NCBI GenBank assembly: GCA_018066285.1
Contig: JAGHRS010000006.1
Coordinates: forward strand, 1 to 64,000
Reading direction: 5' to 3'
Source of the DNA: Candidatus Treponema caballi
Lineage (GTDB): Bacteria > Spirochaetota > Spirochaetia > Treponematales > Treponemataceae
DNA length: 64,000 nt
The notes under the pieces were generated by a model. It saw nothing but the letters and a program-made list of their open reading frames with translations, was not told the origin of the DNA and did not search any database. How positions within the stretch are numbered: the stretch's first letter is position 1; each line of letters opens with the position of its first letter. Shown here piece by piece: positions 1 through 64,000 of this stretch. The position numbers and the translations under genes were made by a program.

Positions 1-12
1 TACTATTACTGA

Positions 13-1803
13 TTAAATGTCTATATAATCTCTCAGACCACTTGAACGGCGTGGATGTCTGAGTCTTCTGAGTGCTTTAGCTTCAATCTGGCGGATACGT
101 TCACGGGTAACGTTGAAGTAAAGTCCGACTTCCTCAAGTGTGAGTGAATAGCCGTCATCAAGACCGAAACGCATCTTAAGGACTTCCTGTTCACGAGGAG
201 GAAGCGTTGCAAGAACTTCCTGCAGCTGTTCCTGAAGCAGTGTGTATGCAGTCTGTGTTGCAGGATTCTCAACTTCCTTATCTTCAATGAAGTCTCCGAG
301 CAGAGAGTCTTCCTCTTCACCGATAGGAGTCTCAAGTGAAATAGGCTCACGTGCAACGTTCTTTACGGATTTGACGCGGGCTACCGGCCATCCAAGCTGC
401 TCTGCAATCTCTTCGTCGGTTGGTTCACGACCCAGTTTCTGCATGAGCTGACGTGATTCGCGGACAACCTTGTTTATCTGTTCAATCATGTGGACAGGAA
501 CGCGGATGGTGCGTGCCTGATCAGAGATGGAGCGTGTGATTGCCTGACGGATCCACCATGTTGCATACGTACTGAACTTGTATCCTTTCCTATACTCAAA
601 CTTCTCAACTGCCTTGATAAGACCGATGTTTCCTTCTTGAATGAGATCGAAAAGCTGCAGTCCGCGGTTTGTGTATTTCTTTGCAATACTTACAACAAGA
701 CGAAGGTTTGCATTGATGAGACGGTTCTTTGCGTTCTCCATCATCTTGCGGCCGCGCTGGATTTCACGTGCCATAGTGAGGATTTCGTTTACATCGTTCT
801 CAAACTCATATTCAAGCGCACGGAGCTTACGGTCAATCTTCTGAATCTGCGTATAAATCTCGCGGATTTCATCAGCTGGCATGCCAAGCTCTTTCTCAAG
901 CTTTTCACGCTCTACCTTGATTGCCATTTTCTTACCGAGACGGCGCAGGTCGCTCGGATCGGATATGCGGAGAACCTTTTCCTTGTGTTCTTTCTTGATG
1001 TGATACTCGTTGATCTTGTGTGTTGCATCAATAAAGCGGTCAGAAAAGCGTTCAATTTCTTCTGACTGAATGTCAATTGTCTTAAGGACAGGCAGAATCT
1101 TCTCACGAAGTTCGACAAGACCGGCATCCTCAAAGATGTTCTGTGTTGAATCTGCTTCGTAAAGCTGCTTTTTCAGCTGGATATATGCCTTAAGTTCCGG
1201 GAGAATTGACTTGAGTGGCTCACTGTAGCAGATTTTGAGACGGCGCTTTTCAGCCATCTCTTCATTGATTTCCTTGCGAGGCTTTCCTGATTCATGCGGG
1301 TCAATGCGTGAGAATGCTTTCTGTGCGACTTTGTAGAACTCAGGAATCATCATGCCGGAATTCTTGATAACGTGCTTGATGATGTTCTCTCCGTCTTCCA
1401 TCTGCTTGGAAAGCTTTACTTCCTGTTCTGCGGTAAGAAGATGTTCTTTACCGATTTCGCGGAGGTACATGCGGATAGGATCATCACCGTTGGAATCCTT
1501 TTCATTGTAGACAAGCTGCTTTCTGCCGTCATCCTTGTCATCAACTTCGGTTTCCTGTTCTTTTACGTCATCATCATCTTCTTCAAGAAGTTCGTCTTCC
1601 TCATCATCTTCATCATCAGGAAGAGCTTCACTTTTAATGATGATCTTGTTTTTTTCAAGCAAGGTAAGGACAGATTCCATCTTATCGGAATTAACTATTT
1701 CTTCCGGCAGCATGTCGGTAAGTTCATCCCATGAAATCTCTTTCTTTTCTTTTGCGAACTCAAGGAGTTTCGCAACTGCAGGATCTAATTCCTGGTCAGC
1801 CAT
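13..1803 (-). CDS. rpoD: RNA polymerase primary sigma factor (sigma-70, RpoD)
   Basis: This 596-residue protein is the housekeeping sigma factor that directs RNA polymerase to -35/-10 promoters. The N-terminus carries a region 1.1-like segment followed by a very acidic stretch (about residues 62-90). Region 1.2 begins around [11 protein letters not shown]. Region 2 contains the core-binding and -10 recognition helices, with [15 protein letters not shown] typical of primary sigma factors. Region 4.2 ends with a helix-turn-helix ([20 protein letters not shown]). The start is supported by GAGG upstream (complement of about 1811-1817). It lies 15 bases downstream of dnaG on the same strand, the classical macromolecular-synthesis arrangement. 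The stop is inside the window, so the gene is complete. The many 17-bp-spaced TTGACA/TATAAT-like promoters seen elsewhere in the window fit its expected specificity. Confidence 0.98.
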
Positions 1804-1818
1804 ATAGTCTGTTCCTCG

Positions 1819-3603
1819 TTACACTTTTAAAAGTTCTGAATCTATATTCATTTTCTCTGTTACAAGCGCATCCAGCTTCTGCTGTATCTCGAGAGTAACA
1901 TTCTGTAATGATAACTGTCTGATTTCGTTCATCAGCTTCTCTTTTTTGCGCCCCAGACTGTTTTTCCTGATAAGGCGTATGGAATCTTTTACCGTCTGTT
2001 CTGTATTGACTGTGAACTCATCTGTTGTAACTGCTTTTGTTATAAGCCGCTGCAAACCGTCATTATTACAGTGCCTGATGATGTTATCAAGCGTTACTGA
2101 ATCCTCTCTGTAGCACTCCTCAAGGGAAATGAACATATCCCGTGCTGTGGCATCTTCGAAGTCATCAGCTGTAAGTGAATTCCGCAAGGCAGGGAAAAAA
2201 TCCAGATTTGAAATAACGGCCAGCATTGCACGAACTTCTGCGTTGGGCTTAATATCTGCCACTTCAACACTTTTATCTGGTTTATTTCTGAATGTTTCGA
2301 TTTTTTTCAAAGCCGAACTGCGGTTTTCAAAATCTGCTTTAACTGCCTCCGGTTTTAACTGATACGTCTCGCATAACTGCTCAAGACAAGATTCTTTTTG
2401 TATGTCAGATTGAAGCACATCAACGTACTGGAAATAATCCATTGAAGCTCGCGTTTTGCCTTCCGGTGTGCTTATATCATATTTATCTGCCAATGCTGAC
2501 AACAAATAAGTGCTATCTAATATAGCGTTATTTACCTGGTTTGACAAGTTTTCTGCACCTAAATTCAATAAAATTTCTGCAGGATCTTTTCCTCCGCTTA
2601 ATCTGATGATGCGGACGGTAAAGTTGAACTGCCGTGCCATAAGGATTGCGCGCCATGTTGCTTTCTGGCCTGCGCCGTCTCCATCAAAGGAAAGATAGAG
2701 CTCATCAGCAAGCGGCTGCAGTATCTTGAGCTGGTCTTCGGTAAGCGCAGTCCCAAGAGGAGCCGTAGCCCAGGTGATTCCCGCCTGATGATAGGCAATG
2801 ACGTCCATGTTGCCTTCACAGAGGATTGCGGCCTTCTGCTGGCGGATTGATTGTTTCGCAAGGTGAAAGCCGAACAGCGTCTCACCCTTTTTATATTGAA
2901 TGAGGTCAGACGAGTTGATGTACTTAGGTCCGTCTCCATGAAGGATACGTCCGCTGAAGGCAACGACATTGCCCATTCTGTCGCAGATGGGGAACATGAG
3001 CCTGTCAGAGAAGAACGAGACGTCCGGGTTTTTCTTAGAGAAAAGGCCTGATTCGTTCAGGAATTCGTCACTGTAGTTTTTCTTGCGGAGGAAGTTCTTG
3101 AGCCAGAAACGGTCGCGAGGCGCATAACCGAGCTTGAACTTTTCCGCAGTCTCTTCGTTGATGCCGCGTCCTGAAAGGTATTCACGCACATCCTTACACT
3201 GCTCTGTGGATGTCAGAAGATAGCGGAAACTGCCGGCAACGCGTGTGTAAAGCTCTTTATACTGGTCTTTCTTATTATCTTCAGGCTTGTAATCAACGGC
3301 ATTTCCGTCATAAATGACTTCAACGCCGGTTTTCTTTGCAAGTGCGAGAATGGCTTCCGAATAAGTAACCTTCTCTACTTCCATATAGAAGTTCAGCGTC
3401 GTTCCGCCAGCGCCGCATCCGAAGCACTTATACATGTTGCGGTCCGGAATGACGTGGAATGACGGCGTTTTCTCATTGTGGAACGGACAGCAGCCCCAGT
3501 AATCGGAACCACGTTTTTCAAGACGCGTATATTCGCCTACCAGTGATACGATATCAACACGAGAAATGACGTTATCAATTGTGGTACGCGAAATCTTTGG
3601 CAT
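1819..3603 (-). CDS. dnaG: DNA primase DnaG
   Basis: Primase makes the RNA primers for chromosome replication at the fork with DnaB helicase. The 594-residue product has the usual bacterial length. The N-terminal CHC2 zinc-binding domain is intact, with ligands C39, H42, C60 and C63. The catalytic core and TOPRIM domain follow, with the acidic motifs CEGNMDVIAYHQAG and FDGDGAGQKA. The C-terminal part is a helical helicase-interaction region. The start is preceded by GAGGT at good spacing. It is followed after 15 bases by rpoD and preceded after 6 bases by mltG, so the three are probably one operon. Confidence 0.97.
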   Translation of the reverse strand: MPKISRTTIDNVISRVDIVSLVGEYTRLEKRGSDYWGCCPFHNEKTPSFHVIPDRNMYKCFGCGAGGTTLNFYMEVEKVTYSEAILALAKKTGVEVIYDGNAVDYKPEDNKKDQYKELYTRVAGSFRYLLTSTEQCKDVREYLSGRGINEETAEKFKLGYAPRDRFWLKNFLRKKNYSDEFLNESGLFSKKNPDVSFFSDRLMFPICDRMGNVVAFSGRILHGDGPKYINSSDLIQYKKGETLFGFHLAKQSIRQQKAAILCEGNMDVIAYHQAGITWATAPLGTALTEDQLKILQPLADELYLSFDGDGAGQKATWRAILMARQFNFTVRIIRLSGGKDPAEILLNLGAENLSNQVNNAILDSTYLLSALADKYDISTPEGKTRASMDYFQYVDVLQSDIQKESCLEQLCETYQLKPEAVKADFENRSSALKKIETFRNKPDKSVEVADIKPNAEVRAMLAVISNLDFFPALRNSLTADDFEDATARDMFISLEECYREDSVTLDNIIRHCNNDGLQRLITKAVTTDEFTVNTEQTVKDSIRLIRKNSLGRKKEKLMNEIRQLSLQNVTLEIQQKLDALVTEKMNIDSELLKV

Positions 3604-3609
3604 CTGACC

Positions 3610-4647
3610 TCAGTTCTTCACCGTATATTCATATTTGAGTTCAATATGTGCTTCATTGCTTGATGTGAAGGCGTGTGAACCTTTTTCAGCATCAACAAGA
3701 GTGAAATACGTGTATTTAGTTTTTGCCGGATGAACGGCAGCATCAAGAGCCGTAAGTCCCGGATTTGAAATTGCTCCTGGCGGTAATCCTTCATATTTGT
3801 ATGTATTATAAGGATTATCTATCTGTGTATCAGCACGGGTTACCTTTGCAGGATGCGGAAGATCCATGATGTCTGTAATGATATATACAACGGTTGCGCA
3901 GGAATATAAGCCCCAGGAATGGCCGCGTTCAATGGTGTTGAGGCGGTTGGTGAAAACACTTGCAATCAGTGGTGCTTCTTCTGCGACACGGTATTCTTTC
4001 TCAACGATTGAAGCAAGGCGTACTGCATAGAAAAGCTCATCCGGTGTAAGGTCGGACATGTCTGGAATGGTGGTTATTTTCTCATAGAACGTGTCTGCGA
4101 GAATGCGGACGACTCTTTCTGCAGTCATACCATAATCAAGGAAATAGGTATCAGGGAAGAGATAGCCTTCAAAAGATGAAGCGGGAATTGCATATTCATC
4201 AAGAAGTGTCTGGTCACTGCATGCCTTTATGAATGCGTCGCGTGATGTGACTCCTGCTTCTTCCATGAGTGTTCCAATCTGTTTGAGCGTATAGCCCTCA
4301 GGAATGCTGACACTTGTATGCTCCTGAACGCCTGATTCAAGAAGAGACAGGATCTCATCCGTTGACATGGCTGAGTTCACGCGGTATTTACCGGCTTTTA
4401 TAGTACATTTCTTAAATCGTACATAATAGTAAAAGACATCAGCTGATTTGATCATGCCGTTTTCCTCAAGTTTTCCCGCTACGGTGCGCGTTCCAGTCCC
4501 TGAAGGAATATCAAGCTGATACTCAGTTCCACTAGTATCAAACGGTTCAAGACATGATTTCAGATAGAGATATGCACCTCCAGCTGCACAGCAGAGAAGT
4601 AAAACAAAAACAAGGAGGATAATCAGAAATGACTTACTTTTTTTCAT
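3610..4647 (-). CDS. mltG: Endolytic peptidoglycan transglycosylase MltG (YceG family)
   Basis: MltG cleaves nascent glycan strands at the inner membrane and so sets peptidoglycan chain length. An N-terminal membrane anchor follows the start (MKKSKSFLIILLVFVLLLCC), then a LysM-like/YceG periplasmic region. The catalytic glutamate lies in LASIVEKEY, and the family motif YEGLPPGAISNPG is present near the C-terminus. The reading frame is open further upstream to a TTG (4671), but the ATG at 4647 directly precedes the membrane anchor and is preferred. It overlaps the end of the 64-codon gene by 14 bases, indicating translational coupling. It sits just upstream of dnaG. Confidence 0.93.
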   Translation of the reverse strand: MKKSKSFLIILLVFVLLLCCAAGGAYLYLKSCLEPFDTSGTEYQLDIPSGTGTRTVAGKLEENGMIKSADVFYYYVRFKKCTIKAGKYRVNSAMSTDEILSLLESGVQEHTSVSIPEGYTLKQIGTLMEEAGVTSRDAFIKACSDQTLLDEYAIPASSFEGYLFPDTYFLDYGMTAERVVRILADTFYEKITTIPDMSDLTPDELFYAVRLASIVEKEYRVAEEAPLIASVFTNRLNTIERGHSWGLYSCATVVYIITDIMDLPHPAKVTRADTQIDNPYNTYKYEGLPPGAISNPGLTALDAAVHPAKTKYTYFTLVDAEKGSHAFTSSNEAHIELKYEYTVKN

Positions 4648-4828
4648 TAAAAAAACCTGCGGCCTCTTCAAGGGTCATATTATTATAAAGCTCATTTTCC
4701 ATTTTCCGCTGGAAAAAAGCCATGGTATCGGAAAGTTCTGCTTCACTTTTCCTCAGAAGAACGACGAGTTCCTTCAGTTCATCAAGTGAAAAGGAATAAG
4801 TGCAGACCGGTTCCTGTTCCTGGGTCAT
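4634..4828 (-). CDS. Small conserved-looking protein between MBL hydrolase and mltG, function unknown
   Basis: This 64-residue acidic protein has no signal peptide or membrane segment and is predicted to be mostly helical. I recognise no domain. Support for it being real comes from context: its ATG overlaps the stop of the MBL gene, GGAG precedes it, and its 3' end overlaps the mltG start. It may be a small cytosolic protein co-produced with MltG. The function is not inferred. Confidence 0.7.
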   Translation of the reverse strand: MTQEQEPVCTYSFSLDELKELVVLLRKSEAELSDTMAFFQRKMENELYNNMTLEEAAGFFNEKK

Positions 4829-5763
4829 AGAGTAATCTCCATCCCCTCCGATGCTACAGATACTTCGGTCCGTACTTTTCTGTTATGGTTCATATACCAG
4901 TCAGCAGTCTTCAGGATTGTGTGAATCTTTTTATCATCATACACGGGATCATGATGGAAAAGGAACAGTTTCTTTACATTCATCGATGTTGCAAAATCTG
5001 TTGCATGGCTGAATGAAGAATGACCCCAGTTTTCTTTTGCTATAACCTCTTCTACTGTATATTGTGCATCAAGAATGAGAACGTCGGCATTTCCGAAGAA
5101 CTGATAGTTTGGATTGCCTTTTTTGTAATCATCCGGCTGCAGTTCCACATCTGTCGCATACACGATTTTATGGTCATCTTCCTTGAACAGATATGAATAG
5201 GAACCACCTGGATGATGCATGCGCTTGCATTCTATGATAGTTCCGTCTATCTCAAAAGGTTCCATCGGTTTTATGATATGGAAGAAAATATTCTTTGTGC
5301 ATGCACTTAACGGTACCGGGAAATATGGAGCTTCCATCTGGTCTGAAAGCAGCTGTTTTACGTTTTCTACCGGAGAATAGATGTGTATTTCTGTTTTGGG
5401 ATTAAAGATGGGGTCAAAGAAAGGAAGCCCCTGTATGTGATCCCAGTGAAAATGAGAGAATAAAATGTGATAGGTACGTGGATTTGCCCCGCCATACTTT
5501 TTTCCGAGAGCTCTCAGTCCTGAACCTGCATCAAGGATGAATACCGTACCCTTTTTGTTTACAAGCTCGACACATGCGGTATTGCCACCAACAGTTCCAT
5601 TAATTGTTTCTGGAAGAGTGTCGATGAATCGCTGTCGTGAATCTGCATCTTTAATGTCATCAGGACCAATACGCTGAACTACAGCTGAAATCTTGGAACG
5701 GATCTGCTGCGGGGTCAAAGGGGTTGGTAAAGAACCTCTTACTCCCCAGAACTGCATGTACAT
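4825..5763 (-). CDS. Metallo-beta-lactamase-fold hydrolase
   Basis: A metal-dependent hydrolase of the MBL superfamily (about 312 residues). The metal-binding HxHxDH motif is in FSHFHWDHIQGLP, with later acidic and histidine ligands in VYATDVELQPDD and FLFHHDP. The opening MQFWGVRGSLPTP is typical of a cytosolic subgroup often annotated as MBL-fold or cyclic-phosphodiesterase-like hydrolases, but the substrate cannot be told. The frame is open to 5799; the start at 5763 is chosen because GGGAG lies at normal spacing and the family sequence begins there. It follows the cysteine-cluster gene by 1 base and overlaps the next gene by 4 bases. Confidence 0.85.
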   Translation of the reverse strand: MYMQFWGVRGSLPTPLTPQQIRSKISAVVQRIGPDDIKDADSRQRFIDTLPETINGTVGGNTACVELVNKKGTVFILDAGSGLRALGKKYGGANPRTYHILFSHFHWDHIQGLPFFDPIFNPKTEIHIYSPVENVKQLLSDQMEAPYFPVPLSACTKNIFFHIIKPMEPFEIDGTIIECKRMHHPGGSYSYLFKEDDHKIVYATDVELQPDDYKKGNPNYQFFGNADVLILDAQYTVEEVIAKENWGHSSFSHATDFATSMNVKKLFLFHHDPVYDDKKIHTILKTADWYMNHNRKVRTEVSVASEGMEITL

Positions 5764-5764
5764 T

Positions 5765-6214
5765 TTAAATTTCTCCCTTCCTGAGGGGAACGTTGGCATT
5801 GTAAACTCTCATACAATGCTCAATTTCCTCTTTCCCATGAAGAGCACCCTGATTAATACCGGGACAGGACTTAGATTCTTCATCCCACATTTCCCTGGAT
5901 TTCATAAGGAAAGTCCAGAACGGATATGTTGAACACTGGAGCGGACGTGCCGGATAAGCCGTACAGCCGCCGTTTTTCCAGAAAATACAATCATAACCTG
6001 GTTTTTCCAGGAGACAAAGAACTTCTGTTCCATCGTAATAAGGAACAAACCTGCAGTATTTCTCAATGAACTGCTCTGAATTTAAATTAGCCCACTGAAG
6101 TAGTTTTGTCAAATCTGAGCGTGAAAGATATACATAGCCGGGTTCTGAACGACAGCAATGTGAACATTGCTGACACTGGAAATGAAGGCCCTTTTCATAG
6201 AATTTCTCTTCCAT
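5765..6214 (-). CDS. YkgJ-type cysteine-cluster protein (putative metal-binding)
   Basis: A 149-residue protein of the YkgJ/CxxCxxxCC family, thought to bind zinc or an iron-sulfur cluster. Visible motifs are CQQCSHCCRSEPGYVYLS near the N-terminus, then CLLEKPGYDC and the GGCTAYPARPLQCSTYPFW signature. The start at 6214 is preferred over the longer frame (6253) because GGAG lies 8 bases upstream and the longer frame runs through the tRNA terminator hairpin. It is the first gene of a tight run into the MBL hydrolase and mltG. The substrate is unknown; some relatives have been linked to protein or metal-cofactor chemistry. Confidence 0.85.
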   Translation of the reverse strand: MEEKFYEKGLHFQCQQCSHCCRSEPGYVYLSRSDLTKLLQWANLNSEQFIEKYCRFVPYYDGTEVLCLLEKPGYDCIFWKNGGCTAYPARPLQCSTYPFWTFLMKSREMWDEESKSCPGINQGALHGKEEIEHCMRVYNANVPLRKGEI

Positions 6215-6228
6215 GATTTTTCTCCGGG

Positions 6229-6262
6229 AAAAAAAAAGGTGTTGAACTTTCATTCAACACCT
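6229..6262 (-). terminator. Rho-independent terminator of the tRNA operon
   Basis: A 10-bp perfect stem (6237-6246 with 6253-6262) with a 6-base loop, followed on the minus strand by a run of T residues (complement of the A-run at 6229-6237). It lies immediately downstream of tRNA-Tyr and just upstream of the cysteine-cluster gene start. Confidence 0.9.
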
Positions 6263-6268
6263 TTGTAC

Positions 6269-6350
6269 TGGGCAGAGAAGGATTCGAACCTTCGAAGGCG
6301 GAACCAACAGATTTACAGTCTGCCCCCTTTGACCACTCGGGAACCTGCCC
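6269..6350 (-). tRNA. tRNA-Tyr (GTA)
   Basis: An 82-nucleotide class II tRNA. The acceptor stem pairs GGGCAGG with TCTGCCC (one G-T pair), the anticodon loop reads CTGTAAATC with anticodon GTA, a long variable arm is present as expected for Tyr, and the T-arm contains GGTTCGAATCC. The discriminator base is A; CCA is not encoded. It is the second gene of a tRNA operon with tRNA-Thr. Confidence 0.95.
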
Positions 6351-6381
6351 ATGCATTTTTCATGCCAGTTCGTTAAGTTAA

Positions 6382-6455
6382 AGCCAACTTAGGGATTCGA
6401 ACCCTAGACCCCGAGATTACAAATCACGTGCTCTGGCCAGCTGAGCTAAGTTGGC
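6382..6455 (-). tRNA. tRNA-Thr (TGT)
   Basis: A 74-nucleotide cloverleaf. The acceptor GCCAACT pairs with AGTTGGC, the D-arm contains AGCTCAGCTGG, the anticodon loop TTTGTAA carries anticodon TGT, and the T-arm contains GGGTTCGAATCCC. CCA is not encoded. It is 31 bases upstream of tRNA-Tyr and 16 bases downstream of a strong promoter. Confidence 0.95.
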
Positions 6456-6471
6456 GTAACGAACGAATAGA

Positions 6472-6500
6472 ACTATATAGATTTAAGGAGATTGCGTCAA
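6472..6500 (-). promoter_or_regulatory. Sigma-70 promoter of the tRNA-Thr/tRNA-Tyr operon
   Basis: The -35 element is TTGACG (complement of 6495-6500), the spacer is exactly 17 bp, and the -10 element is TATAGT (complement of 6472-6477). The mature tRNA-Thr begins 16 bases after the -10, leaving a short leader. Confidence 0.85.
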
Positions 6501-6523
6501 GTACTTCTGAGTTTTTTTTTGAT

Positions 6524-8095
6524 TTATTTCAAAAGCTCACTTATCAGAGGGATATATCCGTTCTCAATGACGGTATTCCAGTTGAATTTATTGTATGCTG
6601 TCTGAGCTGCTTCTATGCGGATTTTCTGAAATACCTGCTGATTCTCCTGGTATTGATGAGCAAGCTTTATAAGAAGATCAGCAAGAAGTGAGCTTTCATT
6701 CTTTTTGTAGAGGAACCCTGTTTTTCCATGTTCAATTTTCCTTAGGCCGCCCGTCTCATGGGCTACTGGGATGGTGCCGTACATGGCGCCAATCAGATCT
6801 TCAAGACCACAGGGTTCAAAATGGCTGGGAAGAATGAGGAAATCACTTGCAGCAACCGTCTGGCGGGCTGTTGCCTTTTCATAACCCTGAAGATAGAGGA
6901 CTTTTCCCGGGTATTTCTCAGTGCATGCAATGAGGGCCTGTTCTAAATCAGCTGAACCCTGGCCTGTAATGACGAAGCGGGCGGCCGGTTCAGCTTCAAG
7001 AACAGCGGGAACAGCCTGAATCAGGATGTCTATGCCCTTCTGGAAAGCAAGACGACCGTGGAACGAGAAGAAAACGCTTCCATGTGTTATGTAGCCGTGG
7101 GGCTTTATGTCAGGCGGAATGTGCGGAGTATCTAACGAACGGTCGGTTGCTTTCTGGTACATGGTGACCATTTCACGCTGGATTGACTCTTTTCCCTCAA
7201 AATCGCCTTTTTCCGGGCTGAACGGAAAAGAAAGTCCTGAAATGCGGATGTCCTCAGGATTGTAGCGGTCATAATCAATGCCGTTTGTAACACCGTATAT
7301 CTTCATCCCTGCAGAAGAAAAAGCCTGTGAAAGACCGGCTGTATTTTCTGAGGCAGGATCAGTCAGTTCTTCTGCATACCAGGGAGAAACAGTCGTAAGC
7401 ATTGCATAGAAACCTGAAAGAAAATACGGTTCCACTGCCCCGTTCCAGCTGCCTTTACGGAGGACGCTTTCAGAAAGTCCCGTAAGTGCCTCTGCTCTTT
7501 CAAGGGAAGGAATTTCGTGATGATAATATGGTCCTGCATTATGAATGGTTGTCATGAACCGCGTTTTTTCATAGACAGGTGCAAATTGCGGCAGTTCACG
7601 TGCGAAAGAAGGAAGAAATGCGCACGTTGCATCATGACAATGGATTATTTCTGGAACTGCGGAGGGAAAGGAAACGCCGTATTCAAGAACAGCTTTCTGA
7701 AAGAGCATTTCCATGACAGGTGCATCTGCATGGCCTTCTCCATGCTTTCGGGAACTGTCTTTCTTTTCATCCAGTTCAGTATACGTATAGACACCAAGTT
7801 TATCCGTAAAAATATGGGAAACTATGAAAACAAACTGTATGCCATCAACTGAACCTGTCGCGTAAGAAACCTGATAATCCCTTCCGTCAATGGCGATGGG
7901 GACTGATACATCCTCTATGATTTCAAAGTCTTCAATAGAGCTGAATACGGTACATCCGTAAAACGGGAGGAAAACGGTGACTTCAAAGCCGTGCTGGTAC
8001 AATCCTTCAGAAAGAGAACAGACAACATTTTTGACACCGCCCGCTTCTGCAATTCCTGCATACTCGCGGCTTATCTCCCAGATACTCACCTGCAC
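6524..8095 (-). CDS. Divergent glycogen/starch synthase-like glycosyltransferase (GT5)
   Basis: A 523-residue GT-B fold protein related to GlgA, which extends alpha-1,4-glucan from ADP-glucose. The N-terminal Rossmann domain opens MQVSIWEISREYAGIAEAGG, and the C-terminal domain has HGRLAFQKGIDILIQAV and the EPCGLEDLIGAMYG / ETGGL nucleotide-sugar motif. The canonical KxGG substrate loop reads EAGG here: the lysine is replaced by glutamate, whereas the second GlgA of this window (35892-37361) keeps KTGG. It may therefore use another donor or act differently. The start overlaps the aroH-like gene by 10 bases, so the two are translationally coupled. The product is a GlgA paralogue; the exact reaction is uncertain. 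Confidence 0.85.
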   Translation of the reverse strand: MQVSIWEISREYAGIAEAGGVKNVVCSLSEGLYQHGFEVTVFLPFYGCTVFSSIEDFEIIEDVSVPIAIDGRDYQVSYATGSVDGIQFVFIVSHIFTDKLGVYTYTELDEKKDSSRKHGEGHADAPVMEMLFQKAVLEYGVSFPSAVPEIIHCHDATCAFLPSFARELPQFAPVYEKTRFMTTIHNAGPYYHHEIPSLERAEALTGLSESVLRKGSWNGAVEPYFLSGFYAMLTTVSPWYAEELTDPASENTAGLSQAFSSAGMKIYGVTNGIDYDRYNPEDIRISGLSFPFSPEKGDFEGKESIQREMVTMYQKATDRSLDTPHIPPDIKPHGYITHGSVFFSFHGRLAFQKGIDILIQAVPAVLEAEPAARFVITGQGSADLEQALIACTEKYPGKVLYLQGYEKATARQTVAASDFLILPSHFEPCGLEDLIGAMYGTIPVAHETGGLRKIEHGKTGFLYKKNESSLLADLLIKLAHQYQENQQVFQKIRIEAAQTAYNKFNWNTVIENGYIPLISELLK

Positions 8096-8451
8096 AAATC
8101 AGGGCGAAGACGCTCTGCTCCGTTTATATAGACTGGAACGGCGGGCTTTCCTGTGTACAGCGTGATAAGGACGCGTACCGTTTTGGGAAGCATTCCCGTA
8201 ATGACCGGTTCCTGAGAACAGAATAGCGGACATGTTCCGGCAAATCCTGCTTTTCTGAGGGCTGCGGCAGGATTCATTGACTGAATGTCAGGTGTCAGCG
8301 TGAACTGAATGGAGACAATATCCTTTTCATTTATTGCATTCTTTTCATATAAAACCGTAAAAAGCTCTGAGACTGCTTTCTGAACGGCTTCAGGTGTATC
8401 TTCTGTTATACATGAAGCACCACGTATGGCGGTAAGTTTCTTTTTCCACAT
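8086..8451 (-). CDS. aroH: Chorismate mutase, monofunctional AroH type
   Basis: AroH-class chorismate mutase converts chorismate to prephenate for phenylalanine and tyrosine synthesis. The 121-residue product matches the Bacillus subtilis AroH pattern: IRGASC near the N-terminus (active-site Arg), then TPDIQSMNPAAALRKAGF, CSQEPVITGMLPKTVRVLI (Glu and Arg of the active site) and the closing RLRPDL. The frame is open to a TTG at 8487 that overlaps the stop of the upstream membrane gene. The ATG at 8451 is preferred because AroH proteins begin a few residues before IRGA, but neither start has a clear Shine-Dalgarno. It is coupled to the GT5 gene with no obvious functional link. Confidence 0.85.
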   Translation of the reverse strand: MWKKKLTAIRGASCITEDTPEAVQKAVSELFTVLYEKNAINEKDIVSIQFTLTPDIQSMNPAAALRKAGFAGTCPLFCSQEPVITGMLPKTVRVLITLYTGKPAVPVYINGAERLRPDLCR

Positions 8452-8483
8452 GTTTCTGATGATAAGACTGATGACTTTATATG

Positions 8484-8792
8484 TCAATTCTGCAGGAAAT
8501 TAATTACTGATGAAAGAGAAAGGCTTACTGCTGTGATAAGGAATGCGCCCAGATAATGAAACAGATATAGAAGCGGTTTAAGTTGTTTCGTTTTTATACA
8601 TGTTACAGTCATGAGGACTATTGCATAAGCAATGAATACGGCCTGAACAAGTGAAATGAGCAGATCGGCATAAATGATGGTACTGAGGGAAGAATCCGTA
8701 TAGTTATGATTGTTTCCGATGACATACAGAGCCCCAAGAATGAGCATTATCAGCGAAAAAAACAGTATCAGCCGGTTGATGATACGGAACAA
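8484..8792 (-). CDS. Small membrane protein, unknown function
   Basis: A 102-residue hydrophobic protein with three likely membrane helices (about residues 6-27, 41-66 and 73-97). I recognise no family. The frame begins with TTG at 8792, with GGAGG 11 bases upstream; the next ATG is 15 codons in and would remove half of the first helix. It lies upstream of the aroH-like gene and diverges from the SPFH-like gene, whose promoter overlaps its translation start region. Confidence 0.6.
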   Translation of the reverse strand: MFRIINRLILFFSLIMLILGALYVIGNNHNYTDSSLSTIIYADLLISLVQAVFIAYAIVLMTVTCIKTKQLKPLLYLFHYLGAFLITAVSLSLSSVINFLQN

Positions 8793-8794
8793 TC

Positions 8795-8823
8795 TTGCAG
8801 TTTCCTCCAGATACCTTTATACT
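8795..8823 (+). promoter_or_regulatory. Sigma-70 promoter of the SPFH-like gene
   Basis: The -35 element is TTGCAG (8795-8800) and the -10 is TATACT (8818-8823), with a 17-bp spacer. The start codon (8842) follows an AGGTGGG ribosome binding site at 8831, giving a leader of roughly a dozen bases. Confidence 0.75.
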
Positions 8824-8841
8824 AACACAAAGGTGGGTTTA

Positions 8842-9693
8842 ATGAAAAGTAAGAAAGGATTCATCTCCTTTGTATTTCTGCTTCTCTGTGCTGCAGCGGT
8901 ATTTGTTATCGGATGGGTGCAGCTGTATGTTCCAGTTGAAAAATATGGAGTTCTCGTCTCAAAAACCAACGGTGTAGATCCGGATGTCATACAGCAGGGA
9001 ACATTTGTCTGGAAGTGGCAGAAACTCATTCCGACCAATACGGTAATCCATCTTTTTGAAGCAAAAAACGAAAAGAATACAGTTACGGTTTCAGGAAAGC
9101 TGCCTTCTGCTGACATTTACAGTGCACTCATTGAAGGCCGTCCGGACTTTTCGTATTCCTTTACCTTTGAAATTGAAGCTTCCGTAAAGCCGGAAACGCT
9201 TCCTCAGCTGGTAAAAGCGCAGAATATTGCAGATGATCAGGACCTTTCTGCCCTGCTTTTAAAAGCATGCAACAACGCCGCAGGCAATGCAGCGGAAATA
9301 ATCCTCAATGATATTTCATCTGCTTCAGACTCTTTCCTCCAGCTTTCTTCTGATGAAATACTCCTTCTTGAACATGTCAATGAAAAAGGAAATTATGGCG
9401 GCGTTGAGATTAAGAGCATAAAGGTCGTTTCTTCAAAACTTCCGGATGTCATGCTGTACAATACGGCTAAGGAAGTGTATGCCGCCTATCTTTCAGGTGT
9501 GAAGAATGCCCTGCTTGAAACAACCGGTTCTCAGGTTGAGCTTGCTTCAGATGATTTCCTGCTTATCGAACGTTTTGGAAAGCTTGGCAAAGTGCTTACA
9601 GAATATCCCATCCTGATTGATTATCTTGCTGTGACTCGTGATGATCCCGATGGTGCACTCGGTCTTCTGGATATTCTTCATAAAGGAGAATAA
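8842..9693 (+). CDS. Membrane-anchored protein, possibly SPFH/prohibitin-like
   Basis: A 283-residue protein with one N-terminal membrane segment (about residues 5-25) and a large soluble domain. The sequence after the anchor (VPVEKYGVLVSKTNGVDP, then a predicted beta-rich stretch and a helical C-terminal half) is reminiscent of SPFH/band-7 proteins, but I see no decisive motif. The frame extends upstream to 8710; the start at 8842 is chosen because AGGTGGG lies just before it and the membrane anchor begins directly after. It stands alone on the plus strand and ends 3 bases from the convergent DUF4340-like gene. Confidence 0.6.
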   Translation: MKSKKGFISFVFLLLCAAAVFVIGWVQLYVPVEKYGVLVSKTNGVDPDVIQQGTFVWKWQKLIPTNTVIHLFEAKNEKNTVTVSGKLPSADIYSALIEGRPDFSYSFTFEIEASVKPETLPQLVKAQNIADDQDLSALLLKACNNAAGNAAEIILNDISSASDSFLQLSSDEILLLEHVNEKGNYGGVEIKSIKVVSSKLPDVMLYNTAKEVYAAYLSGVKNALLETTGSQVELASDDFLLIERFGKLGKVLTEYPILIDYLAVTRDDPDGALGLLDILHKGE

Positions 9694-9695
9694 AA

Positions 9696-10682
9696 CTACC
9701 ATCCGGTAGTTGAGAGAGCTTCGGCAATCTTATTGTATGTCCAGGTACTTATAACCTGATAATACTGTCCTTCTCCGTTTTCATTAATTCCAAAGTTCTT
9801 AACAAAAAAGAAAGGTTCTTCCGTATATTGCGCTTTGTATATTGAAAGTCCGTAAGATGTGTTTCTGCTGTCTGAATTCCTTTCGAGCGTTACAGTAAGA
9901 ATCTTTTCCGGGTGAACTGGCTGGTTTTCAAAATCATATGGAGAGCAAAGTTCCGAACTCCGTAAAGAAAGCAGTGTATGGACGAGTTCATCAAATCCAT
10001 CTGCGTGTACATCATCATTGTACATTTTACGTATTCCTTCTTCTGTTTCTACGGTAATGCATGTGACTGCCGCATCCTTTTCATCTTTACTAACGATTGG
10101 TAGTAAACGTTGATCAGCCCAGGAAGAACAGTTATCCGTCAGATAAGACGAATAAACATTCTGAATGCGCCATGAAGTACTTTTTCTGTCATTACGGACG
10201 TAAATCTTGGTACTGTCAGCATTTTCATATCCGAAGAACAGCGAAGAAAAGATGATTGTGCTTCCGTCGGGATTATTACACGAAAACTTCACGTTGATAG
10301 CGTCATCATCTGAAAGCCCGAGAGCGCTCCAGGCTGCATAGCTGTCGGAAATCTGTGCCATGCTGCGGGTTTCTGACGCGCGGGAAATGAGCTGATTAAT
10401 AATAGTTTCGTTTGCAGGAAACATCATGCCGTCAGAAGTTGTACACATCCATACTGCTTCACCGCTGCCGGTCGTCTGCTTCTGGAAGGTCAGGCTGTCT
10501 TTTGTTTCAAATGTAAGTGTTATTTCGTTTACTTCGGAGCTGTATTTTGGGTTTAACAGTGCGGATTTGACGGATGTAATGTTAGTACTCCGGGAACGCA
10601 GCATAAATCCTGGAATTGAAATAAGTATGCCGTAAAGGCAGAAAACGACCAGTATGAGCATTTTTCGGGCATTTCGTGACAT
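9696..10682 (-). CDS. DUF4340-type protein of a Gld-like ABC system
   Basis: A 328-residue protein with an N-terminal membrane anchor (about residues 7-27) followed by a soluble, presumably periplasmic domain. Both the composition and the position, directly after a GldG-like permease gene, fit DUF4340, which usually accompanies GldA/GldF/GldG-like ABC transporters. The start codon overlaps the stop of the upstream gene by 1 base. It is the last gene of the three-gene operon. The substrate of the system is unknown. Confidence 0.75.
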   Translation of the reverse strand: MSRNARKMLILVVFCLYGILISIPGFMLRSRSTNITSVKSALLNPKYSSEVNEITLTFETKDSLTFQKQTTGSGEAVWMCTTSDGMMFPANETIINQLISRASETRSMAQISDSYAAWSALGLSDDDAINVKFSCNNPDGSTIIFSSLFFGYENADSTKIYVRNDRKSTSWRIQNVYSSYLTDNCSSWADQRLLPIVSKDEKDAAVTCITVETEEGIRKMYNDDVHADGFDELVHTLLSLRSSELCSPYDFENQPVHPEKILTVTLERNSDSRNTSYGLSIYKAQYTEEPFFFVKNFGINENGEGQYYQVISTWTYNKIAEALSTTGW

Positions 10683-12979
10683 TACTGCATTTCCTCCATA
10701 TCTGTCGTTAAAATGGCCTTTATGCGTCTCTCAGAGGATTTTTTCCTTATAATGCAGAAGCAGACTGCACACAATGCAATAAAGAGCGGTTCAAAGAGGA
10801 AAAGAATGAGTTTTGAGACACCGGCTGCTTTTGCAAAATCAAGGCTGTCTGAAATTTTATACAAGGTGGCATTCATCATTCCCTTATTTTTCAAAGAAAG
10901 GATAGTGTCCTTACCTGAAAGCCACAAAAGCGCATTGACCAGAAGATCAAGGTTCTCGGGACTGTTGGTGTTTTCTATGACTGTTGACGGAAAATACTGA
11001 TCTCCGCTCACAATAATACGTACGGGACTGCTTTTTCCTGTTGAGTAAAAACCAGAAACTGAACCTTCTATTGATGCCATGAGAACGTATTGCCCTTTTG
11101 TTGATTCATCTGGGGCCAGGTTTTCAGAAATGAACGGATCTGTAACATAGGGAAGATCTTTAGATGTATCAGGTTTCTGAAGCCATGCTGACGGACTTGT
11201 TAGAATGAGAGGCGTTATGACTGGAAGATTGCTGCCCTCGTCTTCGTACAGTGTAAGGGGGCTTGCCCAGTATGTCTCGAAAGCGGTGAATCGTTCTGTT
11301 ACTGGATGAGAAGGATTCGTATATTGCGGAAGGCAGACAATCCAGAAAGGATAATTCAGGTACAGAGACTGATTTGTATCTTGGGATGAATACATTCTGA
11401 GCCGGTAATTTGAAAGGTCCAGAAGCAGGGACTGATTAATGCCGACGCCCCAGTAATCAAGGAGTTCTACGAGGTAATCCTTTTTTACCGGCGTAACATT
11501 CCAGGAACTTGAAATATCAGCGGTATATGGAGCGGTTGCAATGAAACAGGGTCTTCCCTTCATAATCCAGCGTTCAATGGATGCGGTATCATTAGGTGAA
11601 AGCGTACTTGAACCGAGCACAAGAAGAACATCCTGTGCACCTGTATTTTCAATATCATCAAGCGTGTCTGCCGTTACTTCGGATACGGCATATCCGGCTG
11701 ACTGAAGCCACGGCTCAACATAGACATATTCAGTGGAAAGCGAAAGTCCGTTTCCGGCTATGATGTACACAGTATCCTGTGAGCCTGAAAGAAGTGTCTT
11801 TATGCGGGAAGTAAGGTCAAACTCCAGGGTTGCGGTTGATATGATAAACGGGATGACTGCGGCATTTCCTTCATACTCAATGAGGATGGATGAATACACA
11901 GTGACAAATGAAGTTTTATTTGCTTCACTTGTCTGAAGCTGCTGCGCCTGTATACCAAGGGAAGAAAGCTGTTGTTCAACAGTCGCTGTTTCTGATGGAT
12001 CAGTTATAGTGAGTGCTATCCGGGAAGATTCGCGGGCAAATGAAAAAAGAAAGGCCTTTACGTCGCGAATCTGGGGATACATGCGTTCCAGTTCATCTGA
12101 AAGGTAATAAGTAATTTCCAGAGGAGAAGCCAGGTCTTCAAGTGTTTCTGCGCTTGCTTCTGAAACTGAGAACTGTCTGTCTTCAGTTATGTCAAAGCGT
12201 GTGCTGTAAAGAGTTGTATTTACAAGAAAAACGAGTGCTGCAAGACACCATAACAGAGGAATGAAAGGCTTCTGTTGCTTTTTCAGGAACTCTGCATGTT
12301 CACTTGAGAGAATGATGAACAGCGCAGTCAAAATCAGATAAAAGAAGATGTCTCTTGTATCGAAGATGCCTTTGCTTGACGAGTCGAAATGCCATGAAAA
12401 GGAAATTTCATTTAGAAAATCTGTAAGAAAGCCTGGAAGATGAATGGCGAGTGGAAGAAGATCTGAAACGGTACAAAGGAAAAGAACGCCAGCTGATACG
12501 AAGAAAGCGGAAATCCTGCTTTCAAATAATTCTGCAAGGAAAGATGAAAGACTTATGGCAGCAGCTCCATAAAGCATGATGCCGGCATAACAGCTGACTA
12601 CTTGCGGAACATTTACATCTCCAAAGGCCCCTACTACCAGGATTGACGGAATCAGAAGGGCAATCATGAAAAGAAAAATGATGAAAGCAGAAGCCCATTT
12701 TGAAACCGAAAGCTTTAGGTTGTTAACAGGTAGTAAAGAACCTTCTTCTTCATTGATGGATGTAAAATCCATGGTAAGAGCTGGAATGACAATTATGGAA
12801 ATATAGGGAATCAATGAAAAAAGTGTCCTGATTTCACTGCTTCCCTGACCTTCAATGAAGAATCCGCTTGTAATGAAGAAAAGCAGATTAATGGTAAGGA
12901 TGAAAACAGCAGCAGATATCCATGAAAGAGGCCTTAAAAACTGTCTGAAGATTTCGCGTCTTAATACACTTCCGTTCAT
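10682..12979 (-). CDS. Fused ABC permease and GldG-like protein (GldF-GldG type)
   Basis: A 765-residue membrane protein. About residues 1-240 form an ABC-2-type permease with roughly six membrane helices (GldF-like). A further helix near 245 leads into a GldG/IFT52-like extracytoplasmic domain (FDITEDRQFSVSEAS onward, residues 265-700), and a last membrane helix lies near 725-745. In many bacteria GldF and GldG are separate genes; here they are one reading frame with no sign of a frameshift. It overlaps the ATPase gene by 4 bases and the DUF4340 gene by 1 base. The family is named after gliding motility but is widespread outside gliders, so motility should not be assumed. Confidence 0.85.
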   Translation of the reverse strand: MNGSVLRREIFRQFLRPLSWISAAVFILTINLLFFITSGFFIEGQGSSEIRTLFSLIPYISIIVIPALTMDFTSINEEEGSLLPVNNLKLSVSKWASAFIIFLFMIALLIPSILVVGAFGDVNVPQVVSCYAGIMLYGAAAISLSSFLAELFESRISAFFVSAGVLFLCTVSDLLPLAIHLPGFLTDFLNEISFSWHFDSSSKGIFDTRDIFFYLILTALFIILSSEHAEFLKKQQKPFIPLLWCLAALVFLVNTTLYSTRFDITEDRQFSVSEASAETLEDLASPLEITYYLSDELERMYPQIRDVKAFLFSFARESSRIALTITDPSETATVEQQLSSLGIQAQQLQTSEANKTSFVTVYSSILIEYEGNAAVIPFIISTATLEFDLTSRIKTLLSGSQDTVYIIAGNGLSLSTEYVYVEPWLQSAGYAVSEVTADTLDDIENTGAQDVLLVLGSSTLSPNDTASIERWIMKGRPCFIATAPYTADISSSWNVTPVKKDYLVELLDYWGVGINQSLLLDLSNYRLRMYSSQDTNQSLYLNYPFWIVCLPQYTNPSHPVTERFTAFETYWASPLTLYEDEGSNLPVITPLILTSPSAWLQKPDTSKDLPYVTDPFISENLAPDESTKGQYVLMASIEGSVSGFYSTGKSSPVRIIVSGDQYFPSTVIENTNSPENLDLLVNALLWLSGKDTILSLKNKGMMNATLYKISDSLDFAKAAGVSKLILFLFEPLFIALCAVCFCIIRKKSSERRIKAILTTDMEEMQ

Positions 12980-13731
12980 CTGCGTTTCTCCTTTCCCCTT
13001 TCTTTAAGGGAAACAAGGTGAACGAAAGCTTCTTCCAGATTTGCAGTACCTGCTAAAGCACAGATGTTTTCTGATGAACCGGTGGCTATGATGCTTCCCT
13101 GATGCATGATTATAATGTCTGAACAGAGGGACTGTGCTTCCTGCATAAGGTGTGTTGAAAGCAGTATCGTCTTCTTTTCGGAAAGTTCACGGATATAATT
13201 TCTCATTTCAACAATCTGAAGAGGATCAAGACCGCTCACCGGTTCATCCAACACAAGAATGTCAGGATCATGAAGTATGGCAAGCGCGAAAGAAAGACGC
13301 TGCCTGTAACCTTTTGAAAGTATTGCAATCTTTTTATCAAGGACTTCCTCAAGCGAAAACTGAGAAACTGCCCTTCCAATGGCTAACGAAGGCTGTTCTT
13401 TGAGGGAATGTGCCTGGCGTCTTATTTCAGCGTGTTCCCACAGTAATTCGGAAACAAGATAGTTTTCAGGGAAACGGGCATTTTCGCTTACAAAACCTGT
13501 TATCTGACGGATGCTGTTGCGATTGTCACTGACGGACATGCCGTTTATGCTGATACTTCCTTTATCTGGCAGATGAATGCCAAGGATAGCTTTTATAAGC
13601 GTCGTCTTTCCGGCGCCGTTTGGACCGAGCAGACCGGTAATGCCCGCATCCTGTATGGTAAATGAAACGTCCTTTACTGCCGGATGATGAGAACCTCTGT
13701 ACGTTTTTGTAACTGATTGCAATTCTATCAT
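12976..13731 (-). CDS. ABC transporter ATP-binding protein (GldA-like)
   Basis: A 251-residue ATPase with Walker A GPNGAGKTTLIKAILG, ABC signature LSKGYRQRLSFALA, Walker B ILVLDEPVSGLDP and the switch histidine in LSTHLMQEA. The signature LSKGYRQR and the pairing with a GldF/GldG-like permease place it with GldA/CcmA-type exporter ATPases. It is the first gene of the operon, overlaps the permease by 4 bases and lies 28 bases after rnz on the same strand. The transported substrate is unknown. Confidence 0.92.
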   Translation of the reverse strand: MIELQSVTKTYRGSHHPAVKDVSFTIQDAGITGLLGPNGAGKTTLIKAILGIHLPDKGSISINGMSVSDNRNSIRQITGFVSENARFPENYLVSELLWEHAEIRRQAHSLKEQPSLAIGRAVSQFSLEEVLDKKIAILSKGYRQRLSFALAILHDPDILVLDEPVSGLDPLQIVEMRNYIRELSEKKTILLSTHLMQEAQSLCSDIIIMHQGSIIATGSSENICALAGTANLEEAFVHLVSLKERGKEKRR

Positions 13732-13759
13732 GGCTAGATTCTGTAAACGATTCCTTAAA

Positions 13760-14686
13760 TCAATCTTTATTAGGTATTTCGAATATCATACGGTCGCGGG
13801 AAAGAACTGTATTGGGGAATATCTTCTGAGCTTCCTCTGCCAGTGTTGAAAGCTCGTAATCAGTGTACCGCGGACTGTAATGGATAAGTGCCATTTTATC
13901 GACTTTTGCATCACGCGCAATAATGGCAGCCTGTTCAGAAGTCATATGTTTCTTTTCAAGAGCCTGATCCTCAAACTCTTTGGCAAACATTCCCTCACAG
14001 AAAAGAAGGTCAGACCCCTGAACTTCTTTAGCTATTGAAGGCAGATACATTGTGTCTGTGACATAACTGAGCTTTCTTCCGGAACGTTTAGGTCCCATGA
14101 CCTGTTCTGGATGAACTGTGCTTCCATCTGTTGCTGTGACAGATTCTCCATGCTGAAGTTTAGAAAAAAGCGGACCACAGGGAACACCAAGTTCTACAGC
14201 TTTCTGTGGATTGAATTCACCAGGACGGTCAAGTTCTTCCAGTGTGTATCCCACACAGGTTTTTGTATGTTTTAATGGAAAAGCACGGATATAGAAATCT
14301 TCTTCGGAATACACTACTCCAGGTTCTGTAATTTCTTTTACAATAACAGGATAATTAATATACATATCAAGTACTTTTCTGCTTGATTCAATGTATTCCG
14401 CTGTTTTTGGAGGTCCAAAAATATATAAAGGTTCAGTCCGTTCTACCTGAGATGACAACATCATTATTCCAGGAATTCCTGTAACATGATCTGCGTGTGT
14501 ATGACTGATAAAAATGGCATTGATTTTCTTCCATTTCAGGTTAAGTCTTCTGAGGGAAACCTGAGTACCTTCACCTCCATCAAATAAAAAAAGACTGCCT
14601 TCACGGCGGACAAGGACGGATGTAAGGTGCCTGTACGGAAGCGGCATCATTCCACCGCAACCAAGAACAAATGCTTCAAGATTCAT
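13760..14686 (-). CDS. rnz: Ribonuclease Z (tRNA 3' endonuclease)
   Basis: RNase Z cleaves tRNA precursors at the 3' end, which matters here because both tRNA genes of the window lack an encoded CCA. The 308-residue protein starts MNLEAFVLGCGG and has the MBL metal motif FISHTHADHVTGIPG, later ligands in SYVTDTMY and LIHYSPRY, and the exosite-like segment between residues 140 and 200 typical of the family. The frame is open to 14728, but the ATG at 14686 fits the family N-terminus. There is no Shine-Dalgarno, and a -10 box ends only 6 bases upstream, so the mRNA may be leaderless. Confidence 0.93.
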   Translation of the reverse strand: MNLEAFVLGCGGMMPLPYRHLTSVLVRREGSLFLFDGGEGTQVSLRRLNLKWKKINAIFISHTHADHVTGIPGIMMLSSQVERTEPLYIFGPPKTAEYIESSRKVLDMYINYPVIVKEITEPGVVYSEEDFYIRAFPLKHTKTCVGYTLEELDRPGEFNPQKAVELGVPCGPLFSKLQHGESVTATDGSTVHPEQVMGPKRSGRKLSYVTDTMYLPSIAKEVQGSDLLFCEGMFAKEFEDQALEKKHMTSEQAAIIARDAKVDKMALIHYSPRYTDYELSTLAEEAQKIFPNTVLSRDRMIFEIPNKD

Positions 14687-14692
14687 ACACAA

Positions 14693-14721
14693 ACTATACA
14701 GAAAACAGACGTTTTTATCAA
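14693..14721 (-). promoter_or_regulatory. Sigma-70 promoter of rnz
   Basis: On the minus strand the -35 is TTGATA (complement of 14716-14721) and the -10 is TATAGT (complement of 14693-14698), with a 17-bp spacer. The -10 ends 6 bases before the rnz ATG. Its -35 abuts the -35 of the divergent plus-strand promoter. Confidence 0.8.
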
Positions 14722-14750
14722 TTGACAATGCTGATTATTACAGATACTAT
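14722..14750 (+). promoter_or_regulatory. Sigma-70 promoter of the nicotinamidase-like gene
   Basis: The -35 is a perfect TTGACA (14722-14727), the spacer is 17 bp and the -10 is TACTAT (14745-14750). The start codon at 14757 is where transcription is expected to begin. Confidence 0.8.
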
Positions 14751-14756
14751 AAAAAT

Positions 14757-15551
14757 ATGAGCGTAAGTTTATTGATTATTGACGTGCAAAATGATTTTGC
14801 TTCTTCCAAAGGCAGTCTTTATGTTCCTGGTGCTGAAGATGATTGCGAAAGACTTGCTCATTTCATAACCAACAATACTGATAAGATTGACAGCATTCAT
14901 ATGACACTTGATTGTCATCCCTGTTATCACATTGCACATCCTTATTTCTGGCTTGATCAGACTGGAAAAATGCCAGATCCATACACCATAATTACATATC
15001 AGGATGTTATTAATAAAAAGTATTCTTCTGCAGATCTCAAAAAACAGAAAGCAGCTGAAGAATACCTTCTTAATCTGGAAAACCGCGGAAGATATAATCT
15101 GACTATATGGCCTCCGCATTGTCTTAATGCAACATGGGGATTCTGCGTTGTTGATTCTGTGATGAAGTCTGTTCAGTCATGGGAACGTACGCATATCAGC
15201 CAGAATGTGAATTTCATAAAAAAAGCTTCAAATCCCATGACAGAGCATTACAGTGCCATTCAGGCAGAAGTTCCTGATGCAAATGATCCTGCAACAAGAA
15301 CTAATTTTGCACTTATAGACACTCTCAAAGAATGCGATCAGATTATTGTTGCCGGAGAAGCCCTTTCTCATTGTGTTGCAAATACGCTTCGTGATCTTGC
15401 TGTTTATATTCCAGTGTATAGAATTACTGTCCTGACAGATTGTACATCAAGTGTAAAGGGATTTGAGCAGGTTGGAACTTCATTTATTAATGAGTTCCGT
15501 GCAAAAGGCATGCAGTTTGAGACGACTGAAACGTTCCGTTTCAGACAGTAA
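14757..15551 (+). CDS. Nicotinamidase-like cysteine hydrolase (isochorismatase fold)
   Basis: A 264-residue isochorismatase-superfamily hydrolase. The catalytic triad looks complete: D9 in LLIIDVQNDF, a lysine at 155/156 in NFIKKASNP and C206 in GEALSHCVANTL. DCHPCYHIAHP (residues 52-61) and WPPHC (118-122) resemble the metal-binding and WP-HC segments of nicotinamidases, so conversion of nicotinamide to nicotinate for NAD salvage is the best guess. It is longer than typical PncA (about 200 residues) owing to an insertion around residues 65-110. It has its own promoter and terminator, hence is monocistronic. The substrate is not certain. Confidence 0.82.
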   Translation: MSVSLLIIDVQNDFASSKGSLYVPGAEDDCERLAHFITNNTDKIDSIHMTLDCHPCYHIAHPYFWLDQTGKMPDPYTIITYQDVINKKYSSADLKKQKAAEEYLLNLENRGRYNLTIWPPHCLNATWGFCVVDSVMKSVQSWERTHISQNVNFIKKASNPMTEHYSAIQAEVPDANDPATRTNFALIDTLKECDQIIVAGEALSHCVANTLRDLAVYIPVYRITVLTDCTSSVKGFEQVGTSFINEFRAKGMQFETTETFRFRQ

Positions 15552-15563
15552 ATACTGATTGTG

Positions 15564-15592
15564 AAAAAAGCCGCTCATGAAGCGGCTTTTTT
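15564..15592. terminator. Bidirectional terminator between convergent genes
   Basis: A 7-bp GC-rich stem (AGCCGCT 15569-15575 with AGCGGCT 15581-15587) is flanked by an A-run on the left and a T-run on the right, so it can work in both directions. It separates the nicotinamidase-like gene from the FemAB gene. Confidence 0.88.
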
Positions 15593-15607
15593 CATATGGT
15601 GCACTCA

Positions 15608-16717
15608 TTACTTTTTATGGATGAAGATTTTCTTCACTTTCTTGAACCAGAACGCACGCAGCTTTTCTGCTGTAATGTAGCAGCCGTAAACACCTTTTTT
15701 GAGCGGCATGTCTATGCTGCCGGCGCGGTGCACTACTTCACCGCCGAATCCTGTCTTAAAGCGGTATAAGCCATACATCGGATGATGTTCGTCATCTGTT
15801 GGTGGAATGCCATAGAAGTCATATACTTTTGAACCGAACGCCTTTGCGTCTTTTATAGCAGTCCACTGAAGCAGGTACGCCGGCATCAGGTTACGCTTGT
15901 TGTTAGAGCTTGCGCCATACAGGTATACGGCTTCTGTGTCTGTAAACAGCGTGATTATGCCTGCAAGGACATCACCTTCATGGCGTGCGATATAGAGCGT
16001 CGTTTTTATGTGAGCGTCGGATGGAACTGGTTTCAGTGAAAGCAGATCCTTGTAATAGCTTTTTGCATGAACGGCAATACCGTCACGGGAAGCAGTTTCT
16101 TCGAAAATCTTATAAAAGTCATCGATTGCTTCCGGGCCGTTTGCGCTTACTTCAACGCCCTTCTTTTCGGCAAGCTTTACGTTATAGCGCCATTTAGGCT
16201 TCATTGCAGCGAGCTGGTCTTCTTCAGAGCGTGTCAGGTTAAAGAGCACTGTATCTGGCGGCTGTATGTCAGTCGGCGACTTGTTCAAGGTGCTTTTTTT
16301 TATGAGGACAGCATGATATGCTTTTGCGTCAAGTTCGGAAAACCCTATTGGCGGGTCCATGCGCAGGCAGAAGCAGTCTTTTGGAAGGTATTGTTTTAGA
16401 GCGCTTCCAATATCTTCCAGAAGGGAAAGATATGTTTCTGAATTGTAAGGGATGGTCTCTTTTACGCTTTCAGGAAGCTCTGGTCCAAGCGGAACGTACG
16501 CAATTGAAAAGACACGTGCAAACCGCCGTATCATGAGGGAAATAGTTAACCTAAAGCTTTGGGTTTTATTTGTAGTGTCAGTAACTTCAAGGGAATATCG
16601 GGATGGTTTCCATCCATGCATTCCCTTGAAGGATGCCCAGAAATCAGTCTGCAGGAAGTGAAACTGAACATCGCCCCGCTCCGCTCCCTGGACTTCAATT
16701 ACCTTAATATCGAACAT
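15608..16717 (-). CDS. FemAB-type aminoacyltransferase (peptidoglycan bridge-like)
   Basis: A 369-residue protein of the FemABX / lipid II:glycine glycyltransferase superfamily, built on two GNAT-like domains. Visible family features are FLQTDFWASFKGMHGW near the N-terminus, the middle segment MKPKWRYNVKLAEKKGVEV and the C-terminal YDFYGIPP / GLYRFKTGFGG signature. Such enzymes transfer an amino acid from aminoacyl-tRNA to the peptide of lipid II. It lies 18 bases downstream of metG on the same strand, so it is probably co-transcribed with that tRNA synthetase. Spirochaete peptidoglycan contains ornithine, so the amino acid moved here is open. Confidence 0.88.
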   Translation of the reverse strand: MFDIKVIEVQGAERGDVQFHFLQTDFWASFKGMHGWKPSRYSLEVTDTTNKTQSFRLTISLMIRRFARVFSIAYVPLGPELPESVKETIPYNSETYLSLLEDIGSALKQYLPKDCFCLRMDPPIGFSELDAKAYHAVLIKKSTLNKSPTDIQPPDTVLFNLTRSEEDQLAAMKPKWRYNVKLAEKKGVEVSANGPEAIDDFYKIFEETASRDGIAVHAKSYYKDLLSLKPVPSDAHIKTTLYIARHEGDVLAGIITLFTDTEAVYLYGASSNNKRNLMPAYLLQWTAIKDAKAFGSKVYDFYGIPPTDDEHHPMYGLYRFKTGFGGEVVHRAGSIDMPLKKGVYGCYITAEKLRAFWFKKVKKIFIHKK

Positions 16718-16735
16718 ATCCCCACCCGTTCTTTA

Positions 16736-19096
16736 TTAATGGACTTCTCCGTTTACGGTGAAAGTTGTTGTAATTTCCTTTCCGGCTGCAATCAGCTTCT
16801 TTCCGTTGATGACGACGTTCTTTTCGGCAACGGTAATCGGTACTTCAAAGAATGTGTCTGCATCGACAATTTCAGCCTTTGGAGCTGCAGGATCTGTTCC
16901 TTCCAGAACGACCGGTGTTCCAGGTGCTGCCCATCCGCAGTCGAGTACTTCCACGCATTCCTTTCCGTTTTCATCAACGTAGTCTGATGCGAGCAGCATA
17001 CCACGGCTTTCAATACCGCGGAGCTTTCTTGCCTTAAGGTTGTCAGCAATGACGACGTGCTTTCCAAGCAGCTGCTCTTCTGTAAGATATGGAACAAGGC
17101 CAGAGCAGATGACGCGCTCAACGCCTGTACCGTCGTCAATCTTTTCAACATAGAGCTTCTCAGCGTCAGGATGCTTTGAAATCTCAACAATCTTGGCGAC
17201 CTTAAGGACAACCTTTTCATTGAAGACGGCAATCTGCTGCTCAGGAGTAAGAGGCTCTTTCTTAGGCTCTTCCTTCTTAGGCTGATTCTGCTGCTTCTTC
17301 TGCTCTTTCTGTGGCTTCTGAGAACCGTTTGCAGCACCCTCGCCTTCCTTTCTCTCTTTCTGAGTGCCTGAATAGCGCAGCCTGTATTCTTCAGTCTTCT
17401 TTGCATCAAGCGGTGTAAAGATGATTTCTGTATGGTAGACCTTATCAAGGCCTTCTGTATTGCCAAGATCAGTCCATGAGAGCCAGCCCGGCATGTACTC
17501 TTTTCCGATGCGTCCTGTGCAGCCAGACTTTCCGAAGAAGCGGAGAACCTTTTCTGCATAGTGCGGCATATACGGATGAACCATGATCATCAGGTCCTTG
17601 ATGACGTAGCAGAGGTCGCGGATAAGCGCTGCTGCCTTTTCAGGATCTGTATTGCGTGTTTTCCATGGCTCGCCATCCTGGAATGCCTTGTTGGCAATTG
17701 ATGAGATGACGAAGATTTCGTGGAATGCATCCTTAAGGTTTGACCATTCAAGCAGGTCGGTAACCTTCTTCTCTTCAGCCTTAATCTGCTCCCAGAGTGC
17801 TGAGTCCGGCTTTCCTTCAGGGATGACGCCATCATAGTACTTGGCAACGAATGTTGTCGTTCTGTTGACGAGATTAGCCAGATTTCCGACGAGTTCAGAG
17901 TTTACCTTTTCCTGGAAGTCCTTCCACATGAACTGATAGTCAGACTTTTCAGGGCGGTTATAGAACAGGTAGAAACGCCACATATCAGCAGGAATGCCTG
18001 AATCGCGAGCATCGGTACCGAAAACGCCGACGCCCTTTGACTTACTGAACTTGCCGTTCTCGTAGTTCAGGTATTCAGTGCTGGACATGTGATAGAGCTT
18101 TGTCCAGTTCTTTCCTGAACCAATCAGTGTTGACGGGAAAATAACCGTGTGGAACGGAATGTTGTCCTTTCCGATGAACTGGAACAGGTCAACAGGAATC
18201 TTAGCCTTTTCTTCTGTGCTTTCTTCTGGGAGCCACCATGTCTTCCAGTCGAACTTCTCTGGTGAATCAATCTTTGCAAGCTTGTCAGAAAGTGCTTTTG
18301 TGATTGAGATATAGCCGATTGGAGCATCGAACCATACGTAGAATACCTTGTCCTCAAAACCTTCCTTTGGAACTGGAATACCCCACTTAAGGTCACGGGT
18401 GATTGCGCGCTCATGAAGGCCGTCGCGGATCCATGCTTCAGTCATCTGGACTGAGTTCTTCTCCCACTCGCCTTCTGCTGACTGCTTCTTCATCCATGGA
18501 GCGTAATCTTTCTGGATGCCAGGCAGGTCGATATACAGGTGCTTTGTTGATTTAAGGATTGGTGTCGCGCCGCATGTTGAGCAGCGTGGTGCCTTGAGCT
18601 CTGTAGGATCAAGGAGCTTTCCGCAGTGTTCGCACTGGTCGCCGCGTGCGTCTTCATAACCGCAGTGCGGGCATGTTCCACGGACGTAGCGGTCTGCCAG
18701 GAAGCGTTCGCATTCAGGGCAGAAAAGCTGTTCAATGGTGTTTTCTTTGATAAAGCCGCGGTCATCAAGGGCTTTGAAAAGGCCCTGTACGATCTCTGTC
18801 TGCTGCGGCGTAGATGTGCGTCCGAAATAGTCGAAGTTAATGCCGAACCAGTCGTAAATATCCTTGTGTATTGCGTGGTAATAATCGCAGAGTTCGCGCG
18901 GCTTCTTGTGCTCTTCAAGAGCTTTTGTCTCTGTAGCTGTTCCGTATTCATCGGTTCCGCAGACATACAGCGTGTCATATCCGCGGCTGCGACAGAAACG
19001 TGCGAAAACATCGGCTGACAGCACCTGAAGGCAGTTGCCCAGGTGTGGTACGTTATTTACATAAGGTAATGCTGAAGTAATTAATCGTCTGTTCAT
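16736..19096 (-). CDS. metG: Methionyl-tRNA synthetase with C-terminal tRNA-binding domain
   Basis: MetRS charges tRNA-Met for initiation and elongation. The 786-residue protein has the class I HIGH-like motif (VPHLGNCLQ), two zinc knuckles in the connective peptide (CPECERF, CPHCGYED, CEHCGK, CSTCGA) and the KMSKS-like motif KFSKSKG. A charged Lys/Gln/Glu linker (about residues 585-635) leads to a C-terminal EMAPII/Trbp111-like OB fold (KVAKIVEISKHPDAEKLY). There is no Shine-Dalgarno; a promoter with a -10 box 9 bases upstream suggests a very short or absent leader. The FemAB gene follows. Confidence 0.97.
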   Translation of the reverse strand: MNRRLITSALPYVNNVPHLGNCLQVLSADVFARFCRSRGYDTLYVCGTDEYGTATETKALEEHKKPRELCDYYHAIHKDIYDWFGINFDYFGRTSTPQQTEIVQGLFKALDDRGFIKENTIEQLFCPECERFLADRYVRGTCPHCGYEDARGDQCEHCGKLLDPTELKAPRCSTCGATPILKSTKHLYIDLPGIQKDYAPWMKKQSAEGEWEKNSVQMTEAWIRDGLHERAITRDLKWGIPVPKEGFEDKVFYVWFDAPIGYISITKALSDKLAKIDSPEKFDWKTWWLPEESTEEKAKIPVDLFQFIGKDNIPFHTVIFPSTLIGSGKNWTKLYHMSSTEYLNYENGKFSKSKGVGVFGTDARDSGIPADMWRFYLFYNRPEKSDYQFMWKDFQEKVNSELVGNLANLVNRTTTFVAKYYDGVIPEGKPDSALWEQIKAEEKKVTDLLEWSNLKDAFHEIFVISSIANKAFQDGEPWKTRNTDPEKAAALIRDLCYVIKDLMIMVHPYMPHYAEKVLRFFGKSGCTGRIGKEYMPGWLSWTDLGNTEGLDKVYHTEIIFTPLDAKKTEEYRLRYSGTQKERKEGEGAANGSQKPQKEQKKQQNQPKKEEPKKEPLTPEQQIAVFNEKVVLKVAKIVEISKHPDAEKLYVEKIDDGTGVERVICSGLVPYLTEEQLLGKHVVIADNLKARKLRGIESRGMLLASDYVDENGKECVEVLDCGWAAPGTPVVLEGTDPAAPKAEIVDADTFFEVPITVAEKNVVINGKKLIAAGKEITTTFTVNGEVH

Positions 19097-19105
19097 AATA
19101 CTTAC

Positions 19106-19134
19106 ATAATAATTACTTACTGCATGATATACAA
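19106..19134 (-). promoter_or_regulatory. Putative sigma-70 promoter of metG
   Basis: On the minus strand TTGTAT (complement of 19129-19134) and TATTAT (complement of 19106-19111) are separated by 17 bp. The -10 ends 9 bases before the metG ATG. Confidence 0.6.
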
Positions 19135-19162
19135 GTGGTTATAAGGGTTGTAAACCAGAGCT

Positions 19163-21037
19163 TTACTTCTTTTTGCGCTTCTTTTTTGAAAGAGCATTGA
19201 TACCAGGAGACCTGATGTTGAGGAAAAGTGTTTTTTCTATCTCGTAGCCTGGCTGGATGGAAAGTTTCCAGTAAAAAGTAGTACAAGTTGAGATATATAC
19301 ATCGTCGGCCTTCAAAGGAACAAGGCAAAGGCTTGCGTCTTCATTTGGCTCAAATGTAAAAGTAGTTTCCGTATTTTTATCTGATACCTGGAAATAGGAC
19401 ACATTCTGCTGCCGTATGAACATCTGGTCAAGGCAGGCAATTTCACGTTTATCACCGCTGATAGCTTCAAGTGTTCTTTCTTCATCCGGTTCAGGAAGTG
19501 CAAGATTGGATTCTACTGCAAAGAGAGCATCAAGAGGCTTGTCACTTTCGTTTTTTACGATGTACTGTACTTTTACACCGGATTCTGAAAGCGTATACTT
19601 TTTGAGGATTGATGTTTCCTGTCCGGTTATGTATTGTCCCGTTGCCTTAAGTACTATTTCATGTTTTGAACGGTTGAAAGACTGCACTTTGTATCTATTC
19701 TGTGCAAATATGGTATCAGAGAGCATGGTACCGTACTGATACAGATTCGTAAACGTATCTTCATAAACGAGCAGGTCGGTGAACAGTTTTCTTGCCATGA
19801 AATCTCCTGAAGCAGAAGCTGGCAGAGTATATTGTGCAGAACAGTGAAGGATATCAAGTTCGAAAAGTGTTCCTCCAAGCGTACTGATAAAGGCACTGTA
19901 ATAAGGAAATCTGAATATGAACTCGTCATATCCGTCCATATCATAATCAAAACTTGAGCTTAAAAAATCACCTTCTTTTGCTGTTTCTGCGATAATTGAT
20001 TCTGCACAAAGAAGATGACGATACATCTGCTTACGCAGGTTCAGTGTCTGAGTTGCAGAAAGTTCTTCCGGCCAGTAAGACTGGAAATGCTGGGCTTTTA
20101 ACAATTCATCCCTTGCAGCTTTTTTCCTGACTTTATCGCCTCTGTAAAGAGAGATTTCATTACTTACATAGATCATACGGGCATACAGCGATTCAATTTC
20201 CCTGTTCTGACAGACGAAATCACGGGCACTTAAATGCGGAAGGATTGAACCTGCTGGAATGAAACAGTGTGAAAAACTCTCAGCATTTTTCAGATATTGG
20301 GAAGGTTTTGAAAACTCTATGACAGAATAACTACTGACTTCTTTGAGGAAAGCTGCAAACCAACCGGCTTCAATAAGTTCACGAAGCTGTTCTGGAGACA
20401 TCATGCAGCAGATTAATGGCGTGTCATTACTGAGTGCGATTTTTTTAACACGAGATACGTAACTTTCAACTTTTGTCTGCGGACCGGGAATCAATGTCTG
20501 ATTCATTGGAAGAATCGTAAGGGTCTTTCCTGCATCCTCGACAACGAACGGACAGTATTGAGCAGACTGACCGGGGCGACCAGTATTTGTAACGGTAGAA
20601 TCGAGAAGAAGATAATCCATACCGGCTGTATTTATGCCATTAATGAGAGATGGATCCCAGCTGCTTCCGACAATGTACATTCCACGGGGTCGTTTACCTG
20701 TAAGTTTGCGTAATTGTGTTGTAAAAAGTTCAATCTGAGCAACCCTGTCTACCGGAGACAGTAAAGGAAAAAGCGGATTATAGTAGCCTCCACCAATCAT
20801 TTCAATCTGTTTACGGGACATCAACTCTTCAATGACGTTCTTGAATTCCGGATGTACTTTATCAAACCATTCCAGCATTAATCCTGACATGGAGATGGAA
20901 AGAGAAAATGACGGGTTGGCATACAGATATGTGAGAATTGGTTTTATGTTTGTCTGATATTCTGTTTCAGCTTCTTCTGACTTTAATAATGGAGTATCCG
21001 AAAGACGAAGTATGTAACAGATATGCGCTTTTCCCAT
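19163..21037 (-). CDS. GH57-like protein lacking the catalytic residues (putative pseudoenzyme)
   Basis: A 624-residue protein with the architecture of GH57 4-alpha-glucanotransferase/amylase: an N-terminal (beta/alpha)7-like domain with GGGYYNPLFPLLSP (residues 82-95) and a C-terminal beta-sandwich (about 370-610). The nucleophile motif of active enzymes (G-x-W-L-x-E-x-x-W) reads GMYIVGSSWDP here, with Gly124 at the Glu position. Where the acid/base Asp (D-G-E-K-F/M-G) should be, the sequence reads CMMSPEQLRE (211-220). GH57 homologues without one or both catalytic residues are known. It follows the rnfB-like gene by 8 bases and may be read through from that operon. A regulatory or glucan-binding role is possible but unproven. 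Confidence 0.75.
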   Translation of the reverse strand: MGKAHICYILRLSDTPLLKSEEAETEYQTNIKPILTYLYANPSFSLSISMSGLMLEWFDKVHPEFKNVIEELMSRKQIEMIGGGYYNPLFPLLSPVDRVAQIELFTTQLRKLTGKRPRGMYIVGSSWDPSLINGINTAGMDYLLLDSTVTNTGRPGQSAQYCPFVVEDAGKTLTILPMNQTLIPGPQTKVESYVSRVKKIALSNDTPLICCMMSPEQLRELIEAGWFAAFLKEVSSYSVIEFSKPSQYLKNAESFSHCFIPAGSILPHLSARDFVCQNREIESLYARMIYVSNEISLYRGDKVRKKAARDELLKAQHFQSYWPEELSATQTLNLRKQMYRHLLCAESIIAETAKEGDFLSSSFDYDMDGYDEFIFRFPYYSAFISTLGGTLFELDILHCSAQYTLPASASGDFMARKLFTDLLVYEDTFTNLYQYGTMLSDTIFAQNRYKVQSFNRSKHEIVLKATGQYITGQETSILKKYTLSESGVKVQYIVKNESDKPLDALFAVESNLALPEPDEERTLEAISGDKREIACLDQMFIRQQNVSYFQVSDKNTETTFTFEPNEDASLCLVPLKADDVYISTCTTFYWKLSIQPGYEIEKTLFLNIRSPGINALSKKKRKKK

Positions 21038-21045
21038 AACTTTCT

Positions 21046-21714
21046 CTACCGTTTATTTCTTTTCTTAGAAACACTATTATACAACAGATGTTTGATTTTG
21101 AAACTGATTTTGTTGGAAAAAGATATTTTTTGTATCCGTTTTGTGGGACATTTATTTGCAAGTTCAAGAGAAAGACTCATTGTTTCGGAACATAATCCAC
21201 AGTTCTGGCAACCAACAGCACAATTTTCGTTTTGTTTTATTCCTGTTGCAGAACACTGGATATAGTATTCTTTCTCGACAGGAACAAGCTGAATGATCTT
21301 TTGTGGGCATTTATCAACACATAAACCGCAACCAGTACAACTGTCAGTTATAATAGCCGTACTGTTGTGAATAATGATGGCTTTTTGCGGGCAATATGAT
21401 ACGCATGTTCCATAACCGAGACATCCATATTCACAGAATATTTCATTTTCGTATAATTCCTTGAAAAGACGACAATCTGTCATACGGTCATATTGAAGAC
21501 GCTTTTGTGAAATGTTACGTTCTGGGGAACAGCATACAACTGCCCGCATAATCTGTGTATCAGTATCTGCTATTTCTGGTTTTAACGGAAGAAACTCAGA
21601 TTCATCTTTAGAGATAAAAGAATCAGCCTTTATTTTGAAGCGCAGTATGAGAAGAACAAACAAGGCGCCGCAAGCGAAAAGAATTAACGGAAAAAGTTCA
21701 AGTGTCAGAGCCAT
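21046..21714 (-). CDS. rnfB: RnfB-like ferredoxin subunit, N-terminal Fe-S module missing
   Basis: RnfB normally takes electrons from ferredoxin into the Rnf complex. This 222-residue version has one N-terminal membrane helix and then joins the family directly at RAVVCCSPERN, skipping the CGxCGxxxC module that usually follows the anchor. The remaining clusters are CEYGCLGYGTCVSYCP and CTGCGLCVDKCP, plus a third set in CAVGCQNCGLC with a later CP. The C-terminus is strongly basic. Its ATG overlaps the rnfA stop by 1 base. It is last in the C-D-G-E-A-B chain and is followed by the GH57-like gene. Confidence 0.82.
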   Translation of the reverse strand: MALTLELFPLILFACGALFVLLILRFKIKADSFISKDESEFLPLKPEIADTDTQIMRAVVCCSPERNISQKRLQYDRMTDCRLFKELYENEIFCEYGCLGYGTCVSYCPQKAIIIHNSTAIITDSCTGCGLCVDKCPQKIIQLVPVEKEYYIQCSATGIKQNENCAVGCQNCGLCSETMSLSLELANKCPTKRIQKISFSNKISFKIKHLLYNSVSKKRNKR

Positions 21715-22271
21715 TATGCTACTCCCAGATTAAACCAAGAAACATTCAGCGAAAAGAGAACCAGCATTATTATTGCGATACTCAGGAAAATCAAAGCACC
21801 CTGTTTGAAATCAATCTGTTGCTGAGAGTAATGCAGTCTGCTTCGAATTGCATACAGAATCGGAAGTACCAGAAAGAAAGACAGACAGCATGATGTTCCG
21901 ATGATGATTGAATGTATCATATCTAATCCTTCATTTACTGCTATGAGGACAGAACAGATAGTAATGGATATTTCTTTTGTTTCGATATGGAAAATATATT
22001 CAAACAGCTTTTCTGTAAGAAGAGAAAAAATGTACGTGAACAGAATACAGACAAAAGGGAAAAGTTCCTGAAGTCTTGCTGGTACAAGGAAAAGAAGAGT
22101 AATTCCTCTGCAGACAAAAACTGAGATGCAAATGGTTATCACCATTCTAAACATCTGGAAGAGAACATTTTTGGGTTTATTGGAAAAAACAATGACACGT
22201 TTTAATCCAATACCGTAAACAAAGACTGCAGAAGAAAAAATCAGATATAAAAAAAGCGTATCAATAATCAT
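21714..22271 (-). CDS. rnfA: RnfA-like membrane subunit, one of two cluster cysteines lost
   Basis: A 185-residue integral membrane protein with about six helices. It matches RnfA in position, length and the C-terminal segment FKQGALIFLSIAIIM. In normal RnfA a cysteine in GLCPFMG near residue 25 and a second in TTNCAVLG help to hold a membrane [2Fe-2S] cluster with RnfE. Here the first motif reads GLKRVIVFS with no cysteine; the second is kept as TICSVLI (C106). It overlaps both neighbours by 1 base. The call rests on synteny plus topology, because sequence similarity is weak. Confidence 0.75.
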   Translation of the reverse strand: MIIDTLFLYLIFSSAVFVYGIGLKRVIVFSNKPKNVLFQMFRMVITICISVFVCRGITLLFLVPARLQELFPFVCILFTYIFSLLTEKLFEYIFHIETKEISITICSVLIAVNEGLDMIHSIIIGTSCCLSFFLVLPILYAIRSRLHYSQQQIDFKQGALIFLSIAIIMLVLFSLNVSWFNLGVA

Positions 22272-22876
22272 CAGTTTTTCCTCCGGTTTATTTCTACATG
22301 TCTTTCAATGAACGCGAAAATGGCAACAAGAACTGAGAGAATTACAAAAGCTCCAGGAATTGTTGCAAAGAAGAAAGTATAATCTGAAATCTGGCTTGAA
22401 AGAATCTTTATGACATGAATTCCTTTTTTCACCGGTAAAGATATTGATCCAAAAGCAAGCATTTCACGGATTATATAGAATATCAGGGCGAATCCGGTAA
22501 ATATTCCGGAAGCACTCATATTCTTTTTATATAGCATCTTTGGATTCATTTCTTTATCTGTAAGGATATATCCGAGAATGAAGGATGAAATGGGAATAAG
22601 ATAAAGATCAAAGCTTAATGTAAGTGCTGTAAGCGGAGAATACATTATAAGCAGTTGTTTACATAAAATGGTGATCGAATACAGAAAAACAAGGAGACAA
22701 ACAGGTTCGAGTTCTTCAATATCAAGTTTTCTTATGAGGAACTTTGCTGTCGTTCCAAGAAACATGACAATATTCATTATCAAAAGCATGATTATTCCGT
22801 ATGCAACACGTGCCGGAACAGGAATAACGACAGAAAGAAAGGCGGAAATGTACAGCAAGGCAACTTTCTTTTTCAT
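22271..22876 (-). CDS. rnfE: RnfE-like membrane subunit, both cluster cysteines lost
   Basis: A 201-residue membrane protein with about six helices in the rnfE position of the operon. Canonical RnfE has GLCPLLAV in its first helix and VTNCIVVGR in a central helix; the corresponding stretches here are LLYISAFLSVV and LIPISSFILGY, without cysteine. FYIIREMLAFGSISLP resembles the LREIIGNGTL region of RnfE, which supports the assignment. It overlaps rnfG and rnfA by 1 base each. With RnfA keeping a single cysteine, a membrane [2Fe-2S] cluster of the usual kind cannot be built. Confidence 0.72.
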   Translation of the reverse strand: MKKKVALLYISAFLSVVIPVPARVAYGIIMLLIMNIVMFLGTTAKFLIRKLDIEELEPVCLLVFLYSITILCKQLLIMYSPLTALTLSFDLYLIPISSFILGYILTDKEMNPKMLYKKNMSASGIFTGFALIFYIIREMLAFGSISLPVKKGIHVIKILSSQISDYTFFFATIPGAFVILSVLVAIFAFIERHVEINRRKN

Positions 22877-23343
22877 TATCTGGCCTCCCCTATAATTTGA
22901 GGAATACGGTTTTTCCAGTAATCAATCTGACGATATGCTGTTCCAAACCAGGGGAAAGAATCATCGTACATCTTGTCATCACTGATTATTCCAAGATATG
23001 AAAATGCTTTTTCTGAAGGCTTTCTGACATAAAGAGCAGCGGCAGGACCAGCAATTCCGGTGATACGGACTAAAACTGCATAACCATATAACTCTTCTGA
23101 TTCAGAAATCTTATATGCCGCTGCAGAAACGCTTAATGGCTGTTCAATCTGGATTGCATCTCCAACGATCAGTGTTTCTTCAGGATAACATGCAGTAATA
23201 GTGTTCTGTATCTGTTCGCGTAATCCGAGAGTCCATGCTTTTCTCGAAAGAACAGTACTCAGAGTCAGCAGGAGAAACAAGGTAAAAAATATGAGACAGA
23301 TATATCCAAATTTTTTCAGAGTTGTTTTCAATGATGCATTCAT
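22876..23343 (-). CDS. rnfG: RnfG-like subunit lacking the flavinylation motif
   Basis: A 155-residue protein with one N-terminal membrane helix (about residues 12-30) and an extracytoplasmic domain. Its place between rnfD and rnfE and the segment GYAVLVRITGIAGPAAALYV match RnfG. Canonical RnfG is about 200 residues long and ends with a (S/T)GAT motif that carries covalent FMN. Here the chain stops after a YWKNRIPQIIG segment, before that motif would occur, and no SGAT/TGAT is present anywhere. The stop overlaps the next start codon by 1 base, so there is no room for a lost C-terminus in another frame. Confidence 0.75.
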   Translation of the reverse strand: MNASLKTTLKKFGYICLIFFTLFLLLTLSTVLSRKAWTLGLREQIQNTITACYPEETLIVGDAIQIEQPLSVSAAAYKISESEELYGYAVLVRITGIAGPAAALYVRKPSEKAFSYLGIISDDKMYDDSFPWFGTAYRQIDYWKNRIPQIIGEAR

Positions 23344-24383
23344 TCTTCAACCTTCTGTTTTTTATTAATGAAGAACAGAATAATCCAGTCTTCAATTAAT
23401 TGAATGACAGGAGAGAAAATATTCACTATGAGTATTACGAACATAGTTCCAATATTTCCAGTACCGCATCCATTAAGAAGAAAAGCAAAAATACCTGCCA
23501 AAGCAGAATATATGCATTTTCCCACTATTGTCATGGGAGTTGTGCCACCCCATGGAAGTATGAAGAATGCAGCAACAAAAGTTCCGCTGGTACACAAAGC
23601 AAGAATAATATCGCCTTCAAACCATATATTTCCATAAGGTACAAGACCGAAAATGCGTACAGCCAGAGAATAGGTGAAAAGATAGACAAATGGTATAAGC
23701 CATTCTGTAAGGTTGAATGAAATCAGATAAATAGTGGAAAGAAGAGTAAGAAGATTGAATCGTAAAGCAGGAATACAATTCCCTGTATCCCAGAACAACG
23801 AAACGTATCCATCTGGAAGGACAACTCCAGCATAATGGAATAATTTTGTATTCAGGAAAGAAGTCACATCTGCATCAAATGTGCATAGAGGCATTTTTCC
23901 CTGATTAATGAGTCTTGTTAAAGTATCTGTACCTTGCAGCAGTGATGCATCGACAAGAGATTTAGGGAAATCTGAATAGCCAAACAGATACAGTACTATG
24001 ACGGTAACAGCTGCAGGATTTGCCCATGACTGTGCAAATCCACCGAAAGCGTATTTTGCCAGGAGGAGCGTTATAAAAATAAGGACAAACGCCTTGAACG
24101 GAGAATACGTTGACGGAATGAACATTCCTATAAGTAACCCCTGCAATACGACAGAAGATGTAAGTTTGTAAGAATTATTGCGAACAAATGAATCAACTAT
24201 ATCAGCAATAATGGAAGCAACAATTGCTGTTCCTGCAAGAATAAGGGATGAAATGTTTTGAGTAAGGAACAACATGATGAGCTGCGGTACAAAAAGAATA
24301 ATTACGGCTTTACAGCTCTGTCCTACTGATGGTACTGAATAACAGAATGGCGCAAGTGTCAGCTGTTCAAAACTTTTTTTCAT
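23340..24383 (-). CDS. rnfD: RnfD-like membrane subunit with degenerate flavinylation site
   Basis: A 347-residue membrane protein with about nine to ten helices, the usual RnfD/NqrB size. LLLAKYAFGGFAQSWANPAA (residues 107-125) matches the family segment around GGLGQNPFNPA, and the C-terminal GTFVAAFFIL matches the GATMLGAFFIL region. The loop that should carry covalent FMN on a threonine (D-G-x-S-G/Q-A-T-P-L) reads VDASLLQGTDTL (144-155): a threonine is nearby, but the consensus is broken and two residues are inserted. It overlaps rnfC and rnfG by 4 bases each. Confidence 0.83.
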   Translation of the reverse strand: MKKSFEQLTLAPFCYSVPSVGQSCKAVIILFVPQLIMLFLTQNISSLILAGTAIVASIIADIVDSFVRNNSYKLTSSVVLQGLLIGMFIPSTYSPFKAFVLIFITLLLAKYAFGGFAQSWANPAAVTVIVLYLFGYSDFPKSLVDASLLQGTDTLTRLINQGKMPLCTFDADVTSFLNTKLFHYAGVVLPDGYVSLFWDTGNCIPALRFNLLTLLSTIYLISFNLTEWLIPFVYLFTYSLAVRIFGLVPYGNIWFEGDIILALCTSGTFVAAFFILPWGGTTPMTIVGKCIYSALAGIFAFLLNGCGTGNIGTMFVILIVNIFSPVIQLIEDWIILFFINKKQKVEE

Positions 24384-25666
24384 TTAATACCACCTTTAAG
24401 AAGTGAAATTGTCTGTGCAAGAGGAAGTCTTGCAGGACAAGCTGTATCACAAACACCACATTCAGTACATTCTGAGGCCATGTCAATAATCTTCTGATTT
24501 GTTTCAGTATGGAAATAATAATATGAGAACAATTTATCGACCTGTATCTTCTTGGGGCATGATCTGTGACAATTTCCGCATCTGATACAGTTTACCTGTT
24601 TCTGGAATGGTATTATTTTCCTTGGAAGGAACGTCACAGATTTCAGATCTGCTGTTACCGGTGTATCAAGATCTGATACAGCAGTTCCTTTTATAAGTCC
24701 ATTAGTTACGATTTTGTAGACTGACTGCTTGAAACCACCACATTCTTCAACAAGTTTTCTTATAGGAGTTCCTACACGCACTCTGAATATACGTTCCGAA
24801 ACAAGTGGAGAACCTGAAAACTGAACATATTTTTCAAGAACAGGCTTGTTCAAAGCAACAGCTTCATAAGTTGTAAATGCTGCTTCTGCATCAATTGCTA
24901 TCATTTCGTCAAAAACGCACTTATTTTTATTAAGGAGCATTTTGAGTTCACGATAACCGCCAGAAGGATATATATCTGTTGCAGCCTTATATACAAACCA
25001 TTCATCGCTCATACTCTGACAGAAATAGCTTTTTACTTTTTCGGTAACTTCTTTGCTTTTCCCTGAAACAATAAATGCTATTTTATGTAGTGCTATTGAA
25101 CGCGCAACAATTGCAGCTCCCTCAATAATCTGGTCAAGCTTTCTTTCTGAAAGGAATTCTGCAGTCCGTACGGTAGGATCTGAATCAAACAGGCGTACAA
25201 CCAGTATTGAATCACGAGAGATGTCTCTTTTTTCAGAAAAAACCTTAAGCATGGATGCCATGGAACGTGTTTTTTCAAATGTACTTATTACGCCTTTGTC
25301 GTACATCAGTGACCAGATATCTGCAGCTGAATACTTTCTCCAGTCTGTAACAGGAAGGTTTCGTCCAAGATATGAAAAACTACCGTCTGTACGGATTATA
25401 AGCGCATTTGTTTTCTTTCCATTAGGAATAGAAACCGTTCTGTATCCTGTAACAATTCCAGGAACAGTTGAATGTATTGCAGATGATGATTTAGTATTCT
25501 GAGCTATTATTTCGCCTTCAGAAACCCGTGTGTTCTCGGCAACTTTAGAAGTACATAACTCTCCATCAGCATTTTTCAGCGGAATTATTACAAAAGGAGG
25601 AATATATGCATCAACGAGATCTTTAAATTGAGGAAAATCGCAATGCAGTTTTTGAATACTTATCAT
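24380..25666 (-). CDS. rnfC: RnfC-like Fe-S subunit without the FMN/NADH-binding motif
   Basis: RnfC normally oxidises or reduces NAD with bound FMN and two [4Fe-4S] clusters. The 428-residue protein keeps the N-terminal barrel (VSEGEIIAQ), YPSGG at 233-237, GTPIRKL at 299-305 and both clusters (C360, C363, C366, C370 and C400, C403, C406, C410). The Gly-rich nucleotide loop of the family (GLGGAGFPTxxKL) is replaced by GVISTFEKTRSMASML (125-140), and NGAECEPYLTAD is replaced by VVRLFDSDPTVRTAE (156-170). It overlaps the unknown membrane gene and rnfD by 4 bases each. NAD chemistry looks unlikely. Confidence 0.85.
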   Translation of the reverse strand: MISIQKLHCDFPQFKDLVDAYIPPFVIIPLKNADGELCTSKVAENTRVSEGEIIAQNTKSSSAIHSTVPGIVTGYRTVSIPNGKKTNALIIRTDGSFSYLGRNLPVTDWRKYSAADIWSLMYDKGVISTFEKTRSMASMLKVFSEKRDISRDSILVVRLFDSDPTVRTAEFLSERKLDQIIEGAAIVARSIALHKIAFIVSGKSKEVTEKVKSYFCQSMSDEWFVYKAATDIYPSGGYRELKMLLNKNKCVFDEMIAIDAEAAFTTYEAVALNKPVLEKYVQFSGSPLVSERIFRVRVGTPIRKLVEECGGFKQSVYKIVTNGLIKGTAVSDLDTPVTADLKSVTFLPRKIIPFQKQVNCIRCGNCHRSCPKKIQVDKLFSYYYFHTETNQKIIDMASECTECGVCDTACPARLPLAQTISLLKGGIK

Positions 25667-27078
25667 TTATCATGCCTTTTTAATCTAAACAACAAAGTAA
25701 GTAACAGGAAACATACTGCGCATATCACTGTTGCTGGAATTGCGAAAGCTGGCAATTCTATTTTTCCTGTAGATGCATACCCCGTTGTAAAAAAACGTTC
25801 TTCTGATACCAGAAGTTTTTCAATTCCATCCATTTTTTTGAATGATTCTGCTGCTGATGAAACATACGAGTCATCAAAGCAGAACAGTGTTTCGTCATTC
25901 TGTGAAATAAGCCCCTCTTTTTCAACGAAAGAAGGAAGAATGACCTTTTCTCCAGCTGATACGGTTTTGTATGAACTGTTGACTTTTCTATAGGCAGCTG
26001 TTTCAGCATACCATTTTTCATTAAGGAAGTCTGAAAGATCAGGATTCCTCATTGAATCATGCATTTCAGAAAGTTCTGCATAACCTGCTGCAGAAAAATC
26101 TCTTTCTTCAGTATACTCCGAAGGTGACGGCAGTAACAAGCCTTGTGTGTTAATTCCTGTTTCTATTGTTCCTGATACCAGGGTTAGAATAAAAAAACAA
26201 ACAGAGAAAATGCTCATAGTAAGCAGTGTTTTCAGATTGTATCTTTTCTTTTCATCAATCCATCTGGCAGAAAGGATATACACAGGCTTAAAATGAGACT
26301 CTTCAAGAGATATTCTTTCAATAAGGTTAACAATAATCAGAAGAAGCGCTGAAATGCATAATCCGGTGATTATGAAAAGGACTGCCCGTAATCCACTCGC
26401 AATGGCGGATATGATGCCTGCTGCAAGAACAATCCATAAATACGTTTTTGTAAGAAGGACTTTAACAGTTCCCTTTCGCCTGACATACATGTCTATAATG
26501 CAGTAAGCAAACAGGAAACAGCTTATTGATGCGGCTACGGAATAGAATGGAACTGCTATTGATGCTGAAATAAAAGGCAGGAGGCATAAAGATTCAGAGG
26601 TCTTCATTTTCGAAACTGCCATAAGGATAATACACGCAAACAGACAGATAACCGGACACAAAACGGGATATTCTACTGAAGCATCAATACCGAAAGGTAT
26701 TTTTTCTTTGTTGAGTGTAGAGATTACTTGATTAAGACTTGTTTCGGGTACATAAAACAAAAAACATGATTCTGATTTATCTCTGAAAAAAAAGGAACGC
26801 ATCGTGTCAGATGAAAAGCCTTCATTATTGTATGGAGCGAGCGTTGGCAGCATTGCGTTTTTTACATTGTAAAGCGAGTTTTCTTTTGAAATAATACCTT
26901 CAGCACCATTGGTAAGCAGAAGATCAAGAACGTCTTTTTCCTGATAATCAGTAGAAATATAGATAATGTTATACTTATCCCAGAATTGTACAGTTGATTT
27001 CATCCTGCATGAATACATCAGGAAAAAAGAAGAAAATGCAATAAGAATTGATACTGTTATAAGCCCCACCCGTTTCAT
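25663..27078 (-). CDS. Unknown polytopic membrane protein coupled to the Rnf-like operon
   Basis: A 471-residue protein I do not recognise. An N-terminal helix (about residues 4-24) is followed by an extracytoplasmic domain of about 110 residues, then roughly eight membrane helices (about 140-320 in total), a second soluble domain of about 120 residues, and a last C-terminal helix ending in basic residues. AAGG is at best spacing for the ATG at 27078 (27081 is an alternative). It overlaps rnfC by 4 bases and starts 10 bases after the DUF212 gene. The coupling suggests it is an accessory or assembly subunit of the Rnf-like complex; this is inference from position only. Confidence 0.85.
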   Translation of the reverse strand: MKRVGLITVSILIAFSSFFLMYSCRMKSTVQFWDKYNIIYISTDYQEKDVLDLLLTNGAEGIISKENSLYNVKNAMLPTLAPYNNEGFSSDTMRSFFFRDKSESCFLFYVPETSLNQVISTLNKEKIPFGIDASVEYPVLCPVICLFACIILMAVSKMKTSESLCLLPFISASIAVPFYSVAASISCFLFAYCIIDMYVRRKGTVKVLLTKTYLWIVLAAGIISAIASGLRAVLFIITGLCISALLLIIVNLIERISLEESHFKPVYILSARWIDEKKRYNLKTLLTMSIFSVCFFILTLVSGTIETGINTQGLLLPSPSEYTEERDFSAAGYAELSEMHDSMRNPDLSDFLNEKWYAETAAYRKVNSSYKTVSAGEKVILPSFVEKEGLISQNDETLFCFDDSYVSSAAESFKKMDGIEKLLVSEERFFTTGYASTGKIELPAFAIPATVICAVCFLLLTLLFRLKRHDK

Positions 27079-27088
27079 CATCAAGCCC

Positions 27089-27568
27089 TTACAAAAGTGA
27101 AAATGCGGTGCCGATGAATATGCCAAGGAAACAGCCCATTATTACTTCAAGAGGCTCGTGTCCATTGATTTCTTTGACCGGATTGAAATGGATGAGTTTT
27201 TTTTCACTGAGCTGTTCGCCCATTCTGTTAATAGTCTTTGCCTGAAGTCCGCTTGATCTGCGGACACCGAGTGCATCTCGTATTACAACTGCTGCAAAAG
27301 CAAATGAAAGACAGAAAATGTCTGATCCAAAACCATTCTTGAATCCGATTGATGTAAAGAGCGAACATACAAGCGCAGAATGGCTGGAAGGCATGCCTCC
27401 TGTACGCCAGAACATAAGTGCAAACAGTTCTGGAAGATTATGTACTTTTCCTGAAAGAAGCTTTATAAGTGCTTTTATGAATTGTGCGACAAACCAGCTG
27501 AAAATACATGAGAGAAAAATAGGATTCGTAACAAACTGATGCAGCTGTTCTTTTGCTTGACTGAACAT
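27089..27568 (-). CDS. DUF212 / divergent PAP2-family membrane protein
   Basis: A 159-residue membrane protein of the DUF212 (YuiD-like) family, distantly related to PAP2 acid phosphatases. Family motifs are RTGGMPSSHSALVCSL, VIRDALGVRRSSG.QA and GHEPLEVIMGCFLGI. The SHS histidine matches the phosphatase core, and a lipid phosphate is the likely substrate, but no activity is established for this family to my knowledge. It is probably the first gene of the long minus-strand run into the Rnf-like operon. It diverges from the RluA gene with only 25 bases between start codons and lacks a Shine-Dalgarno. Confidence 0.88.
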   Translation of the reverse strand: MFSQAKEQLHQFVTNPIFLSCIFSWFVAQFIKALIKLLSGKVHNLPELFALMFWRTGGMPSSHSALVCSLFTSIGFKNGFGSDIFCLSFAFAAVVIRDALGVRRSSGLQAKTINRMGEQLSEKKLIHFNPVKEINGHEPLEVIMGCFLGIFIGTAFSLL

Positions 27569-27587
27569 ATACAGTTAAAATAGTATA
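27557..27587. promoter_or_regulatory. Putative bidirectional promoter between DUF212 and RluA genes
   Basis: On the plus strand TTGACT (27557-27562) and TAGTAT (27581-27586) are 18 bp apart, with the ATG at 27594. On the minus strand a TATACT -10 (complement of 27582-27587) lies upstream of the DUF212 ATG at 27568. The two -10 boxes overlap, so the promoters may exclude each other. Confidence 0.45.
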
Positions 27588-27593
27588 TTGAAT

Positions 27594-28598
27594 ATGGAAT
27601 TTGTGCAATATCGCAGTGGAATGGATGATGAAGGACGTCGTCTTGATAAGGTGCTGCGCATTCTTTTTCCAGATACTCCCCTTTCAAATTTTTACAGTTA
27701 CATCCGCAAAGGTTTAATCCGTATCAACGATAAGAAAACGAAGCAGGATTACCATATTGTCTGTGGTGATATGATTTGTGTTGCCAGATTCCTTAATCTG
27801 AGCAGGCGCAATGAAACAACTGCAAAAACATCAGAATCCCTTCAGCAGCAAGATGAAATCCCCTGTGTCTTCTGTAATGAGCATATCCTTATCCTTAACA
27901 AACCTTATGATATTCCAGTTCACGAAACAGGATCCTATAAAGGAATTACACTTAATCAAATTGTTCTGAAAAAATATCCGGGAACTGGTAATTCCCTTGC
28001 TTTTACGCCAGGACCACTCCACCGTCTGGACAGAAAAACAACCGGTTTAATCTGCTTTTCCCAAAGCATTGAAGGTGCAAGACAGTTTACAGAACTTCTT
28101 AAAAAGCATGAAATCAGGAAGACGTACCTGACCATAATAGACGGCCGTCTTACAGATGATCTGCTTTTTTCGGATATGCTTTCAAAAGCTGAAACTTCAG
28201 ACAAGAGCGCATTTTACACGATGATTGTTACAGATGAAAAAGAAACTGCGCCAGAAAATGCTAAAAAAGCGATAACAAAGATACATCCTGTGGCATCAGG
28301 CTTTTACGAAAAAAAAGCGGTTACTCTTGCAGAAGTAACAATTGAAACAGGAAGGACTCATCAGATTAGAAGCCAGTGTGCTTCTCACGGATATCCGCTT
28401 TTTGGTGATTCTGCTTATGGAGGGACTCGGTATTCATGCCTCTTCCTACATGCATGGAAATTAGACATACAAAAACCTAATGCCTTGGGTTTGCCAGGCA
28501 GTATTTCATCTCCTCTTCCGGCAAGATTCTGTGAGTTCATAAAAAAATACTTGCCCGCTGTAGATATATCTCTATATAATCAGAGTCTGGAACTATGA
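27594..28598 (+). CDS. RluA-family 23S rRNA pseudouridine synthase (RluC/RluD type)
   Basis: A 334-residue enzyme that isomerises uridine to pseudouridine in rRNA. An S4-like RNA-binding domain comes first (GRRLDKVLRILFPDTPLSNF), followed by the catalytic domain with the signature PGPLHRLDRKTTGL, whose aspartate is the catalytic residue, and EVTIETGRTHQIRSQCASHG. The frame can begin at a TTG (27588), but the ATG at 27594 is preferred; neither has a ribosome binding site. The stop overlaps the next gene by 4 bases. The exact uridine targeted is not decidable here. Confidence 0.93.
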   Translation: MEFVQYRSGMDDEGRRLDKVLRILFPDTPLSNFYSYIRKGLIRINDKKTKQDYHIVCGDMICVARFLNLSRRNETTAKTSESLQQQDEIPCVFCNEHILILNKPYDIPVHETGSYKGITLNQIVLKKYPGTGNSLAFTPGPLHRLDRKTTGLICFSQSIEGARQFTELLKKHEIRKTYLTIIDGRLTDDLLFSDMLSKAETSDKSAFYTMIVTDEKETAPENAKKAITKIHPVASGFYEKKAVTLAEVTIETGRTHQIRSQCASHGYPLFGDSAYGGTRYSCLFLHAWKLDIQKPNALGLPGSISSPLPARFCEFIKKYLPAVDISLYNQSLEL

Positions 28599-29452
28599 AT
28601 ATTCTCAACAACATTGTCTGGAAATTTAAGGGTGTCACTGTATATGCCCTGGTTGGTGAAAGTGGCACAGGAAAAAGTTTCAGGGCAAAACTGCTTGCAC
28701 AGAAATACGGTATTGATGTCATCATAGATGACGGTCTTCTCATTCAGGATGACAAAATCATTGCAGGACACTCAGCAAAAAGGGAATCAACTTTCCTTGC
28801 TGCAGTCCGTGTTGCTCTTTTTGATGATAAAGAAGACCGTGATGCTGTTGCACGTGTACTACAGAAAAAGAAAAGCGTTAAGAAAATCCTCATACTCGGA
28901 ACATCCGAAAAGATGGTAAATAAGATAGCACTCCGTCTTCAGCTTCCGGCACCGTCTAAAATCATCAAGATTGATGAGATAGCAACACAGGAAGAGATTG
29001 ATCTTGCAATACGTTCGCGAAGGATTGAGGGAAAGCATGTAATTCCGGTTCCGGCAATTGAAATAAAGAGAAGCTATCCGCAGATATTCTATAATACAGT
29101 AAAGGTCTTTCTCCGTCGCAAAAACAAAACACCTGATTCAAAGATTTACGAAAAGTCAGTTGTCCGTCCGGAGTTTTCCAAAAAAGGAAGGATTGAAATC
29201 TCTGAAGCAGCCCTTTCTCAGATGGTTATGCATTGTGTAAGCGAGTTTGACAAGCAGATCCGCGTTAAGAAACTGACAATCAAGACAGATACCCGTGGTT
29301 ACCGGTTCATCATCACTATTGATGTACCTTTCGGCATGCAGCTTACCGGTACCATCCATACCATGCAGAAATATATAATCGACAATATTGAACGTTATAC
29401 CGGTATTCTGATTGAGGAAGTAAGCATCGTTATTGATAAAATCATGCAGTAG
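28595..29452 (+). CDS. P-loop NTPase fused to an Asp23/Gls24-like domain
   Basis: A 285-residue protein with an unusual domain pair. Residues 15-130 form a P-loop module with Walker A GESGTGKS (21-28) and a possible Walker B at KKILILGTSE. After a basic middle segment (150-200), residues 205-283 resemble the Asp23/Gls24/Alx family: two helices around an RVKKLTIKTDTRGYRF strand segment and a closing IERYTGILIEEVSIVI. Asp23 proteins are cell-envelope or stress associated in Gram-positives. The nucleotide may be ATP or GTP. It is coupled by a 4-base overlap to the RluA gene and overlaps the convergent pcnB by 11 bases. Confidence 0.75.
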   Translation: MNILNNIVWKFKGVTVYALVGESGTGKSFRAKLLAQKYGIDVIIDDGLLIQDDKIIAGHSAKRESTFLAAVRVALFDDKEDRDAVARVLQKKKSVKKILILGTSEKMVNKIALRLQLPAPSKIIKIDEIATQEEIDLAIRSRRIEGKHVIPVPAIEIKRSYPQIFYNTVKVFLRRKNKTPDSKIYEKSVVRPEFSKKGRIEISEAALSQMVMHCVSEFDKQIRVKKLTIKTDTRGYRFIITIDVPFGMQLTGTIHTMQKYIIDNIERYTGILIEEVSIVIDKIMQ

Positions 29453-30650
29453 GTACAGCTGCTGAGGCTGCAGATGTTGCTGGAATAACAACGTGTTCTG
29501 CTTTCTGGGCGGCAGTTTTTGCTGCATCAGATCTTTTCGGTCTTCTTCTTGGTGCAGCTTTCTTTACCCTCTTTTCACCTGCATTTTTAGGGATGCGGAT
29601 TGTGACGCCAAGCATCTTAAGAGTTTCCCGTATGGCAAACTCAAGTTCAGTACGCTGTGGGTTCATTGGAAGAACGAAATTCCTGCACTGAGCCCATGTC
29701 TTTGAGTAAAGTTCTCCAGCCTGTGATGATTCTGCCTCTTTTTTCCAGTCAGTAAGATTGTCTATAAAGTCATATATGATGTAGACAAGCTTTCTTCCAA
29801 CACGTACATCCGGAGTCACAGCAACGAGTGCATCAAGGTCACGGAGATGCTTGAGATAGTTTTCCTCGAAAGACTGCTTTTCGTACATCATGCCTGTAGC
29901 ACCTGGCTGCAGATACATGTACAGATCAGTTTCAAGAGCGAGGTTTACAATGTCATACGAGTGACCAGAGTTTATTATTTTAAGGAGTTCTTCTGTAAGT
30001 CGTGATGGAGAAACCTGTGAAAGCAGTTTTGCTGATTTACAGATTTTGCGCTTGAGCTGATGAGGAAGCTTGAATCCTGTTGTGGCTGCATATTTTATGG
30101 CTCTGAGCATACGGACAGGGTCTTCGACAAATATCGTCCTGAGTGGAATAACAGGTTTAATAATGCCTTCCCGAATATCCTTTACGCCATTTACATAATC
30201 AATAACCTGCTCTTTAAGCGGATCATAATAAAGCGCATTTAAAGTGAAATCGCGGCGCATGACATCTTCATCGATTGTTCCAAAACTGTTTCCCACTGTT
30301 CCGTCACAGATTGAGCGGAATGTGCTTACTTCAAATATTTTGGTTCCGAAGAAAATGTGGACGAGTCTGAAGCGTTTTCCTATGATGCGTGAATTTCTGA
30401 AAAGCTTCTTTATGCGGGATGGTGTTGCATCCGTTACTATATCAAAATCTTTTGGTGTATTTCCGACAATGAGGTCACGGACTGCACCGCCTACTATGTA
30501 AGCGGTGTAGCCATATTCTTTTAACTGAGTAATGACGCGTATTGCGTCAGGATCTATCTTTTCAAAAGGAATGCCGTGTTCTTCTTTTGTATATACGACA
30601 GCTTTTTTTACAGGTTTTCCGTTTTTATCCTGCGAATATCTTATAAGCAC
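29442..30650 (-). CDS. pcnB: Poly(A) polymerase I / CCA-type nucleotidyltransferase
   Basis: A 402-residue class II nucleotidyltransferase. The catalytic head has YIVGGAVRDLIVGNTPKDFD with the two metal-binding aspartates, followed by IGKRFRLVHIFFG, which matches the PcnB flavour of the family, and RRDFTLNALYYDP. The C-terminus is basic (RVKKAAPRRRPKRSD), as in poly(A) polymerases. PcnB adds poly(A) tails that promote RNA decay. Since both tRNAs here lack an encoded CCA, a CCA-adding role should be kept in mind. The 3' end overlaps the convergent Asp23-fusion gene by 11 bases. Confidence 0.88.
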   Translation of the reverse strand: MLIRYSQDKNGKPVKKAVVYTKEEHGIPFEKIDPDAIRVITQLKEYGYTAYIVGGAVRDLIVGNTPKDFDIVTDATPSRIKKLFRNSRIIGKRFRLVHIFFGTKIFEVSTFRSICDGTVGNSFGTIDEDVMRRDFTLNALYYDPLKEQVIDYVNGVKDIREGIIKPVIPLRTIFVEDPVRMLRAIKYAATTGFKLPHQLKRKICKSAKLLSQVSPSRLTEELLKIINSGHSYDIVNLALETDLYMYLQPGATGMMYEKQSFEENYLKHLRDLDALVAVTPDVRVGRKLVYIIYDFIDNLTDWKKEAESSQAGELYSKTWAQCRNFVLPMNPQRTELEFAIRETLKMLGVTIRIPKNAGEKRVKKAAPRRRPKRSDAAKTAAQKAEHVVIPATSAASAAVPTA

Positions 30651-30678
30651 GAGTTAAAAATAGCAGATTTTAACGTTC

Positions 30679-31605
30679 TTATGCAATATGTGCAGAAATC
30701 CAGTCAAGAACGTCTTTCTCAACTTCTTCGTGGTTAATCTCGTTGAGAAGCTCGTGACGGCAGCCTGGATACAGCTTCATAGTAAGGTCTTTGATGCCGT
30801 TTTCCTTATAGATTGCATGAAGCTGCGGAACGGTCTTGCCCCAGTCTCCTACAGGGTCTTCCTCTCCTGAAATGATGAATACAGGCAGGTCAAGAGGGAT
30901 TTTCTTCATGTTGCTTTTCTTATGGATGGTACAGAGGCCGCCAAAGAAGTCATAGAAGAACTCATTCGTGCATTTGAAGCCGCAGTATGGATTATCCATA
31001 TACTTCTTTACTTCTTCTGTGTCGCGGGAAAGCCATTCAAATCCTGTTTCGGCTTCCGGAATATGAGTACAATAACTGCCGAAAGCAAGATTATCGATGA
31101 AGTTGGAGCGTTTCTTTGCACCCGTAAAGAACTTGATGAGTCCTGCCATGAAATGACCTGCTCTTGTAAGCGGAAGACGCGGACCTGCTGAACCACAGAT
31201 GACGCAGCCTGTTATGTCTTTTCCAAACTGCTCAATGAAAGACTGGGTGACGAATGAGCCGAATGAGTGTCCGAAAAGGAATACCGGCTTATCCGGGAAG
31301 TCTTTATGGGCTTTCATGACCATTTCATGCACATCAAGAACGACACGCTGGAAACCGTCTTTATCTGCAAGATAGCCAAGTTCATTGAGATTGGCGGCAG
31401 TCTCTCCGTGTCCGCGGTGATCATGGCCGTAAAAAGCGATGCCGTTTTCTGCACAGAGAGAAGCAAAACGGTCATATCTCATGGCAAATTCTGCCATACC
31501 GTGACTGAGCTGGACGACAGCCTTTACATTTCCTTCAGGAATCCATGTGTGTAACGCGACTTTCTTTCCATCTGACATTTCTACAAATACAGTTTCTTTC
31601 TTCAT
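30679..31605 (-). CDS. Alpha/beta hydrolase, monoacylglycerol-lipase-like
   Basis: A 308-residue serine hydrolase. The nucleophile elbow is FGHSFGSF, the oxyanion region is LSHGMAEFAMRYDRFA, and the catalytic Asp and His are likely in FIISGEEDPVGDWG and YPGCRHELLNE. GHDHRGHGET is typical of monoglyceride lipase/lysophospholipase L2-like enzymes. There is no signal peptide, so it acts in the cytosol, probably on acylglycerol or lysophospholipid. AAAGGGG precedes the ATG. It stands 28 bases upstream of pcnB on the same strand and diverges from the rlmD-like gene. Confidence 0.9.
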   Translation of the reverse strand: MKKETVFVEMSDGKKVALHTWIPEGNVKAVVQLSHGMAEFAMRYDRFASLCAENGIAFYGHDHRGHGETAANLNELGYLADKDGFQRVVLDVHEMVMKAHKDFPDKPVFLFGHSFGSFVTQSFIEQFGKDITGCVICGSAGPRLPLTRAGHFMAGLIKFFTGAKKRSNFIDNLAFGSYCTHIPEAETGFEWLSRDTEEVKKYMDNPYCGFKCTNEFFYDFFGGLCTIHKKSNMKKIPLDLPVFIISGEEDPVGDWGKTVPQLHAIYKENGIKDLTMKLYPGCRHELLNEINHEEVEKDVLDWISAHIA

Positions 31606-31646
31606 ATGGTAGCCCCTTTAAAAATCTGATATAGTTATTAAGAATT

Positions 31647-32807
31647 ATGACTATTATAGCAGATAAAATGGTTTGTGGCGGAGATTGCATAACAAAAATT
31701 GATGGAAAGACAGTTTTTGTTTCAGGCATCCTTCCTGGCGAAGAAGCTTCAATAAAGATTGTAGAATCACGGAAAGATTTTGACCGTGCGGAAGTGCTTG
31801 CCATAACAAAGACATCTCCTCACCGCAGGCAGCCTCCCTGCCCTTATTACGGCAGCTGCGGCGGCTGTAACCTTCAGATTGCGGATGATGACTACCAGAA
31901 GGAACTGCGTCTTTCCATCCTTAAAGACTGTTTCAGACGCGGACTGGGCAGGACGCTTGGTTCAGATAAAGACATTACAGACGTTATTGACGCAGCAACA
32001 GTTCTTTCAGGCTCATCCTGGAACTACAGAAGCCGCTTCCAGTTCCATTCAGACGGTCTTAAGAAAAAAGCGGATGAAAGCATAATCGCCATAGATTCAT
32101 GTATGGTTGCCACAGATAAAGTCAACAGTGTTCTTGAAGGGAAGAAACTACCGGTTGGTAGCGAACGCACACATGTCTTTGAGAACCTTGTTGCATCCGA
32201 TGATGCTGAAAACACAGAATATCTGGCTAAAATCGGGGACGCCGAACTTCTTTTCAATGTACGCGGCTTTTTCCAGTCTAATCTGGAAATGATGACCAGA
32301 ACGATTACCCTCATTAAAAATGAACTGTCGGAACGCCTTGAAAAGCATTCCTGCAATAAAACTACCGAAAGGTTGCTTCTTGATATGTATTGCGGAGTCG
32401 GAACCTTTACACGCTTTCTTGGTCCTTTGTTTTCAAAAAGCTTTCTTGTTGAACATAATGCGCATGCAATCGGATATGCTGAGAAAAATGTCGCTGATAT
32501 ACCTCACGCTTCTTATGCAATGAGTGGAGCCAAATGGGTCCGCACTCCTGAAGCAAAAGCTGATTATGCTGCTGTAGTCATTGATCCCCCGCGTTCAGGC
32601 ATGGAAAAGGAAGTTGCCGCATGGCTCTGTAATAAAAAAACGCCGCTTATTATTTCTGTTTCATGCGATCCGGTAACACACGCACGTGATGCGGCAAAGC
32701 TCATACAGAGCGGATACAGGCTTGAAAAGCTCGTTCTCCTGGACTTTTATCCGCAGACAAGCCACATTGAGTCGTTCGCCGTCTTCACCAGCCAGAGCAA
32801 AAGGTAA
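31647..32807 (+). CDS. rlmD: 23S rRNA (uracil-5-)-methyltransferase, RlmD/RumA type
   Basis: A 386-residue SAM-dependent enzyme making 5-methyluridine in rRNA. An N-terminal TRAM-like domain (MVCGGDCITKIDGKTVFVSG) is followed by the [4Fe-4S] site CPYYGSCGGCNLQ, the SAM-binding motif LLLDMYCGVGTFTRFL, the VIDPPRSG motif and the catalytic cysteine in SVSCDPVTHARD. This layout is that of RumA/RlmCD rather than TrmA. The exact position modified is uncertain. The -10-like TATAGT at 31630 leaves only a few bases of leader. It is followed after 6 bases by the beta-propeller gene. Confidence 0.9.
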   Translation: MTIIADKMVCGGDCITKIDGKTVFVSGILPGEEASIKIVESRKDFDRAEVLAITKTSPHRRQPPCPYYGSCGGCNLQIADDDYQKELRLSILKDCFRRGLGRTLGSDKDITDVIDAATVLSGSSWNYRSRFQFHSDGLKKKADESIIAIDSCMVATDKVNSVLEGKKLPVGSERTHVFENLVASDDAENTEYLAKIGDAELLFNVRGFFQSNLEMMTRTITLIKNELSERLEKHSCNKTTERLLLDMYCGVGTFTRFLGPLFSKSFLVEHNAHAIGYAEKNVADIPHASYAMSGAKWVRTPEAKADYAAVVIDPPRSGMEKEVAAWLCNKKTPLIISVSCDPVTHARDAAKLIQSGYRLEKLVLLDFYPQTSHIESFAVFTSQSKR

Positions 32808-32813
32808 TACGGC

Positions 32814-34184
32814 ATGAAGAAAGCCTCATCATGTATACTTTTTTTGATTTTTCTTATTTTTTGCGTCTTTCCCTTGTATTCAATTGAATTAACTGCTCCT
32901 GACTGGGAGTTTGTCGCTGACGGCGTCTCGGTAAGCCAGCCTGTAAGGACAAGCTGGGGTTTTGTAACGGTAACTGACGGAAGATCGCTCATTGGATGGA
33001 CGGAAAGCGGCGAAAAGCGCTTTCATCAGATGCTTAAGAGAAAGCCGTCAGAACTATTGTGTGCAGATTCATCTGATTTTATTTGGAATGTCTCCTATGA
33101 CAGGCAATATCTGTCGTATTTCAACCCTGACGGCGTGCTTTTGTGGGAAAAGAAACTTGATGCACGGTCAGCTGCCGTGATGCCGGTACCGGGACGGGAC
33201 GGCCGCCTATTTCTTGCACTTGAAAATGCTGTCATTTGCGTTGATATCAACGGAAAAACGGTATGGAGTTATGAAATAAACGGCAGCCAGATTCTGAGCT
33301 TGTATGAAAAAGCAGACGGTTCTCTCCTGATTAACGGAAATATGTGCCTTTCACCCTTTGGCGAGCTGCTTTCTGAAAGCGGAACAGACACAGAAAGCAG
33401 CGTAAACTCATCAGTTTCTGATTTTATTCACTCCGAAACATGCGATTTCAGAATAACTTCTTCTTCTGGAAGCAAAGAAGTTACGGCATACGATTTTGAC
33501 GGAAAAGAACTATGGAGAAAAGCATTCACGCCGGAAAAAGTGCTTTATGTTGTGATTACTGATTCAACCATTATTGCACTCAGTGAAAGCTGGACTATTG
33601 CCGGGTATACCTACAGTTCCATCCCATCTCATGCTGTTCTTAAAGTGCCCGAACAAAATGCATTATATGAAAGTGTGTATGGCACATCATCTGTTGAGAA
33701 AAACTACCGTACGATAGTTAGTGGTCTTAAACGCATTATAACCGTAATAAACCGATCATCAGTTAATGCTTCAACCCGGGATGTATTTCATGATATGCAG
33801 ACATTGCAGAAAGCACAAAACGCGGGATATGACTTTTCTTCCCTCATTGCAGAAATAATAATGAAGGAAAATGATCCCGGAGTACTGCAGACAGCACTTT
33901 TTGCTGCAGCAGGAACAGGACGTGATCCGGATGGCTTAATCTTTGATGCAGTTGAAGCACGTGTTTCTTATCCCTCTTTCAGATATGATGATGGTCTTTA
34001 TGCGGCTTTTATTGATGCCCTTTTCAACATCTGTGTGACATCCGGAGATAAAGAAAGAATCGTCCGTGCTAAAAAAACTGTCACTCCTCTGGTAACGCTA
34101 TTTAACCGTACGCTTGTTCAGAAACATGCGGCAGAAGTGCTTGAAAAGCTCATTATTATGGAAAAAGGTAATAATTCTCAGTAA
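32814..34184 (+). CDS. Exported beta-propeller-like protein, unknown function
   Basis: A 456-residue protein with a signal peptide (about residues 1-23, cleavage near PLYSIE). Residues 30-280 contain repeats of the PQQ/WD-like kind: short blocks such as GVLLWEKKL, GKTVWSYEI and GKELWRKAF recur, each with a tryptophan before a strand, as in PQQ-type propellers. The C-terminal part (about 310-450) is helical and HEAT-like (PGVLQTALFAAAGTGRDPDG). It probably acts in the periplasm as a scaffold or sensor. It lies between rlmD and the P83/100 gene. I do not recognise a named family. Confidence 0.75.
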   Translation: MKKASSCILFLIFLIFCVFPLYSIELTAPDWEFVADGVSVSQPVRTSWGFVTVTDGRSLIGWTESGEKRFHQMLKRKPSELLCADSSDFIWNVSYDRQYLSYFNPDGVLLWEKKLDARSAAVMPVPGRDGRLFLALENAVICVDINGKTVWSYEINGSQILSLYEKADGSLLINGNMCLSPFGELLSESGTDTESSVNSSVSDFIHSETCDFRITSSSGSKEVTAYDFDGKELWRKAFTPEKVLYVVITDSTIIALSESWTIAGYTYSSIPSHAVLKVPEQNALYESVYGTSSVEKNYRTIVSGLKRIITVINRSSVNASTRDVFHDMQTLQKAQNAGYDFSSLIAEIIMKENDPGVLQTALFAAAGTGRDPDGLIFDAVEARVSYPSFRYDDGLYAAFIDALFNICVTSGDKERIVRAKKTVTPLVTLFNRTLVQKHAAEVLEKLIIMEKGNNSQ

Positions 34185-34196
34185 ATCATTATAACG

Positions 34197-34225
34197 TTTA
34201 CAAATCGTATCTAAGCCTGTAAAAT
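34197..34225 (+). promoter_or_regulatory. Sigma-70 promoter of the P83/100 gene
   Basis: TTTACA (34197-34202) and TAAAAT (34220-34225) are 17 bp apart. A GGAG ribosome binding site (about 34245-34248) and the ATG at 34257 follow, so this gene has a conventional leader. Confidence 0.75.
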
Positions 34226-34256
34226 AAAAGAGTAACATATCTTCTGGAGCGTTTTT

Positions 34257-35840
34257 ATGAAGAAAATCACCGCAGTTCTGATTGTGCTCTTAGCTGCTGC
34301 TTCCCTTTCTGCACTTGAAGTAAGCCGTACAGAACTCGATTCTGCAGTAAATCCTGATATAATCGAATTCAAGAATTATACAGGACCATATACCGTCATT
34401 AACACAAAAGCTCAGATTGCTGCAATAGGAACTGAACTTGGTGAAGTTATTGCAGGAAAAGAATCTCTTTCTGCAGGAACCGAAGGCAGATATCAGATTA
34501 TCCGTGCGATTGATGACACAAATAAAGGTCTTGATGCAGACATTCTCATTCTCGGACCTGCAGTCGGTGTTGATCATATCCGGAACTTACGGACCATCAT
34601 TGCAGCTTATCTGAGTGCTGCCTATTCATATTCCGAAGATGATGCTTTTACGCTTGCCACGTTCATTACTGTTTACAATGCTGTATATCGCGGAAAACTG
34701 GATGAAGTAAAAAGCAAATACAAGCAGGTTGTACTTGATAACCTGAAGTCTGAAATCTTTGGTCTTTCAGTAAACTTTGAGGATTGGCCTGGAAAGACAC
34801 AGATTGTCATTCCACTTCATGACCCGGATCGTGAAGGACTCAGTATAATCGATACAACAGCCATCACTGATGATAACGTCATTGATTCCATGCGGGAAGA
34901 AGATGAGCGTGGAGTTGATGAACGCAAGAACATGGTTGATTTGAAGGAACGCGAAGCTGATGAAGCTTATGAAATAGCACAGCAGGCACAGAAAGATGCT
35001 GTAGCCGCACAGAATGCTGCGGAGGATGCAAAAGCTGCTGCTAAAGAAGCGGAAGCGGCACGTATCAAGGCAGAAGAAGAAGCTGCTGCCGCCCGCGAAG
35101 CTGCCATTGTAAATCCTGATGATGAAGAAGCGTTCCGTGAAGCACTTGAGAAAGACATTGCAGCAAAGAAAGCAGCTGATGAAGCCGCTGCAGCAAAACA
35201 AGCTGAAGAAGAAGCGGCAGCTCTTGCACGCCAGAAAGCTGAACAGGCTGCTGAGGAGCAGCAGTTCTCGGATAAAAAGCGCATGGAAACGCTTTCAGAA
35301 CGCTCTGCCATTGCTTCTGACCAGCAGAAAAATCTTGATGAAGAACGCGCTGCCATGAATATGGTAACTGTCTGGGGTCAGAAACTTCTTGATGAGAAAA
35401 ACGGCTTCTCTTCAATTGTGTATATTGATGTAGATACAGGAAAAGTAGTCAGGGATAGTCCTGTATCACTTATCAGGAACAGAACGGTTATCCTGATTGG
35501 CGATTCTTTTGCTGCCATAGCGGGAAAGAAAGGGCTTGCAAACTCATCAATAAAGCTTGTTCTTATTGATAAAGAAAACATGGAGATTTGTGCCCAGTCT
35601 GTCGAAAACGTAGCAGAAAATGCTGTGCTGGTATATCAGGAAGGCTATCTGTGGACGGTTATCTGTCCGGAAAAGGATTTCATCCTTGCAAAATATACAG
35701 AAGATCTTCGTCTTGCAGCTCAGTCATCTGTAGCCGTTACAGAATCAACACCTATCACTGTTACAGATTCAGGCGTCATCGTCACAGCAAAAGATGGATC
35801 AGTAATCCTTCTCAACAAAGATACGCTTGTAAAAAAATAA
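34257..35840 (+). CDS. P83/100-family spirochaetal antigen
   Basis: A 527-residue exported protein of the P83/100 family, known from Borrelia and Treponema as an antigen of unclear function. A signal peptide (residues 1-19, SLSALEVS) leads into the conserved N-terminal domain (about 20-205). A long charged coiled coil rich in Ala, Glu and Lys covers about residues 215-355 (repeats such as AAEDAKAAAKEAEAARIKAE). The C-terminal domain is beta-rich. It has its own promoter, ribosome binding site and terminator, so it is a single-gene unit. The cellular location is probably periplasmic. Confidence 0.9.
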   Translation: MKKITAVLIVLLAAASLSALEVSRTELDSAVNPDIIEFKNYTGPYTVINTKAQIAAIGTELGEVIAGKESLSAGTEGRYQIIRAIDDTNKGLDADILILGPAVGVDHIRNLRTIIAAYLSAAYSYSEDDAFTLATFITVYNAVYRGKLDEVKSKYKQVVLDNLKSEIFGLSVNFEDWPGKTQIVIPLHDPDREGLSIIDTTAITDDNVIDSMREEDERGVDERKNMVDLKEREADEAYEIAQQAQKDAVAAQNAAEDAKAAAKEAEAARIKAEEEAAAAREAAIVNPDDEEAFREALEKDIAAKKAADEAAAAKQAEEEAAALARQKAEQAAEEQQFSDKKRMETLSERSAIASDQQKNLDEERAAMNMVTVWGQKLLDEKNGFSSIVYIDVDTGKVVRDSPVSLIRNRTVILIGDSFAAIAGKKGLANSSIKLVLIDKENMEICAQSVENVAENAVLVYQEGYLWTVICPEKDFILAKYTEDLRLAAQSSVAVTESTPITVTDSGVIVTAKDGSVILLNKDTLVKK

Positions 35841-35858
35841 TCAGCGTGTATTACATAG

Positions 35859-35893
35859 AAAAAAACGGAGCTTTTTTTAAGCTCCGTTTTTTT
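35859..35893. terminator. Bidirectional terminator between P83/100 gene and glgA
   Basis: The stem ACGGAGCT (35865-35872) pairs with AGCTCCGT (35880-35887), with an A-run before and a T-run after. It serves both convergent genes; the glgA stop codon lies inside its right flank. Confidence 0.9.
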
Positions 35894-37361
35894 ATCTCTG
35901 CTTTGAAAGCGCCTTCACATACACTTCCACATATTTTTCAGCTGAAACATTCCAGCCGAACTTCTGTGCCATGGCTCGTTTTTTCATCTTTTCTATATGG
36001 TCGCGCTTGTTATACCAGGCATAATTCGCCCATCCTACAGTGTCATAAATGCTGTCCGGAGTCAGATTGTCCAGAATGAAACCGGTACCCTCGCCTGTTT
36101 TTTCATCATAATTCTGGACAGTATCTGCAAGGCCGCCTGTACGCCGTACAATAGGAAGCGTTCCATACAGCAGTGAATACATCTGATTAAGGCCGCATGG
36201 TTCGTAGCGTGACGGCATAATGAAGAAGTCGCTGCCCGCTTCTATAAGGTGACTCAACGCATCATCGTAGCCTATGAAACAGCGGAGATTCGGAAGCTTA
36301 GCCTGCAGATTTCTGAGTTCATCTTCGCACCATCGTTCTCCGGAGCCAAGCACGACAAGCTGCATGTTCATAGTTGTACACATGCGGTAGGCGCATCCGT
36401 ATGATGGTGCAAAAAGTTCTGCAACACCTTTCTGGTCGGCAAGGCGCGTTACGATTCCGAAAAGCGGAATATCCGGGTTTACTTCAAGGCCCATCCGTTC
36501 CTGAAGCGCAAGCTTGTTCTCAATCTTCTTTTCAATGGTCTTTGCAGTGTAATTAACCGGAATCTTCTTATCTTTTGATGGATTCCAGATATCAGTGTCC
36601 ACACCGTTCAGAATGCCTTCCAGGCTGTCATTCCTGTCGCGGAGAATGCCATCCATACGGAAACCATATTCGCTCTGCTGGATTTCACGTGCATATGTCG
36701 GAGAAACTGTCGTAAGCATATCAGCTGACACAAGACCTGCTTTCAGGAAGTTGATGCGGTCGTAGTCTTCAAAGCCCGTTGCATAATAGTAATCCCAGTT
36801 CAGTCCCAGTGACGGATAGTGAGACTTGCTGTAATTTCCCTGATAACCAAGGTTATGAATGGTGAGAACGCTCGCGGTTCTGCCAAAGCCTACCCATTTT
36901 TCATTGAACTTGAGCAGGACAGGAGCAAGTGCTGCAGACCAGTCGTGCGCATGAATGATGTCTGGTTCCCACTGAAGTTTCCTGCACAACTGGAAGGCGC
37001 CGTGACAAAGCACGGAAAAGCGTTCCGGGTTGTCAGAGAAGTCTGTTTCCTGCGGAGTGCCGTATACGCCGTCACGGCCGAAACTCTGTTCATGATCGAT
37101 GAAGTAAACGGAAACATTCTTGCTGCCAGGGAGCTTAGCCGTATAAACAGCAGTCCAGGCCTCGCCGGTTCCAGTAGGAATACCCATTGGTCCTTCAAGA
37201 AGTGTAAGGTTTTCACGCGGTATCTTGTAATAGCGAGGCATGACAATCTTTACGTCGTGGCCCAGTTTTTCAAGCGCAATGGAAAGCGCTGAAACTGCAT
37301 CAGCGAGTCCGCCTGTTTTTGCGAAAGGAACGACTTCTGCACTTACCATCAGGATTTTCAT
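35892..37361 (-). CDS. glgA: Glycogen synthase GlgA
   Basis: GlgA transfers glucose from ADP-glucose to the growing alpha-1,4-glucan. The 489-residue GT5 enzyme has the canonical N-terminus MKILMVSAEVVPFAKTGGLA with the KTGG donor loop, IIHAHDWSAAL in the middle, GIVTRLADQKG at the domain border and the RYEPCGLNQMYSLLYGT / RRTGGL motifs of the active site. An AGGAGG ribosome binding site precedes the ATG. It is the orthodox member of the pair with the GT5 at 6524-8095. No other glycogen genes are adjacent. Confidence 0.96.
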   Translation of the reverse strand: MKILMVSAEVVPFAKTGGLADAVSALSIALEKLGHDVKIVMPRYYKIPRENLTLLEGPMGIPTGTGEAWTAVYTAKLPGSKNVSVYFIDHEQSFGRDGVYGTPQETDFSDNPERFSVLCHGAFQLCRKLQWEPDIIHAHDWSAALAPVLLKFNEKWVGFGRTASVLTIHNLGYQGNYSKSHYPSLGLNWDYYYATGFEDYDRINFLKAGLVSADMLTTVSPTYAREIQQSEYGFRMDGILRDRNDSLEGILNGVDTDIWNPSKDKKIPVNYTAKTIEKKIENKLALQERMGLEVNPDIPLFGIVTRLADQKGVAELFAPSYGCAYRMCTTMNMQLVVLGSGERWCEDELRNLQAKLPNLRCFIGYDDALSHLIEAGSDFFIMPSRYEPCGLNQMYSLLYGTLPIVRRTGGLADTVQNYDEKTGEGTGFILDNLTPDSIYDTVGWANYAWYNKRDHIEKMKKRAMAQKFGWNVSAEKYVEVYVKALSKQR

Positions 37362-37388
37362 GAGTTTCCTCCTGTTATCAGCTGTATG

Positions 37389-38588
37389 TTACCACTCTTT
37401 GCGTGCTTTACAGAAAGCAGCTTCTGATTTCACGATTGTCTTTTCAGAGACACAGTATGCCAGGCGGAACCAGCCTTCTTTTCCAAAGCCTGCACCTGGA
37501 ACACCAAGAATGTTATATTTCTTGAGGTGGTCGCAGAACGCGCCAGCTGTCATTTCTCCTTCAGTTACTGTCCGTTCCGGTACCTTACAGAAAAGATAGA
37601 AGGCACCTTCTGGTTCTGCGTAAGGAATGCCTGCTTTATTAAGTACTGCAGTAAGGGAATTACGGCGGTTTACATAGCTTGAGTAATCTGCTTTTGCATC
37701 CCAGCAGCGTGCAATGACACGCTGAAAGAAAGCTGGCGCGTTGACGTAGCCTAAGACGCGCGTTGCGTATCCACAGGCGGCAATAACGTCTGCTGCTGAA
37801 GAAGAAGCAGGATTTACGGCGATGTAACCAAGGCGTTCTCCAGGAAGGCTGAAGTCTTTTGCAAAGGAAGAAACGATAATTGCGTCATCGTAGTACTGGA
37901 AAACAGGAGCTATATGAAGGTCATTGTAAATGATGGCGCGGTACGGTTCATCAGCAATGAGGTACGGTTTTCTGCCACATGCCTCTCCGTGAGCCGTCAG
38001 TGTATCTGAAAGCATGATGATGTCATCATCTGAATAGACTTTTCCCGTCGGGTTATTCGGTGAATTGATGAGGACTGCAGCAGTCTTCTGGGACAGAGCT
38101 TTCTTTATTTCATTGATGTTGAGGGAAAAGTCATCGTTTGTTGGAACGGGAATGAGTTTTCCACCATGGTTTGCAGCATAGCTTCTGTACTCAACAAAGA
38201 AAGGAGCAGGAACAATTACTTCATCGCCTGGAGAAAGAATGGCTTTGAAAACGCTGTTAAGCGCGCCTGCAGCACCGACTGACATGACAATGTTGTCGCC
38301 ACTTATCTGCTTGTTCTGTTCAATTGAAATCTTTTTTGCGATGGCAGCGCGCGTTTCCGGATATCCAGGATTTGGCATGTAACCATGACTTCCCTTCACG
38401 TCTGCTGCAGCTTCTTCCTTTATTGCTGTAATGACGCCTTCTGGTGGCTCCAGGTCCGGGTTTCCAAGACTGAAATCGAAGACGTTTTCTTCTCCGAACT
38501 TCTTCTTTAACTGGATGCCGTCTTCAAACATTTTCCTGATGAACGATGAACCGCTCATTGCCTCTTTGATATGTGGTGCAATAGCCAT
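37389..38588 (-). CDS. Class I/II aminotransferase (PLP-dependent)
   Basis: A 399-residue fold-type I aminotransferase. Visible are FDFSLGNPDLEPPEGV near the N-terminus, the cofactor-binding GAAGALNSVFKAIL, INSPNNPTGKVYSDDD, the aspartate in LIADEPYRAI and the PLP lysine in SSFAKDFSLPGERLGYI. The closing segment FRLAYCVSE carries the substrate-binding arginine. AAGGAAG precedes the ATG at 38588; an upstream in-frame extension to 38630 is not supported. The amino acid specificity cannot be told; aspartate or an aromatic/branched substrate is possible. It lies 27 bases upstream of glgA. Confidence 0.92.
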   Translation of the reverse strand: MAIAPHIKEAMSGSSFIRKMFEDGIQLKKKFGEENVFDFSLGNPDLEPPEGVITAIKEEAAADVKGSHGYMPNPGYPETRAAIAKKISIEQNKQISGDNIVMSVGAAGALNSVFKAILSPGDEVIVPAPFFVEYRSYAANHGGKLIPVPTNDDFSLNINEIKKALSQKTAAVLINSPNNPTGKVYSDDDIIMLSDTLTAHGEACGRKPYLIADEPYRAIIYNDLHIAPVFQYYDDAIIVSSFAKDFSLPGERLGYIAVNPASSSAADVIAACGYATRVLGYVNAPAFFQRVIARCWDAKADYSSYVNRRNSLTAVLNKAGIPYAEPEGAFYLFCKVPERTVTEGEMTAGAFCDHLKKYNILGVPGAGFGKEGWFRLAYCVSEKTIVKSEAAFCKARKEW

Positions 38589-38727
38589 ATGTAACTTCCT
38601 TAACTTCTGATTGGTTTTAAAGCAAAGCAAGAAATACCTGCTTTATACTAATTGTATCATCTCATTTCACTTGATACAAGAATATCGTTATGGTAGATTA
38701 ACAGTAATCTGTCTGGGAGTGCATACA

Positions 38728-39447
38728 GTGAAATATATTTTTTTTGTTATTTCTTTTCTTTTTGTTTTATCATCGGTTCAGGCAATTCCATTTAATAAAC
38801 AGCTTTCTTCAGAAGATATTCAAAAACTTTCAACAGGAGAAACTGTTGTAAGAAACATAGATTACGCTAAAAACATGAGCATTCAGTCAGGTGTGAATTC
38901 CCGATGTGATGAGCTTATATCCATGGTCAAAGGATTTAATCCAAAATATCTTGGAGAAGTCATTCTTGTTAAGCCATTTAAAGGGAATGAAGATCTACCT
39001 GAAAAACTTGATAGTCTGTTAAACAACATAGATAGCTATACAGATATTCCTTATTATTCAGAGCATACCGGGAAATGGTATAATCTGTATGATGAAGCTC
39101 AGACGGTAAGCCGTACGGTGAACGGAAACAAAACAACAATTCAGACCAATCTTGTCATGGATCCTGTAGGACTTGTAGAAGAGCAGATTGATGTCATCAA
39201 TGAAGGTGACATTCTTTATTACACGGCATTTAATAAAAACAAACTTGGTTTTAAGGATTTTAAGAATCTTCTTGGTGCAGAAAAACTTAAAATCGGCATA
39301 GTCGTTTTCAGAGATGAAGAAAACTGGATAATCTATGGTGTCGGTGGTGTAAATGCGCCTCACATCCCTTTTTTAACTGACCGTATCAGAATAGCATTCA
39401 TAAACAGAATATGTTCTTTCTGCGATTATATTTTTAATAAACTGTAA
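38728..39447 (+). CDS. Exported protein of unknown function, GTG start
   Basis: A 239-residue protein with a signal peptide (VKYIFFVISFLFVLSSVQA). The frame is open from 38611, but a GGGAG box at 38715-38719 points to the GTG at 38728, exactly where the signal peptide begins. The mature part has no motif I recognise; it is a mixed alpha/beta sequence with a conserved-looking GIVVFRDEENWIIYGVGG near the end. It is followed after 15 bases by a beta-barrel gene, so the two are probably expressed together and this may be a periplasmic partner. Confidence 0.72.
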   Translation: MKYIFFVISFLFVLSSVQAIPFNKQLSSEDIQKLSTGETVVRNIDYAKNMSIQSGVNSRCDELISMVKGFNPKYLGEVILVKPFKGNEDLPEKLDSLLNNIDSYTDIPYYSEHTGKWYNLYDEAQTVSRTVNGNKTTIQTNLVMDPVGLVEEQIDVINEGDILYYTAFNKNKLGFKDFKNLLGAEKLKIGIVVFRDEENWIIYGVGGVNAPHIPFLTDRIRIAFINRICSFCDYIFNKL

Positions 39448-39462
39448 CTATAGGTGTAAACA

Positions 39463-41106
39463 ATGAAAAAAATAATCTGCTTCTTTATTGCAATTTCATG
39501 TCTGCTGTTTTCAATAACAGCACAGGAAGCATTAAAATCCATAGAAGAAGAATACTATGATTTCTTAAGCCTCCAGGGACTGGCAGACCGTCCTTCTCTT
39601 GGTTACAGAACACTGAGTGATTCTGTATGGATAATTGATGATGACGCAGACCATGTCTGGAAAGATAATTCTCTAGATTCAACAATACTTCTTTTTGATG
39701 TTGAAAATCCGGCATCAAATCTTTTTATGGATGGTATTGAACAGTCGCTCAGCATCAGACTGTATGGTCCCCGATTATATACTTCATACAACAATGATTT
39801 CCCTTTTGGGCAGAATGACGGAGCCCTCTGGCAGGGAGCTGGATTTAACTCAAGTCTTTCAGCGGGAGTACGCCTAGAAGGATTTGGATTTGAAGCTACA
39901 TTCAAGCCGCAGATCACTTATAGTCAGAACAAGGATTGGGATTATCTTACAGGCATAACTAATCCATACGGATACTTTTCATGGCAACTTATTGATATTG
40001 TTCAACGATATGGTGACGAACCTTTTTATACATACAGTTGGGGAGATTCTGAAATACGCTGGACATGGAATACGTTAACTGTAGGATATGGAACTCAGTC
40101 ACCGTGGATTGGACCGGCATGGCTTAATCCGATGCTTGGAAGCAATAACGCAGATCCATATCCCAAGCTCGATGTTGGTTTACGTAAGACTCCAATTATC
40201 ATACCAGGACTAAACTGGAATCTTGGTGAACTTGAAGTACGTATCTGGCTTGGAAGACTTACACAATCGAAGTATTTTTCAGGTCATAAAGATACAGACC
40301 GTATGATTAACATGGCAAGTTTCTCATACTCACCTTCCTTTATTGATGGATTTACAGTTGGTCTGAACAGACTTTTCATGACATATTGGCAGAAAGAAAA
40401 CTTATCATACATGTTGAGACTTTTCAATTTCAAACATAAAAATGGTACCGGTAGTGGAAATGATGAAGACCAGAAAGCAGCACTGTTTGCTGATTGGATG
40501 TTCCCTGAATCAGGTTTTGAAGTATATGGAGAGATTGGAATTGATGATTTTACATGTTATGAAATAGCAAATCCTTTTCATACTGGTATTTATACTATTG
40601 GTGTAAAGCAATATATTCCTATTTTCAAGTCAATTGAGGGACTATTGAATCTTGAGTGGAACGGATTTGAGATGTCACAGGATTTCCAGCTTCAATGGCA
40701 ATATGGTGGATATTACTATCATAGTTTTGTAAATCAAGGGTATACAAATAACGGACAAATTGTAGGTGCTGGTAGTGGCGCTTTAGGTAATTGTCAAACT
40801 GTATCATTTACTATTTTTTATCCTAAAGGAAAAACAGTAGTAAAGGGGCAAAGAAATTCCCCTAATGTCAACTATATTCTTAACAAAGCAGTTAATTCAA
40901 CTGCAGATGATTTATTTGATACCTGGTATGCGATGTATGAAACTTATTTTTCAGGTGGATTAGAAACAACTTATTTCTTAACATCTAGTTTTTCATTGTC
41001 TGCCGAAGCAAATGCTATTTTCAGATACTTCCCGAAATATGCCGGATTAGAATGGGATTATGAAACATCTCTTAATCTCTGCTTAGGTTGTAAATATACT
41101 TTCTGA
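39463..41106 (+). CDS. Putative outer-membrane beta-barrel protein
   Basis: A 547-residue protein with a signal peptide (residues 1-20, cleavage near SITAQE). The rest alternates short strands rich in Tyr, Trp and Phe with polar loops, and the chain ends in CKYTF; an aromatic last residue is the usual recognition signal for outer-membrane insertion. WIGPAWLNPMLGSNN and similar segments resemble Wzi-like capsule-assembly barrels, but this is weak. AGGTG precedes the ATG. It is convergent with another barrel gene 8 bases away and belongs to the AT-richer envelope region. Confidence 0.72.
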   Translation: MKKIICFFIAISCLLFSITAQEALKSIEEEYYDFLSLQGLADRPSLGYRTLSDSVWIIDDDADHVWKDNSLDSTILLFDVENPASNLFMDGIEQSLSIRLYGPRLYTSYNNDFPFGQNDGALWQGAGFNSSLSAGVRLEGFGFEATFKPQITYSQNKDWDYLTGITNPYGYFSWQLIDIVQRYGDEPFYTYSWGDSEIRWTWNTLTVGYGTQSPWIGPAWLNPMLGSNNADPYPKLDVGLRKTPIIIPGLNWNLGELEVRIWLGRLTQSKYFSGHKDTDRMINMASFSYSPSFIDGFTVGLNRLFMTYWQKENLSYMLRLFNFKHKNGTGSGNDEDQKAALFADWMFPESGFEVYGEIGIDDFTCYEIANPFHTGIYTIGVKQYIPIFKSIEGLLNLEWNGFEMSQDFQLQWQYGGYYYHSFVNQGYTNNGQIVGAGSGALGNCQTVSFTIFYPKGKTVVKGQRNSPNVNYILNKAVNSTADDLFDTWYAMYETYFSGGLETTYFLTSSFSLSAEANAIFRYFPKYAGLEWDYETSLNLCLGCKYTF

Positions 41107-41113
41107 TTATTTC

Positions 41114-42856
41114 TCAGAATTTATATATACGAGAAAGAATAGCCTCAAATCCCGTCTGGAAATTATCAATGATATTATTGCAGTTAAAAAATATATCATA
41201 TGCGAATAAACCTGAGAAAGATAAGTTGTCATTGACTATATATTTGCCGCTTACTGCTATCTGATGTTCGTATTCCGGAATCCCTGACATCCATAAATCA
41301 AGTGCTTCATTTATCGCATTTTCACGTTCAGCATCATTTGTTGCAAGTTTATATTTAGCAAATGGATAATAATTATATATTTTCTGAGGATGCTCAGTTC
41401 CATCACGATCTGTCACACTGTCAAGAATTATATAATTTGGATTCGTTTCATTACGATCGTTTAGCATGGAAGCATTGTTTTCTCCATGTATTTTTAATAG
41501 ATAATTTGCTTTGACTGACCATTTCTGAAAAACTTCATATTCATAAGAACTGTTTACGGCAAAACAATCAGGTCCAAAAGGTGTTCCAATCCATGTTGCA
41601 ACAGGAGTTTGAGAACTTGGAGCCAGTAATTCACTTGTATATCTAAGCCTTACAAGACTTGTTCTTGGGGTTTGTTTAATATAAAGATATGGAGTGGTAT
41701 ACACTGTCTCTACATTAATGGTACTTGATGAATTGTTGTCTGATGGCAGGTAATATGAAACACCGAACTGACCTCCAAGTCCATTGGGTAAAGCATAGTA
41801 AGCACCATGACGTTCTGATGGAACTTGAAGTTCTGTCTGAACATAAGAACCATATACTCTCAGTCTTTTTACAGGATAATAATCAAACATGAGTCCAAGA
41901 TATGCACAGACATCTGATTCGTTGTAGTATTCTTTTTCCCATGGCTCATAATTCTCAAAATTACCCATAAAAGAATGCATGACCATCATTGGATTAATCT
42001 GACGTAATGCAAAACCATCGTTAATCATTGCCGCCTGAAGATATGTGAGTTTTAATTTTGAAAATAAAACACCCTGTACCTGATGCATATAAAGGAATTG
42101 ATCATAACTGACTTGAGAAACATCAAGCGTATATTTGAAAGTTGGACTGAAAATACTTAATGCGGAATACATGTCTGTTTCAAATGTATCATTGTAGACA
42201 AGGCTTCCTGTTTCAGTAAAACCGATGCGCCTTCCCTGTTTTCCTATATGGAAACTGATTCCCCAGTCATTAAATACAAGAACGTAGCTACCATAAGCAA
42301 AATCTGGAAACTGAAACCGTATATCATTCAATTTGAAAGGTATATTCGAGAAGTTCTCTGAATTTTGTGATGCAAACCAGTTTTTTTCAAGAAAAAGATG
42401 ATTTTCCAGAGTTATAGAATCTTCAAATGCAAAACGTAATGGAACTGTTACTAAACTGCCATTGTAGTTGTAATCAAAATCCCATGGTATATCATCATTT
42501 GTTTTTTGATATCCTTCTACTGTTATATCTAAACCAGTATCAGCAGAAAAAGTCCCATCCGTATAAAGAGATTTTTTAGTACTAAGAAAATCTTCTATGT
42601 TTTTATACAATTCCAGTCCTGACATTGATAGATTTTCTTTATTAATTTTTGAAAGATTAATTCTTGCTTCTGCAACGGATATAGGTGTATTATCAGTAAA
42701 AAGCGACTTTCCTGTTTCCATTTCCAATCTGTTGAAATAAGTATAAATCCAGTGATTGGAAGGAATCATCTGGGAATCATTAATAACCTGAGCATTTAGT
42801 ATTGAACAGGAAATAAACAACATTAAAACAGATATGATTTTTTTTCTTGCTAACAT
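41114..42856 (-). CDS. Putative outer-membrane barrel, Wzi-like (paralogue 1)
   Basis: A 580-residue exported protein. A signal peptide (residues 1-22, cleavage near ILNAQV) is followed by a short helical domain with SNHWIYTYFNRLEMETG and ISVAEARINLSKI, then about 470 residues of alternating aromatic strands ending in SRIYKF. This layout matches the next gene, so the two are probably paralogues. Capsule-assembly Wzi family is the nearest known type I can suggest: Wzi is an outer-membrane lectin that ties capsule to the cell surface. It lies 15 bases after the paralogue. Confidence 0.68.
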   Translation of the reverse strand: MLARKKIISVLMLFISCSILNAQVINDSQMIPSNHWIYTYFNRLEMETGKSLFTDNTPISVAEARINLSKINKENLSMSGLELYKNIEDFLSTKKSLYTDGTFSADTGLDITVEGYQKTNDDIPWDFDYNYNGSLVTVPLRFAFEDSITLENHLFLEKNWFASQNSENFSNIPFKLNDIRFQFPDFAYGSYVLVFNDWGISFHIGKQGRRIGFTETGSLVYNDTFETDMYSALSIFSPTFKYTLDVSQVSYDQFLYMHQVQGVLFSKLKLTYLQAAMINDGFALRQINPMMVMHSFMGNFENYEPWEKEYYNESDVCAYLGLMFDYYPVKRLRVYGSYVQTELQVPSERHGAYYALPNGLGGQFGVSYYLPSDNNSSSTINVETVYTTPYLYIKQTPRTSLVRLRYTSELLAPSSQTPVATWIGTPFGPDCFAVNSSYEYEVFQKWSVKANYLLKIHGENNASMLNDRNETNPNYIILDSVTDRDGTEHPQKIYNYYPFAKYKLATNDAERENAINEALDLWMSGIPEYEHQIAVSGKYIVNDNLSFSGLFAYDIFFNCNNIIDNFQTGFEAILSRIYKF

Positions 42857-42871
42857 TTAAGTATCTCTCTA

Positions 42872-44608
42872 CTAGAATGCAACTTTGGCAGAAATTGTAA
42901 GATAATCTCTGAAAGTATCTGGAATTATATTTGAATGCCAATTATCAAGTGCATTTTGATAATCTGCATCTGTTGCCTGAAAATCCACAGTACCATCTCC
43001 CAAGGGATTGAAAATAGGATTCTGAACGCCATCATTTTTTATATACTCAAATATGTTTTTCAAGCTGATTGAACATGTAATTGAATCAGAAAGTGGAAAA
43101 TCATAAGAGACTCTAGAATCAAACTGGAATACATATTTTTTTGTTTCCTGTTCTAAAAACGGAAAATGAGACGAATAACTTTTCGGATTAGAGTTTTTTC
43201 CATTTGGTTTTGTAAAGCCAGCGTAATTGAAGACGCTTCCATCTGTAATACATACTACATCCGATGGATTTGCTGACAGGTACTTTATCGCCTCTTCCTT
43301 TTCAAGAGTTTCATTTACATTTGCATTACAGACAAACTTACCTGAAAAGGAAAGTTTCATTGTCGAAAGGATGTTCATTTCCGTTCCAATATTACACGCA
43401 ACGCTGTTTGGCCAAATGTTTGTCGCGATACACTCTCCGGTATGCGTATAGTTCTGATAATTAATATATGCAGCACTATAAGTACCGTCATTATTCAAAT
43501 TAATATCAGAATGAGCATACATGCGGGGACCGACCATAAGAGCTTCTGTATATACACGCCTGAAAATAGATGCAGAAGGAACATATTGTGCTGTAAGTTG
43601 TCCTGCAATAATCAGTTTCGTATCAAATTTCAGTTTGACAATATCATTTGCACTTACATCATCTACATATAAATCTCCAGTAAGTTTCAGACCTTTAATT
43701 GGTTTATATGTAATGCCAATTCCCATTTGCAGATTGTCAACGAATCCTCCAAAAGCCTGAGAAACCATATATGGTGTTGGGAGAAGATATTGGAAATCAG
43801 TTTTTCTTCCTGAAACAATCGTTTCATAATATGAAAATGATAAATTTGGCAATAAATGTAATGTTACTTCATGCAAGTTAAGGAATTTCTGTGGATATTT
43901 CTTCTGACCACAATTATTTGATGCAGATATCATATATAGAGACTGAGTATATGCCCATTTTGGCTGTATAACATATGCAGCTATATACGGAGCATGAAAT
44001 GTACTTGAATCAAATACTATACTTTCATCAGGAAATTGACCGAATGCTGATCTGGAAATTCCTGCATAAACACCAGCATAATCATTTCCGATGGAAAGGA
44101 GATTGTTGAAATTTAAATTAACTTCAATTGATTTTATTCTGGTAGGATCATCTACCATATCAAACTGAACGGAATTATATTCAGGAATACTGAATAAACC
44201 ATGATTTCCGGTTACTCCAAAATCATAATTCATATAAAGGTCAGGCAAAAGATTAAGAGCCCCTGTAAATCGGACCGTTCCATCCTGACGGTCATTACAG
44301 CTATCGCTTTTCCATGTGAAATCGGCATCTCCTTCAAAACTGACATTAAATCCTTCATTTTCAAGTTTATCCAGATAGTATTGGGCTCGTTGTATATCTT
44401 TATCAGAACCATTCTTCAGAACATTTTCAAGAATAGATTTGATTACAGGAATCGAATATGGACTTATTTGAGGAACATTTTCTATGATACCTGAAATTTC
44501 CCAGCAGTTTACATCTTTATAAAATTGGTCTGACGGATTAACGAATGATTGTGAATATATATTAAAATAAACGGACAAAATTATAACTGGCAGAGCAATT
44601 TTTTTCAT
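42872..44608 (-). CDS. Putative outer-membrane barrel, Wzi-like (paralogue 2)
   Basis: A 578-residue exported protein with a signal peptide (MKKIALPVIILSVYFNIYSQ), an N-terminal helical segment (about 35-80, with ISPYSIPVIKSILENVL) and a long beta-rich region ending in SAKVAF. The frame is open to 44626, but GGAG sits right before the ATG at 44608, and the signal peptide begins there. A TATAAT promoter lies upstream. The next gene on the same strand has the same architecture. It diverges from the WbaP-like transferase, linking the barrels to surface polysaccharide. Confidence 0.68.
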   Translation of the reverse strand: MKKIALPVIILSVYFNIYSQSFVNPSDQFYKDVNCWEISGIIENVPQISPYSIPVIKSILENVLKNGSDKDIQRAQYYLDKLENEGFNVSFEGDADFTWKSDSCNDRQDGTVRFTGALNLLPDLYMNYDFGVTGNHGLFSIPEYNSVQFDMVDDPTRIKSIEVNLNFNNLLSIGNDYAGVYAGISRSAFGQFPDESIVFDSSTFHAPYIAAYVIQPKWAYTQSLYMISASNNCGQKKYPQKFLNLHEVTLHLLPNLSFSYYETIVSGRKTDFQYLLPTPYMVSQAFGGFVDNLQMGIGITYKPIKGLKLTGDLYVDDVSANDIVKLKFDTKLIIAGQLTAQYVPSASIFRRVYTEALMVGPRMYAHSDINLNNDGTYSAAYINYQNYTHTGECIATNIWPNSVACNIGTEMNILSTMKLSFSGKFVCNANVNETLEKEEAIKYLSANPSDVVCITDGSVFNYAGFTKPNGKNSNPKSYSSHFPFLEQETKKYVFQFDSRVSYDFPLSDSITCSISLKNIFEYIKNDGVQNPIFNPLGDGTVDFQATDADYQNALDNWHSNIIPDTFRDYLTISAKVAF

Positions 44609-44632
44609 TACATCTCCAAATTTCATGGATTT

Positions 44633-44661
44633 ATTATACCCTTTTTAAATTAAAAAAACAA
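44633..44661 (-). promoter_or_regulatory. Sigma-70 promoter of the Wzi-like barrel genes
   Basis: On the minus strand the -10 is a perfect TATAAT (complement of 44633-44638) and the -35 is TTGTTT (complement of 44656-44661), with a 17-bp spacer. Confidence 0.75.
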
Positions 44662-44679
44662 TGAAATATAGTTTTCTAC

Positions 44680-44708
44680 TTTATAAATCAATTAAAAAGG
44701 TGTAAAAT
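44680..44708 (+). promoter_or_regulatory. Putative promoter of the WbaP-like gene
   Basis: TTTATA (44680-44685) and TAAAAT (44703-44708) are 17 bp apart; the ATG follows 9 bases after the -10. It lies back to back with the barrel-gene promoter. Confidence 0.5.
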
Positions 44709-44717
44709 TATAAAGTA

Positions 44718-46184
44718 ATGAATTGTGTTGAACTTAATCAATACCTTAGTAAAAAATATTCCCATTCCTCCTCTTTTTTTGTCGGACTTGTAATGATTCT
44801 TTCTGATTTCATTGCTTTACTTTTTTCTATTGCAATCGGTTTTTTTATTGTTAACATTTTTGTTTCAGATAATATCCATTTCAGAACCTTTATTAATTAC
44901 TCTTTATATTTACCTTTATTCCTTTTGGCTTTTGGAGCAATGGGACTTTATCCAGCTATTATGATGCCACCTACAGAACAGATAAGGAAAACATTTTTCT
45001 GTTCACTTTTCGGTTTCAGTGGTATCTGTTTAAGTATTGTTGCTTTCAATTACAACGGTTTTTCCCTTGCAAAAGATTTTTTCATAACATACAGTACAAA
45101 TACTGCTCTTTGTTGTGCTCTTCTTATTTCCGTTCCAGTCTCAACTGTTTTCGTAACATTATTCAGAGAATTTTTCAAACATTTTTATTTCCGTAAACAA
45201 AGACGAGTTATTCCAACTATAGTGTATTGTTACGATATTGAATCTGCGTATCTTATTGAACGTCTTATTTCTTCCAATTATTTAGGATATGCACCTGCAG
45301 TAATTATTTCATCAGATTCTGAAATACAAAATCGTTTTCCGGATATTCCAGTTTATTCATCTGATCAGGAAATATTCAGTGTAATTAAAGAACTGAATAT
45401 AAAAGTTGCAGTACTATTAGGCTATGATGTAAATAAAACAAGTGAGTTTTTTACAAATTATCGTTATGTACTTTCTTTTGACAAAAGCCGTTTTGCTCTT
45501 TCCAATACAATGCAAATTAAGGATATGGCAGGTATCCTGGGGTTTGCAACGACAAACAGACTTTCTTTCAAAACCAATCTTTTCATCAAAAGATTCATTG
45601 AATTATTCCTTGTAATCATCTCTTCTCCGTTTTGGCTTACTATTTTCATTGTACTCTTTATAGGAGTTAAGCTTACATCTCCAGGACCAGCTATTTATGT
45701 GCATAAACGAATTGGTAAGAATGGAACAGTTCTCAAGTGCTTAAAATTCCGTTCAATGTATAAAAATGCAGATGAAATGCTTGAAAAAATATTGGCAGAA
45801 AATGAAGAGATGCGTAAAGAATGGGAAACTGACCGGAAAATTCTGAATGATCCCAGAGTTACTTCATTTGGTAAGTTTTTACGAAAGACAAGCCTCGATG
45901 AATTACCTCAACTTTTCAATGTACTTTTTGGCAATATGAGTCTTATAGGTCCTCGCCCTGTTACTGAATCTGAATTGGTTTATTATGGTAAATATTCAGA
46001 TTTCGTATTTTCAGTTAAGCCTGGTATTTCAGGTATGTGGCAGGTTTCAGGAAGGTCTGATACAGGATATGAAGAACGGGTTAACTTTGATACATATTAT
46101 ATTCAGAACTGGTCAATCTGGCTTGATATATGGATTCTTATCCGTACTGTTGGCGTTGTTCTTTCTCACAAAGGTGCTTATTAA
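44718..46184 (+). CDS. Polyprenyl-phosphate sugar-1-phosphate transferase (WbaP-like)
   Basis: A 488-residue initiating transferase that attaches a sugar-1-phosphate (galactose or glucose type) to undecaprenyl phosphate at the inner membrane, the first step of O-antigen or capsule synthesis. Four N-terminal membrane helices (about 20-140) and a soluble middle domain precede the re-entrant helix (about 290-315) and the catalytic domain with LKCLKFRSMYKNADE, RKTSLDELPQLFNVL and SLIGPRPV. It ends in SHKGAY as WbaP proteins do. It stands between putative Wzi-like barrels, the only sugar-handling enzyme of this region. No Shine-Dalgarno is seen at normal spacing. Confidence 0.9.
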   Translation: MNCVELNQYLSKKYSHSSSFFVGLVMILSDFIALLFSIAIGFFIVNIFVSDNIHFRTFINYSLYLPLFLLAFGAMGLYPAIMMPPTEQIRKTFFCSLFGFSGICLSIVAFNYNGFSLAKDFFITYSTNTALCCALLISVPVSTVFVTLFREFFKHFYFRKQRRVIPTIVYCYDIESAYLIERLISSNYLGYAPAVIISSDSEIQNRFPDIPVYSSDQEIFSVIKELNIKVAVLLGYDVNKTSEFFTNYRYVLSFDKSRFALSNTMQIKDMAGILGFATTNRLSFKTNLFIKRFIELFLVIISSPFWLTIFIVLFIGVKLTSPGPAIYVHKRIGKNGTVLKCLKFRSMYKNADEMLEKILAENEEMRKEWETDRKILNDPRVTSFGKFLRKTSLDELPQLFNVLFGNMSLIGPRPVTESELVYYGKYSDFVFSVKPGISGMWQVSGRSDTGYEERVNFDTYYIQNWSIWLDIWILIRTVGVVLSHKGAY

Positions 46185-46242
46185 CAATAGACTAATCATG
46201 TATAATTCTTTATACTGTAATTAATCATATATGCAGGTGGGT

Positions 46243-47790
46243 ATGAAGAAATACGCTATTCTTCTTTTTTTTGCTTTCATTTGTTTTTACGCGTTTGCAG
46301 AGTCATATAAAATCAATGAAGTTTCGTATGATATGAAAGGTCTTACACGCCAGTATGCTCTTTCACAGAAAGTTCCATTAGATACAACACAATTATTTTC
46401 AAGTACTGAGAAATTTGAAACTTACATCGAAGATATAAGGCAATTACTCAACAATCAGCGCGTTTTTCAAACATCTGATATTACCCTGACATATCTTGAA
46501 GAAAATGAAGATGGTGTTATTCCGGTCAATGTTCTGATCTCAACCGTTGATACTTTGAATATCATATGCGTTCCTTATCCATCCTATAATTCTAACTCAG
46601 GAATCACCCTTAAGTTAAAGTTAAAAGACTATAACTTTTTTGGTTCCATGGAAACCATGACTTTCGATTTGAATTATCAAGCCGATAGTTCTGATGAAAT
46701 GGAAGATGTATCTCACATATACGGGCTTACTTTTGGGTTTGAAATTCCTTTCAATTTGATTGCGATACCGACTTCCTGGGACAGTAATTTTAAGTTTTCC
46801 TACACATATGGCAATCCTGAAATGGACATGTCTATTCTTGAAGGCCTCAATTTTTCAATTCCAATTGGTGAAATTACTTCCTTAGATTTTGCATTCAATC
46901 AGAATTATTTTCAGAACAGTAACTATATAGACATATCTGATGATAAATACTTTCAGGAAGCATTCAGTCTTTCCCTTCCTTTCACCATTGCAACAATTCC
47001 AAATTGGTTCAGCATAAGGTGGACTCCAGCCATAAATTTCACGTATAACTGGGATAAAGATGCTTTTGAGGGTGAAGATTATGGCGGAATGACTGAAGAA
47101 AGCCTCAGAGGGCCGCTTTTTAAGGTAAGTCATTCTTTTTCTGGAAAACGCATAAACTGGCTTGGTAATTTCAGAGATGGTATCTCAGCTTCATTAAATC
47201 AATCATATGCATACAATTTTTATGATGATACAGACAATATGAATCTGACATTCTCTTCTCAATATTATAAAAAGCTTTGTTCTTTTATTGGTTTTTCTTC
47301 AAGACAATACTGGTATAAGAACTATGATGATTCAGCAGTTGAATTTGGCTCAATGATTCGTGGTATTCGTGATAGTGACTTGACAAGTTCAGACTTTATT
47401 GTCTTAAATCTGGACTTTCCATTTTCTGTTTTCAAGACTCATTGGGGAAAATGGCTCGGTTGGGATAAACTAAACTATGTTGATTTTGAATGTCAACTTT
47501 CTCCATTCTTTGATATGGTATGTGGATATAATACCTATGCTGACTCTTATTACAACTTCAAAGATGGCTGGTATGGTACCGGTCTTGAAGTTATTGTATT
47601 TCCGGAACGTTTTAGAAGCATACAGTGCCGGGCCAGTTTTGGCATAGACCTTGTACAGTTTCTGGAAAAGCAGAGTGAAGATAAGCCAGACTTACAGGAA
47701 ACAACTGATATTCTCTTAAATACAAACTGGCGTCAGGGTGTTTCTTCAGGTTGGTATGAACTATCGATAGGTGTCGGCCTTTTCTATTAA
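46243..47790 (+). CDS. Putative outer-membrane beta-barrel protein
   Basis: A 515-residue exported protein. The frame is open from 46231, but AGGTGGG lies directly before the ATG at 46243, where the signal peptide begins (MKKYAILLFFAFICFYAFA). The N-terminal part (about 20-110) is mixed alpha/beta; the rest is a long run of amphipathic strands rich in Phe, Tyr and Trp, ending in GVGLFY. This points to an outer-membrane barrel. A TATAAT lies at 46201-46206. It follows the WbaP-like gene and is convergent with the TPR gene. The substrate or role is not known. Confidence 0.7.
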   Translation: MKKYAILLFFAFICFYAFAESYKINEVSYDMKGLTRQYALSQKVPLDTTQLFSSTEKFETYIEDIRQLLNNQRVFQTSDITLTYLEENEDGVIPVNVLISTVDTLNIICVPYPSYNSNSGITLKLKLKDYNFFGSMETMTFDLNYQADSSDEMEDVSHIYGLTFGFEIPFNLIAIPTSWDSNFKFSYTYGNPEMDMSILEGLNFSIPIGEITSLDFAFNQNYFQNSNYIDISDDKYFQEAFSLSLPFTIATIPNWFSIRWTPAINFTYNWDKDAFEGEDYGGMTEESLRGPLFKVSHSFSGKRINWLGNFRDGISASLNQSYAYNFYDDTDNMNLTFSSQYYKKLCSFIGFSSRQYWYKNYDDSAVEFGSMIRGIRDSDLTSSDFIVLNLDFPFSVFKTHWGKWLGWDKLNYVDFECQLSPFFDMVCGYNTYADSYYNFKDGWYGTGLEVIVFPERFRSIQCRASFGIDLVQFLEKQSEDKPDLQETTDILLNTNWRQGVSSGWYELSIGVGLFY

Positions 47791-47803
47791 AGAAAAAAGA
47801 GAA

Positions 47804-48919
47804 TCATTCCATAGTAGAAAGCATAGTTGAAGCCGCATTTTTCACATAACTGTCAGGACATTTTTCATTAAGAATAATGAAAATATCTTTAGCCATGCTT
47901 TCATTTCTCTGATAATCAAGAACAAGTTTACCAAATACATAGAAACTGTTCCATACTTTATTGTCTTTCATCCATTTCTGAACATCAGAATGTTTTGCAG
48001 CTTCATCAAAAAAGCCTTCAACAGTTGTATATACATATTTTACATTACGGCTTTTAAGTATGCTATAGATTCTGGTGAAACTTGTCAGCACAGCAAGTAC
48101 AGAGACTGGAAAAGCCTTATCATTATATCCCATTTCAGAATAATATGAAGCAAGATCGATGCATGCACTTATCGTATCATAGTATTCACTGCGATATAAG
48201 AGGAAGAATTTGTCAGGCGTAAAATTACGACGCGTAGCTCTGATGATTGCATCAAGATATGAATTAGAAGATCTGCTTGTTATATATTCAACATAATCTG
48301 GATTATATTCCATAATCTGCAACAGTTTTTCTTCAAATCCATTCATATCATTACGTAATTCATCAAGATATGCAGAATCGTATAAAATGGATATCTTCTC
48401 ATCCTGAATATCAAGAACATCAGAATGATCTATAGCCTGTCTGAAAAAATCTGAAGCTATATCGTATTCACCTTCAAGCATATAAAGCTTTCCAAGCAGA
48501 TATTCAGCTTCAGGATATGCAATTCTGGAACGATACCATTCACACACAGCTGTAATTGAATTATTGAAGTCTTCCTCCGTGTGAAGGAGCAAAGCATTAT
48601 CAAGAATGGCAATTGCCTGTGATTCTTTTCGTTCTTCCCATATTTTTCTGACATCTGGAATAAGGTCTCCACGACGTTGAACTGCTGTTGGAATAAGTGC
48701 TGTTTCCATTGTTGAGGCTGCGTTTGTAAACTCTTCAATACGTGCCTGCCGTGCATTTTCAGCAAGCTTCATTGCCTTCATGACATCACCTTCATCATAG
48801 GCACGTTGAGCATTATCAAGCATTTTCCAAGATGATGTATTGAATGTATTATTGCCAACCTGTGCAAAGAGGCAGGCTGCTATAAGAGTCAGAACAATAA
48901 TGAAAACAAGTTTTTTCAC
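47804..48919 (-). CDS. Exported TPR-like protein, unknown function
   Basis: A 371-residue protein with a signal peptide; TLIAAC may be a lipobox, or cleavage may fall after FA at about residue 19. The mature chain is almost entirely helical with tetratricopeptide-like pairs (AQRAYDEGDVMKAMKLAENA, then AEYLLGKLYMLEGEYDIASD), suggesting a periplasmic protein-protein scaffold. Its ATG overlaps the ispG stop by 4 bases, so it is translated together with ispG. The same neighbours occur in other treponemes as far as I recall. No specific role can be assigned. Confidence 0.82.
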   Translation of the reverse strand: MKKLVFIIVLTLIAACLFAQVGNNTFNTSSWKMLDNAQRAYDEGDVMKAMKLAENARQARIEEFTNAASTMETALIPTAVQRRGDLIPDVRKIWEERKESQAIAILDNALLLHTEEDFNNSITAVCEWYRSRIAYPEAEYLLGKLYMLEGEYDIASDFFRQAIDHSDVLDIQDEKISILYDSAYLDELRNDMNGFEEKLLQIMEYNPDYVEYITSRSSNSYLDAIIRATRRNFTPDKFFLLYRSEYYDTISACIDLASYYSEMGYNDKAFPVSVLAVLTSFTRIYSILKSRNVKYVYTTVEGFFDEAAKHSDVQKWMKDNKVWNSFYVFGKLVLDYQRNESMAKDIFIILNEKCPDSYVKNAASTMLSTME

Positions 48920-50061
48920 AGGGATAAAAGCTCCTCTCTAAATGCTTTATCGGCATTTTCTCTTAGAGAGTTCAGCTTTTGCTGCATATTACCGGCAGTT
49001 TTCTCATCAGGATGGATTGTACGGACAATTTCGCCATGCTTGAAGATTATGACACTGTCACCCGTTCCCGTAATGCCGATATCAGCGTGCTTTCCTTCAC
49101 CAGGGCCGTTTACGACACATCCCATAACAGCGACAGTAATGTCCTTATCAAGCGACAACAGCTCGTTCTGCCAGCGTGAAACAAAGCCGTGAACATCAAA
49201 GCCGTTTCTGCCACAGCGCGGACACGAGACAATTTTTACGCCACCTGCCCTTTTTCCAGTTTCACGCAGTATCTCGCGGCCTGCGATAACTTCATTCTCA
49301 GGAGTATCTGAAAGGCTTACACGTATTGTTGAGCCGATGCCTTCATATAAAAGGTGGCTGAACGCAAGCGTACTCTTTACAATACCGCCGATAATCGGAC
49401 CGGCTTCTGTAACGCCTATGTGTAGTGGCGCGGAGCTTTTGGAAGCGAATGCCTCATTTGCGTCTATGGTTTCCTGAACGCTTGAAGCTTTCATTGAAAC
49501 CACGTAGTTAGTAAACCCTAGTTCCTCAAAGACAGCAGCTTCACGCAATGCAGTTTCGGCAAGCGCATGAGCTCTGTCTATTGTTCCCTGCTGAACGGCC
49601 GTCGCAAGATCAGATGGCAGACTTCCCGTATTTACGCCGATACGGATTGCAACGCCCTTTTCGCGGCATCTATTGACGACGGCCTCTACACGTTCACGAG
49701 CGCCGATATTTCCCGGGTTGATGCGGATTTTAGCCACATTGCCTTCAAGGCAACGCAACGCCAGTTTATAGTCAAAGTGAATGTCTGCTACGACAGGCAG
49801 TACTGAAACGTCTGCTATTGCACAAAGCGCTTCTGCACTTTCCATGTCAGGTACTGCAAAACGGACGATATCACATCCCAAGAGATGTAACTTTTTAATT
49901 CTTTCACTAATAGAAATAAGGGCGTTGCGGTCGTTCTGGACGCCCACAATGCCCTCTTTCCACATAGTCTGGATTGAGATAGGGGAATTACCGCCTATCT
50001 CAACCCTTTTTATGTTCCCCTTTCCGCCGATTACGACGGTCCGGGGTGTATTGTAGTTCAT
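48916..50061 (-). CDS. ispG: 4-hydroxy-3-methylbut-2-en-1-yl diphosphate synthase IspG (GcpE)
   Basis: IspG reduces MEcPP to HMBPP, the penultimate step of the non-mevalonate isoprenoid pathway, with a [4Fe-4S] cluster. The 381-residue length is usual. Recognisable are NSPISIQTMWKEG at the N-terminus, VADIHFDYKLAL, KIRINPGNIG in the TIM barrel, and the cluster-binding half with SCPRCGRNGFDV, VAVMGCVVNGPGEG and ADIGITG. AAGGAA precedes the ATG. It lies 17 bases downstream of atpK and overlaps the TPR gene, so it may be read through from the V-ATPase operon. Confidence 0.97.
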   Translation of the reverse strand: MNYNTPRTVVIGGKGNIKRVEIGGNSPISIQTMWKEGIVGVQNDRNALISISERIKKLHLLGCDIVRFAVPDMESAEALCAIADVSVLPVVADIHFDYKLALRCLEGNVAKIRINPGNIGARERVEAVVNRCREKGVAIRIGVNTGSLPSDLATAVQQGTIDRAHALAETALREAAVFEELGFTNYVVSMKASSVQETIDANEAFASKSSAPLHIGVTEAGPIIGGIVKSTLAFSHLLYEGIGSTIRVSLSDTPENEVIAGREILRETGKRAGGVKIVSCPRCGRNGFDVHGFVSRWQNELLSLDKDITVAVMGCVVNGPGEGKHADIGITGTGDSVIIFKHGEIVRTIHPDEKTAGNMQQKLNSLRENADKAFREELLSL

Positions 50062-50078
50062 TGTATTCCTTATGCTGA

Positions 50079-50510
50079 TTAGATGAGGAATGAGAAAACC
50101 ATTGCGAACAGAGCTACTGTTTCACAAAGACCGACAACCATGATGTACTGTGAGAAACCTTTTCCTGTTTCACCGAGTGCATCAGAACCAGCAGCACCAG
50201 CTTTTCCCTGTGCGATAGCTGACATAGCCATTGCAAGACCTGAGAAAATACCGATACCAAGAGCTGTACCATCAGCGATTGTACCTGCCTTTACACCTGG
50301 GAGCAGTGTGTTGCTCATCAGAAGGAAGCCGTAGATTGTCTGTGTAAGAGGAGCACCGGCGAAAACTGTCAGAATGAACGGAGCCGGCTTGTTATTCATA
50401 TAACAGCGTTTCCAAGCTCCAATTGCGGCCTGACCTGCAATTCCAATACCAATTGCAGAACCGATAGCTGCAATACCCAGAACACATGCTGCACCAAAAT
50501 AACCTAACAT
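50079..50510 (-). CDS. atpK: V-type ATPase subunit K (rotor c subunit)
   Basis: The membrane rotor subunit, 143 residues with four helices, a duplicated hairpin. The ion-binding carboxylate is E130 in helix 4 (GLCETVALF). L55-T56-Q57 in helix 2 and Q101 in helix 3 (AIAQGKAGAAG) match the Na+ ligands of Enterococcus hirae NtpK (T64, Q65, Q110, E139), so Na+ translocation is predicted. AGGAGA precedes the start. It ends the atp operon; an upstream intercistronic hairpin may help raise its synthesis over the other subunits. Confidence 0.95.
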   Translation of the reverse strand: MLGYFGAACVLGIAAIGSAIGIGIAGQAAIGAWKRCYMNNKPAPFILTVFAGAPLTQTIYGFLLMSNTLLPGVKAGTIADGTALGIGIFSGLAMAMSAIAQGKAGAAGSDALGETGKGFSQYIMVVGLCETVALFAMVFSFLI

Positions 50511-50540
50511 AATTATCTCCTTTAGCCTTTATAGGCCTTA

Positions 50541-50556
50541 GCTGCAACTAAGCAGC
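50541..50556 (-). other. Intercistronic hairpin between atpI and atpK
   Basis: A 5-bp stem (GCTGC/GCAGC) with a 6-base loop in the 56-base atpI-atpK gap, the longest gap in the operon. No T-run follows, so it is not a terminator; it could influence mRNA stability or translation of atpK. Confidence 0.4.
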
Positions 50557-50566
50557 CTTTTAATCT

Positions 50567-52456
50567 TTATTTGTTGACCGTTTCACTGAACGGTTCGTAT
50601 TTGAAACCAGACCATGACATGCCTAAGTGACCTGAGAACTCAAGTGTGTTAAGGCGGACGCCATGAACAATAACAGAAAGAACGTTAAGAACCATGTTCA
50701 ATCCATGTCCGAAGAATAACAGAAGTATTCCCGCACACATGATTGCACCGCCAAGCATACCGCCAGCCATTCCGTTTACAGTCTGGGAAATTGCAGAACC
50801 TGCAAGTCCGACAGCCCATAGACGGATGTATGAAACGATATCAGAGAAGTTGTTTACGACTCCGAGCAGTACAGAAACAATGTTCTTACAGCTTTCAAGT
50901 ATTGAAGCACCTATGCTTCCATCATAATTTGCAAAGATGAAACTCAATGCAAATCCGCCGCCGATAACAGGAATAGTCCAGCTTGGCATCGGGAAACGTT
51001 CTCCGTCTACAACCATGTTGAGGACAACAAAGTAAAGACCGAACATCATTCCCAGTGATCCAAGATCAGCGAGCATCTTCGGGCTCTTTATGTTGCGGAA
51101 GATACCTTTCAGGTGAGCAATACACAGCTGGATAAGAGCAAGTGTAAAGCAGAAAACCTGCAGGTTCTGGCTTACCAGATTAGCCATTTCTTCTGATTCG
51201 GCAGATGTTACGTTTGAAATAGCGAAGTTCTGTCCGAACAGAGGAACATTTGTCAGAGATAAATCTTTAAGCCACTGTGGTAAGAGTGCAACATCAATAC
51301 CGAACCAGGTACAGGTTACCATACCCCAGAGGACGGTAACGAGTCCGATAAATGTCAGAAGGAACATTGCCGGAGCAGGTTTACCTTTTCCAGCGCCCTT
51401 CAAAATACCGATCAGACCGGCAAGTGTAATGATAAGACCGTAACCACCATCTCCGAAAATCATTCCGAAGAAGATGCCGAAGAACAGCAGGAACCAGCCG
51501 GAAATATCGTATTCCTGATAGCCAGGGACAGTTCCCAGGAAGTCAGTAACCGGATAAATCAGGCTGACAAACTTGTTGTTCTTAAGCTTTGTCGGGACCT
51601 CATCATCGTCAGCAGGATCCACGGCAGCAAAACCCCAGTTCGCTTCTTCAGCAAGTTTCTTCACTGAATCTACGTTCTCTGCTGGTACGAAGCCTGTGAG
51701 CCATGCAAGTGCATTCTCTCCGTCTTCTTTCTCCATGCCAGAGAAAACGTTCTCAAACTCAACGTCTTTTGCTGCCTGACCAATTGCTTTTTTAAGGGCG
51801 GGAACGCATGCAACATCGTTGATGAGTTCAGCCTCAATTGAAGCGATGGTCTTACGTGATTCTGCAATGTCACGTCTCATTTCTTCTGATGAAACGGCTG
51901 GCATTACTATGGGGAATGCTTCAGCAGGCAGACTTTCCGGCTTCTTTCCATCTTCAGTAATCAGGAGGAAACGTACATTGCTCTTATCCTCGTTGACGAA
52001 GATAGTATCAATATCCTCCGGAAGTGAAGAATATTTAGCCGCTGGAATCTCATACATGCTAAGGCAGATGTTCTTATCCGCAAGATATGCAAAATCTTCA
52101 GGATTTACATCGCCCCACTTAGCAAGCCGTTCAATTTCAACAGTATTCTGGATAATCTTGTTTTCAAGAGCTTTTTTCTGCTCTACCAGAGAAACAACGT
52201 TCTCTGCGAATTCCAGCATATCTCCAGAAACTTCAGCAGCAGGTGCTTTTGCCTTATCCTTTGGCAGTTTTATATCTGACAGGATCTGGCATGCGTCTTC
52301 CATCTTGGAAAGCTTTCCTTTAAGGGTTGTCAGCTCAGCGCCGATTCCCTGGATAGCTTCAAGATGAACAAGACCTGCAGAGCGAAGTTTCTTCAAGGCT
52401 TCCTTTCGCTCGCTTTCAAGAACAATCAGGAAGACTTTCTTCATAGGAACTATCAT
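50567..52456 (-). CDS. atpI: V-type ATPase subunit I (a subunit)
   Basis: The stator membrane subunit that forms the ion channels with the K ring. The 629-residue protein has the two-part layout of subunit I: a helical cytoplasmic half (residues 1-300) and about seven to eight membrane helices (from 325 on), with FGMIFGDGGYGLI, VSYIRLWAVGLAGSAI and HGVRLNTLEFSGHLGM as family motifs. The arginine in SYIRLWAVG is the expected ion-gate residue. AGGAGG precedes the ATG, which overlaps atpD by 4 bases. Confidence 0.95.
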   Translation of the reverse strand: MIVPMKKVFLIVLESERKEALKKLRSAGLVHLEAIQGIGAELTTLKGKLSKMEDACQILSDIKLPKDKAKAPAAEVSGDMLEFAENVVSLVEQKKALENKIIQNTVEIERLAKWGDVNPEDFAYLADKNICLSMYEIPAAKYSSLPEDIDTIFVNEDKSNVRFLLITEDGKKPESLPAEAFPIVMPAVSSEEMRRDIAESRKTIASIEAELINDVACVPALKKAIGQAAKDVEFENVFSGMEKEDGENALAWLTGFVPAENVDSVKKLAEEANWGFAAVDPADDDEVPTKLKNNKFVSLIYPVTDFLGTVPGYQEYDISGWFLLFFGIFFGMIFGDGGYGLIITLAGLIGILKGAGKGKPAPAMFLLTFIGLVTVLWGMVTCTWFGIDVALLPQWLKDLSLTNVPLFGQNFAISNVTSAESEEMANLVSQNLQVFCFTLALIQLCIAHLKGIFRNIKSPKMLADLGSLGMMFGLYFVVLNMVVDGERFPMPSWTIPVIGGGFALSFIFANYDGSIGASILESCKNIVSVLLGVVNNFSDIVSYIRLWAVGLAGSAISQTVNGMAGGMLGGAIMCAGILLLFFGHGLNMVLNVLSVIVHGVRLNTLEFSGHLGMSWSGFKYEPFSETVNK

Positions 52457-53079
52457 ACTTCAGCCTCCTGTTTTGCCTTTTCAGCGGCGACTTCCAGGTT
52501 TTTCTTGGAAATCTTTCCGCGAACGACACCCGCAACCTGCTGGTCACCAAGATAAACGGTAATCTTCTTGATATTTGCTTTAGTATCAGGAATCTTTACC
52601 TTTTCAAACAAGTTGACCCTCTGTGTTGTGGTACGTAATTCTTCAGACAGCAGTCTGACCTGTTCTTCAAGAACATCCGCCTCAAGGTCATACTCAAGCG
52701 CCTTTTCCATACGGTCGGCTGCAAGGTCAATCCAGAGTGGAGTCTCGTAAAGGTCATAATCTCCGCGTGCAAAATCTGCACCTTCATAAATCGGAATGTT
52801 TACACCTGCAATATTTCCTTTTCCTTTACGGATATTGCTTACGGTAACCATGTCCGGCTTGAACGCATCCGCTTCACCGAAGACTGCAATCCATTTTGCG
52901 AATTCAGCTTCGAGTGCCTTACGCTTTTCGCGTACTTCACGGGCGCGTGCATCAATGGTGCGGATTTCTGTCTGGAGCTGCTGTTTTTTGAGCGTAAGGG
53001 TCGGCAGATAGCGCTGATACATTTTCAGTGCATCTTTCTGAGCCTTAAGTTCATTTTTAGTCAGCTTTAATTTTGCCAT
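52453..53079 (-). CDS. atpD: V-type ATPase subunit D (central stalk)
   Basis: A 208-residue, almost wholly helical protein that forms the rotating coiled-coil shaft inside the A3B3 head. The N-terminal KLKLTKNELKAQKDALKMYQ and the C-terminal helix with LLSEELRTTTQRVNLFEKV are typical of the V-ATPase D family. It lies 11 bases after atpB and overlaps atpI. Subunit F, its usual partner on the shaft, is not encoded in this operon. Confidence 0.93.
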   Translation of the reverse strand: MAKLKLTKNELKAQKDALKMYQRYLPTLTLKKQQLQTEIRTIDARAREVREKRKALEAEFAKWIAVFGEADAFKPDMVTVSNIRKGKGNIAGVNIPIYEGADFARGDYDLYETPLWIDLAADRMEKALEYDLEADVLEEQVRLLSEELRTTTQRVNLFEKVKIPDTKANIKKITVYLGDQQVAGVVRGKISKKNLEVAAEKAKQEAEV

Positions 53080-53090
53080 TTACAGCCCCG

Positions 53091-54392
53091 TTACTCCGCA
53101 GATTTTGGCCAGTACTGTGCAATAAGTTCTGACTTGATACCTGTTTCTTCTTTATTGAAGCAGGATGCAAGAATCTTCCAACCCATATCGAGAGCGCCTT
53201 CAAGCGGGATGTTTACGGAAAGGTCCATCATTTCCTTTTCGAACATGACACCGTATTTCAGGAGCTTCTCGTCCCATTCTGACATCATGAATCCCATGGA
53301 CTTCTTTTCGAGTGTATCCTTGTAAGAAGAATACAGACGGATCATACCATCCATAAGTGCACGATGGTCAGAACGGGTCTTACCATTGACATTCTGCTTC
53401 AGACGAGACAGGGATCCGAATGGCTCAATGCGTCCACCCTTAAGGTAGAACTGGCCTTCAGTAATGTATCCTGTGTTATCCGGGACAGGGTGTGTAACGT
53501 CGTCACCAGGCATTGTGGTAACTGCAAGAATTGTGACTGATCCTGCACTGTTGAAGTCAACTGCCTTCTCATAACGTGCGGCGAGCTGGCTGTACAGGTC
53601 TCCAGGATAACCACGATTTGAAGGAACCTGCTCCTGTGTAATAGCAATTTCCTTCATTGAGTCAGCGAAGTTCGTCATATCAGTAAGAAGAACGAGAACG
53701 TCCTTTCCCTGAAGAGCGAACTGCTCTGCTACTGCAAGTGACATATCCGGAACTTCAAGACACTCTACAGTAGGATCAGCAGCTGTATGAACGAACATAA
53801 CTGTTCTGCTCAGAGCGCCACCCTGCTCAAGTTCTCCCTTGAAATACAGATAGTCATCATATTTAAGACCCATACCACCAAGGATGATGACGTCAACTTC
53901 AGCCTGCATGGCGATGCGGGCCAGCAGCTGGTTGTAAGGCTCACCTGAAATTGAGAAGATAGGGAGCTTCTGTGAAACAACCAGAGTGTTGAACATATCG
54001 ATCATCGGAATACCGGTGCGGATCATACGCTTTGCAACGATACGGTTTGACGGGTTTACTGAAGGTCCACCGATAGCAACCAGGTTCTCTGTAAGAGCCG
54101 GGCCCTTGTCACGAGGATTACCAGCACCGTCGAAGATACGGCCAAGAAGATCGTCAGAGAAACTGACCTGCATCTCGTGACCGAGGAAGCGGATCTGGTC
54201 TCCTGTTGAAACACCACGACCACCGGCGAAAACCTGCAGTGAAACGAGGTCTCCGTCGATACGGTTTACTTCGGCAAGTGATTTACCGAAAGCGGTTTCA
54301 ATTTCAGCAAGTTCGCCGTATTTTACACCGTCTGCACGAACGGTAATAACGCTACCATTGATTGATTCAATCTTGCTATAAATCTTTTTCAT
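53091..54392 (-). CDS. atpB: V-type ATPase subunit B (non-catalytic)
   Basis: A 433-residue non-catalytic head subunit that alternates with A in the A3B3 ring. The N-terminal barrel, the central fold without a Walker A lysine ([14 protein letters not shown] in that place), [19 protein letters not shown] and [20 protein letters not shown] are all typical. [13 protein letters not shown] lies in the C-terminal helical part. It is separated from atpA by 2 bases and from atpD by 11. Confidence 0.97.
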
Positions 54393-54394
54393 GC

Positions 54395-56164
54395 TTATTC
54401 ACCGTCCTTAAGTAAAGCTGCAGCATCAGCAGTCAGCGTACCTTTCTGTGAAGCATACAGTTCTTTGATTTCAGCTTCCTTCGCCTTGAAGGCATCTGTC
54501 ATCCATTCAATATAATTCCAGTCGATGAATGTCTGACGCAGTTTGTTGAAGTAGCCACGTGCTGCATCCTTTGTCTCAAACTCGAATGCAGTTCCAAGAA
54601 TTTCAATGAGGTACTTGAAAACGTATGTCTGGCGTTCAACGCTTGCTGCGGCATCAATTTCATCGAATGAGTTCTGCTGGAAGTAAACAGAATCAAGGAA
54701 GTCGCTCTTCAGGTAAGCTACGAAGTCTTCTGTACTTGTACCTTCTTCACCAACAACCTTCATCATCTGATTGACTTCAGTACCACGTCTCAGTGCACGG
54801 CGTGCAAAGTTTACCCAGTCTTCGCGGATGACGCTCTTGTACTTTGACCATGAATCAAGCGGGTCGATTGCAGGATACTTACGTGCATCAGAGCGTTCGC
54901 GTGAAAGTCCGTGGAATGAACCGACAACCTTCAGTGTAGCCTGGGTAACAGGCTCTTCAAAGTTACCACCTGCAGGAGATACTGTACCACCGATGGTGAC
55001 GGAACCGATTGAACCGTCGTTCATCTTTACGATACCAGCACGCTCATAGAATGCAGCGATGTAAGATTCGAGGTATGCAGGGAATGCTTCCTCACCAGGG
55101 ATTTCCTCCAGACGTCCTGACATTTCACGAAGTGCCTGTGCCCAGCGTGATGTTGAGTCAGCAAGCAGCAGGACGTGCAGTCCCATCTGGCGGTAGTATT
55201 CAGCAAGTGTAACTGATGTGTAAACAGAAGCTTCACGAGCTGCAACAGGCATTGAAGACGTGTTACAGATGATGATTGTTCTTTCCATCAGTGAGCGGCC
55301 TGTTCTCGGGTCAGTCAGTTCAGGGAACTCCTTAAGGATTTCAACAACCTCACCAGCACGCTCACCGCAGGCAGCGACGATAACGATATCAACGTCAGCG
55401 TTACGGCTTGTTGTATGCTGAAGAACTGTCTTTCCGGCACCGAATGGGCCTGGGATACAATATGTACCACCCTTTGCAACAGGGAAGAATGTATCGATAA
55501 GGCGGATCTTGGTGACCATTGTCTCTTCTGGCTTAAGGCGCTCTGCGTAACAGTCAACTGCACGCTTTACAGGCCAGCGGAAAGCCATGGTAACTTCATG
55601 GTCCTTCCCCTTCTCGTCTGTCAGGACTGCTACTGCGTCATGTACCTTGTACTCGCCTTCAGCCTTGATTGACTTTACAGTGTATGTTCCGTAGAACTGG
55701 AACGGCACCATGATCTTGTGAACAAATGGTCCTTCTGGTACAGAACCCAGGCAGTCACCGCGCTTTACGGTATCACCGGCTTTTGCAACAGGAGTGAATT
55801 CCCATTTTTTATCAACATCGAGTGCATTCAGGTAAACACCGCGTTCAAGGAACCAACCAGCCTGTTCAGCAAGCTGAGGAAGCGGGTTCTGCAGACCGTC
55901 GAAAACCTGACCGAGAAGTCCCGGTCCGAGTTCTACAGAAAGCAGGTCACCGGTGAACTCAACCTCGTCGCCGGTCTGGATGCCTTTGGTCATTTCAAAG
56001 ACCTGCATCTGAGCCCTTCCGTTGCGGATACGAATAACTTCGCTCTTGAGGCTCTTTCCGCCGACCTTTACATAACCTACTTCGTTAAGGGCAACATCGC
56101 CGTCGAAAGTAACACTGATCATGTTACCGTTAACTGCAACGACCTTTCCTTTTGTATCTTTCAT
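54395..56164 (-). CDS. atpA: V-type ATPase catalytic subunit A
   Basis: The catalytic head subunit, 589 residues. The Walker A motif is GPFGAGKT (residues 239-246); the catalytic region continues with [16 protein letters not shown] and [21 protein letters not shown] non-homologous insertion (about 115-195), characteristic of A subunits and absent from F-type beta, is present. ATP hydrolysis or synthesis is coupled to ion flow through AtpI/AtpK. It overlaps the DUF2764 gene by 4 bases. Confidence 0.98.
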
Positions 56165-56709
56165 ATAGCTCTATTCTCCAATATCTGATCATAGATTTTT
56201 CTGTAGGAAGCCTGTCCTGCTTCTTCACTGAATGTGCGGATGCGCTTTCCAAGCTTAAGGCTCAGTGCATAGGCAAAAACTGCATCAGTTGAAAAAGCGT
56301 CAGAGGGACTTATACGATTAAGCAGCTCTGCGCGTGCTTTATTCAGGAATAACTCTGCTTCAAGGGGACTTTCGTATCCGCAGGCTGTACGTGCTGTCTG
56401 CACGATTTCTGACGGAATGTCGATTCCCTCATCAACAGTGAAATCCTTCTTCATCCGCTGTGCACGGATGGTACCCAGCATGAACCTTAAGCTTCTTTCC
56501 CAGTCATAGAACGTGTCGAGGAAAGCGGAACCTGTACGGACCTTCTTTCTCGGTGGTTCAAGGGACAGAGTCTCAAGGGTCTTTAGGGCCTTCTTGTCCA
56601 TAAAACGTGAACAGAGATCGTAAAAGTATTCTTCCGAAATTGGCAGCGGCTGTGTATTGTCTTCAGGCAATGCAGGCAGCTGCGAAATCAGATAATACCA
56701 GCTGCTCAC
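56161..56709 (-). CDS. DUF2764 protein of the V-ATPase operon
   Basis: A 182-residue helical protein of DUF2764, a family found next to V-type ATPase genes in treponemes, chlamydiae and Bacteroidetes. The N-terminus SSWYYLISQLPALPED is the family hallmark. It sits where subunit C (the d-type rotor adaptor) is encoded in other V-ATPase operons, and no separate C gene is present. That makes it a candidate functional counterpart of subunit C, an inference from position. It overlaps atpE and atpA by 4 bases each. Confidence 0.85.
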   Translation of the reverse strand: MSSWYYLISQLPALPEDNTQPLPISEEYFYDLCSRFMDKKALKTLETLSLEPPRKKVRTGSAFLDTFYDWERSLRFMLGTIRAQRMKKDFTVDEGIDIPSEIVQTARTACGYESPLEAELFLNKARAELLNRISPSDAFSTDAVFAYALSLKLGKRIRTFSEEAGQASYRKIYDQILENRAI

Positions 56710-57317
56710 TTGGCAGCCTCTTTAAGGATTGCAGCTGTTGCCGGATTAAGGTAATCAGCGAAAAGGTCTGCTACAGCTTCTGCTGAGAAGTCATAGAATG
56801 CAGCGCCATTGTTTACACCAATCTTGAATCCTGCTGTAAGTCCTGAATCTGCTTTAATTTCAAGACCCTTTGCAATTTCAGCTTTCAGTGCTGCTGTAAG
56901 GCTGTCTTTGAGAGCTCCAAGATCCTTATCAGAAAGCAGTACAGAAAGTCCTTCTGCATCACTGCTTCCAGCCCAGGCTTTTACGGTCTGCGGAATAAGT
57001 GACTTAAGCATGTCTGCGTTGTAAGCAGACTTTGTTTCCGTCTTGATGAGCGCATCAAGTTCAGCAACAACTCCATCACGGAAAGAAATCAGCAGATTGC
57101 GTCCGGCCTGGCCGATTGCATCTACGCTGGCTTTTTCCATACGTTCAGTTTCTGCTTTCGCAGTCTTGATGATGCCTGCTGCCTTCTCTTCTGCTTCTGC
57201 TACAATTGCAGCTGCCTTTTTCTCGGCTTCCGCAACTATTGATGCAGCTGAAGCTTCTGCTGAAGCAACACCATCTTTCTTGATCTTGTCGATCAGTTCC
57301 TGTAATTGGACGTCCAT
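56706..57317 (-). CDS. atpE: V-type ATPase subunit E (peripheral stalk)
   Basis: A 203-residue protein. The first 80 residues form an Ala/Glu/Lys-rich coiled coil (AEKKAAAIVAEAEEKAAGII), and the C-terminal half is a globular domain that binds the head, as in subunit E of the peripheral stalk. AGAGGTG precedes the ATG. It is the first gene of the operon E-X-A-B-D-I-K and follows the aldose epimerase by 34 bases. No subunit G/H partner gene is seen nearby. Confidence 0.9.
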   Translation of the reverse strand: MDVQLQELIDKIKKDGVASAEASAASIVAEAEKKAAAIVAEAEEKAAGIIKTAKAETERMEKASVDAIGQAGRNLLISFRDGVVAELDALIKTETKSAYNADMLKSLIPQTVKAWAGSSDAEGLSVLLSDKDLGALKDSLTAALKAEIAKGLEIKADSGLTAGFKIGVNNGAAFYDFSAEAVADLFADYLNPATAAILKEAAK

Positions 57318-57351
57318 AGAACACCTCTAGTAAATATATGTAAAAGTCTCT

Positions 57352-58386
57352 TTACCACTTGAATGATTCAACGGTAACAGCTTCGTATACTTCTCCCGGA
57401 TGCAGGATGCAGTTCGGGAACTCAGGCTTGTTTGGAGCATCAGGGAAAGCCTGTGTCTCAAGGCAGAATCCTGAATGCTTGTTGTAGATATCGCCGTTCT
57501 TTCCCTGAATGTTGTTCAGGAAGTTTCCTGTGTAGAACTGTACACCAGGCTGATTTGTTGAAATAGACATGCTTCTGCCTGTTTCAGGCTCGTATACTTC
57601 AGCAACTTTTGTCAGCCCTGACTTTGCCATGTTCAGGCAATAGCAATGATCATAGCCGAAACCTGTTCCTGCAATATCCTTGCGGACAGCTTTCTTTGAA
57701 GTGAAGTCAAACGGCGTTCCCTTAACGGAAATTTTCTTTCCAGTCGGGATAAGCTTGTCGTTCACTTCAAGATACGAATCTGCATTCAGGGAAACTTCGT
57801 GGTCAAGGATATCTCCCTTTCCGGTACCCTTAAGATTGTAATATGCGTGATTTGTAAAGTTTATTGGAGTATCAGCGTCAGTTGTAGCACGATAGCGCAG
57901 AGTCAGCTGATTGTCGTCATTAAGGAGATAGCAGACTTCAACCTTTACGTTTCCAGGGAATCCCTGGTCACCGTCAGGACTGTCATAAGTAAACTTAACG
58001 CCGGTTCCCTCTGCAGTCTCAATTTCCTTTGCATCCCAGATTATTCTTGACCAGCAGTCGAATCCGCCATGAAGGACGTTTCCGTTATCGTTGTTGTCAA
58101 GTTTATATGTCTTACCGTTCAGTTTGAACTGGGCATCGCCAATTCTATTTGCAAAGCGACCTACAAAAACACCAAGATAGTAACTCCATGTGTTCATGTA
58201 TCCTTCTATTGTGGGGTATCCGAGTACGATGTCATCTTTCTTTCCGTTTTTTGACGGGATTACGATACTTGTGAGAGTACAGCCGTAATCAGTTACAGAG
58301 AATGACATTTCCTTGTTGCTTACGGTGTACAGATGCACTTTTTTACCGTCAGATAAAACCGCAAACTTTTGTCTTTTTACTTTCAT
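57352..58386 (-). CDS. galM: Aldose 1-epimerase (galactose mutarotase)
   Basis: Mutarotase interconverts the alpha and beta anomers of galactose and glucose. The 344-residue protein has the GalM motifs GRFANRIGDAQF, NVLHGGFDCW (catalytic-site histidine), TNHAYYNLKG (second histidine) and the closing segment SGFCLETQAFPDAPN, whose Glu acts as the base. There is no signal peptide, so it is cytosolic. AAAGGA precedes the ATG. It lies directly upstream of the V-ATPase operon on the same strand and may be co-transcribed with it, though no functional link is evident. Confidence 0.95.
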   Translation of the reverse strand: MKVKRQKFAVLSDGKKVHLYTVSNKEMSFSVTDYGCTLTSIVIPSKNGKKDDIVLGYPTIEGYMNTWSYYLGVFVGRFANRIGDAQFKLNGKTYKLDNNDNGNVLHGGFDCWSRIIWDAKEIETAEGTGVKFTYDSPDGDQGFPGNVKVEVCYLLNDDNQLTLRYRATTDADTPINFTNHAYYNLKGTGKGDILDHEVSLNADSYLEVNDKLIPTGKKISVKGTPFDFTSKKAVRKDIAGTGFGYDHCYCLNMAKSGLTKVAEVYEPETGRSMSISTNQPGVQFYTGNFLNNIQGKNGDIYNKHSGFCLETQAFPDAPNKPEFPNCILHPGEVYEAVTVESFKW

Positions 58387-58548
58387 ATATCCTTTCCAAC
58401 TTTAAGCATTTATTTGTGCCAGCTCCGATACTGTCACAAGATACAGTATATACTTTTTCAAAACAAATTGGTAGGAAGTTTTCCGAATAAATGGCGGAAT
58501 ATTACGATTTTATGAGCATTTTCAGGCTTTTTACCCTATACTGTTTAT

Positions 58549-58839
58549 ATGGATTCACATGAAAAACTGGGAACACTTTTAAGTGAATATCTTTCTTCTC
58601 AACAGGATGTTAAAAAAAACCCCACGGATGTACTTCAGTCATTTCATTTTTTGGGACTTACGGAATTTGCATCAAAAGAACATGTGGATGAAACGTATCA
58701 TGAAAAATGCAGGGAACTCGAAACGGATATGATGAATTCCGGAAACAGCAGATTTTCCCGTGAGTTTATGGCACAGCAGAAAAAAGAACTTGATGACGCC
58801 TACTCGCTTATCACAGCCTGGCTTTCAGACAAGTCCTGA
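58549..58839 (+). CDS. Small J-domain-like protein without HPD
   Basis: A 96-residue soluble protein. The middle (LQSFHFLGLTEFASKEHV followed by DETYHEKCRELE and KKELDDAYSLITAWL) has the spacing of a DnaJ-type helical hairpin (a Leu-Gly-Leu opening, a Tyr in helix II, an Ala-Tyr in helix III), but the HPD tripeptide that stimulates DnaK is absent. It may be a J-like adaptor, or the likeness may be chance. A TATACT box (58537-58542) ends 6 bases before the ATG and there is no ribosome binding site. It stands alone between galM and the convergent regulator gene. Confidence 0.65.
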   Translation: MDSHEKLGTLLSEYLSSQQDVKKNPTDVLQSFHFLGLTEFASKEHVDETYHEKCRELETDMMNSGNSRFSREFMAQQKKELDDAYSLITAWLSDKS

Positions 58840-58865
58840 AACCGCTTTCAAGGCACCGCGCGCCC

Positions 58866-60215
58866 TCAGTCGCTGACACCCCACTCGTCCAGTTTCCTGT
58901 GCAGCGTCTTCCTGCCTATTCCAAGCACATCAGCAGTCTTAGACTTATTACCCTTGTTTATCGCCAGGTTCTGCATAATAATCATCTTTTCAGCATCTTC
59001 CATCTTCATGCCTGCAGGAATCTGAATGACTTCCTCAGATGAAGCCTGGCTTATGTTCGGTGGCAGGTCATCAAGCGTAATCTTCGTTCCCTCGCACATG
59101 ACAACGGCGCTTTCCATGCAGTTCTGCAGTTCGCGGATGTTTCCCGGCCAGCTGTACTTGTACAATGCAGAACGGGCGCGCTCATCTATGCCGGTAATGT
59201 CTTTTCCGTTTTCCTCTGCAAATTTCGAGAGGAAAGACGTTATGAGAAGCGGAATGTCTTCTTTGCGTTCACGAAGCGGCGGCACGTGTATCTCAACTAC
59301 TTTAAGACGGTAGTACAGGTCTTCGCGGAAACGCTTTTCCTTTACTTCTTCCTCAAGATTACGGTTTGTTGCGGCAATGATGCGGGTATCTACATCAAGC
59401 GTCTGGGTTCCACCGACACGTTCAAACTTCTTTTCCTGAAGGACGCGGAGAATCTTTATCTGCACGTTCTGGTTAATCTCGCCAATTTCATCAAGGAAGA
59501 TGCTGCCGCCATCTGCAAGTTCAAAGCGGCCGCGCTGCATTGTTGCAGCCCCGGTGAACGCGCCTTTCTCGTGACCGAACAGCTCGCTTTCAATAAGACT
59601 TTCTGTGAGCGCCGCACAATGCACTTTGACAAGCGGTTTGTCCTTTCTCTGCGACAGATTGTGGATTGCGTTGCAGATAAGCTCCTTACCTACGCCGCTT
59701 TCTCCTGTAATGAGCACGTTAGCCTTAGATGCCGCAGCTTTCTTCACCAGATTGAAAACTTTCTGCATTTCGGCGCTCTTACCTATGATGTTTTCAAAGC
59801 TCTTTGAACTATTGAGCTCTTCCTGGAGCTGTCGGTGCTGCAGGATAAGTTCCCTTCCCTGCGTTGCACGCTTTACGACCATGGCAAGCTCATCAAGATT
59901 TACCGGCTTTGTAAGGAAATCGTATGCGCCGTTCCGCATGGCGTCTACAGCGCTGTCTATGCTTCCGTGTCCCGTAAGCACGATGACAGGAACGCCCGGA
60001 TTTTCGGCAGTCACTTTTTTCAGGACCTGCTCACCGGTAACTTCCGGCATGCGGAGGTCGGTAATGACAAGATCAATATCGCCCTGTGCAACACGTTCAA
60101 GGCCGAGCTTACCGTTTTCAGCAGTAAAAGCATTGTAGCCTTCAAGCTCCATGGCTTCAGCAAGGCCTTCGCGGATGTTCTTTTCATCATCAATAATAAG
60201 AATGTTGAACTGCAT
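58866..60215 (-). CDS. NtrC-family sigma-54-dependent response regulator
   Basis: A 449-residue regulator with three domains. The receiver (1-120) has the phosphoryl-accepting Asp in LVITDLRMPEVTG. The AAA+ domain (about 140-370) has Walker A GESGVGKE and the sigma-54 contact motif ESELFGHEKGAFTGA. The C-terminus is a Fis-type helix-turn-helix (KTADVLGIGRKTLHRKLDEW). It activates sigma-54 promoters in an ATP-dependent way; its targets are unknown. A near-perfect AAAGGAGG precedes the ATG. The gene for the likely partner kinase lies 26 bases upstream. Confidence 0.96.
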   Translation of the reverse strand: MQFNILIIDDEKNIREGLAEAMELEGYNAFTAENGKLGLERVAQGDIDLVITDLRMPEVTGEQVLKKVTAENPGVPVIVLTGHGSIDSAVDAMRNGAYDFLTKPVNLDELAMVVKRATQGRELILQHRQLQEELNSSKSFENIIGKSAEMQKVFNLVKKAAASKANVLITGESGVGKELICNAIHNLSQRKDKPLVKVHCAALTESLIESELFGHEKGAFTGAATMQRGRFELADGGSIFLDEIGEINQNVQIKILRVLQEKKFERVGGTQTLDVDTRIIAATNRNLEEEVKEKRFREDLYYRLKVVEIHVPPLRERKEDIPLLITSFLSKFAEENGKDITGIDERARSALYKYSWPGNIRELQNCMESAVVMCEGTKITLDDLPPNISQASSEEVIQIPAGMKMEDAEKMIIMQNLAINKGNKSKTADVLGIGRKTLHRKLDEWGVSD

Positions 60216-60241
60216 GTGCGTCCTCCTTTACTGCTTTTCCG

Positions 60242-61432
60242 TCATTTAGCTGATATGAGATGACGCTCTTTCTGTGGAATTGGAAGTGAAATGGTAAATT
60301 CCGTTCCTTCTCCGATATATGACTTGACCTCTATGGAACCGTTGAATTCCTGGATGATCTTGTACACCATGGTAAGACCAAGACCCGTTCCCGTCATCTT
60401 TGTCGTAAAATATGGCTCAAAAACACGGGCGGCAGTCTCTGCATCCATGCCCTTTCCCGTATCCCTTATTTTGACCAGCAGCATGTCGCCTTTTACTTCA
60501 GTTTCTGCAGTGAGGGAATCTCCTTTCTTCATGGCTGCAATGGCGTTCTGTGCAAGGTTGATGAAGACCTGCTTGAACAGTTTAGGATCAATCATGACAT
60601 TTGGAACAACTTCTGCAAACGCTGTCTTCATGACCATCCCTTCTTTCTCAAGTTCAGGCGTAATGAACTCAGCGTAATCAGCAAGCAGCTGGTTGACGTT
60701 TGCACTTTCAAGTGTTGCTGACACAGGCCGTACCGCAAAGAGGAAATCGACAATTGTTTTATTGAGCCGCTCAATCTCTTCGTTGACAACATCAAGATGC
60801 TTTTCAATGAATTTTTCATCCGGCATGACATTATCTTTCTTTCGGGCCGCGGCAACTGCTTTCTGTACCAGCTGAATATGAATGCTGATGCTTCCAAGCG
60901 GGTTCTTTATCTCATGCGCCACGCTGGCTGCAAGATTCGTAAGACGGGCAAGATTTTCCATCCGGTGGAAAAGCACTTCCTGATTGCGCTTTTCCGTAAC
61001 GTCATAGACTTTTATGATGATGCCGGCAAACTTCTTTTCCTGCATGAGGGGCTGAATGTTCACCTGAATGATTTTCTGCGTACCGCCTGAACTTTCAAGC
61101 GTAAACTCTGCTTCTCCGTAAACTTCCTGACGGCTGCTTGTTTTCTGGATGAATGCTCCGACATCTTCATCATTTATGAGATTCCACACAGGTTCAGGAT
61201 TTTCGAGCCAGCTTTCAGAATCGCGGATATTAAGAGGCAGCAGTTTAGAAGCAGCCTTGTTAGTCTGAATCAGGTTCCACTCTGCATCACATATGAGCAG
61301 ACCTGTGTTCAATGATTCAATAATAGAACAGAGCGTATCATTTTCTTCAGTTATGGATTCAATGAGCCGCTCAACCTGATCCTGGGAAAGACGGGATATC
61401 TTCTTTGAGATACGTCTAGCATACTCTGTCAT
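60242..61432 (-). CDS. PAS-domain histidine kinase (NtrB-like)
   Basis: A 396-residue soluble sensor kinase. A coiled N-terminus is followed by a PAS domain (about residues 30-155), a HisKA domain with the phosphorylated histidine in SVAHEIKNPLGSISIHI, and the ATPase domain with the N box VFINLAQNAIAAM, IRDTGKGMD and GTGLGLTMVYKIIQ. It lacks membrane segments, so the signal is internal. It most likely phosphorylates the NtrC-like regulator downstream. Its start overlaps the holB gene by 17 bases. Confidence 0.94.
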   Translation of the reverse strand: MTEYARRISKKISRLSQDQVERLIESITEENDTLCSIIESLNTGLLICDAEWNLIQTNKAASKLLPLNIRDSESWLENPEPVWNLINDEDVGAFIQKTSSRQEVYGEAEFTLESSGGTQKIIQVNIQPLMQEKKFAGIIIKVYDVTEKRNQEVLFHRMENLARLTNLAASVAHEIKNPLGSISIHIQLVQKAVAAARKKDNVMPDEKFIEKHLDVVNEEIERLNKTIVDFLFAVRPVSATLESANVNQLLADYAEFITPELEKEGMVMKTAFAEVVPNVMIDPKLFKQVFINLAQNAIAAMKKGDSLTAETEVKGDMLLVKIRDTGKGMDAETAARVFEPYFTTKMTGTGLGLTMVYKIIQEFNGSIEVKSYIGEGTEFTISLPIPQKERHLISAK

Positions 61433-62624
61433 ACAGTGCCTCCAGCGCCGCAGCCGGACTTATGTTATATAAGGTAATGCTTTCGTATGCCTTTTTTGCT
61501 GAAAGTACGAGTTTTCCAACATATTCAGAAGTCTTAGCCACATTATTTTCGTCAGTCCGTGAAAGAAGCGCCTCTAAATTCTGATAAATTGCCTCAAAGA
61601 AGATTTTAAGGCTGATGCGCGGCTCAAAATTCTTGCAGCTTTTTATCATGGCCTCAATATCAGGGCGCTCTCTGCGCCATATCTGACCGACAAACTGTGT
61701 TGCAAGTGAGTTGATTTCATTTGCCGGAACTGGCAGAAACTCTGTCAGATAGCTGTTGAGGGACGAAAACTGCTCTGTATTTTCCACATGAAAGACGCGT
61801 TTAAGCACTTCCTGCTGTTGAGAAGCTGTTCTGTCTGAAAAAGTATACGTCCTCACACGGCTCAAGATAGTTTGCATGACAGCGCCACGCCGTTCTGTCG
61901 TCAGTATGAAAAGCGTTCCTTCTGGAGGTTCTTCAAGGATTTTCAGAAGCGCGTTTCTGGCGCTCTCCTCCATTCTGTCCGCGTTCTCAAGGATGACGAC
62001 TTTCTTCATGCCATCTGTGGTGTAGTGCGCCCATGAAGATATGTGACGTATCTGGCTGACGGGAATAGCGTCGTACATGAAGCTGTCTTCAAGTTTTTCG
62101 CAAGTCTTAAGAAGTGCTTCCACAGATTTCTTCACATCATCTTTTGCACCAAGTTCACGCGTTGTATCAAGCTCCTCAAGATCGTTATCAATACTTTCTA
62201 TAAGCGGAGAAATCTTTGAGGCTTTGTCATCATCTTTATAAAGGACAGGAGAAAATCGTGCCGTAAGCTTACGGATGCTTCTGATGAAAAGATAGCGCGT
62301 TGCTGTAAGATAGGATGCATTATCATCAAGAGCTTTCAAGAAAGTCTGTGCCGCAGCTTTAATTTCAAGCGTACAATCGCGCGGTCCTGCCAGAAGCAGG
62401 TTCGGGCTGTTCAGCGCTTTCTGATGAAGGCAGGAAGGACACGTACAGATCCAGGCTCCCTTCTGAGGCCCTGTACATGAGAGCACACGGGCAAGTTCCA
62501 GCGCGCATGTCAGCTTTCCAGAGGAAGCAGGACCTGAAAAAAGAAGCGAGTTTGGCAGCCTTTTATTGATGATGTCATCAGAGAGTAATCGTGCAGTATT
62601 CTGATACAGCAGGTTCTCAAACAT
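61416..62624 (-). CDS. holB: DNA polymerase III delta'-like subunit with large insertion
   Basis: A 402-residue clamp-loader AAA+ protein. The opening LPNSLLFSGPASSGKLTCAL holds a P-loop-like segment in which GK is followed by Leu-Thr, as in a weakened or inactive nucleotide site. A zinc module (CTCPSC with an upstream Cys) is present. VVILENADRMEESARNALLK and EEPPEGTLFILTT match delta'/gamma subunits. About 100 extra helical residues (115-210) separate the zinc module from the usual core. It overlaps cvpA by 1 base and the kinase by 17. Confidence 0.85.
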   Translation of the reverse strand: MFENLLYQNTARLLSDDIINKRLPNSLLFSGPASSGKLTCALELARVLSCTGPQKGAWICTCPSCLHQKALNSPNLLLAGPRDCTLEIKAAAQTFLKALDDNASYLTATRYLFIRSIRKLTARFSPVLYKDDDKASKISPLIESIDNDLEELDTTRELGAKDDVKKSVEALLKTCEKLEDSFMYDAIPVSQIRHISSWAHYTTDGMKKVVILENADRMEESARNALLKILEEPPEGTLFILTTERRGAVMQTILSRVRTYTFSDRTASQQQEVLKRVFHVENTEQFSSLNSYLTEFLPVPANEINSLATQFVGQIWRRERPDIEAMIKSCKNFEPRISLKIFFEAIYQNLEALLSRTDENNVAKTSEYVGKLVLSAKKAYESITLYNISPAAALEALYDRVC

Positions 62625-63115
62625 TAAGCAGTCACCAGGGAATTAATGTACTGAGTCGGATTAGAAATAATCTTGATGAAAATCTTCTGGAAGAAACTTC
62701 CGCGTACAATCTGAGTAATGTTTTCAAATGGAAGTGCATTAATCAGGAACAGCACGAGGAATACAACAATGAAACCTTCTATAATGCCAAGGAAGAAACC
62801 AAGTGATTTATCAAGTCCTTTCATTATGTTTCCAGAAAGGAAGATTTTCTTGAGAATAACCTGAATAATACGGAGAACGAGATAAACACCTATAAAGATT
62901 GCAACAAATGAAAGTAGCGCCTGCAGGAATGGAATGGAAACCCATTTTGCCATATAAGGCATCAGTTTTCCATAAAAGACGAGTGCAAGGATGATTCCAA
63001 GGAAAAAAGCAGCCTTTGAAAAGACTTCACCAAGGAATCCCTTTATTGTTGCTGAAATTGCAATGACAAGAATAATCAGTAAAAAAATATAATCGATGAT
63101 AACCAGTCCACTCAT
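62624..63115 (-). CDS. cvpA: CvpA-family membrane protein
   Basis: A 163-residue protein with four membrane helices, typical of the colicin V production (CvpA) family. GLVIIDYIFLLIILVIAISA at the start and KGLDKSLGFFLGIIEGFIVV in the second half are family-like. CvpA is linked to envelope homeostasis; its molecular role is not settled. It overlaps murG by 4 bases and holB by 1 base, so it belongs to the murG-cvpA-holB-kinase-regulator chain. Confidence 0.9.
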   Translation of the reverse strand: MSGLVIIDYIFLLIILVIAISATIKGFLGEVFSKAAFFLGIILALVFYGKLMPYMAKWVSIPFLQALLSFVAIFIGVYLVLRIIQVILKKIFLSGNIMKGLDKSLGFFLGIIEGFIVVFLVLFLINALPFENITQIVRGSFFQKIFIKIISNPTQYINSLVTA

Positions 63116-64000
63116 TTATCGTTTACCTCGCTGAAAATAAGCTTTGCTATTGTTTCTGCAGGTTTTGCATCCGGCATTATTGATCTGGAAGCTTTTCCTG
63201 CTTTTTCTCTTGCTTCACAATTACTGAACTTTTCAAGAGCAGAACGTAATCCATCTTCATCTGCAGGAGCGGTGACGTTTCCGTCGCCGTCACGGCCACC
63301 AAGAACTATTGCAGCATCTTTTGAAGCAAACAGTGCAGCATTGTCCACCTGGTCACCGCGCGTTCCTGAGCCTGAAAGAGGAATCAGGATTAGCGGCTTT
63401 GCTGACACTGACGCTTCCCACAGGAAGTTCGCGCCCGCACGTGAAAGAACGACATCAGCAGCTTTTAAGACATCAGGCATTTCTGCATAAATGAAAGCGT
63501 ACGGGTAATAATCTTCATGATAGCCCTTCTCCATCATTTCAGGATGCTCTTCTGCCCACAGCGCACCAGTCTGATGTACAACCTTCCAGCTTTTACAGAG
63601 CCAGTCGAGGTTTTCTGTAACCAGGGTATTTATCTGCTGGGCACCAAGACTTCCGCCTGCAACAAGCAGAAGCGGTTTCTCACCAGCTTCAGGAATGCTG
63701 TTGAATCCAAGGAATTCGCGGCCTTTTGCTGCGTCTGCGCTATAGAACACAGGACGAACAGGGTTTCCGGTTACGACAACGTTCTTTCTCTTATCCTCGG
63801 AAAAGAATGATGGCGTTTTATCAAATGAAACGAGCACTTTCCGGGCACTTTTTGCATTCAGCCGCGTTGCAAGACCGGGCGACACATCGCATTCATGTGT
63901 GAAAACCGGAATATGCAGAAGCCGCGCTGCAATACAGGGAGGAACACTGACGAATCCGCCTTTTGAAAAGAGGAACACAGGCTTTTCTTTTAACAGGATG
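63112..64000 (-). CDS. murG: Lipid II synthase MurG (5' end beyond window)
   Basis: MurG transfers GlcNAc to lipid I, giving lipid II on the inner face of the membrane. The last 295 or so codons are visible and the frame runs open to the window edge; about 70-90 N-terminal residues lie outside. Motifs include FSKGGFVSVP, THECDVSPGLATRLN, VTGNPVR, the Gly-rich VAGGSLGAQQIN and DVVLSRAGANFLWEA. The GTG at 63976-63978 lies inside the domain and is not the true start. It is the most upstream visible gene of the chain that ends with the NtrC-like regulator. Confidence 0.93.
   Translation of the reverse strand, partial: ILLKEKPVFLFSKGGFVSVPPCIAARLLHIPVFTHECDVSPGLATRLNAKSARKVLVSFDKTPSFFSEDKRKNVVVTGNPVRPVFYSADAAKGREFLGFNSIPEAGEKPLLLVAGGSLGAQQINTLVTENLDWLCKSWKVVHQTGALWAEEHPEMMEKGYHEDYYPYAFIYAEMPDVLKAADVVLSRAGANFLWEASVSAKPLILIPLSGSGTRGDQVDNAALFASKDAAIVLGGRDGDGNVTAPADEDGLRSALEKFSNCEAREKAGKASRSIMPDAKPAETIAKLIFSEVNDK

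Follow-up and report, generated by a model that had tools for sequence, protein, structure and literature searches.

Asp23 of Staphylococcus aureus and YqhY and YloU of Bacillus subtilis are short stand-alone proteins, whose homologous domain of about 90 residues corresponds to the C-terminus of the protein described here. PMC6954212 calls the molecular function of Asp23 still unclear, and reports that the S. aureus protein forms filaments in vitro, is attached to the membrane through AmaP and acts in envelope homeostasis. According to PMC5437119, suppressor mutations link B. subtilis YqhY to acetyl-CoA carboxylase (ACCase), the YqhY gene sits behind accBC, the YloU gene adjoins yloV, and the Asp23 family is described (not defined) as having at least two copies per genome. 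Within the window, a stretch of 64,000 nucleotides from Candidatus Treponema caballi, this module, known mainly from Gram-positive bacteria, is instead joined to a predicted nucleotide-binding domain.

Layout and conservation of the fusion gene

The first-pass annotation had placed an open reading frame of 285 residues at 28595-29452 on the forward strand, and had read it as a Walker A module and an Asp23 domain in one chain. Position and Walker A motif proved correct, and the two-domain reading is upheld by profile search. The features of the gene are as follows.

28595-29452, forward strand: fusion gene, P-loop domain plus Asp23 domain; 285 aa, ATG start, stop included
28655-28678, forward strand: Walker A GESGTGKS, residues 21-28; Gx4GK[ST] in 41 of 41 members
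28721-28744, forward strand: IIDDGLLI, residues 43-50, end of strand 2; D45, D46 and G47 in 41 of 41
28763-28786, forward strand: AGHSAKRE motif, residues 57-64; G58, A61 and K62 in 41 of 41
28892-28906, forward strand: ILGTS, residues 100-104, ending the strand of residues 97-102, which both structure models show; T103 and S104 in 41 of 41
29018-29062, forward strand: R142 and GKHVIPVPAIE (residues 146-156), end of the P-loop domain; R142, H148, P151 and E156 in 41 of 41
29150-29170, forward strand: EKSVVRP, residues 186-192, conserved hinge before the Asp23 domain; P192 in 41 of 41, E186 and K187 in 37 of 41
29180-29446, forward strand: Asp23 (PF03780) domain, residues 196-284, from profile, reciprocal-HMM and profile-profile comparisons

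Conservation was read from a family alignment of 41 members, a set cut at 75% identity that includes a Clostridia member. Down to 34% identity, 23 columns are invariant across the 41 members, five of them in Walker A (G21, G24, G26, K27 and S28) and others at the positions marked above from D45 to E156. Columns conserved at 90% or more number 38 of 131 in the N-terminal domain versus 6 of 89 in the Asp23 domain, and given this far stronger N-terminal conservation the Asp23 domain may be the less important half. A reduced genome of 1.14 Mb (G056) bears on the same point: its gene keeps all six of the N-domain and hinge motifs tested and shares 103 identities over 209 alignment positions (49%) with the window protein, but carries 25 residues after the aligned part in place of the Asp23 domain, with no Asp23 remnant in any frame of the 11 kb fetched (best tblastn E 1.1; no HMM match). 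Because the motifs are kept there without the Asp23 domain, this genome suggests an independent function for the P-loop half.

The C-terminal domain and the distribution of the gene

Taken singly, the window protein gives modest evidence for Asp23. PF03780 matches residues 217-283 at E 3.6e-4 and 21.3 bits (cut-off 28), rising to 26.1 bits (E 1.2e-5) when the C-terminal 90 residues are searched alone; two NCBIfam models, AmaP (E 5e-4) and MMB_0454 (E 0.006), also hit there, far under their cut-offs, the protein itself passes no curated Asp23 threshold in Pfam or NCBIfam, and BLASTP of its domain against one stand-alone Asp23-like protein is weak (E 9e-4, 27% over 44). A PF03780 search of the window genome gave no match at E <= 0.001, and the six-frame search at E <= 0.01 gave a single one (E 0.0017), the fusion gene itself, as against the two or more copies per genome of the family's description.

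The evidence becomes strong once relatives are added. At E <= 1 the Asp23 profile matches 37 of the 41 members (best 2.3e-10) and misses four, and the Clostridia member lies over the PF03780 cut-off with 30 bits. Searched in six frames at E <= 0.01, PF03780 matches 86 of 296 Spirochaetota genomes; the match lies at the C-terminus of the fusion gene in 73, in separate short ORFs in 12 and, short and weak, elsewhere in one. Of the 73 C-terminal loci 28 exceed the cut-off, 12 of these 28 only with adjoining stretches of the frame added. No such match at E <= 0.01 was found at the C-terminus in 57 of 130 genomes bearing the gene, those listed among them including the small genomes of family f6 and G056. 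In the reverse direction, six stand-alone Asp23-like proteins are picked up by an HMM built from the C-terminal columns of the family: the best two reach E 3.2e-11 and 4.7e-10, the other four lie between 2.5e-8 and 6.2e-7, and every value is computed over the ORFs of one locus only. Profile-profile comparison of these columns with the six stand-alone proteins, which are the ones picked by PF03780, scored 97.2% (E 4e-11, 95 columns), whereas the column-reversed alignment and the family's own N-terminal half scored 0.5% and 0.2%. At the level of sequence, membership of the C-terminal domain in the Asp23 family is thus confirmed: the earlier assignment of residues 205-283, which was to fall if profiles failed to support it, stands on the profile-profile score and the 28 loci over the cut-off.

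A single-sequence search found the gene in 130 of the 296 Spirochaetota genomes, 118 of them (G056 included) in the window's class and 12 in other classes; a profile matched 139, made up of 130 with the gene and nine weak matches (E 1e-5 to 6e-4). In G237 the gene is split across two contigs. When class genomes at least 90% complete were searched directly, 242 of 248 matched. Six of these gave no match (G387, G402, G409, G462, G465 and G492, two of which belong to genus g184), and we have given up the statement that every genome of the class has it; G400 shows only a weak match in this search (E 5.3e-6). Among closer relatives 94 of 98 match, and of the four misses three are 63-81% complete and one 93%. 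Copy number is one in nearly all genomes, G232 having two. The fusion is also kept in spirochaetes with genomes of about 1 Mb.

Outside the Spirochaetota the analysis reached one record, WP_158648977.1 from Monoglobus pectinilyticus (Clostridia), which is 38.6% identical over 93% of the query, is full-length and keeps 23 of the 23 invariant residues; similar proteins are presumably present in other Clostridia. The earlier placing of the fusion in a spirochaete is too narrow, since it is general in the class and present full-length in a Clostridia bacterium. The Monoglobus record, on a 286-kb replicon, is also the only match in the plasmid collection, and no relative was found in viral contigs or, with the Clostridia protein as query, in phages; we did not retain a viral or mobile origin. 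In RefSeq the Monoglobus protein is named 'Asp23/Gls24 family envelope stress response protein'. Searches of the open-access literature returned no title on the fusion, although the gene names used (BB0816, TP0423) may not be the right ones, and in PMC12548448 the sole mention of Asp23 is a reference to the YqhY paper. The architecture is already in sequence databases under a generic name, yet apparently unstudied.

The fatty acid context of YqhY was also compared. In the window genome (99.79% complete), profile searches gave no match for AccA, Carboxyl_trans or the FabH C-domain, profiles that match in 6 to 12 of 14 control genomes. AccA is found in 10 of 21 genomes searched, three times weakly (E 7e-11 to 5e-10). 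Of the 11 genomes that gave no AccA match, all but G056 retain a C-terminal domain aligning with the family profile, the window genome among them; PF03780 itself misses this domain in several of these 10. Since genomes without AccA keep the domain, the Asp23 half of the fusion does not seem to need ACCase. In Spirochaetota without the fusion, by contrast, a stand-alone Asp23-like gene sits directly behind an accC-like gene (so named by reading) in five of six loci; in each of the six, the ORF that comes after it (about 190-205 aa) looks membrane-protein-like by eye. None of the 12 genomes carrying a stand-alone gene has the full fusion. A link to fatty acid kinase, considered on account of yloV, which we take to be FakA, was not supported: Dak2 occurs in one of 14 genomes and DegV in none, the sole Dak2-positive genome (G147) carries a stand-alone Asp23 gene, and the window genome has no match to either.

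Motifs and predicted structure of the P-loop domain

The first description of the fusion as nucleotide-driven goes beyond these findings: Walker A is invariant, but a conserved Walker B was not found across the 41 members, in which the ILGTS strand carries no conserved acid and a Walker B-like hhhhDE occurs in six, near residue 72 and away from that strand. Acidic residues are invariant at the end of strand 2 (residues 42-45 in both structure models), where D45 and D46 sit. P-loop kinases use an acid at this point to activate or position the acceptor; the pair presumably occupies this kinase-like position, and we regard D45 and D46 as candidate catalytic acids. The ABC signature [LY]SGG[QER] is absent from all 41 members, the GTPase G4 motif [NT]KxD appears in one, at its residue 296 and outside the P-loop domain, and the KH-loop GxxG in none within the columns of residues 240-258. 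PF00004 (AAA) reaches 23.6 bits in the window protein (cut-off 21.2) and matches 38 of 41 members at E <= 1, but the conserved DE of Walker B is lacking and other P-loop families score close to it in the window protein, in which no further Pfam or NCBIfam family, kinase families included, reached its cut-off. The GESG.GKS...DD spacing resembles, in our judgement, that of HPr kinase, and one of the 41 members matches PF07475 (E 0.0017); GRGI, part of the HPr kinase signature, is absent from 41 of 41, and this assignment was dropped.

The whole-protein model (pLDDT 73.5, pTM 0.48) leaves the mutual placement of the domains undefined, with residues 144-187 mostly under 50. AlphaFold modelling of residues 1-176, from an alignment of the window protein plus 55 loci, gave block-mean pLDDT values of 84-95 for residues 11-140 and under 60 beyond; residues 148 onwards are of low confidence in both models. 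Foldseek returned nothing at E <= 0.001 for the N-domain model. With VIA-align the closest structure is the Clp1 RNA kinase, at Z 7.3 (rmsd 3.5 A over 130 aligned residues), ahead of adenylate kinases, which reach at most Z 6.4, and of T4 polynucleotide kinase at Z 6.0; a Z under 8 may reflect only a common arrangement. As modelled, the N-terminal domain would be a small P-loop fold that leans, no more than that, towards the P-loop kinases. The C-terminal model (residues 201-285) is predicted as alpha-beta-beta-alpha-beta and matches C-terminal domains of CDF transporters, which dimerise (MamM, Z 9.4, rmsd 2.1 A, 80 aligned, 14% identity); a PDB sequence search with one stand-alone Asp23 protein found none at E <= 1. 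Finally, the top two Foldseek matches of the whole model are the Era GTPases 1wf3 (E 1.5e-5) and 7c1o (E 8.8e-5), with a TM of 0.23-0.24 and an rmsd near 19 A, where only separate pieces fit; in the predicted model the likeness to Era is one of similar order of two alpha/beta domains, without superposable structure.

Gene neighbourhood, proposed mechanism and known systems

The fusion gene overlaps both of its neighbours in the window.

27588-28598, forward strand: RluD-like pseudouridine synthase gene (PF00849, E 3.8e-28), its end sharing 4 nt (ATGA) with the fusion gene's start
29442-30650, reverse strand: convergent nucleotidyltransferase-like gene, its 3' end overlapping the fusion gene by 11 nt

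The second of these we take to be of poly(A) polymerase or CCA-adding type, from its GGAVRD...DFDIVTDA motif. Among 120 loci whose upstream flank spans at least 1.1 kb (the set is redundant and counts the window's own copy), 67 have an RluD-like gene at -60 to 150 nt upstream and on the same strand, and five more have one further off. In 46 clustered loci, some too short for both flanks, RluD-like genes are seen in 27, nucleotidyltransferase-like genes in 22, of which 20 have it on the opposite strand, and a downstream TPR-type protein in 16, and other lineages have nearby what we read from sequence as murC-, ispE/L25- or rpsP-rimM-trmD-like genes. Because this mixture varies between lineages, it suggests a housekeeping gene rather than part of one operon.

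What is established directly are the two domains, their joint conservation and the invariant motifs. Beyond these we propose a two-domain protein in which a nucleotide-binding, kinase-like P-loop domain controls the assembly or docking of the Asp23 domain, a reading that we prefer but hold tentatively, doubt slightly outweighing belief, since we infer both the nucleotide binding and the coupling. The small P-loop domain (residues ~14-156) would bind nucleotide and may catalyse its turnover or a phosphotransfer; the nucleotide state would then be signalled through the conserved GKHVIPVP...EKSVVRP stretch to the C-terminal 90 residues, the Asp23 domain, which most likely serves for assembly or docking and would assemble, possibly as the S. 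aureus namesake does, or bind a partner. A bolder form of this proposal, possible if doubtful, would make the protein a nucleotide-gated Asp23 scaffold, a polymer or platform switched by its built-in P-loop kinase-like domain and working in an envelope or RNA process that has nothing to do with fatty acid synthesis. No other Asp23 protein known to us carries its own energy input.

As the strongest rival to the nucleotide-controlled assembly or docking module, the protein could be a factor linked to RNA or the ribosome and built like Era, with a KH-like alpha-beta domain behind its P-loop domain, and could act in rRNA or tRNA maturation. The two Era GTPases heading the whole-model search, Clp1 as the best N-domain match, the RluD-like gene directly upstream in 67 of 120 loci, the putative CCA/poly(A) enzyme nearby and, in single lineages, the L25-like or rpsP-rimM-trmD-like genes all point this way; but the Era alignments do not superpose, [NT]KxD and GxxG are lacking from the places where they would be expected, profile-profile comparison puts the C-terminal domain in Asp23, and the neighbours vary by lineage, which together leave it unlikely. 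An envelope-stress role at the inner membrane, as for S. aureus Asp23 (PMC6954212), would be consistent with a short N-terminal helix ahead of the P-loop domain; 38 of the 41 members have an aromatic residue in this helix, and its median net charge is +2. However, the window protein has no transmembrane segment (19-residue Kyte-Doolittle maximum 1.03; 1.6 is reached in one of 41), the amphipathic signal beats shuffles at p < 0.05 in only six of 41, another helix of the same proteins has a larger median moment, and the window genome offers no second PF03780 match, hence no AmaP-like partner visible to this profile; we consider such a role distinctly unlikely. A membrane anchor of its own was likewise not retained for the protein, the amphipathic signal of the N-terminal helix not being distinctive against shuffles and six other helices of the same proteins, and the hydropathy scan showing no transmembrane segment in the window protein.

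Two further explanations rank well below these. That the protein is a YqhY-like regulator of ACCase or fatty acid synthesis with a nucleotide sensor attached draws on the suppressor link of YqhY (PMC5437119), on the accC-like gene ahead of the stand-alone gene in five of six fusion-less loci and on the separation of stand-alone gene and full fusion in 12 of 12 genomes, which would fit replacement; against this, the window genome keeps the Asp23 domain without AccA, Carboxyl_trans or FabH C-domain matches, as do 10 of 11 AccA-less genomes an aligned C-terminal domain, and on these profile searches such a role appears contradicted for the window organism and is very improbable overall. Hardly credible at all is a chance match to Asp23 in what would be a lineage-specific domain: the window protein does fall under every curated cut-off, 57 of 130 gene-bearing genomes lack a PF03780 match at this place and the BLASTP match to a stand-alone protein is weak, but 28 orthologous loci and the Clostridia member pass the cut-off, and the profile-profile score stands far above both of its controls.

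In keeping its Asp23 domain where AccA, carboxyltransferase and FabH are not detectable, the fusion parts Asp23 function from the one pathway to which it has been tied, and it gives a concrete, testable handle on a conserved and apparently unstudied spirochaete gene. Compared with known systems, the fusion differs from stand-alone Asp23 proteins in that its Asp23 domain is the less conserved half and stands behind a P-loop domain. With the P-loop kinases (Clp1, adenylate kinase, T4 polynucleotide kinase, gluconate kinase) it shares Walker A and, as modelled, a small alpha/beta fold, but it falls under every kinase-family cut-off, with a Z of at most 7.3. In Era GTPase, too, a small alpha/beta domain comes after the P-loop domain, whereas the fusion has neither [NT]KxD in its P-loop domain nor GxxG. 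The C-terminal domain of the CDF protein MamM has the same alpha-beta-beta-alpha-beta fold, a structural likeness drawn from a predicted model of a protein that has no transporter part. The Monoglobus protein WP_158648977.1, finally, has the same full-length architecture as the spirochaete fusion in different surroundings, with rex upstream and a DNA glycosylase gene downstream.

Genes adjoining the fusion gene

The gene encoding the P-loop and Asp23 domains in one chain is directly preceded by a pseudouridine synthase gene:

27588-28598, plus strand, RluD-like gene, sharing a 4-nt overlap (ATGA) with the start of the fusion gene

Judged from the sequence, this overlap suggests translational coupling of the RluD-like gene and the fusion gene. 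At the Treponema putidum orthologue, the upstream place of the RluD-like gene is taken by a gene for an HtrA-like trypsin/PDZ protease (locus L061, 3702-4973).

Possible losses, a truncated orthologue and stand-alone Asp23-like genes

Within the window's own spirochaete class, the fusion-gene family is unmatched in six genomes of 90-99% completeness (G387, G402, G409, G462, G465 and G492), of which G387 and G402 both belong to genus g184, where the absence may represent a real loss. In the 1.14-Mb spirochaete genome G056, an orthologue (locus L132, ORF 5083-5889) retains the P-loop half, and a search for its Asp23 half detected none.

None of the 12 Spirochaetota genomes carrying a stand-alone Asp23-like gene, that is, a short gene without the P-loop half, also encodes the full fusion. 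At five loci from such fusion-less genomes (L133, L134, L149, L157 and L164), the short gene directly follows an accC-like gene.

Fatty acid synthesis and a possible electron transport operon

AccA, Carboxyl_trans and the FabH C-domain have no match in the window genome (99.79% complete), so Candidatus Treponema caballi is probably incapable of conventional fatty acid synthesis. The window also contains:

21046-25666, minus strand, tightly packed gene run

We take the members of this run to resemble an Rnf-type electron transport operon.
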